Origin: a virus
DNA length: 25,155 bases
IMG/VR virus record: IMGVR_UViG_3300010885_023846
Coordinates: 1 to 25,155 of that record
Direction: 5' to 3' (one strand)
Below are positions 1 through 25,155 of this stretch, one piece after another. Every line of letters starts with the position of its first letter. Position 1 is the stretch's first letter. A model generated the notes under the pieces. That model was given only the letters and a program-made list of their open reading frames with translations. It was not told the origin of the DNA and made no database searches. A program made the position numbers and the translations under genes.

Positions 1-431
1 CCAACACTTCGCCTATTGTCACCGATTGCACCCTCTTGTTTCTTTAGCGCATCGCTCAAATCTTTAATCTGCTTTGTAGCCTCAGCGCTCGGTGCTTTTA
101 ATTGAATGTATTGAGCAGTCAACTGTTTAAGCAAATCCCTATTTTGTTGGATAGAATTATTGCCTAAGTTCTGCAAATTAGTTTCTGCTTTCTTAGTCGC
201 AACATAGCCATCCAATATCTTCGTTTGCGTCCTGTATTCCTGTTGCTGTAATCGAACCGCCACATTAGTAGCTTCAATAGCCTTTTGCGCCTCCGCATCG
301 CCCGCTTTTGCCGCCTCCGTTAGTTCTTGCCTAGAAGCAATCAACTCATTAATAGACGCTTTTAATTCAGCCGTCTTTGTAAGCGAATCCTTTACGTTAA
401 TTTCGAGTATTAGTTCCTGTGTTTCAGCCAT
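1..431 (-). CDS. Tail tape measure protein, N-terminal part (cut by window edge)
   Basis: An open frame starts at ATG 431-429 (MAETQELILEINV) and runs off the left edge after about 143 residues. What is visible is almost entirely charged, Gln/Ala/Lys-rich alpha helix with coiled-coil character (for example RQELTEAAKAGDAEAQKAI), with no hydrophobic core motif yet. That composition, and the position as the last gene after a run of tail genes, fit the N-terminus of a tape measure protein, which sets tail length and is threaded into the tail tube. The start overlaps the end of the upstream tail gene by 8 bases, suggesting coupled translation. Any lytic or membrane domain would lie outside the window. 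The call is an inference from context and composition. Confidence 0.6.
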   Translation of the reverse strand, partial: MAETQELILEINVKDSLTKTAELKASINELIASRQELTEAAKAGDAEAQKAIEATNVAVRLQQQEYRTQTKILDGYVATKKAETNLQNLGNNSIQQNRDLLKQLTAQYIQLKAPSAEATKQIKDLSDALKKQEGAIGDNRRSV

Positions 432-2358
432 TGATATTTATTTTAACGAGTTCAACCATTGTAGATTTCGATTCTGTATAGGTGAACCCTTTGATAGAAC
501 TGATATAGAAATATGATTCAAACTTCTTTATCCAAACTGGTTTAGTGAAATCTAAATTAGCAACGTCAACCGAGTTCAATCGAACCGATAAACGCAATAT
601 CTTTACACGCGAAAGAACATTCGTTAAAAGGTCGTAATAGTTTGGCAGTAAGTTATTTTCAAACCCTAGATTAAACGACTGCGAGGCATCTATGAAGTAA
701 GGCACATTTACTGCACCGCCTATTATTGTGAAGTGATAAAGTGAATCTACTAACTGCTTATCGCTACTCGCAAAGCCACGTTTTACGTTTAATATTCTAG
801 GTTCTTTCTCATTCTCATATTCACCGTCTGTAAATATTCCGATTTGCGCAATTTGGTTATCATATAACCTTAGTTTAGATGTAGTAGCCGCATAGATTAA
901 TTCAACCGCTGTCTTTTCAAATTCAAGATTCCCGTTACTGATTTTGATATTCCCGTCCGTTCCTAGCGGTTTCGGCTCGTCCCCGTCCTGCGTGTATTTG
1001 AAGTAGTTATTTTGCCCGTAATTGTTTTCGATGAATTTCAACTCGTAATCTTCACTCCAATCTATTTTATTGCTCCAGTCATAAGCATTGCCAATGTTAT
1101 CTAGTATGCTGTCAAACTTTACGAGTGTAATTGTTTTAGCAAACTCATTCACCACCGGAAGCAAACAGAACATTTGCATGTAGTTTTTAAGAAACTCAAT
1201 TTGTGTTATGTCGGGAAGGATAGCAGGAAGCGATATGTATTGCCCGTAAATAAGTAATTGCAACTCCTGTATAACTACGTCCGATATTTCAATAGTAGCC
1301 GTTTCAACTATCACATCTGCCGTTGTAAAACTTGAAATATTAAACAGTAACTCGTCCCCTGCCGCACTTGAATAATCTAGCACAACAGTGTAATCATGTG
1401 TGCCGGGTATAACTGTAAATGAAGTTCCGTTACCTACGAAAGCCTCCGTTTTGTATAGGAAGAAATTGACGTTTACAGTTTCATTATTGGTTATCCTTAA
1501 TGTAAAAGTAAATTTCATATTAACGGCATCCTGAATTATAAATCCGTTACCGCTTAACCCTAATATCGTTATAGGTTGTGGAACCGTGTAATAGTTCCCT
1601 GCATAGGTTATAATGGAGTTTGCGTTAATTATTACAACCGTTACACTACTACCGGGGTCGCGCACTGTTGGTGTAGATTGCGCGAATGTTCCTTCGTATT
1701 TAGTAGGTGCAAAGAAGTTAGATTCACATTGTTTAAATGCAGGTATAATTAAATTCTCCGTATCGCTCTCAATCGAATTTATAAAGGTGTATTCGCTATC
1801 TTCAAATATCTTTTCGAGTATGTAATTAACATAAACGAAGGGGAGCATGAAGTCTGCAAATATCGCATCGTTTGTTATGTAGCTATTGGGTGAATCGGAG
1901 TGATAATCTATAATACCGTAGCCGTAACCGCTTGTGCGATAGATACCCGCTAACACATTGGCATAGTTCCAATAGTGGTCTAGCTCACTCATGTCGAGTT
2001 GTTGCAATCTCAAATCTTTCAACCCTTCGAATAAAGAACTATTCGCCCCGTATAGATTAACCACATAGCTACCCTTGACGCTGCTAATCTCACAGAACCT
2101 AATCAGCATATCAATACCATCCACATACACCCTCGCTTTCATTCGCGTATATGGTAGCATCGAAAGGTTGTTCACCATTTCGGCACTCTCTAAAACTGTT
2201 TTGTTACGGTTTGTTTTCGGTAGGTTGAACGTGTAAGAACGCGCACCGCCACGAGTATCTATCTTGGTTATATCGAATATGGTATAGTCAACATCAATAG
2301 ATTCACCTCCTGTTAAGTCGCACAACTTATCGTTTATGTATAGTTCAACCTTTGCCAC
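424..2358 (-). CDS. Large tail-associated structural protein (distal tail/baseplate-like)
   Basis: The protein has 644 residues and begins at GTG 2358-2356 directly after the stop of the upstream gene; no better ATG is near, so GTG is accepted. The N-terminus (MAKVELYINDKLCDLTGG) is followed by a beta-rich stretch with an RGGARSYTFNLPKT segment, which I associate with large structural proteins of Bacteroidota phages. There are no membrane segments and no enzyme motif. It lies directly upstream of the tape measure start and overlaps it by 8 bases, so it belongs to the tail operon. It may be a distal tail or baseplate hub component that binds the tube tip, but I cannot name the family with certainty. 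Confidence 0.55.
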   Translation of the reverse strand: MAKVELYINDKLCDLTGGESIDVDYTIFDITKIDTRGGARSYTFNLPKTNRNKTVLESAEMVNNLSMLPYTRMKARVYVDGIDMLIRFCEISSVKGSYVVNLYGANSSLFEGLKDLRLQQLDMSELDHYWNYANVLAGIYRTSGYGYGIIDYHSDSPNSYITNDAIFADFMLPFVYVNYILEKIFEDSEYTFINSIESDTENLIIPAFKQCESNFFAPTKYEGTFAQSTPTVRDPGSSVTVVIINANSIITYAGNYYTVPQPITILGLSGNGFIIQDAVNMKFTFTLRITNNETVNVNFFLYKTEAFVGNGTSFTVIPGTHDYTVVLDYSSAAGDELLFNISSFTTADVIVETATIEISDVVIQELQLLIYGQYISLPAILPDITQIEFLKNYMQMFCLLPVVNEFAKTITLVKFDSILDNIGNAYDWSNKIDWSEDYELKFIENNYGQNNYFKYTQDGDEPKPLGTDGNIKISNGNLEFEKTAVELIYAATTSKLRLYDNQIAQIGIFTDGEYENEKEPRILNVKRGFASSDKQLVDSLYHFTIIGGAVNVPYFIDASQSFNLGFENNLLPNYYDLLTNVLSRVKILRLSVRLNSVDVANLDFTKPVWIKKFESYFYISSIKGFTYTESKSTMVELVKINING

Positions 2359-3045
2359 TTACTGTGTTTGAATATGAATTTCCTCAGCTACCGAATACGT
2401 TACGCTAACATCGAAAAACTTTTGGCGCGTCTTGGATAGAGGGAATGAATCGTTATTTACTACTATCGGAATCCAACCATCATTCCACTCCCAACATTGT
2501 ATTGCATAACGTAACTCACTAAGATATTCCATGTCTGTCTGTGAGATTAACCCGCTCGAAACCCGCTTAACTAGATAGGCGTTCTTTCGTTCGGAGTAGA
2601 ATAGTTTCTTTTCAACAGACTTGAAAGTATTGGCATCGCCTAGCTTAATTTCAAACTCCCGAACACCGGGAAACGTCCACTGATTTATCGCACCGTTTAC
2701 ACCAAGCCAACGGATGATTGCCTCATCATCGCTACAACAAATGGGAAGTTCCGCTATACATTCACCCCTAGTTATTTGATAATCAAAGTAACCGTAAACA
2801 GTGTCGTCCGTATTGAATACGACTAGGTTAATTGTAGCAGTTCCATTGCCTAAATTATCATCTATTGCAAAGCCTAAAAGAGAACCGTTATCCTCGTTTG
2901 TTATAGCGGTTATTCCAGACGGTAGCGGACCGTTGATGTATGTAGCAGTCCACCCGTTTACATACGGGTCAAAGTTTAAGTAGTAATCATTGTGCCTTAC
3001 AATTACATCATAGCAAATTGAAATTTTCTTTATGATGGTAGCCAT
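2359..3045 (-). CDS. Tail/structural protein of unknown family
   Basis: This 228-residue protein starts at ATG 3045-3043 (MATIIKKISICYDVIVRH). It ends immediately before the GTG of the next gene with no spacer. It is beta-rich and mostly polar, with a cysteine cluster in the middle (CIAELPICC) and no enzyme motif or membrane helix. Position between two fibre-like genes and the large tail protein argues for a virion role, perhaps a minor tail component. I do not recognise a family, and the function is inferred from context only. Confidence 0.5.
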   Translation of the reverse strand: MATIIKKISICYDVIVRHNDYYLNFDPYVNGWTATYINGPLPSGITAITNEDNGSLLGFAIDDNLGNGTATINLVVFNTDDTVYGYFDYQITRGECIAELPICCSDDEAIIRWLGVNGAINQWTFPGVREFEIKLGDANTFKSVEKKLFYSERKNAYLVKRVSSGLISQTDMEYLSELRYAIQCWEWNDGWIPIVVNNDSFPLSKTRQKFFDVSVTYSVAEEIHIQTQ

Positions 3046-3046
3046 G

Positions 3047-3877
3047 TTACACGGTGTGTATTTTGTAGTAAACGCCTACTGTCATTGTGCTATTTCCTGC
3101 GGTCGGGTTGCCTGTTGAAACGTAAACCTCTAACTTTTCATTTGCGACTGCATATAATTGTGTTTGAACTATACGAATATCTGATACGGGCGAATCGAGT
3201 GAAAATATTAAGTTGCTTAAATTTGTTTCGCTTGGATTCCTTGCCCTTAGATTTACATTCGTAGCATAAGCAACACTATTGAAAGTCATAGCTGAAATAT
3301 ATTGCAACGGCACAATTATTCGCCCCGCACCTGGAGCCGCAACAATTTGTTTAGGTCTAGCATTCAAAGCCAATATCTCGGCACTACTCAAAGTTATTTC
3401 GGCATAGAATGTAGGATTGTCCGTTGCGCTTGCCGAATGGCACACCGCCCACGAAGTCCCGACACTCGCCTCGGTTCCACCTGCGTTATTCGTGATGCAA
3501 TAAACCAAGTCACCCACATACACAGCCTTTCCACTTGCCCCACCAATTAAACCCGCAACCGAAACGATATACTGGTCACCTACCAATGCTTCTGGATAAT
3601 TAGGCGAAGCCGAACAATCTACCGCCACCACTTCTTTCTGTGAACATGGTAACCAACCCGCGCTCGAATAGTATTCTAAACGGTTCGATGTGGTGTTGTA
3701 AATCTTTAGCCCCTCGAATGGAGTTAAGGCATTACGTTGAACAGTTGTATAAGAACTAATAAAGTCTTCCCAGCTGTCAATCATGTCATCCATAACCGCT
3801 AACAATGCCGTCCGTGTAATCGGGTTCGGTAAAGCCGCTGTGTCTGTGTGTAGTTGTGTTTTGCTAGTTACTGCCAT
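3047..3877 (-). CDS. Tail fibre-like or receptor-binding-type structural protein
   Basis: The 276-residue protein starts MAVTSKTQLHTDTAALPNPI. Around residues 70-95 it has FEGLKIYNTTSNRLEYYSS followed by AGW, a pattern I know from fibre and collar proteins of Bacteroidota phages (G-x-x-IYNT-x-x-xxLEYY-x-x-xGW). The C-terminal half is beta-rich and ends SMTVGVYYKIHTV once the central region is passed, as expected of a beta-sandwich tip. It is tightly packed, 1-2 bases from both neighbours. A role in host contact or the distal tail is plausible. The fibre call rests on that motif and on gene position; receptor binding itself cannot be shown. Confidence 0.5.
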   Translation of the reverse strand: MAVTSKTQLHTDTAALPNPITRTALLAVMDDMIDSWEDFISSYTTVQRNALTPFEGLKIYNTTSNRLEYYSSAGWLPCSQKEVVAVDCSASPNYPEALVGDQYIVSVAGLIGGASGKAVYVGDLVYCITNNAGGTEASVGTSWAVCHSASATDNPTFYAEITLSSAEILALNARPKQIVAAPGAGRIIVPLQYISAMTFNSVAYATNVNLRARNPSETNLSNLIFSLDSPVSDIRIVQTQLYAVANEKLEVYVSTGNPTAGNSTMTVGVYYKIHTV

Positions 3878-3878
3878 A

Positions 3879-4706
3879 TTAAGGTATTAGAACGAAATCT
3901 GAATTGAAATCGCTCGGTGAAAAATAAGATGAAATTGTTTGTAATATACCGTCTTCATACTGCCCTACTACTTTAACGAAGTCGCCCACTATCTGAATGT
4001 TTTCAGTAAGTCCGCAACTGAAATAGAAGTTAGTATCAAGTGAGTTAAGGTTCTTTCCGGTATCAACGTAATCTCTATTGAGTTGATACATGTCGATTGC
4101 TGAATTAAGCACCAAGTGTTGCGATATGAACACTCCATTTGCCGAGCCTATGTTTGCGTAAACCTCCACATTGTTAAAAAGGTTATTCTTAAATGTTAGC
4201 CCTCCGTAAGTGTAGCTATCATTCGAGTTCACCACATCGAAAATCTTGTTGACATAACCCGATATATTGAAAACATATTTGCCATCAAGGTTTACCTCCG
4301 CATTAAATGAGGCTACATATTCAAACGGGTATAAGAACCAAAGCGAACCGCCACCTTTGTAAATACCTAATTGAATTGGCTCTATTTCTAAAATAATATC
4401 GCCCGCATTTTGAAAGCCTATAAATTGCGTTTCTGTTGTTAGTTCTTGGAATATAGTTCCAAAAATGTTACTCGTTGATATGGCTGTTATAGTATGATAC
4501 CCCGCATAGATACCGCTTGTTATTAAAAACCTATCACCAATAACAGGCGTATAAATACCGTCAGTTTGATAATAAAATGTAGTATCACCATCTATGTTTC
4601 CGTTCGCTCCCGAAGTAGAAAACAAAGTATAGGTTGCGGGTGTTAGTTCAAACTCAATATCCCTATGCGCGCTTACCCATTTAAAAGGCTTCTTTGTAAC
4701 TATCAT
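3879..4706 (-). CDS. Tail structural protein of unknown family
   Basis: This 275-residue protein starts at ATG 4706-4704 and overlaps the upstream stop by 4 bases (ATGA-type coupling). The sequence is beta-rich, with many Asn, Tyr and Phe residues and short repeated strands, and it has no signal peptide, membrane helix or catalytic motif. Lying between a gp10-like completion protein and a fibre-like protein, it is probably a virion component such as a minor tail protein. I do not recognise the family. A major tail protein is a possible alternative, since none is otherwise identified in the window. Confidence 0.45.
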   Translation of the reverse strand: MIVTKKPFKWVSAHRDIEFELTPATYTLFSTSGANGNIDGDTTFYYQTDGIYTPVIGDRFLITSGIYAGYHTITAISTSNIFGTIFQELTTETQFIGFQNAGDIILEIEPIQLGIYKGGGSLWFLYPFEYVASFNAEVNLDGKYVFNISGYVNKIFDVVNSNDSYTYGGLTFKNNLFNNVEVYANIGSANGVFISQHLVLNSAIDMYQLNRDYVDTGKNLNSLDTNFYFSCGLTENIQIVGDFVKVVGQYEDGILQTISSYFSPSDFNSDFVLIP

Positions 4707-5194
4707 GCCGCTCGTTTTAGTGTCCTAAATGATTCAAGTGCGCTATCGCTAAAGGAAGTAAACAAATCATTCTTTATCCCGTTTATTAGTGTTTCATTTA
4801 CGATGTCGGAAAGTAGGGTTGAACCTTGTGGATAAAGTGATGTTCCTTTCCTTGCGATAGAATAGGCAACTGCAAACGGACTAATTGATAAACCTTTTGC
4901 CTCAACCCAATCCTTTAGGAATGTAGAGCCAGCCCAACCAACCCAACTCTTTAGTGATTTTGGTTCTTGTTTTGAGTTTTTATTTCTACCATAGATTATA
5001 AAGTAAATATAACTATCAGCATAAACCCGAAGCACTCCGTTTTCAACTTTGAAATTAATGCTCTTAGCCAACTTGCCCGAAGCATTAGCAACATAACTCT
5101 TACCATTGTTTCTAGGCAAAGGCTTATTCTTAATATCGCTTTGCAGTTGCGCTACTATCATTTGCCCGTACTTTGTCAATACCTCATCTACCAT
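4703..5194 (-). CDS. Tail completion/neck-like protein (HK97 gp10-like)
   Basis: The 163-residue basic protein begins MVDEVLTKYGQMIVAQLQSD and then has an SGKLAKSINFKVENG segment and a Y-FI-YGR element. Helix, 'G-L-x-x-SI-x-v' strand and a following 'Y-a-x-Y-x-x-G' are the layout of small HK97 gp10-type head-tail connection or tail completion proteins. It starts within the end of the cysteine-rich gene upstream (7-base overlap) and overlaps the next gene by 4 bases, so it sits inside a coupled morphogenesis operon. The family call is by pattern and position, and no single diagnostic residue settles it. Confidence 0.45.
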   Translation of the reverse strand: MVDEVLTKYGQMIVAQLQSDIKNKPLPRNNGKSYVANASGKLAKSINFKVENGVLRVYADSYIYFIIYGRNKNSKQEPKSLKSWVGWAGSTFLKDWVEAKGLSISPFAVAYSIARKGTSLYPQGSTLLSDIVNETLINGIKNDLFTSFSDSALESFRTLKRAA

Positions 5195-5430
5195 TTGCCT
5201 AAGTCACATTGAGCGTTCGGTGAGCGAAGTTTTGTAGATAATGGACACGTACATAATTCACATGCTATTGCCTCAATTTGCTTTACATCATCATGCAAGA
5301 ACTCCAAAACATTCATCCTTTTGGCATGGCTACACACAGCGCATATCTTAGCACGCTCGATTGCCACAGCCTCCACCTTTGCGCTCTTGAAAATATAGTT
5401 ACCCCAACCGCTTATGATTTCTTTTAACAT
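5188..5430 (-). CDS. Small six-cysteine (zinc-ribbon-like) protein in the head-tail module
   Basis: The protein has 80 residues with Cys at positions 30, 33, 57, 60, 62 and 75 (CAVC, CELCTC, then a lone C before DLGKW). The pairing of CxxC with CxxCxC and the trailing SPNAQCDLGKW resemble small zinc-binding proteins I associate with Bacteroidota phage structural operons. It overlaps both neighbours by 7 bases. No nuclease or DNA-binding signature is visible beyond the likely metal site. Why a metal-binding mini-protein is conserved among connector genes is unclear; a folding or assembly factor is one idea. Confidence 0.55.
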   Translation of the reverse strand: MLKEIISGWGNYIFKSAKVEAVAIERAKICAVCSHAKRMNVLEFLHDDVKQIEAIACELCTCPLSTKLRSPNAQCDLGKW

Positions 5431-5834
5431 GATGAAATCTTTGAAGTGATTGTGAAGGAAAGAAGATAGCCGCTAACAGTTCCAGCAAATAGTAAGTAGA
5501 ACGGGCTTTCCCGAACTACCGAAGTATCAACATTTGATTCTAATAACTCCGCCTCGAATGCGCTACACATTGCGTCTGCTTCGCCTATTATAACTTCCCT
5601 TTGTTCGGGCGTATTTTCTGCAGCGTCTTTAAACAGGAAACCTAGTGAGATATTAGACACAGCCGAACCTTTAACCAAATCTTTTGAGGTGATAAACGGC
5701 TCAAGTAGTATCATTGGGAAGTTCCCATCATAAGCAGCAGAACCATCGACCCTTCGCCCATGCACAAAGTCACCGTTTCCATTAACAGTTTCAGCAATCC
5801 CACGAATGAAAGCCACAGTTTCGAGGTAGGTCAT
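5424..5834 (-). CDS. Small head-tail or tail-terminator-type protein
   Basis: This 136-residue protein starts MTYLETVAFIRGIAETVNGN and has a predicted alpha-beta-alpha layout, ending in a hydrophobic strand (GYLLSFTIT). Length, fold pattern and place just after the tail chaperone and before the gp10-like gene suit a tail terminator or connector protein. About 49 bases separate it from the end of the chaperone frameshift extension. It overlaps the next gene by 7 bases. No family was recognised with confidence, so the role is inferred from gene order. Confidence 0.45.
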   Translation of the reverse strand: MTYLETVAFIRGIAETVNGNGDFVHGRRVDGSAAYDGNFPMILLEPFITSKDLVKGSAVSNISLGFLFKDAAENTPEQREVIIGEADAMCSAFEAELLESNVDTSVVRESPFYLLFAGTVSGYLLSFTITSKISSC

Positions 5835-5883
5835 AGCGCAAAAATACTATAACACAGGCTAACTATGTTTTAGTAACATAACT

Positions 5884-6165
5884 TTATTTGCGGTTCATAA
5901 TCGCATGGTTATCCTCCTTAATTTTGCGTAGGTTCTTTTCGAATTGAGATTGTTCAAAGTCATAGAGAAGTATCATGTAAACCTCCTCAGCAGGTCGCAT
6001 AAGGATTTGCTCCGGTGTCATGTTTGTTTTCCTTGCCAATGTTAGGGGAGTTCCGAACGGAGCTAAGTTAGATAGCCGTTCGATGCCCGCCTCGATGTCA
6101 TCATCGTCCGGCTCGTATTCGTTTAGCCGTTTGAACCGCTCAAAGAAGTTTGAAAGGCAGACAAA
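5884..6165 (-). CDS. Tail chaperone frameshift extension (lambda T-like, -1 frame)
   Basis: From 6165 down to the TAA at 5886-5884 the -1 frame is open for 93 codons. It contains ERFKRLNEYEPDDDDIEAG and MTPEQILMRPAEEVYMILLY, and ends KEDNHAIMNRK. It has coding character (an acidic then helical segment), but no separate start is needed because the phase is exactly -1 relative to the 160-residue chaperone at the T9 run. A fusion of about 147 plus 93 residues (240 in all) would result. The -1 phase was checked by codon position (first bases are congruent to 2 and 0 modulo 3). A separate internal-start protein is less likely, as the only ATGs lie halfway through. Confidence 0.7.
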   Translation of the reverse strand, partial: FVCLSNFFERFKRLNEYEPDDDDIEAGIERLSNLAPFGTPLTLARKTNMTPEQILMRPAEEVYMILLYDFEQSQFEKNLRKIKEDNHAIMNRK

Positions 6166-6605
6166 AAAAAACTAGCCATACCGATAACTTCGGTAACTGG
6201 TAAATCATTTACTTTCTTTCCACCTTCACCGTCTTTGTCACCTGTGTATAGTTCTATGATTTCAGCCGCAACAGTTATAGGATATGTTTTGCCTTTGAGT
6301 AATTGCTTTGCCTTTTCAACCTTCCAATACTCTTGCTCCCCTATATTCAAATCGCTCTCATAACCCACACAGAACGCGCTAACCGTTTCAAAGTCTTCAA
6401 GATAGCCCACCACATCGCTAACCGTTGTAAGTTGCTGTAATGATAGCGCACTGATTAACTCAATAGGCATACTGGAATAGACAGCCAACCTTTCGAGTAA
6501 TGGTTTATTCTTAGCCTCCACAATCTCGCAATAGCCTTTGAACGTTACTTCGTTCCAATTTGAACGGAGGTTATATTCAGCCTCATTTATTTTAATGGTT
6601 ATCAT
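6123..6605 (-). CDS. Tail assembly chaperone, zero-frame product (lambda gpG-like)
   Basis: The 160-residue protein begins MITIKINEAEYNLRSNWNEV and is mainly helical, with segments such as PLLERLAVYSSMPIELISAL. This is the pattern of the first tail chaperone reading frame in Bacteroidota siphoviruses: an 'input' strand, then helices. Its start overlaps the large terminase stop by 4 bases. Near its end the frame crosses a run of nine T (minus strand) coding SFFLSAF, and the frame stops soon after (SLSGSNG). A second frame continues downstream in -1 phase, the arrangement seen in lambda G/GT, where both forms help the tube protein polymerise on the tape measure. No other gene fits this role in the window. 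Confidence 0.7.
   Translation of the reverse strand: MITIKINEAEYNLRSNWNEVTFKGYCEIVEAKNKPLLERLAVYSSMPIELISALSLQQLTTVSDVVGYLEDFETVSAFCVGYESDLNIGEQEYWKVEKAKQLLKGKTYPITVAAEIIELYTGDKDGEGGKKVNDLPVTEVIGMASFFLSAFQTSLSGSNG
6162..6171 (-). promoter_or_regulatory. Slippery sequence for -1 programmed frameshift (T9G)
   Basis: The plus strand has nine A at 6163-6171, read as TTTTTTTTTG on the coding strand. In the zero frame this is (AG)T TTT TTT TTG, which contains T TTT TTT, a full match to the X XXY YYZ form in which both tRNAs can re-pair after slipping back by one base. The downstream frame continues in exactly the required phase. RNA polymerase slippage on the same homopolymer would give the same proteins, and the sequence cannot tell the two apart. 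Confidence 0.7.
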
Positions 6606-7756
6606 GGTATGTAATTTCTGCCAACCGCGCGCATGTGAGAACGGGGAACTGTGTTTAAATGATTGAATGAATATCGTAACGGGTCTATCAAGTGATTGAA
6701 AGCATCAACTGGTATCCCCGCCTTTTTGTCGTTCCAAATATAGTTACTTAATTCAGATTTCATGTTTGCGCTGCTATCCGTAACCACTAACTTAAAATCT
6801 TGCAGTGCTGTTATCCCGGCTTGAATACTCCCCGCTCCTTTGGTGCATGCTACAATGTTTAAACCTTTCCTTGCAAGGTCGGAAATCAAACGAGCCTCAG
6901 CACTGTCCGCAACTATCAAATCATTAGGTCGCTCAATTAGCTTGGTGTTCGCCTCATGTATCGCATCGGTTCCCATACTGTTAGTTGAATATAGCAACTC
7001 ATGGCAGTAAACCTTTTTATGCACCCTATCCACCGCAACCTTAATTAGTGTAGTTGGGTCTATACTAAATCCGTAATCCTGACCGTAACAATAGGGTAGT
7101 GAAGTATCAAACGCTCCAACCTCCCAATTAGTAAAGATAGCACCTTCACGAGCTGCACGTTCGCCACTGCCATAAATAGCCCACCAGTATTGATTACCCC
7201 TCCTGCTTTCGATGTCTTCCACCTGCTCAAATGTTAGATAGGGATTGTCATTGTAGGTAGTGATTAACGGGGGGTATTTGGTTATGTAACTATCGAGCCA
7301 ATGTTCTTGCCCTAGTGCAGGGTTATAGTCGCAAATTATACGATACCTTGTTCGCGGGAATAGCTGTTCGATTGTTTGACGAGGGAACTGGTGCGCCTCG
7401 TTAATCCAAAGGATATCGCGCGACCTACCGTGTATCTTGTCGGGTGTATCTGCTCCGTAATAGCTTATCGTGTTTCCGTTCAGTGTGTAGGAATGGTCTG
7501 TCTTGTTGTGGTTGCGTTCATCGTAAAGATTGCAAGCCATTAACACATCCATGAAATCCTTCCACGCGGTAGCCTTTAAAGCTGTGAAAGTATCGCGCAC
7601 AATGTCTATTTCCATGCCTGTGTATAATAGGCAGTAATCAATTAGAAAGTAAACGGTGGAATACGTTTTCCCGCTACGAGTTCCGCCCTGCAAAAGCGTT
7701 ACACGTTGGCTCCCTATCTTTTCATGTAGGTAGTCGAAATTAGGATTCGCTTTCAT
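6602..7756 (-). CDS. terL: Terminase large subunit (packaging ATPase-nuclease)
   Basis: The 384-residue protein has the N-terminal ATPase with Walker A GGTRSGKT at residues 24-31 and Walker B ILWINEAH at about 115-122 with the catalytic Glu. The C-terminal RNase H-like nuclease follows, with the acidic residues D227 in QDYGF, D284 in VADSAEAR and D358 in HLIDPLRYS. It cuts and pumps concatemeric DNA into the prohead through the portal. It overlaps the candidate small subunit by 17 bases upstream and the tail chaperone by 4 bases downstream. The length is normal for the Terminase_3/PBSX-type family. The gene after it is a tail chaperone, not a portal, which is unusual. Confidence 0.93.
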   Translation of the reverse strand: MKANPNFDYLHEKIGSQRVTLLQGGTRSGKTYSTVYFLIDYCLLYTGMEIDIVRDTFTALKATAWKDFMDVLMACNLYDERNHNKTDHSYTLNGNTISYYGADTPDKIHGRSRDILWINEAHQFPRQTIEQLFPRTRYRIICDYNPALGQEHWLDSYITKYPPLITTYNDNPYLTFEQVEDIESRRGNQYWWAIYGSGERAAREGAIFTNWEVGAFDTSLPYCYGQDYGFSIDPTTLIKVAVDRVHKKVYCHELLYSTNSMGTDAIHEANTKLIERPNDLIVADSAEARLISDLARKGLNIVACTKGAGSIQAGITALQDFKLVVTDSSANMKSELSNYIWNDKKAGIPVDAFNHLIDPLRYSFNHLNTVPRSHMRAVGRNYIP

Positions 7757-8006
7757 TCGATTTCATAAATGGAGGGAGTTCAGATTTAATTACTTCAACT
7801 ACGGCTTTAACCTCCATTTGAATTAACTTAGCAGCGATGTTGTAGAACTCTTTAGGATATTCTTCAGCGAAAGCCTCTAAAGATGTTTCTTGTGTTTCTT
7901 CGCGCTTCAAAAAAGTATTTAACACAACCTCCTTAACTGTTTTAAGTTGCTTAGTTGATTCGTTTATTGAACCCTTTACGCGCCCACCTGTTTTTTTCCC
8001 TTTCAT
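7740..8006 (-). CDS. Candidate terminase small subunit (DNA-binding)
   Basis: The 88-residue protein opens with a basic KGKKTGGRVKGSINESTKQL segment, resembling the GG-R-x-KG-x-xN-x-x-T motif at the start of many small phage DNA-binding and terminase-associated proteins. The rest is helical, with EEYPKEFYNIAAKLIQMEVKA, which could form an oligomerisation helix. It overlaps the large terminase start by 17 bases and the nuclease gene upstream by 4 bases. Position is the main evidence for a small terminase that recognises the packaging site. It is shorter than many TerS proteins and shows no classical HTH, so a different packaging accessory role is possible. Confidence 0.5.
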   Translation of the reverse strand: MKGKKTGGRVKGSINESTKQLKTVKEVVLNTFLKREETQETSLEAFAEEYPKEFYNIAAKLIQMEVKAVVEVIKSELPPFMKSNESES

Positions 8007-8350
8007 CTAAAAGTGTCTAATTTAGACGCCTCAAAAATACGAATAAATTCCGATTCGCTACGAACTAAAAAATATTCGAGCCCTAAAGCCTCAACTTCAT
8101 TTTGAAACTTTTTTTGCTTATCGCTTTGTATTCCAGTTTCCGTTTTAAACTCAATGAAGATAACCCGATTCGGTAAGATAGCAACAGTATCGCTTACACC
8201 GGACAATACACCGGTATTTGTTTTGTGATAGTTGTTCTCATTTGGGACGCTGAAAATTACACACTTAGGGTTGCATGTAACTCGGCTGTAATTATTCCTA
8301 AACCACATGATACATTTGCTCTGAAGATTAGCCTCTGATTGCATAGTCAT
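8003..8350 (-). CDS. VRR-NUC domain nuclease
   Basis: The 115-residue protein consists of little more than a VRR-NUC (PD-(D/E)XK-like) fold. The active-site elements are GVSDTVAIL with D54, FIEFKTETG with E67 and K69, and the following QSDKQKKFQNEVEALG helix, which is typical of the family. The N-terminal EANLQSKCIMWFR helix also fits. Such stand-alone nucleases act on branched or structured DNA and often sit with phage replication or packaging genes. Here the gene overlaps the helicase upstream by 23 bases and the small terminase candidate downstream by 4 bases, so it could resolve replication intermediates before packaging. Confidence 0.8.
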   Translation of the reverse strand: MTMQSEANLQSKCIMWFRNNYSRVTCNPKCVIFSVPNENNYHKTNTGVLSGVSDTVAILPNRVIFIEFKTETGIQSDKQKKFQNEVEALGLEYFLVRSESEFIRIFEASKLDTFR

Positions 8351-9749
8351 TGAATTTTGAATCTCCTAAAAGTGCCTCCTGTCTATAAATCCACCCGCTT
8401 GAATATGCCATAAGTGAGGCGTATTCTTTTAATGCTTCACGTCCTTTACTTCTAACAACACGCCAAATATACGATGCTTTATACTTCTTTGTCTTTTGGA
8501 GTTCCACAAGTTCCGGCAAAGTGAGCTGAGTAAATTTCTTCCCTATAAATTTTTTTGGCACTACTTCAATCATTACACCTTCAATAACTGGTGCTTCTTT
8601 CTGCTCAAATACAAGTCCACAAAACTTACATACTTTAGCCGTAGCGTATAACATAGCCTCACATGAAGGGCAAGTTTTTACAGGTGCTGCACCTTCTTTT
8701 TTTTTCTTCTTTTCCTTTAGGCTCCATTCACGCGGTTCATTCCACATTCCATGTTGGTCATGGTTCATTCCAAAATCTAAAACGGTGAAGTGTGTTTTTT
8801 GGGCGTAAGGGCGCGAACCCCTCCCCAAACATTGCAGGAATAAAGGTAGTGAAAGTGTTTTCCGATTCATGATTACACATTCGATACTAGGCTCATCATA
8901 TCCGGTAGTAAGTATTCCGCAATTATTTAGGACAGGGAATAAACCTTTTGAGAATGCGGAAAGTATGCGCTCCCGTTCTGCTTTCGGGGTTTTTGATGTA
9001 ATAGATTCGCTAACTATTCCTTGTTCGTTAAACTCCTTCGCCATTGCATCGCTGTGTTCGATGTTCACGTTAAAAACAATAGTCTTTTTATTCGGTGTGC
9101 GCTTCTGCCATTCAGTTACAACTCCGCTGTAAAGTTTCCGCTTATTGAAGTGGTTAAAGAGCGATTCGTCTGTATATTCTTTTCCCTTAATTGTTAGGTC
9201 TGAAAAATCATCTACCATTTGGAATGCTTTACATTCGCACAAATAACCCTGTCCAACCAGTTCAGGTGTGTCTATTGTCTGTATTATTTCGGAGTAGTAT
9301 TTCGGAATGTGCTTTCCTATTGGTGTTGCTGTTGCTCCGATTACTCTCGCGGCCGGGTGTGTGTCGATTAGCTTTGTAAAATTTCCTTTATGTGCTTCGT
9401 CAATGATTATCAAATCAGGATATACATTATAGCCGCGTCTGTGTAGCGTTTCAATCATGGCTACTGTAACTATTGCTCGTTGGTCTATTGAGGCTGTATT
9501 TGCATTTACTATTTGAATCGGGATAGAATGCCGCTGTAATGCTTTGAATGTTTGCTCAAATAGTTCTACCCGGTCGGTCAAAATTAGGGTGCGCGTTCCT
9601 TTGTCGGCTGCCATTCGCACCATTTCAGAAAACACTACTGTTTTCCCGGCTCCTGTTGGTAGTGCTAAAATGATTCTTCGATGTCCGTTCTTAAAAGATT
9701 CGCGCAAATCGGAAATCGCTTCTTGTTGGTATGGTCTTAAATGTAGCAT
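8328..9749 (-). CDS. DEAH-box SF2 DNA helicase with C-terminal zinc motif
   Basis: The 473-residue protein begins LRPYQQEAISDLRES, the Q-motif-like start of ResIII/DEAD helicases. Walker A PTGAGKT is at 31-37, IIIDEAH at 114-120, GATATP at 138-143, and the motif VI arginines are in QCLGRGSRP at 306-314. A zinc knuckle follows a Lys-rich linker, with C360, C363, C374 and C377. An ATP-dependent duplex unwinding or remodelling role in phage replication is likely. It is the first gene after the repeat-rich spacer and is transcribed away from it. The C-terminal 90 residues after the zinc motif are not recognised. Confidence 0.88.
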   Translation of the reverse strand: MLHLRPYQQEAISDLRESFKNGHRRIILALPTGAGKTVVFSEMVRMAADKGTRTLILTDRVELFEQTFKALQRHSIPIQIVNANTASIDQRAIVTVAMIETLHRRGYNVYPDLIIIDEAHKGNFTKLIDTHPAARVIGATATPIGKHIPKYYSEIIQTIDTPELVGQGYLCECKAFQMVDDFSDLTIKGKEYTDESLFNHFNKRKLYSGVVTEWQKRTPNKKTIVFNVNIEHSDAMAKEFNEQGIVSESITSKTPKAERERILSAFSKGLFPVLNNCGILTTGYDEPSIECVIMNRKTLSLPLFLQCLGRGSRPYAQKTHFTVLDFGMNHDQHGMWNEPREWSLKEKKKKKEGAAPVKTCPSCEAMLYATAKVCKFCGLVFEQKEAPVIEGVMIEVVPKKFIGKKFTQLTLPELVELQKTKKYKASYIWRVVRSKGREALKEYASLMAYSSGWIYRQEALLGDSKFNDYAIRG

Positions 9750-9973
9750 ATTTTGGTTGAGTTTTTTGTAACGGGTGTAACTGGTTGTAACGGGTGTCTA
9801 AAATTCTAGTCGTTACACTATGAAAAACGGGCATTTGTAACGGGTGTAACTAGTTTTCTATTCAAAAGTTTTATATAATACACACACACATCATTATTTA
9901 TTATTGGCACACACATCATTATTTATTTAGTAACTCTAAAAAGTAGCGGTTACACCCGTTACACCCGTTACAC
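9750..9973. repeat. Repeat-rich spacer, candidate replication origin (TGTAACGGG iterons)
   Basis: This 224-bp spacer has no gene. Three plus-oriented copies of TGTAACGGGTGT occur at 9767-9778, 9786-9797 and 9836-9847, two of them extended to TGTAACGGGTGTAAC. A single GTTACAC lies at 9812-9818, and a run of the reverse form, GTTACACCCGTTACACCC plus GTTACAC, fills 9949-9973 just before the end of the primase-helicase gene. A separate 20-bp exact direct repeat, CACACACATCATTATTTATT, occurs at 9883-9902 and 9908-9927 in an AT-rich stretch. Iterons beside an AT-rich segment, between a primase-helicase and a helicase, are what an origin would look like. Transcriptional operators for the helicase are the alternative. 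Confidence 0.6.
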
Positions 9974-12145
9974 TTAAAACGGGTCAGGCTGATTATCAAT
10001 GGTTTGCGCATTTAGTGTATCAATTTTAATACAGGAATAGAATTTTCCAACTACTCCGTTTATGCGCGTCAATTTACATTCACCCAAAATAAATTTCAGT
10101 TCGATGCCAAACCTAGTCATGTTAATTATCTTCTGATGGGTCGAATTTTCGATGTAAGTTTTAATTTGAGTAGCTGTTAAATGTTCAACATATCCTGCTC
10201 CCTGCGATTCTGCTTTAAAGAACTGGGCAATCAACTCGCGTTCAAAAGGCATTTTTTCAAATACCAAGTTAGCGTTTGACAGTTCGGCAAGTTCCGATTT
10301 CGATAACTGCCATTCTTCGCCCGATTCATACGCTCTGACAATTTCCATAAACAATTCATCCTTATCAATAGCGTTATATCTATCGTGGTGAATATGTAGG
10401 ACGTTGACTGGTAAAATACGGGTGTTTCCAGTCGGGTCGTTTATAATATCAACTTCGTTCGATGTTCCGCAAAGCACTGCCAGGCGCTTAAAGTCCTCAT
10501 TATATTTACCGTAAGGAGCGCGAAGTGAGAAGGTATGTTTCGATGTGAGGTCTTTAAATCGCTTTTCATCATTACGGGTCTTTCCTCCCATTTCATCATC
10601 CATAAGTATCAACTTTTGACACATGAGAATTTCATCGTCCTTTTCGCGGTCAAGTTTACTTTCGGCATAATATCTTTTAAGTGCTGAAGGTAGCAACCTC
10701 CGAAACCATTCTGTTTTGCCTGTGTTTTGCCCACCTACCAAAGAAAGGACCGAGCGCACCGGGATGCCGTCATAAGCAGCGATTAAACCAATTAGCCATT
10801 TACGGATATAAATATTGGCGCATGGTGTATCTGTTTCAATCGTATCAATTAGCGCGTCTATCTGCCCGCTATTCGTTCGGTGGCGGTTACGTTCGATGTA
10901 TTCCGTTATTGGATTAAATATTTGAATGTGGTCTGAAAAGATTACTGATTCGATTAAGTCTTTTGTAACGTCCTTTGAATTAAAGAACATACGCCCTCGA
11001 AGATAGATAGTGTTAAGACGTTCTTTTTTCACCTCCGTTCCTGCCTCCTCAATCATCTTAGTTATGCTATTAATACGGATAGGATGGTTTAACATTATCC
11101 AATCTATCAAAGCCGGGATAAGTTCTTCAGGTGTTTTGGCTAACTTATTTACCTCAATATCTTCACGCTTCATTACTTCGGCTGTGATTATTGCGGCATC
11201 GCTTTCGGATATGTTTTCCATTTCTACCAACTGCTTTGCTATACCTTCGCTACTTCGCCCGTTCTTTTTCCCCATTGCCGCAACCTGCACCGCCCGTTTA
11301 TTTTCTTTTGGCAGTTCGATGCCATGCTGTTTAAGTAGGTAGTAAAAGGTTCCAACGGTTATACCTTTGTTTTTTTCACGGGCGCAATAATTAAACTGTG
11401 TATCGCATTGGCTTTCGCTGTATTTATCAGATGTGCTGCATAACGCATGATAATAGGCGCGTCCACCTTCGCCAAAGCCATTAGCCAAAGCAAAGCCTAA
11501 TTTTAAATAACTGTCATAGTCCGGTGCTATGTTTATTCTTCGTTCGGTTACGGTTCTAATCAACTCCTCAACTTTGTTTTGCGGAATAATTAACGGTAGC
11601 GATTTCTGTTTAGTAGGTTTTTCAACGGCGCATTTAGCCTTTAGCGATTTGTCATTAGTGAATATTTCAGGGTCATGCGAAACAAAACGGAGCGATGCCA
11701 CATTCTTAGGCGCAGGGTCGGAAGTAATACCGAATTTTGCATAGTAATAACTTGCCAACCAGTTATAGCTTTCAACGTGTTTATCCGGATTAACCTTTGC
11801 AATTATGGCAAGTCCTTTTCCAGTTACAGAAAGAAACAGCGCGTAGGTGTACGGGTCGGCTGCAAGTTCTGATTTGTCGGTATAGTTATCAATATCAATA
11901 CAGATAAACCCGCTATGCTTTATTAGCTTGTCTTTATCGCGCTCTTTAAATAGCCCTGCAATAGTTACGGATGGAAGTGTGCGCTTTAGTTTATCGCGTG
12001 TAGCTTTGTCCGGTGCATTGCGAATAGGTTCAACCAACTCGCTCCACGTTCCGTATTTAACGGCTGAAATAAATTCGGTTATAGTAGTTGCACCTGTTGA
12101 AAGATGTGGCTTTTCACGAAAGCCTATAAAAGTTGAAATATCCAT
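9974..12145 (-). CDS. VirE/BT4734-type primase-helicase (AEP-like plus D5/SF3-like ATPase)
   Basis: Counting from the preferred start, ATG 12145-12143 (MDISTFIGFREKP), the protein has 723 residues. An upstream ATG at 12211 adds 22 residues that lie over a hairpin, so I prefer the internal start. The N-terminal part has FICIDIDNY (DxD) and LSVTGKGLAI, matching the BT4734-like/AEP-type primase pattern. A PriCT-2-like YDSYLKLGFALANGFGEGGR segment follows. The VirE-type ATPase has Walker A GGQNTGKT at about 471-478 and Walker B LILMDDE at about 512-518. It should synthesise primers and unwind DNA at the fork. The SSB-like gene lies upstream and the repeat spacer begins at its stop codon, consistent with a replication module. 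Confidence 0.85.
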   Translation of the reverse strand: MDISTFIGFREKPHLSTGATTITEFISAVKYGTWSELVEPIRNAPDKATRDKLKRTLPSVTIAGLFKERDKDKLIKHSGFICIDIDNYTDKSELAADPYTYALFLSVTGKGLAIIAKVNPDKHVESYNWLASYYYAKFGITSDPAPKNVASLRFVSHDPEIFTNDKSLKAKCAVEKPTKQKSLPLIIPQNKVEELIRTVTERRINIAPDYDSYLKLGFALANGFGEGGRAYYHALCSTSDKYSESQCDTQFNYCAREKNKGITVGTFYYLLKQHGIELPKENKRAVQVAAMGKKNGRSSEGIAKQLVEMENISESDAAIITAEVMKREDIEVNKLAKTPEELIPALIDWIMLNHPIRINSITKMIEEAGTEVKKERLNTIYLRGRMFFNSKDVTKDLIESVIFSDHIQIFNPITEYIERNRHRTNSGQIDALIDTIETDTPCANIYIRKWLIGLIAAYDGIPVRSVLSLVGGQNTGKTEWFRRLLPSALKRYYAESKLDREKDDEILMCQKLILMDDEMGGKTRNDEKRFKDLTSKHTFSLRAPYGKYNEDFKRLAVLCGTSNEVDIINDPTGNTRILPVNVLHIHHDRYNAIDKDELFMEIVRAYESGEEWQLSKSELAELSNANLVFEKMPFERELIAQFFKAESQGAGYVEHLTATQIKTYIENSTHQKIINMTRFGIELKFILGECKLTRINGVVGKFYSCIKIDTLNAQTIDNQPDPF

Positions 12146-12157
12146 GTAGGGAAAGAA

Positions 12158-12207
12158 GCCCCGAAGCGAAAGCCCACAGGAGTAAGCTATGGTTTCGACA
12201 ACGGGGC
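12158..12207 (-). promoter_or_regulatory. Imperfect stem-loop in the leader of the primase-helicase gene
   Basis: On the minus strand GCCCCGTTGTCGAAACC (12207-12191) faces GGGCTTTCGCTTCGGGGC (12175-12158) across a 15-base loop. The six outer pairs are perfect, there is an internal bulge, and CGAAA/TTTCG pairs inside. The structure ends 12 bases before the preferred ATG. It is followed by no T-run, so a terminator is unlikely; translational control or an attenuator-like role is possible. Confidence 0.4.
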
Positions 12208-12244
12208 ACATAAATTTGTAAAGTCATCTTACTCATGACGTATG

Positions 12245-12252
12245 CAAATATA
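12245..12252 (-). promoter_or_regulatory. Candidate Bacteroidota -7 element upstream of primase-helicase
   Basis: The minus strand reads TATATTTG at 12252-12245, an exact match to TAnnTTTG. No clear TTG lies 19-21 bases further upstream, so the -33 element is weak. Initiation would fall near 12235-12240, giving a leader of about 90 bases before ATG 12145 that contains the stem-loop. Confidence 0.35.
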
Positions 12253-12256
12253 AGAA

Positions 12257-12547
12257 TTAAAACGGTAAATCTCCGTCCCATTCTTTCGTTTCCTTCACCT
12301 CACTTGCCGCGTCCGATGCTGTGCGGGTGGGAGTAGATTCGGCTTTCGGTGTAGGCTTCCAGTCATCTACTTTGACGTAATGAGTTTCACCGTATTTGCC
12401 AGGTTCTTTCCGTTTGCATAATTCAAAATTAAAATATCCTTTCTCGTTTGTGTGTTTCTGAATTTCCGCAATAACCTTTTCGGCATTGCCTGAAAGTTTG
12501 ATTGAGAATTTAGATTCCTTGCCGTTGATGCTGATGTAGTCTGCCAT
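12257..12547 (-). CDS. SSB-like protein with acidic DLPF tail
   Basis: The 96-residue protein begins MADYISINGKESKFSIKLSG and ends in a low-complexity Thr/Ala/Glu linker followed by EWDGDLPF. That terminal peptide has the form of the SSB C-terminal tip (acidic residues then D-L/I-P-F), which recruits replication partners. The short N-terminal strand pattern (FSIKLSG, YFNFELCKRK, THYVKVDDW) could be a small OB-like or similar ssDNA-binding fold, but it lacks the classical SSB signature. It lies upstream of the primase-helicase gene, on the same strand. A phage SSB or an SSB mimic that docks on host proteins are both possible; the tip motif is the strongest evidence. Confidence 0.6.
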   Translation of the reverse strand: MADYISINGKESKFSIKLSGNAEKVIAEIQKHTNEKGYFNFELCKRKEPGKYGETHYVKVDDWKPTPKAESTPTRTASDAASEVKETKEWDGDLPF

Positions 12548-12550
12548 TGT

Positions 12551-12703
12551 TTATTGTTTTAATTTTTTACGTTCTAAAATAAGTTGTTTATACAGTTCAC
12601 CTGCTTCATGGTTATGCCTTAACTCTAACGCCTTTACATAGGCTAATTCGAGCCGCCTGATAAAAGCAGATTGTGTTTCGGAGGGGTTGATTGTTAGTTG
12701 CAT
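12551..12703 (-). CDS. Small helical protein of unknown function
   Basis: From ATG 12703-12701 this is a 50-residue protein (MQLTINPSETQSAFIRRLEL), followed by a charged helix ending LILERKKLKQ. An in-frame ATG at 12733 would add ten residues. I prefer the internal start because it overlaps the stop of a 25-codon frame as ATGCAACTAA. It stops 3 bases before the SSB-like gene and probably shares its transcript. No motif is recognised. Confidence 0.45.
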   Translation of the reverse strand: MQLTINPSETQSAFIRRLELAYVKALELRHNHEAGELYKQLILERKKLKQ

Positions 12704-12771
12704 ATTATTTCGTATTCGGTTATATCCTCGCATGGCAGTATCATGCCGTAGATTAGGCAGAAGTCTGTCAT
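12694..12771 (-). CDS. Very small coupled ORF (25 codons)
   Basis: This frame begins at ATG 12771-12769, overlapping the TGA of the upstream gene in an ATGA junction, and its TAA overlaps the next gene start (ATGCAACTAA). The product (MTDFCLIYGMILPCEDITEY then EIICN) has three Cys and no known motif. The head-to-tail overlaps with both neighbours are the only evidence that it is translated; chance is not excluded. Confidence 0.3.
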   Translation of the reverse strand: MTDFCLIYGMILPCEDITEYEIICN

Positions 12772-12971
12772 GGTTTTACAAGTTGAATGGTTACACCAAT
12801 ATCGGTAGTGCTAACTGTCAATCTTTTACCGTGCCGCTTTCCATATTGTCGGGCGGCATTGGCGATGCTGATTCTATTTGTGTAAGATGTTTCGGCTATT
12901 ATCAAAGGCTTTCTAGCTGTGATAGTATCGAACGGATAAAAGAGCGGTCTGTATTTTCGTATTGCTTTCAT
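12768..12971 (-). CDS. Small basic protein, possibly DNA-binding
   Basis: The 67-residue protein starts MKAIRKYRPLFYPFDTITAR and has a basic central segment, SIANAARQYGKRHGKRLTVS, then a hydrophobic end (TIQLVKP). The ISIANAARQYGK stretch could be a short helix of a DNA-binding fold, but this is weak. It is the first gene of the minus-strand replication block. It faces the plus-strand early promoter across a 198-bp divergent spacer, a typical place for a regulator. No family is recognised. Confidence 0.45.
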   Translation of the reverse strand: MKAIRKYRPLFYPFDTITARKPLIIAETSYTNRISIANAARQYGKRHGKRLTVSTTDIGVTIQLVKP

Positions 12972-13087
12972 GGATGCAATAATACGAAATAAAATTTAAA
13001 ATATTTGGCAAAATGTTTTCCACACTATTTTCCATTGGTAAATGTTTATAACTTTGGCTAAAATTATGGTACACCAAACAAAATAAA

Positions 13088-13128
13088 CGAACAAACATTT
13101 GGTTGTTTCGTAAACGTCCGTATATTTG
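13088..13128 (+). promoter_or_regulatory. Early promoter with Bacteroidota -33/-7 elements and overlapping inverted repeat
   Basis: TTTG at 13098-13101 is separated by 19 bases from TATATTTG at 13121-13128, an exact match to TAnnTTTG at the expected spacing. It lies about 40 bases upstream of the first plus-strand ORF (13170). CGAACAAAC (13088-13096) and GTTGTTTCG (13102-13110) form an inverted repeat with 7 of 9 pairs that overlaps the -33 element, a plausible operator position. Confidence 0.6.
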
Positions 13129-13169
13129 CACTGTCAACGCAATGAAGCGGTGGAGAAAAACAAAACAAA

Positions 13170-13346
13170 ATGACAACTTTAAACGAATCAATAACAGACG
13201 CAAAAAAAATAATGACAGCAAACAACTTGCCATTTGCTACGATTTGGAAGACTGGTAAATCATACGGATTCAACTTTGAAAAGCAAGCAATAGGATTTAC
13301 TACAACACAATGCGGAGTAAAAAGAACGGTAGTTGCAACTGTATAA
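13170..13346 (+). CDS. Small early protein, unknown function
   Basis: A 58-residue frame starts at ATG 13170 (MTTLNESITDAKKIM) and stops at TAA 13344-13346. The residues ATIWKTGKSYGFNFEKQA and a basic end (GVKRTVVATV) suggest a small folded, possibly nucleic-acid-binding protein. It is the first frame after the consensus promoter and so likely the first early gene made. I recognise no family. Confidence 0.5.
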   Translation: MTTLNESITDAKKIMTANNLPFATIWKTGKSYGFNFEKQAIGFTTTQCGVKRTVVATV

Positions 13347-13347
13347 C

Positions 13348-13419
13348 ATGAAAAAACCCAATCCCAGCCAACATACCCCCGTTAAAAGAAACGGGGGCAT
13401 CGGGTGCAAATCAAAATAG
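13348..13419 (+). CDS. Possible 23-residue ORF over a hairpin
   Basis: ATG 13348 begins one base after the preceding stop and the frame ends at TAG 13417-13419 (MKKPNPSQHTPVKRNGG then IGCKSK). It spans the perfect stem at 13376-13397, so the region may serve as an RNA structure rather than as a gene. The evidence for translation is only the close spacing. Confidence 0.2.
   Translation: MKKPNPSQHTPVKRNGGIGCKSK
13376..13397 (+). terminator. Perfect GC-rich stem-loop, possible early attenuator/terminator
   Basis: CCCCCGTT (13376-13383) pairs perfectly with AACGGGGG (13390-13397) across the six-base loop AAAAGA. No T-run follows, so it does not look like a classic intrinsic terminator. It may pause polymerase, protect the RNA, or reduce expression of the downstream early genes. 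Confidence 0.4.
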
Positions 13420-13465
13420 TATTATCAAACCAAATTTTAGAAATCATAAAAATCAATCCAACAAC

Positions 13466-13675
13466 ATGAAACAGCACGACTTCACTCAACACAGCACCAA
13501 GCAACTATTCGCCCTCAGACGCCAAATGAAATCCGTAACACAGAACCCGAATTGTAATATCTTGGAAGTTCCCGTTTTGGCAACAATCGCTCAAATAGGC
13601 GCTGAACTTGCCACACGCGGTTTGACTTCGATAATCAGACGTGAAACAATTTTCATCACTAACTCGTTAAACTAA
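13466..13675 (+). CDS. Small early protein, unknown function
   Basis: The 69-residue protein begins MKQHDFTQHSTKQLFALRRQ and has a basic N-terminal helix followed by a hydrophobic helix (VLATIAQIGAELATRGL) and a strand (TIFITNSL). No signature is recognised. It lies in the string of tiny plus-strand early ORFs after the consensus promoter and is followed three bases later by the next ATG. Confidence 0.5.
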   Translation: MKQHDFTQHSTKQLFALRRQMKSVTQNPNCNILEVPVLATIAQIGAELATRGLTSIIRRETIFITNSLN

Positions 13676-13677
13676 CC

Positions 13678-13782
13678 ATGCGAAAAGATTCAATCCTAAC
13701 CACCGACCAAGTAGCCGACATTGTTTTAATCCAACTCGCGCTGTTTATACTTGAACTAACTTTTTACCTTAATAAATTTTAA
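13678..13782 (+). CDS. Tiny hydrophobic early peptide (34 aa)
   Basis: ATG 13678 opens a 34-codon frame: a polar start (MRKDSILTTDQVADI) followed by IVLIQLALFILELTFYL and NKF. The second half is one hydrophobic helix, probably membrane-inserted. The start lies just after the previous stop. It looks like a genuine small early phage protein, such as a host-membrane effector, but no family is known to me. Confidence 0.45.
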   Translation: MRKDSILTTDQVADIVLIQLALFILELTFYLNKF

Positions 13783-13791
13783 ACAAACAAA

Positions 13792-14061
13792 ATGAAAATC
13801 AAACTAAAAGTAGAAACGGAAATCGAAAAGGAAATCACTTTCCCTTACTTTCTAAAAATGGATTCAGGCACTTATGTAGCCTATTTAAATCAGGACAAAA
13901 CATTAATAGTTAGGGATAGCTCAATAGATTGGTATAGCCAATTTATGGAAACCTATATCTGCGATGCCGAACATATCGAAATCACAGCGGAGGAATTCAC
14001 GCGCAGATATGACCGAATTCTTGAATTTTTACAGTCTTTTAAATCACAGTTCTTTAAATAA
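13792..14061 (+). CDS. Early protein of unknown function
   Basis: The 89-residue protein starts MKIKLKVETEIEKEITFPYF and continues with DSGTYVAYLNQDKTLIV and DAEHIEITAEEFTRRYDRI. The pattern is a beta-meander followed by a C-terminal helix. It is acidic and soluble, and no motif is recognised. It lies 7 bases before the ERF gene, so it is likely part of the same recombination-related transcript. Confidence 0.55.
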   Translation: MKIKLKVETEIEKEITFPYFLKMDSGTYVAYLNQDKTLIVRDSSIDWYSQFMETYICDAEHIEITAEEFTRRYDRILEFLQSFKSQFFK

Positions 14062-14068
14062 ATAAACA

Positions 14069-14635
14069 ATGGAAAATTCATCAACACTAACTAAAATTGC
14101 CCCTGCACTGGTAAAGGCCCAATCTGAAATGAGTAATGCGGTGAAGGATAGCAAAAACCCTTTTTTCAAATCTTCCTACGCTGATATTAACAGCGTTAGG
14201 GAGGCTTGCATCCCTTCACTCAATAAGCATGGAATAACAGCTTTGCAGCCTACCGTTTACCGCGATGGCAAATCATTTGTTCAAACATTACTACTTCACG
14301 AATCTGGTGAGTATATTTCTTCGCTTACCGAAATTATTTGCAATAAACAAAATGATGCACAATCTCATGGGTCAGGTGTATCGTATGCGCGGAGATACGG
14401 TTTGCAAAGTATGTGTAATTTGGGCAGTTCAGATGACGATGGAAATGAGGCAAGCGCACCAGCACCGGCTAAACCTTCCACAGATAAGGCATGGCTAAAC
14501 AAAGGAACGGACGAATGGAAGAATGCCGTAAATGCCCTGCTAAAAGGCACACACACAATCGAGGACGTTAAAAAGAAGTATTCTTTATCAAAGCCGAATG
14601 AAACCGAATTATTAACCTTAACAACTAAAAAATAA
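14069..14635 (+). CDS. erf: ERF-family single-strand annealing recombinase
   Basis: The 188-residue protein has the family layout: an N-terminal helix with LVKAQSEMSNAVKDSKNPFF, the YADINSVREACIP helix, and the conserved block GSGVSYARRYGLQSM at residues 101-115 followed by acidic SSDDDGNEA. ERF-type proteins (P22 Erf, Rad52-like superfamily) bind ssDNA and pair complementary strands, which helps circularise or recombine phage genomes. The C-terminal Pro/Ala linker and final short domain may contact partner proteins. Its neighbours in the plus-strand operon are a small protein upstream and the DGQHRL protein downstream, matching a recombination module. Confidence 0.85.
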   Translation: MENSSTLTKIAPALVKAQSEMSNAVKDSKNPFFKSSYADINSVREACIPSLNKHGITALQPTVYRDGKSFVQTLLLHESGEYISSLTEIICNKQNDAQSHGSGVSYARRYGLQSMCNLGSSDDDGNEASAPAPAKPSTDKAWLNKGTDEWKNAVNALLKGTHTIEDVKKKYSLSKPNETELLTLTTKK

Positions 14636-14642
14636 AAACAAA

Positions 14643-15446
14643 ATGAAAGCAAACGTAATAACATCAACAATAAAGTTGACACCAAAGATGGCAATGGATT
14701 TTCTTTCAAATAATAATGCTAATAGGCATGTTGACGAAAGATTGGTTTTAAAATATTGCAATGACATTATAAATGGTAACTGGCAAATGAATGGTGAAAC
14801 CATTAAAATAGCACATGATGGAACTGTGTTAGATGGGCAACATAGACTTAAAGCAGTTGTAAAATCTGCAATGCCAATAGATACACTATTGGTAATTGGT
14901 TTAGAAAGAAATGCTATAAACACAATAGATACTGGCAAGCCTCGAAGCGCATCAAATCTATTTCAAATAAATATGATAAGCAACTCAACAAATGTAGCTT
15001 CATCAATATCAAAGTATTTGGGATTGTGTAAAGGTTCTAAAAATGTTGCTACCGTATCTAAGCGAGATATGAGAATTACAAATAGCGATATTCTAAATGA
15101 GTATAATCTTAACCCTGAATTTTGGCAAAATACAGTCAGGTGTGGCACTGTGTATTATACAAAATGGTTTAGAATTATTTCACCTTCCGATTATTCAGCT
15201 TTGTATTCTTTTTTTAGAACTAAATACGATGCATCATTTGTTGATATTTTCTTTGATTCTATTGTTGAAAGAACTGGAATTGGCTCATTGCTATTTGAAA
15301 AACTAATGAGAGATTACAACTCTAAATACAAAATGGCAGGCAATGAAAAGACTGCATTGATAATAAAAGCATTCAATTACTATGTGTCAGGTAATTTGCC
15401 AAAGGTTCTAAAGTTCTCAAAAGAAGAATATTTCCCAACTATCTAA
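14643..15446 (+). CDS. ParB-like (DGQHRL) protein of unknown role
   Basis: The 267-residue protein carries WQMNGETIKIAHDGTVLDGQ followed by HRLKAV, so DGQHRL is at about 64-69. This is the hallmark of the ParB/sulfiredoxin-like nuclease-type fold and of DGQHR-domain proteins. The rest is helical, with RSASNLFQI and a long C-terminal half not recognised. The codons look more AT-rich than its ERF and Gp157 neighbours, suggesting separate acquisition. Its start is 7 bases after the ERF stop. Known relatives are nicking or DNA-partition-type proteins, and a role in DNA modification or host-chromosome interference is possible but not shown. Confidence 0.6.
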   Translation: MKANVITSTIKLTPKMAMDFLSNNNANRHVDERLVLKYCNDIINGNWQMNGETIKIAHDGTVLDGQHRLKAVVKSAMPIDTLLVIGLERNAINTIDTGKPRSASNLFQINMISNSTNVASSISKYLGLCKGSKNVATVSKRDMRITNSDILNEYNLNPEFWQNTVRCGTVYYTKWFRIISPSDYSALYSFFRTKYDASFVDIFFDSIVERTGIGSLLFEKLMRDYNSKYKMAGNEKTALIIKAFNYYVSGNLPKVLKFSKEEYFPTI

Positions 15447-15455
15447 ACTAACATA

Positions 15456-15938
15456 ATGAAAACACTTTACCAAATCGGAGAGGAGCAAAAGGAATTGCTT
15501 GCCGAAATAGAAAACAACGAAGGAGAGATAACGGATTCTCTTGCCGTTAAAATGAATCTGCTTGCCGAAAATATAGAGGAAAAGGCAATAGCCTATGGAT
15601 TTGTCATAAAGCAGTTTGAAGGCGAGGAATCGCTTATAGATGCCGAAATTAAGAGGCTGCAAGAATTGAAGAAAGCCAAAGCCAAAACAAAGGACTATTT
15701 GAAAGAAAGGATTTCAGCCGCTCTTATTGAGTTTGGTATTGAGAAAGTTGAAACTCCATTACTTAAACTATCCTTTCGCAAATCGGAGGCGGTGGAAGTA
15801 TTCGATGAAAGCCTATTGGAATCTCTGTTCTTTAATTATAAGCCAACTATTGATAAGGCGGCTATTAAGTCGGCATTGAAAGTTGGTGAAGTGCCTGGTG
15901 CGCGAATGGTTTCAAAAGATAATTTGCAAGTAAAATGA
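15456..15938 (+). CDS. Gp157-family phage protein
   Basis: The 160-residue protein starts MKTLYQIGEEQKELLAEIEN and is an extended coiled-coil helix (LAENIEEKAIAYGFVIKQFE) followed by IKRLQELKKAKAKTKDYLK and a beta end (LKLSFRKSEAVEVFDE). This matches the Gp157 family of phage proteins, first described in Streptococcus phages and tied there to phage resistance when expressed in the host; its biochemical role is unclear. It lies next to the DGQHRL and methyltransferase genes and shares an ATGA junction with a following short frame. The family call is reliable by length and layout; function is not. Confidence 0.75.
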   Translation: MKTLYQIGEEQKELLAEIENNEGEITDSLAVKMNLLAENIEEKAIAYGFVIKQFEGEESLIDAEIKRLQELKKAKAKTKDYLKERISAALIEFGIEKVETPLLKLSFRKSEAVEVFDESLLESLFFNYKPTIDKAAIKSALKVGEVPGARMVSKDNLQVK

Positions 15939-16000
15939 AGTTAGAATTTACAGGCTACGTTTCAGAAACAAGCGAAGATTTGATTCATCATAACTTCTAA
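15935..16000 (+). CDS. Very small coupled ORF after the Gp157 gene (21 aa)
   Basis: ATG 15935 overlaps the TGA of the Gp157 gene (ATGA) and the frame runs to TAA at 15998-16000 (MKLEFTGYVSETSEDLIHHN then F). The head starts like a beta-strand domain, as if it were the cut-off beginning of a longer gene, and is followed by the terminator at 16030. It may be a remnant or a true micro-protein. Confidence 0.3.
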   Translation: MKLEFTGYVSETSEDLIHHNF

Positions 16001-16029
16001 TGCGAGCGCGAAATAGTGGAGGGTGACAA

Positions 16030-16054
16030 ACGGGGAGAGACCCGTACATTTTTT
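16030..16054 (+). terminator. Intrinsic terminator-like hairpin with T6 run
   Basis: ACGGG (16030-16034) pairs with CCCGT (16041-16045) across GAGAGA, and a T6 run (16049-16054) follows after ACA. The stem is short, but the T-run makes it a credible rho-independent terminator for the Gp157 operon. It lies inside a possible GTG-started extension of the next gene, which argues against that longer start. Confidence 0.5.
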
Positions 16055-16075
16055 AACGCAGTAATGAATGAGAGA

Positions 16076-16750
16076 ATGAAAGTATTAATAGCATGTGAAG
16101 AAAGTCAAGCGGTTTGTAAAGAGTTTAGGCGATTAGGGCATGAGGCGTATTCTTGCGATATTCAGCCGTGTAGCGGTGGGCATCCTGAATGGCACTATCA
16201 ACAAGATGTTTTTGAAGTAATAGGCATGGGGTGGGATATGATGATAGCTTTTCCGCCTTGCACATTTCTAACCGTTACGGGCGCAAGATGGCTATACAAT
16301 AAAGACAAGACTAGGAATGAAGCAAGGTGGATTGAACAGGATTTAGCAGTTGAGTTTGTGAAAAAACTATACTACTCTAATATCCCAAAAATAGCTATTG
16401 AAAATCCTGTTGGAAAACTAAGTTCTCTTTGGAGAAAGCCGGACCAGATTATACAGCCGTATTATTTTGGTGATGAAGCACAAAAGACAACTTGTTTATG
16501 GTTAAAAAATTTGCCACAACTTCAACATAATGGAACTGCTAATTTATTTGATAGTAATATAACGCATTCGGGAAAGGGTAAAATGGTTACAACAAGCACA
16601 GGCAAAACGTTCAGTAAATGGTATTGGGAAACGAGCAAAGGTAAAGGAAAGGAAAGACAAATTATGAGAAGCAAAACCTTTCCAGGAATAGCGAAACAAA
16701 TGGCTGAACAATGGGGTGGAATACTCCCCCAATCAACAGAAATTAATTAA
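16076..16750 (+). CDS. DNA methyltransferase (PPC/ENP motif, C5-cytosine-like)
   Basis: The preferred start is ATG 16076 (MKVLIACEESQAVCKEFRRL), giving 224 residues; ATG 16064 and GTG 16016 are in frame but the hairpin terminator sits between. MKVLIACEESQ matches a widespread phage methyltransferase family in which an S-adenosyl-methionine fold opens the protein. FPPCTFLTVTGARW at about 59-72 carries the catalytic PPC loop of C5-cytosine enzymes, and IENPVGKLSSLW is the ENP equivalent of motif VI. It most likely methylates phage DNA to block restriction. Many in this family are annotated only as 'DNA methylase', and the target sequence cannot be read from the sequence. Confidence 0.8.
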   Translation: MKVLIACEESQAVCKEFRRLGHEAYSCDIQPCSGGHPEWHYQQDVFEVIGMGWDMMIAFPPCTFLTVTGARWLYNKDKTRNEARWIEQDLAVEFVKKLYYSNIPKIAIENPVGKLSSLWRKPDQIIQPYYFGDEAQKTTCLWLKNLPQLQHNGTANLFDSNITHSGKGKMVTTSTGKTFSKWYWETSKGKGKERQIMRSKTFPGIAKQMAEQWGGILPQSTEIN

Positions 16751-16772
16751 CCAAATAGAAAGCAAAAAAACC

Positions 16773-17150
16773 ATGACACAAGAAACAGTAAGCGCAATTA
16801 TGGACGCTATGAAAAGCGGAATGACACAACGTGAAGCAGAAGCAAAATTAGGCATAAGCGCGCGTACAATAGGAAAGTATGCGCGAATGAATGGATTTAA
16901 GGCCGACCGAATAGAACAGAATCGCAAAGGGCAACTAAAGAGCGAAAAGAATTTAGATAGGTGGGCAGAGATGCACCAAACAAGTCTATGGAATACTAAG
17001 GCGAAGCCCGGTAATTCTAAAGCAACGGAACGAGTAACTACATCTCACGTCCGATTACCACCGGCCGAAGGATATTCGAGCGCACTGTATTGGTTCGATG
17101 ATTTGGAGAATGTTAATCGTAAAAGCAAACATCGCGAAAATGCTAAGTAA
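16773..17150 (+). CDS. Small HTH DNA-binding protein
   Basis: Starting at ATG 16773 (MTQETVSAIMDAMKSGMTQR), the protein has 125 residues; an ATG at 16716 inside the methyltransferase gene would add 19 residues and is unlikely. Residues 10-45 contain a helix-turn-helix: AEAKLGISARTIGKYARMNG is the recognition part. The remainder is basic with W and P patches (DRWAEMHQTSLW) and no other signature. It ends overlapping the next gene. It could be a transcription regulator of the early or late genes, or a terminase- or transposase-type HTH adaptor; regulation is my best guess. Confidence 0.6.
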   Translation: MTQETVSAIMDAMKSGMTQREAEAKLGISARTIGKYARMNGFKADRIEQNRKGQLKSEKNLDRWAEMHQTSLWNTKAKPGNSKATERVTTSHVRLPPAEGYSSALYWFDDLENVNRKSKHRENAK

Positions 17151-17409
17151 GCCAACACCCGAAACGATACAAGCATCATTCGATGAAGTTCAAAGATTCG
17201 CGCAACGTGCGCCAATGTTTAAGTGGGCAGAAATTGAGGATGTTGAATTTACCGAGATTAGATACCCTGCACCGATAACACCGGACCCGATGCCCGATGA
17301 TGGGATAGAAACAATCGGCTCAATGCGTATTAAATCGGCTCAAAATAACCTTCACCACACCAAACGAAAGCGAGTAGTTTTGTGTGGTGTAATAAATACT
17401 AAGCACTAA
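17140..17409 (+). CDS. Small protein of unknown function, last of the plus-strand early block
   Basis: ATG 17140 overlaps the stop of the HTH gene and gives 89 residues (MLSKPTPETIQASFDEVQRF). It is rich in Pro and acidic residues (PAPITPDPMPDDG) and ends with a basic tail. The last 50 bases fold as an imperfect hairpin with CACCACAC (17353-17360) facing GTGTGGTG (17382-17389), which may act on RNA stability. No family is recognised. It is the last gene before the convergent junction at 17.41 kb. Confidence 0.45.
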   Translation: MLSKPTPETIQASFDEVQRFAQRAPMFKWAEIEDVEFTEIRYPAPITPDPMPDDGIETIGSMRIKSAQNNLHHTKRKRVVLCGVINTKH

Positions 17410-17415
17410 TAGCTT

Positions 17416-17436
17416 GATAACATCGTAAATGTTATC
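17416..17436. terminator. Convergent-gene stem-loop (GATAACAT/ATGTTATC)
   Basis: GATAACAT (17416-17423) pairs perfectly with ATGTTATC (17429-17436) across CGTAA, between the end of the plus-strand block (17409) and the end of the minus-strand block (17460). A bidirectional terminator is likely by position. The stem is AT-rich and no strong T-run follows on either side, so confidence is moderate. Confidence 0.45.
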
Positions 17437-17459
17437 GTGCCAATATAGTGTTATTGTAA

Positions 17460-17684
17460 TTATGCCGTCACAGTAGGGTCAGCTTCTTCAAAGTCATGCT
17501 CCTCTTGCGTTGATACCCATTTCAAATCGCTTTCTTCATTTATGTTCGGTAGCTTCATGGCAATAACTTTCTTTACAGCCTGTGGATATTTACTCGCATA
17601 AACAGAAACAAACGATTCGCTATTTTCCGTATCGCTGTCTATTCGTACTGTATAGGATGGCTCGAATGTGAATATGTATTTCAT
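17460..17684 (-). CDS. Small acidic protein of unknown function
   Basis: The 74-residue protein starts MKYIFTFEPSYTVRIDSDTE and ends in an acidic tail (EEHDFEEADPTVTA). A beta-hairpin is followed by the SVYASKYPQAVKKVIAMKLP helix. It begins immediately after the stop of the phosphoesterase gene and so is the last gene of that transcript. No family is recognised. Confidence 0.5.
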   Translation of the reverse strand: MKYIFTFEPSYTVRIDSDTENSESFVSVYASKYPQAVKKVIAMKLPNINEESDLKWVSTQEEHDFEEADPTVTA

Positions 17685-18677
17685 TTAGTGAATTTTGCCG
17701 TTAATAATCTGCTTATTATGCACCGTAAAATTTCCATTCGATTCTATTTCGATATGTGCCATACCTGTATTCCATTCATTAAATGGGAGGTAATCTGGAT
17801 TTAACTCGCAAAGGCATCCAACACTCCACGTTCCGACTACTGATTTATCTATGTTTGTTTTAAGTCCAGATTGCGTTTTATGCTTATCACCAGCAATTAC
17901 ATTATCACCCGCCCTTAACCATAAAGTACGCGCTACGTTGATGCCTCCACCGCCCTTGTATTCATTGCCATGAATTATATTTAGTTTACCGGCTTGCACC
18001 AGTTGTTTATTAGGAATCCACGTAACACCCTTTTCACCTAACTTCAAAAGAACGGATAAACGAAATTCTTCCATGCCTAAACAGATAGGAGCTTTGACGC
18101 GAAGGAATCGCTCCCACCTCATTTCGTGGTTTCCCTCTTTCCAAAATATCTTTGCGGTCGGAAATTCTCTTTTAAGCAAATCAATAAACTGCCTACCTTG
18201 CTCCAACTCATAACTCATATCCCTATTCTTCGGGTCTTGTTCGTGGAATGATGCTTTATAGCAGTCTAAAATATCACCGTTTAAGTAGATAGTATTCACA
18301 TTGCGCTCCTTGCCGTATTGTAAAGCCAATGTGAGCGCCTTAATATCATGGTATGGCAAGTGTATATCCGTAAGGAATAGAATGTTATTTGATGCCTTTG
18401 GTAGGATATACGGTTCAAACTCTTTCGCCTCACTTGGTGGAAGTCCGAAAGGATTTTGTGCGCTAAAATTGGTTTCGTGTGTCATAAGTTTTTCACCTAT
18501 TTCTTTACGATTATGCTTGCCGCTTGCTCCAGTACAATATCGAATTGCGGAACGTGCAGATTCTTGAGATGTAAATAGCAAAGGGTTATCCTTGTAAAGT
18601 TTTTCAGCTAAAGTCTTTTTAGATGTGTTTGGAAATTGTTTCAGATAACTTCTAACTACTCGGCTTACTTCTGCCAT
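17685..18677 (-). CDS. Calcineurin-like metallophosphoesterase with N-terminal HTH-like domain
   Basis: Two regions are visible in the 330 residues. Residues 1-65 are basic and helical with SKKTLAEKLYKDNPLLFTSQ, like a small winged-helix. From 95 on is a metallophosphoesterase core: D104 and H106 (TDIH), GD at 134-135 (NGDILD), GNHE at 182-185, H236 (IIHG) and GDKHKT at 263-268, standing in for the usual GHxH. Two metal ions would be bound for phosphoester hydrolysis, and a nucleic-acid substrate is plausible given the N-terminal domain. It overlaps the endolysin gene by 13 bases. Phage relatives are known; the substrate is not. Confidence 0.8.
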   Translation of the reverse strand: MAEVSRVVRSYLKQFPNTSKKTLAEKLYKDNPLLFTSQESARSAIRYCTGASGKHNRKEIGEKLMTHETNFSAQNPFGLPPSEAKEFEPYILPKASNNILFLTDIHLPYHDIKALTLALQYGKERNVNTIYLNGDILDCYKASFHEQDPKNRDMSYELEQGRQFIDLLKREFPTAKIFWKEGNHEMRWERFLRVKAPICLGMEEFRLSVLLKLGEKGVTWIPNKQLVQAGKLNIIHGNEYKGGGGINVARTLWLRAGDNVIAGDKHKTQSGLKTNIDKSVVGTWSVGCLCELNPDYLPFNEWNTGMAHIEIESNGNFTVHNKQIINGKIH

Positions 18678-19096
18678 ATTTGGGTTTTGTTGGTTACACG
18701 TATTTTCTCCAATCCTAATTGAAAGTGCGGAAGGTCAGTAAATTTCCACACACCGCCCCATTCTACTAACGGCTGTATTCTAACAATTATATCAGCAAAG
18801 TTTTTGAAGTTCTGTTTAGACCAATCTAACTTTTTACTTAGAGTAATGAAAGCAATATCGAAAGCCGCTGATGGGTTGTAATTATGAGCGGATTCGCCCG
18901 CCCTTGCCTGAGTTATTATCTTTCCTTTCAAACTTCGCCCTTGTTGATAGAGCGTATCTTGTTCATCATTGCTGCGAAAGGTGCAAGTGATAAACATTTG
19001 CGGAGCGTTTGGATATTGCCGTTGATATTCGATACAAGCCTTTGCATAAGCGGCTGAAAGTATCTCGTTTAAATCGGAGGTGGAACGTGAAGCCAT
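18665..19096 (-). CDS. M15-family endolysin (L-alanyl-D-glutamate-type peptidase)
   Basis: The preferred start is ATG 19096-19094 (MASRSTSDLNEILSAAYAKA), giving 143 residues; an ATG at 19159 would place 21 extra residues over the hairpin terminator at 19120-19146. The active-site motif ESAHNYNPSAAFDIAF gives zinc ligands H71 and D80, and DLPHFQL gives H124; EWGGVW precedes it as in VanY/M15C enzymes. It should cleave cell-wall peptide cross-links for lysis. There is no signal peptide, so it would depend on a holin, perhaps the membrane protein at 23620. It overlaps the phosphoesterase gene. Confidence 0.85.
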   Translation of the reverse strand: MASRSTSDLNEILSAAYAKACIEYQRQYPNAPQMFITCTFRSNDEQDTLYQQGRSLKGKIITQARAGESAHNYNPSAAFDIAFITLSKKLDWSKQNFKNFADIIVRIQPLVEWGGVWKFTDLPHFQLGLEKIRVTNKTQIWQK

Positions 19097-19111
19097 TGTG
19101 CGAATATAGCT

Positions 19112-19146
19112 AAAAAACAAATGCCGCCCGAATATCGAACGGCATT
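19112..19146 (-). terminator. Rho-independent terminator after the lipoprotein gene
   Basis: On the minus strand AATGCCG (19146-19140, as the complement) pairs with CGGCATT (19126-19120) around a 13-base loop, followed by TTGTTTTTTAG. A GC-containing 7-bp stem plus a T6 run is a textbook intrinsic terminator. It lies between the lipoprotein gene and the endolysin and sets the true lysin start at 19096. Confidence 0.6.
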
Positions 19147-19181
19147 CAATACGAATCACTCTAAGCGCGCTAACAACAAGT

Positions 19182-19195
19182 GGACATTAATGTCC
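19182..19195. promoter_or_regulatory. Perfect 14-bp palindrome (GGACATTAATGTCC)
   Basis: GGACATTAATGTCC reads identically on both strands. It lies in the short spacer between the lipoprotein gene end (19224) and the terminator (19146), about 90 bases upstream of the endolysin start. A dimeric repressor operator for the lysin is a reasonable guess; chance is possible. Confidence 0.35.
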
Positions 19196-19223
19196 GTCTG
19201 TTAAGAAGCGGAATGATTACTGT

Positions 19224-19544
19224 TTATTTCTTCACTCCCGAAACAATCGCTTTCAATATCGCCATAATATCCGGCACACTTTGTTTCGATACACCCGTTA
19301 CCAATAGTTCCGCATTGGCCACATCGTAAGTTATACGCCCGCTCACGATATACTTTTGCAGTTGCTCCGTATTGTAAAGGTTCTCACAGCTAATTGATAC
19401 CGTAAAAGTGCCGTCATCATTCGCCTTAATAGACGAATCGGGGCAATGCTTTTGAACGAATGCTGTTGCTTTCTTGGTAGCGTTACAAGATGGCATAAAC
19501 GATAAGATAAAAGCGGATAGAATGAAGATGATAATTGTTTTCAT
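19224..19544 (-). CDS. Small lipoprotein (possible outer-membrane spanin-type)
   Basis: The 106-residue protein opens MKTIIIFILSAFILSFMPSC: a basic start, a hydrophobic helix and a loose lipobox (FMPSC) with Cys20 as the lipidation site. The mature part is polar with KHCPDSSIKANDDGTFTVSI and ends VSGVKK. An export signal and lipidation fit an outer-membrane spanin (o-spanin) or a superinfection-exclusion lipoprotein, and the nearby endolysin supports the former. The rest is unrecognised. It is followed by the terminator at 19112-19146. Confidence 0.55.
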   Translation of the reverse strand: MKTIIIFILSAFILSFMPSCNATKKATAFVQKHCPDSSIKANDDGTFTVSISCENLYNTEQLQKYIVSGRITYDVANAELLVTGVSKQSVPDIMAILKAIVSGVKK

Positions 19545-19576
19545 GTTTATTGTTTTGTGCGAATGTAAAAAATAAA

Positions 19577-19596
19577 TTGTTGTAGTTTGTTGTAGT
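19577..19596. repeat. Tandem 10-bp repeat upstream of the lipoprotein gene
   Basis: TTGTTGTAGT occurs twice in tandem (19577-19586, 19587-19596), 33 bases before the lipoprotein start on the opposite strand. A TACATTCG element (7 of 8 against TAnnTTTG) lies at 19567-19560 on that strand, so the repeat covers the -33 region. Operator function is a guess. Confidence 0.3.
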
Positions 19597-19620
19597 TTCG
19601 TTTTTTAGTTTTATTATTGC

Positions 19621-19673
19621 CCAGCATAACGCCTACGGCTTGGCGAAGTGGGGGAATTATACCCACAAAAGCC
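19621..19673 (+). repeat. attC-like half site 1 (left end of the cassette block)
   Basis: AGCATAACGCCTACGG is followed by GGCTTGGCGAAGTGGG, a loop, then CCCACAAAAGCC. The GGCTT/AAGCC and GTGGG/CCCAC arms pair. The segment GAAGTGGGGGAATTATACCC (from 19645) matches the left arm of site 4 (GAAGTAGGGGAATTAACGC, from 21741) with 2 mismatches and 1 gap over 26 bases. No GTTATGTG right end is found before the methyltransferase start, so the element is truncated or degenerate. Confidence 0.4.
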
Positions 19674-19708
19674 GATTAGAATTACTAATGTTCAATAACA
19701 GATAAAAG

Positions 19709-20413
19709 ATGATAGAAGCAGTCAGCCCCCATTTTGCAAAACCGATGTTACAGGAAGTACGGGTTTTAAACCTATACGCTTGTCTTGGTGGTAATCGTTA
19801 CAAGTGGGATGAAGTGGCAAATATTGAAGTAACCGCAGTTGAATATGATGCTGAAATTGCAAAAGCATATCAAGAGCGTTTTCCAAATGATAAAGTAATA
19901 GTTGCAGATGCACACCAATATTTACTTGACCATTACAAAGAGTTTGATTTTATATGGAGTTCGCCACCTTGTCCGAGCCATAGCAAAATTAGAATTACTC
20001 AAAAAAGTAGAGAAACATTTACGCCTTTATATCCTGATATGAAATTGTATGAAGAAATCATTTTTTTAGACAATCATTTTGATGGTAAATATTGTGTTGA
20101 AAATGTAACGCCTTATTATGAGCCATTGATACCAGCGAAAAAAATAGGTAGGCATTTATACTGGACAAACTTCAATTTGCCAAACGATTTGAAAGAAAGA
20201 AAATTAGATGGTATTTTATGCACTATGATTGATGAACACAAGAAACTTGAAGTATTCCACGATTTAAAAATTAACGCAAATTTAGGCGGTTATCGTGATG
20301 TTTTAAGAAATCTTGTAGATTATGAGGCAGGAAAGACAATATTTCAAACTGCTTTAGGAATAATAGAAAGGTCAAATATTAAACAAAATTCTCTATTCGG
20401 AGATGGATGGTAG
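19709..20413 (+). CDS. C5-cytosine DNA methyltransferase (cassette gene 1)
   Basis: The 234-residue protein has motif I LNLYACLGGNRYKW at about 20-33 for S-adenosyl-methionine binding, the catalytic IWSSPPCPSHSK with Cys at about 88, and ENV at 131-133 (motif VI, base flipping). The end VLRNLVDYEAGKTIFQTALG resembles the closing motifs IX/X. The target recognition region is short, so the enzyme is compact. It methylates cytosine in DNA, probably the phage's own, to escape host restriction. It is flanked by attC-like elements and has a more AT-rich codon use than the phage core genes, suggesting transfer. The start could also be M13. Confidence 0.8.
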   Translation: MIEAVSPHFAKPMLQEVRVLNLYACLGGNRYKWDEVANIEVTAVEYDAEIAKAYQERFPNDKVIVADAHQYLLDHYKEFDFIWSSPPCPSHSKIRITQKSRETFTPLYPDMKLYEEIIFLDNHFDGKYCVENVTPYYEPLIPAKKIGRHLYWTNFNLPNDLKERKLDGILCTMIDEHKKLEVFHDLKINANLGGYRDVLRNLVDYEAGKTIFQTALGIIERSNIKQNSLFGDGW

Positions 20414-20419
20414 TATTGC

Positions 20420-20554
20420 CTGTAACGTTTTGCGGCTTGTAGCTGAAAGGGATTTAGAAGCACAATGTTTCAAACTTGCACTACTTCCAATTAGAACCAC
20501 AAATGATGAATGTAGCACATCAGCCCTTTTTGCTACAAAAACGCTGTTATGTGC
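20420..20554 (+). repeat. attC-like imperfect palindrome 2
   Basis: The left arm TGTAACGTTTTGCGGCTTGT plus AGC (20421-20443) faces the right arm GCTACAAAAACGCTGTTATG plus TGC (20532-20554). GCTACA/TGTAGC, AAAAC/GTTTT and, further in, AAAGGG (20446-20451)/CCCTTTT (20524-20530) pair, leaving unpaired bases and a central spacer of about 70. Terminal AAC and GTT match the R'' and R' cores of integron attC sites only loosely: GTTATGT differs from GTTRRRY. At about 130 bases its size is within the attC range. Confidence 0.55.
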
Positions 20555-20593
20555 TGGGCGGTTTATCAGCACTAAATTTAATTTGAAAACGAA

Positions 20594-20761
20594 ATGACTG
20601 TAAAAGAACTAATTGAACAACTGAAAAAATGCGACCAAGATAAGGTTGTTGTATTGACCGAACCCGATGGAAAAGGATGGGACAATATAGGTATTGTGAT
20701 TGAAAATGTATCAACTGTTAAAATAACTATGGATGGTAACGGATTATTTCACGAATCGTAG
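20594..20761 (+). CDS. Small protein of unknown function (cassette gene 2)
   Basis: ATG 20594 opens a 55-codon frame (MTVKELIEQLKKCDQDKVVV, then DGKGWDNIGIVIENVS) ending TAG 20759-20761. It is a beta-alpha-rich acidic protein of a form common among small phage and mobile-element proteins; no function is known to me. It lies between palindrome 2 and half site 3, as expected for one cassette-one gene. Confidence 0.55.
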   Translation: MTVKELIEQLKKCDQDKVVVLTEPDGKGWDNIGIVIENVSTVKITMDGNGLFHES

Positions 20762-20763
20762 CC

Positions 20764-20790
20764 TTGCACATAACGTATCGGGGCTTGCTG
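20764..20790 (+). repeat. attC-like half site 3
   Basis: TTGCACATAACGTATCGGGG plus CTTGC lies directly after the stop of the 55-residue protein. It shares TAACGYATCGGGGCTT with site 4. The expected right partner (GCAAGCCCCG...GTTATGTGC) is not found before the next gene, so the site seems to have lost its right half. Confidence 0.4.
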
Positions 20791-20890
20791 TCAGTGCGGA
20801 TAATGAAAGGCAAAACGGTATGAGAATGACTGAACTAAAATTTGATTTAAAAACGGAGCGGATGCAAAATTTTTTGTAAAAAAAATAATC

Positions 20891-21724
20891 ATGGAAACAA
20901 ACTACGGTGGAGGACATTATATATGTGATAAATGCGGTGAAACTGTTTCGGGAAGTGCATTGCATCATTGCCAAATAGAGCACCCGAAAAAGTATAGTGT
21001 AATTTATGCAGACCCAGCATGGAGATTTTCGCAGGGTATAAACAGGCGTTCTGCAATACGCGAAAAGCATGGAACGAATGAAGAACTATCATTGCAATAT
21101 CCAACAATGGCTGATGATGAAATCACAAATTTGAATGTTGGAAGCATTGCTGATGACAACTGTGTTCTATTTTTATGGACTACGGATGCACATTTAGAAG
21201 TTGCTATTAAGGCACTAAATAACTGGGGCTTTAAATATAAAACAGTTGCTTTCACTTGGAATAAGAAGCGGGGATTTATGGGAAAATGGACTGTGAAACA
21301 ATGCGAGATATGCTTGCTTGCAACAAAGGGAACAGCCCACAAACTTTTAAAATCATTCAAAGAGAAATCGTATTTGGAAGAAGAAAAAACTAAGCACAGT
21401 AAGAAGCCAAATGAATTTAGATTGAGAATTGAACGAATGTTTGGTGATGTGCCTAAAGTAGAATTGTTTGCAAGGGAAAAACATAGCGGATGGGATACAT
21501 GGGGCAATGAAGTGAAAAATGATTTTGTATTGGATGTTAAGGGGGCGTTTTTAAATCAAATTTTTGTATTGGACACACCGAATGAAGAAGCGCATACACC
21601 GCATTGCAGCAAGCCCATGTTAGCGGATGAAGTTTACCAACACTCCTTTGAAAAATTGAATGACATTAAGCATAGTGGATATTGTGGAAAGTGTGGAAAG
21701 ATAGAAGCAAACTTTTTCCGCTAA
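20891..21724 (+). CDS. MT-A70 family adenine methyltransferase with terminal Cys pairs (cassette gene 3)
   Basis: The 277-residue protein has DPAWRFSQG at 41-49, the MT-A70 catalytic DPPW motif in a DPAW form, preceded by YSVIYA. NWGFKYKTVAFTWNKKRGF and the ATKGTAHKLL segment follow, as in the family. An N-terminal CDKC at 12-15 with H25, H26 and C27, and a C-terminal CGKC at 265-268, could bind zinc, unlike the shorter MT-A70 at 22143. It should methylate N6 of adenine in DNA. It is bracketed by half site 3 and palindrome 4. Confidence 0.8.
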   Translation: METNYGGGHYICDKCGETVSGSALHHCQIEHPKKYSVIYADPAWRFSQGINRRSAIREKHGTNEELSLQYPTMADDEITNLNVGSIADDNCVLFLWTTDAHLEVAIKALNNWGFKYKTVAFTWNKKRGFMGKWTVKQCEICLLATKGTAHKLLKSFKEKSYLEEEKTKHSKKPNEFRLRIERMFGDVPKVELFAREKHSGWDTWGNEVKNDFVLDVKGAFLNQIFVLDTPNEEAHTPHCSKPMLADEVYQHSFEKLNDIKHSGYCGKCGKIEANFFR

Positions 21725-21850
21725 CGCATCGGGGCTTAAAGAAGTAGGGGAATTAACGCACAAAATTTGATATGAAACACAACAGTTCAACATACCACAA
21801 AAGTTTATTAGAAGCAGGGAAACCCCTATTTTTTTTAAGCCCTTGTTATG
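21720..21850 (+). repeat. attC-like imperfect palindrome 4
   Basis: Left arm: TAACGCATCGGGGCTTAAAG plus AAGTAGGGG (21722-21750). Right arm: ACCCCTATTTTTTTTAAGCC plus CTTGTTATG (21822-21850). About 19 bases of GGGCTTAAAnAAnTAGGGG pair with few mismatches, framed by TAAC and GTTA. It overlaps the last bases of the MT-A70 gene. With site 2 it is the clearest attC-like element in the window. Confidence 0.6.
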
Positions 21851-21876
21851 TGTCTGTAATTTTTTTAAACTTTTTT
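21845..21876 (+). repeat. Inverted repeat, left copy (GTTATGTG...TAATTTTTTTAAACTTTTTT)
   Basis: This 32-base segment is the inverse of 22702-22733: the first 8 bases (GTTATGTG) and the last 20 (TAATTTTTTTAAACTTTTTT) match exactly, with only the short middle differing. It starts at the right end of palindrome 4 and opens the two-gene segment with the membrane protein and the second MT-A70. Confidence 0.6.
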
Positions 21877-21922
21877 AAGGTGGGGTGCGTTGGCTTTTAT
21901 TAATAATTAAAAAACAAATAAT

Positions 21923-22141
21923 ATGGAAGAAACAATTTTTATAGTAATTAGCATAATTCTTTGTATTGCATTATTTACTTCTAAGGACAATGAAGAAGAT
22001 GTTGAAATAAATAATGATAAATTCTATTTTGATGAAAAGCCCAAAGAAGAACAGTTTTACCACCCTGTTACTGGATACAAAGGAACAAAGTCAGAAATGG
22101 ACGCTTATATTATTAACAGAGAAAATGATATGAAAAAATAA
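21923..22141 (+). CDS. Small membrane-anchored protein (cassette gene 4a)
   Basis: The 72-residue protein has one membrane helix at the N-terminus (ETIFIVISIILCIALFTS) followed by an acidic, charged tail. YHPVTGYKGTKSEMDAYI is reminiscent of a short membrane-linked adaptor. The frame ends one base before the next ATG, so it is coupled to the MT-A70 gene. Its role is unknown; a membrane partner of the methyltransferase or a passenger are both possible. Confidence 0.5.
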   Translation: MEETIFIVISIILCIALFTSKDNEEDVEINNDKFYFDEKPKEEQFYHPVTGYKGTKSEMDAYIINRENDMKK

Positions 22142-22142
22142 T

Positions 22143-22679
22143 ATGAAGCTATACGATGTGATATATGCTGACCCTGCTTGGAGGTATGACTTTGCCGAAA
22201 CTGATAATAGAAAAATTGAAAATCATTATCCGACAATGAGCATAGAAGAAATTTGTGCGTTGCAAGTGCCTACAAAGCCAAATGCAGTGCTTTATATGTG
22301 GGCTACTGCTCCGAAGCTGAAAGAGGCAATGCAAGTGATAGATGCGTGGGGATTTGAATACAAGACACACGCAATTTGGGATAAGAAACTGATTGGAATG
22401 GGTTACTGGTTTAGAGGGCAACACGAATTGTTAATGGTTGCAACAAAAGGTAAATTTTCGCCTCCAAAACCCGAACAAGTAATTAGTAGTGTGATTGAAG
22501 CAAAGCGGAGCAAACATAGTAGAAAACCCTACGCAGTAAGGACAAAAATTAAGGAGTGGTTTCCTGATGCTGACAGATTGGAAATGTTTGCAAGAAAGCC
22601 AAACGAATTATTTGTAGAAGAAGATTTTGCGGGATGGGATTTATGGGGTAACGAAAGTCAAAACCTTTTAAAAATTTGA
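22143..22679 (+). CDS. MT-A70 family adenine methyltransferase (cassette gene 4b)
   Basis: The 178-residue protein opens MKLYDVIYADPAWRYDFAET with DPAW at 10-13, then ENHYPTMSIEEIC, LYMWATAPKLKEAMQVIDAW and GFEYKTHAIWDK, the standard MT-A70 order. AWRYDFAETD and the late GWDLWGNE are conserved family spots. It lacks the terminal cysteines of its relative at 20891. The enzyme should methylate N6 of adenine in a short DNA sequence. It is the second MT-A70 of the cassette block and is flanked by the inverted repeats at 21845 and 22702. Confidence 0.85.
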   Translation: MKLYDVIYADPAWRYDFAETDNRKIENHYPTMSIEEICALQVPTKPNAVLYMWATAPKLKEAMQVIDAWGFEYKTHAIWDKKLIGMGYWFRGQHELLMVATKGKFSPPKPEQVISSVIEAKRSKHSRKPYAVRTKIKEWFPDADRLEMFARKPNELFVEEDFAGWDLWGNESQNLLKI

Positions 22680-22701
22680 AAAATTTTAGGAGAGCGTGGG
22701 C

Positions 22702-22733
22702 AAAAAAAGTTTAAAAAAATTATTGCACATAAC
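22702..22733 (+). repeat. Inverted repeat, right copy, ending in attC-like half site 5
   Basis: AAAAAAAGTTTAAAAAAATTA followed by TTGCACATAAC is the reverse complement of 21845-21876 in 28 of 32 positions, including the poly-A/T parts. The last nine bases, GCACATAAC, are the same core as half site 3. The right partner of this attC-like core is not seen; TAGCGAATTGGCGCAAC follows and leads into the next gene. Confidence 0.55.
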
Positions 22734-22776
22734 TAGCGAATTGGCGCAACTAAATTTTATAACCAACTAATAATCA

Positions 22777-23049
22777 ATGATAAGTAGTTTTACTTTGGTA
22801 GGTGGAGAAAATTATAGAATAGTCGGCAAACGTCCGAATCATAAGATATACCGGCTACCATACATAGACAAACAGAATAGACAGCAACGGTTAAAACTTA
22901 TCGCTAAAACTAAATGCGGAGGGTCTATTGGGTGGAATCTGATTATAAACGGGCGTAGTGCTTTCCGTTCGGAAACAGCGGTTAAATCGCTTCTAATTAA
23001 GTGCGATAAAATGGAGTTGAATTTTCGGGAGAAAGGTATGCCGTTTTAA
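22777..23049 (+). CDS. Small plus-strand protein of unknown function
   Basis: The 90-residue protein starts MISSFTLVGGENYRIVGKRP and is basic with two beta-hairpins and a C-terminal helix (SLLIKCDKMELNFREKG). It has no motif I recognise. It sits after half site 5 and converges with the minus-strand gene at 23046, overlapping its end by 4 bases. It may be a last cassette-like passenger or an old phage gene; codon use seems nearer the phage core. Confidence 0.45.
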   Translation: MISSFTLVGGENYRIVGKRPNHKIYRLPYIDKQNRQQRLKLIAKTKCGGSIGWNLIINGRSAFRSETAVKSLLIKCDKMELNFREKGMPF

Positions 23050-23372
23050 AGGCGAAATTTCGATTGCTTTGACTTCGCCCGATTATAAATATCATCAGCG
23101 CTCAATCTTGCGGTTAATTGGCTAACTAACTCCGCTCTGTCCTCATCATTCAAATCATTGCAAATCATACTTACATTTGTAGTGATATCTAATTCGGGAT
23201 GATGTCGTAAATCATGGAATCGCTTATCGAATATTCGACTCATTTCCTGCCCTGATAGTCGAGGTTTCTTTATCTCGAATCTTTCATCTTGAATCTTTTC
23301 GCTCGGTGTTACTTTAGTTCCGAAAACAAACATCGCTCGGATAGCTTGAAATAGTGCGGTTAGCCATGTCAT
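23046..23372 (-). CDS. Hypothetical protein downstream of the lysis genes
   Basis: The 108-residue protein starts MTWLTALFQAIRAMFVFGTK, a hydrophobic, possibly membrane-associated segment, followed by a charged helical region (LSGQEMSRIFDKRFHDL) with QLTARLSADDIYNRA. It overlaps the upstream gene by 4 bases (ATGA). No family is recognised. It is the last of three coupled genes with membrane segments, so a part in lysis or membrane remodelling is conceivable. Confidence 0.5.
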   Translation of the reverse strand: MTWLTALFQAIRAMFVFGTKVTPSEKIQDERFEIKKPRLSGQEMSRIFDKRFHDLRHHPELDITTNVSMICNDLNDEDRAELVSQLTARLSADDIYNRAKSKQSKFRL

Positions 23373-23620
23373 TCTTCCTCTTTCTTCACCTTTATTTCAC
23401 TTGGCAATATAGCCTCTGTTGGCTTATTCATACTCGTTTGCGCTGGTCTATTACGTTCCACCGCCTCAATTACGGTTATACGGGTTTCGTGGTTCGCTAA
23501 CTTCTCATGGTCGGTGCTTATTGTGTTATAAGTTTGAACCACAAAGAAAGCCACTACGCCTAAAAGGATTGAGTTAGCCCACTGGTGCAATTCTATCTTA
23601 CTTGTAGGGAAGTTAGTCAT
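23369..23620 (-). CDS. Small single-helix membrane protein (holin accessory/spanin-like)
   Basis: The 83-residue protein has one membrane helix (WANSILLGVVAFFVVQTYNT) at about 14-33, followed by a short coiled coil (HEKLANHETRITVIEAVERN) and a polar charged C-terminal tail. The N-in helix with a periplasmic coiled coil resembles i-spanin or XhlA-like lysis helpers. It overlaps the previous stop by one base (TAATG) and the next gene by 4 bases. The exact role is inferred. Confidence 0.5.
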   Translation of the reverse strand: MTNFPTSKIELHQWANSILLGVVAFFVVQTYNTISTDHEKLANHETRITVIEAVERNRPAQTSMNKPTEAILPSEIKVKKEEE

Positions 23621-23853
23621 TATTCAGCAGTTTGCCCGGTGAACTTTTCGAGAACTTTCAACAACCCCATGCTACCTGTGATAGTAAGAATATAGTTCTT
23701 TGCTACCAATGACACCCATTCGTCCGGCATAGGCGCAACAATAACGGAGGTTATACCGCAAAGGATAATGGCTGTGTTAGCGATTGTTTTAGCCCACGTA
23801 GGCGAAGGGTTTTTTAGTTGACCGATGCCGAATTTTGTAGTAGTGTTTTCCAT
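23620..23853 (-). CDS. Holin-like small membrane protein
   Basis: The 77-residue protein has two hydrophobic helices, ANTAIILCGITSVIVAP at about 25-41 and NYILTITGSMGLLKVL near 53-68, joined by a short acidic turn. Two helices with a compact length and a position with lysis-type genes make it a holin candidate. Others of this form are simple phage membrane proteins. The endolysin at 18665 lacks an export signal and would need such a pore. Confidence 0.55.
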   Translation of the reverse strand: MENTTTKFGIGQLKNPSPTWAKTIANTAIILCGITSVIVAPMPDEWVSLVAKNYILTITGSMGLLKVLEKFTGQTAE

Positions 23854-23874
23854 AGTGTGAATTTGTGCGCTAAG

Positions 23875-24168
23875 TTAAATAAATTTAGGTAAAGTTTCAA
23901 CGAATGAAATCGGGCTTTCATCGGTTGGATATTCCAACCCATCTACGTGAGCATTTCTAAGTATCCATAATGTTGTCATCCATAGTAGAATATTTTTTGA
24001 CTCAATTCTCCAAGTAGTAATCATAGCGTCCTCGCCATCTACTATCGGAGTATTGGCAGTAGAATTTACATCGCCCAAATTTTCATAGTCCAAAGGGTTA
24101 ATTTGCTCGTTAATAGTAAATACCATTAACGATGTAAGTTCTTCAATATATCCTTTTTTGTCTGTCAT
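23875..24168 (-). CDS. Small tail-fibre-associated protein of unknown function
   Basis: The 97-residue protein begins MTDKKGYIEELTSLMVFTIN and contains GDVNSTANTPIVDGEDAMIT and WRIESKNILLWMTTLWILRN. It is soluble and mixed alpha-beta. It lies 6 bases downstream of the collagen-like fibre gene, on the same strand. A fibre assembly factor or chaperone is plausible from position only. No family is recognised. Confidence 0.5.
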   Translation of the reverse strand: MTDKKGYIEELTSLMVFTINEQINPLDYENLGDVNSTANTPIVDGEDAMITTWRIESKNILLWMTTLWILRNAHVDGLEYPTDESPISFVETLPKFI

Positions 24169-24174
24169 GGTTAT

Positions 24175-25155
24175 TTACTTGGATGGATAAAACATTGGGA
24201 ATTGTACGGATGTTTGAGTAAGCCCGCTATAAGCCTGTGTCGAGCCTAAAATAATATTTGTAACTGATGGCTTTGTAGCGAACATAGTAATACTATTAGC
24301 AAAATCAATCTTGCCAACTGAAAGAGTAGAAGTCGAAACAAGTCCGTAAATTGTGGGTAATGTAACTTGCGCTGAACTATTATAGATAAACCCAACTACA
24401 TAGGTGGTGTTTGCCGCCATTACATAAGGGGTGTAGAATGCTTTGTACTGCCATGTATTATTTGCGCCCTTCCAAATCGCTCCATCATTCGCGGTACTGT
24501 CCACCCATGTAATCGTTCCCGCGCTTAGTGTCCCGAATACGATGCCATTGTAGTTGTCTGCGGTGTAATTCCCCTGTGTACCATGATGCCATTGGATACC
24601 AACTAAAGTATCAGCATTCCCACCAGTATAATATAAGCAATAGCCAACTTGCCCGTCTGCTAATGCCCCTGTTGCTACTGTTCCGCTATTTCTTTCAGGC
24701 GTAGCGTTATAAGTACCGCCTAACATTCTTGAACCTAAATCTCGGTATCTTGCATAAACGTCAACTAATGAACCGCTACCGGTTATTCCTGTTGCGCCCG
24801 TTACCCCGTTCGTTCCAGTAGCCCCCGTTGCGCCATTACTACCATTCGAACCTGTTGCCCCCGTACTTCCGTTAGTGCCATTTGTTCCAGTAGCACCCGT
24901 TACGCCATTTGTTCCGTTGTTTCCTGTTGCGCCTGTTGGACCAGTTACTCCTGTCGCACCTGTTGCGCCCGTCTGCCCCGAACTTGTTATAGATATAAAT
25001 ACCGTTGCACCCGAACCAAAATTAGTTGTGCCTGCACCTCCCGAACTTACTAAAGAAACAGGATATTGCCAATATGAAGTCGATGTACCTGCATTGAAAT
25101 TAGTTGGCGTTCCTGTAACTACCCACGTCTGATAATTACTTGAAACATTTCTATC
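24175..25155 (-). CDS. Collagen-like tail fibre protein (cut by window edge)
   Basis: The open frame runs from the right edge (25155) to TAA at 24177-24175, giving 326 visible residues without any start; an internal ATG at 24726 is not the true start. Residues from 25155 on are beta-rich ([19 protein letters not shown]), then Gly-X-Y repeats such as [38 protein letters not shown] and [13 protein letters not shown], about 60 residues in all. A globular C-terminal domain follows. Short collagen-like stretches act as rigid, flexible-length linkers in phage fibres and are prone to repeat-length change. It is probably a receptor-binding fibre. Confidence 0.75.

Follow-up and report, generated by a model that had tools for sequence, protein, structure and literature searches.

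The intergenic segment at positions 9750-9973 of the analyzed virus record (the window, i.e., the whole stretch of 25,155 nt) is very probably a phage replication origin recognized by the phage's own primase-helicase Rep, with the wing of a predicted winged-helix domain putatively reading the iterons and opposed rings putatively opening the DNA. A repeat layout conserved beside rep, a Rep protein homologous to PriRep1, and covariation of the iterons with the C-terminal wing of Rep are best explained by an origin that the neighboring primase-helicase recognizes; the same three lines support the first-pass annotation, which had proposed a candidate replication origin at this place from the nucleotide sequence. 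The locus is most likely an origin of the PICI/SaPI type, found here in Bacteroidota-associated tailed phages.

The segment coincides precisely with the whole intergenic gap from the start of the DEAH-helicase gene to the stop codon of rep, both genes being on the minus strand. The claimed placement between a primase-helicase and a DEAH-helicase gene agrees with the bounding ORFs (9974-12211 and 8328-9749), and the repeats do abut the primase-helicase stop, iteron F1 beginning 1 base past that codon (Table 1). Opposed iterons around an AT-rich core had also been described. The repeats are there, but their list was incomplete, lacking three copies of TGTAAC, at 9949-9954 (minus strand), 9812-9817 (minus strand, within the plus side), and 9845-9850 (plus strand). 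The gap thus holds nine copies of TGTAAC within 206 bp, arranged from the rep stop as three minus, the core, two plus, one minus, and three plus. Exact copies of TGTAACGGG start at 9767, 9786, and 9836 on the plus strand and at 9955 and 9964 on the minus strand; with at most one mismatch, this word has 14 matches in the full window versus 3.9 expected, and 0 of 100 shuffles reach 14. On the rep strand, numbered from the stop codon, F copies begin at +1, +10, and +19, R copies at +123 and +132, another F at +156, and further R copies at +182, +192, and +201, F and R being the two orientations. These offsets were taken from locus L005, which has an identical module, and the window itself agrees with them.

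Table 1. Coordinates of the putative origin elements and flanking genes in the window.
Feature	Position	Strand	Basis or remark
rep, 745-aa primase-helicase	9974..12211	-	Pfam, structure model, PriRep1 match
Codons of Rep 656-729, predicted winged-helix domain	10025..10246	-	AF2 of domain alone and full model
Codons of Rep 706-725, recognition-helix end and wing (predicted), best iteron covariation	10037..10096	-	Partial Mantel test
Iteron F1 TGTAACGGG	9964..9972	-	1 base past rep stop codon
Iteron F2 TGTAACGGG	9955..9963	-	
Iteron F3 TGTAACCGC, degenerate, missed by the first-pass annotation	9946..9954	-	
AT-rich core, putative unwinding element, contains 20-bp direct repeat	9851..9948	.	24.5% GC
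20-bp direct repeat, copy 2	9908..9927	.	
20-bp direct repeat, copy 1	9883..9902	.	
Iteron R1 TGTAACTAG	9845..9853	+	
Iteron R2 TGTAACGGG	9836..9844	+	
Lone opposed iteron F4 TGTAACGAC, conserved module element	9809..9817	-	
Iteron R3 TGTAACGGG	9786..9794	+	
Iteron R4 TGTAACTGG	9776..9784	+	
Iteron R5 TGTAACGGG	9767..9775	+	17 bp ahead of helicase ATG
DEAD/DEAH (ResIII) helicase gene, after origin	8328..9749	-	Pfam

The core measures 98 bp, and a GC content as low as its 24.5% occurs in just 0.9% of the 98-bp segments of the record. The exact 20-bp direct repeat reported earlier is present, its copies starting at 9883 and 9908. The AT-rich core is kept in relatives; the direct repeat is not kept in the more distant ones and is therefore probably incidental, so that a functional role for it was dropped. 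An Rfam search over the core produced no match above threshold, and those below it, to two microRNA families, were taken as chance; the GC skew along the window has no sharp switch at 9750-9973.

A nucleotide search of the 9750-9973 region against phage records gave no match, and relatives were therefore gathered through Rep; the virus loci comprise the best 80 of 155 stretches encoding a relative. Downstream of rep, the relatives show the same anatomy with differing iterons (TTAATAGG, GGTAAC, GTAGTA, GTTGTA, GTAACAG, GTGGTA/GTGGTAA, and others). A strict exact-word detector of the pattern F{2-4}-core-R{1-3}-F-R{2-4} was applied to 102 sources, i.e., 79 virus loci with a rep stop (from the best 80 of 155), 22 bacterial-genome loci, and the window. 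It returned 49 modules, 48 of them near rep and 45 beginning within 60 bp of the rep stop; other strict modules lie within ~1.2 kb of the rep stop (L052-L054), and one (L074) is unrelated. The same detector found no module in one shuffle of every locus (1.1 Mb). A looser layout was present at the rep stop in 44/78 viral loci (from the best 80 of 155) versus 6/3900 shuffles.

When no place was assumed, the strongest opposed-repeat cluster lay at the rep stop in 54/78 viral loci from the best 80 of 155 (3.5 expected) and in 13/21 bacterial-genome loci (0.8 expected). Many virus loci are near duplicates, and counts per Rep cluster (90% identity) therefore weigh more; by this measure, three-fourths of the clusters (27/36, again from the best 80 of 155) have it at the rep stop, with 1.6 expected. 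All module counts omit L025, which has no rep stop, and the strongest-cluster count also omits L021, whose 3' end is short, and, among the genome loci, L219. Four of the nine exceptional Rep clusters have a strong cluster elsewhere, at +866 in L052, just upstream of rep in L074 and L080, and at +5736 (contig end) in L065, and in the other five (L009, L012, L014, L023, and L057), the repeats at the rep stop are weak or degenerate. L009, L010, L012, and L057 showed no clear module, either at the rep stop or in the remainder of the examined DNA, and the module is degenerate in L014, L023, and L041-L043. Where the next gene directly follows rep, a cluster may be found at another place close to rep (L052-L054, L074-L084). 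At the scale of whole records, the top cluster adjoins the VapE domain in six of seven long phage records, G005 being the exception.

This conservation bears on the idea that the array is a MITE-like or other mobile inverted repeat, with which inverted arms 168 bp apart would agree, or chance low-complexity sequence. Both are extremely unlikely: the layout is conserved and the sequence is not; in 5000 dinucleotide shuffles of the gap, no six-letter word occurring on both strands exceeded 6 copies, and 0/5000 reached nine; the top clusters lie by VapE in the long records; and neither empty sites, which were looked for unsystematically, nor extra copies were seen in the relatives.

The geometry of the module is nearly constant. 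Across 29 loci (one per 85% Rep identity), the median start-to-start distance over the core is 102 bp, with quartiles of 94-104, and in most of the 21 loci where it was measurable, the lone opposed iteron precedes the next R copy by 24-26 bp (range 15-26). In the genome loci L210, L213, L220, and L224, the orientation of the module relative to rep is flipped, and the L052 module is symmetric, running three F, one R, three F, core, three R, one F, and two R. Given these flipped modules, the symmetric L052, and the steady spacing, the module acts as a self-contained unit whose elements keep an order of their own. An alternative reading makes the repeats a set of operators through which Rep or another regulator would govern transcription of the helicase and terminase genes downstream, the origin lying elsewhere. 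We regard this alternative as improbable: although the last iteron set is just ahead of the helicase ATG in the window and ahead of the next gene in many relatives, operators would not need an AT-rich core at a steady spacing, and the cluster is also found upstream of rep (L074-L084) or flipped with much of its geometry kept. Sigma-70 promoter and terminator scans of 9600-10100, whose model does not include Bacteroidota promoters, gave nothing above shuffles. A regulatory role in addition to that of an origin is possible, because the iterons extend to 17 bp before the helicase ATG, and autoregulation by Rep on top of origin function is likewise possible.

By record titles, the bacterial-genome relatives are mostly Bacteroidota (Chitinophaga, Pedobacter, Pontibacter, Spirosoma, and others), with a few from other groups. 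Six named phages have a Rep relative. An opposed cluster is located at the rep 3' end in Flavobacterium phage FPSV-S1 (L283) and Streptococcus phage Javan150, and at +611 in Flavobacterium phage mymlan6-1 (L280); no cluster was found at the rep 3' end in Cellulophaga phi46:1, Nonlabens P12024L, and Xanthomonas FoX5 (together L278, L279, and L281). Since such a cluster is missing from the rep 3' end in several of these six, the organization is not universal in VapE phages. Further Bacteroidota VapE loci, left out of the counts since many are minus-strand and were not re-oriented, include some with strong clusters (e.g., L234, L235, L241) and some with none (e.g., L232, L244, L257).

Rep consists of a BT4734-like N-terminal domain, PriCT-2, and VapE (Pfam; PF05272, E 2.5e-31), followed by a predicted C-terminal winged helix. 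It is homologous to the SaPI PriRep1 helicase. A search of the Rep family profile against PDB sequences (hmmsearch) had as its sole match PriRep1 (7pds; E 6e-12, helicase core), which we take to be an SaPI protein and whose entry is labeled 'Similar to D. nodosus vapE'. PriRep1 was also the top Foldseek match of the full Rep model (E 1.5e-12), and VIA-align superimposed the two over 353 residues (Z 19.8, rmsd 3.6, span 307-729), the runner-up entry having Z 11.0; papillomavirus E1 was among the fold matches as well (Z 9.2). The full model has a mean pLDDT of 80.7 and is low across 540-574. By its PF05272 and PriRep1 matches, Rep belongs to the VapE/D5/DUF927 class of helicases, and it would presumably load itself. 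AlphaFold modeling of the C-terminal 108 residues gave a winged helix with pLDDT block means mostly above 93 across about 657-727; its predicted elements, in full-length numbering, are helices 680-691 and 698-709 and strands 713-717 and 720-729. With this domain alone, Foldseek found nothing under E 0.001, the best matches being RFX (E 0.097) and Rok (E 0.16), and VIA-align reached Z 7.3 at best, which is compatible with a generic winged helix. RFX contacts DNA through its wing.

Iteron identity averages 0.88 within a locus (0.78 in the lowest locus) and 0.57 between loci, even at the best of five offsets. Free variation of the iterons in relatives had been named in the first-pass annotation as an outcome that would refute an origin. 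The iterons do vary widely between loci, but the copies within an origin change together and their spacing is fixed; such concerted change at fixed spacing is what an initiator-specific origin predicts, and the free-variation criterion therefore needs rewording. For instance, L007, whose Rep is 93% identical to that of the window, has TGTAAA in all eight copies, and the 53 differences between the two Reps include C712G, L714M, and T715C. L058, which is likewise similar to the window, retains TGTAAC, and over the 712-715 stretch its DNA, read by eye, encodes the residues of the window. The rep frame of L058 (867-3107) is broken, with 24 internal stops when read straight, and its iteron origin is intact; this reflects either an error in sequencing or decay of the gene with retention of the origin. 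L063 and L067, with more than 90% Rep identity, have GTAACAG and, in most copies, GGAACAG, respectively, and their wings differ at residues aligned to window residues 711 and 719-720, among other differences.

Covariation of iterons with Rep was measured by a partial Mantel scan of 15-residue segments, controlled for identity over Rep 1-640. Thirty-seven of the 45 usable loci were kept after cutting those with fewer than 5 iteron copies or more than 97.5% Rep identity; the Rep alignment excluded nine Reps with internal stops (L015-L017, L024, L027, L029, L056, L058, and L069), the iteron seeds were hand-chosen, and the F orientation was assigned by layout, not by sequence. Rep 711-725 ranked first and 706-720 second (max-statistic p 0.0005 each with 37 sequences, and likewise with 29). 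For a stricter set of 25 canonical loci, only 711-725 (p 0.0035) and 516-530 (p 0.0275) were significant after correction, and 706-720 had p 0.055. In the structure model, the best-covarying stretch is the end of the recognition helix together with the wing of the predicted winged helix. A second covarying stretch, 516-530, belongs to the helicase domain (codons at window positions 10622-10666) and weighs against the proposed reading. Covariation of the iterons with the C-terminal wing of Rep beyond overall relatedness also argues against a packaging (pac/cos) or partition site, with repeats recognized by a ParB-like protein or the small terminase, as does the association of the repeats with rep in most relatives. 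Packaging and partition sites often contain opposed repeats, and the terminase genes are ~2 kb off in the window, yet we consider such a site very unlikely.

The word TGTAAC is not confined to these origins. The 15-mer TGTAACGGGTGTAAC, used as bait for initiator genes, occurs in at least 119 virus loci. Among the matches listed, 43/119 loci have five or more TGTAAC within 260 bp, and only 2 of these 43 have a P0001-like Rep. Twenty neighboring ORFs, picked by size, included VapE/DUF5906 (L144, L148, L168), DUF927 (L142, L200), an AAA/NrS-1-like region (L139), DnaB (L180), and a weak DnaB_C (L203), the other 12 being unrelated or without a family. VapE or DUF927 was found in 10/40 array records versus 2/41 others among the 15-mer matches listed, a difference that is only suggestive; the array set was 41 loci, with 40 records reported, and the control was 41 of the 76 remaining loci. 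Most of the 15-mer arrays are without explanation, and some are located inside ORFs (L111, L199). The TGTAAC core word may be reused by unrelated initiators (L098-L203). Dense TGTAAC arrays were observed in L117 and L166 (12 and 13 copies within 260 bp, respectively), and each of these records has a weak VapE-like match in a 901-aa frame.

For the putative origin, we infer binding by Rep, hexamer loading, melting, and bidirectional replication at 9750-9973. The C-terminal winged helix, chiefly its wing, would read the iterons, and Rep hexamers would assemble on the opposed iteron sets flanking the ~100-bp AT-rich core; the core would then melt, two Rep rings would separate by moving along single strands, and synthesis would be started by the primase fused at the N terminus. 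The lone opposed iteron and the outer set might fix polarity, hold a second complex, or autoregulate the downstream gene. As a tentative and rather doubtful generalization, VapE-type Bacteroidota phage initiators might share a portable asymmetric module in which the geometry is fixed and the iteron 'address' is repeatedly rewritten by a few Rep-wing residues, producing a natural, readable code of mutually incompatible origins; theft of the replicase by satellites or rival phages with matching iterons might be what drives the rewriting. The family supplies many natural origin-initiator pairs in which the iterons differ and the geometry hardly does, so that both the recognition code of a self-loading helicase and two-ring origin opening become directly testable.

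Among the other genes of the window, that at 14069-14635 encodes an Erf-like ssDNA-annealing protein (PHROG 2324, E 3.9e-41), so that recombination-dependent late replication is possible alongside the putative origin. The ORFs 20891-21724 and 22143-22679 contain a YADPAW motif and resemble MT-A70-type adenine methyltransferases; PPC motifs reminiscent of cytosine methyltransferases are present in the ORFs 16016-16750 and 19709-20413. Collagen-like G-x-y repeats occur in the ORF at 24175-25155, perhaps a tail fiber, which runs off the record.

Iterons plus an AT-rich unwinding region characterize iteron plasmid origins and lambda ori, whose initiators load a separate helicase, whereas the initiator here, judging by its domains, would be the helicase itself, together with a primase. 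SV40 T antigen and papillomavirus E1 are self-loading hexameric helicases that act at opposed sites. Their origin-binding domain is N-terminal according to the available part of one paper (PMC7581432), whereas the putative origin-binding domain of Rep is apparently C-terminal. The same part of that paper describes, for SCCmec Cch2, three iterons just downstream of the self-loading helicase gene, bound by the C-terminal domain of the helicase; only these three iterons are reported there for Cch2, in contrast to the opposed sets around an AT-rich core found here (PMC7581432).

The closest counterpart is the rep-ori of PICI/SaPI elements. In SaPIbov1, SaPI1, SaPI5, and EcCICFT073, two iteron sets flank an AT-rich region, an organization that the 2018 PICI paper, in its available part, attributes to "no other known bacterial replicon", and the rep-ori segment of EcCICFT073 was shown there to drive autonomous plasmid replication (PMC6092414). 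The PICI Rep is described, in the available part of a second paper, as a self-loading helicase whose C-terminal domain recognizes the origin (PMC7581432). The window shares with these elements a putative origin directly 3' of rep, two iteron sets around an AT-rich region, and a PriRep1-homologous Rep. It differs from them in the Bacteroidota association, in the fusion of a BT4734-like/PriCT-2-type primase to the helicase, and in the asymmetric 3-core-2-1-3 module with its lone opposed iteron and hypervariable iterons. A search of openly licensed papers found no description of this asymmetric module and no paper on such origins in VapE phages, and a precedent in the primary SaPI-origin or PriRep1 papers is possible. 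Satellites are helper-dependent and without full virion genes, whereas the virus record, itself a fragment, carries large terminase and endolysin genes; we accordingly class the replicon as PICI-type and the element itself as a phage rather than a PICI. That phages and prophage-like loci of Bacteroidota combine a PICI-like origin organization with a homologue of PriRep1 points to a wider replicase family, and this organization may have been shared between phages and satellites.
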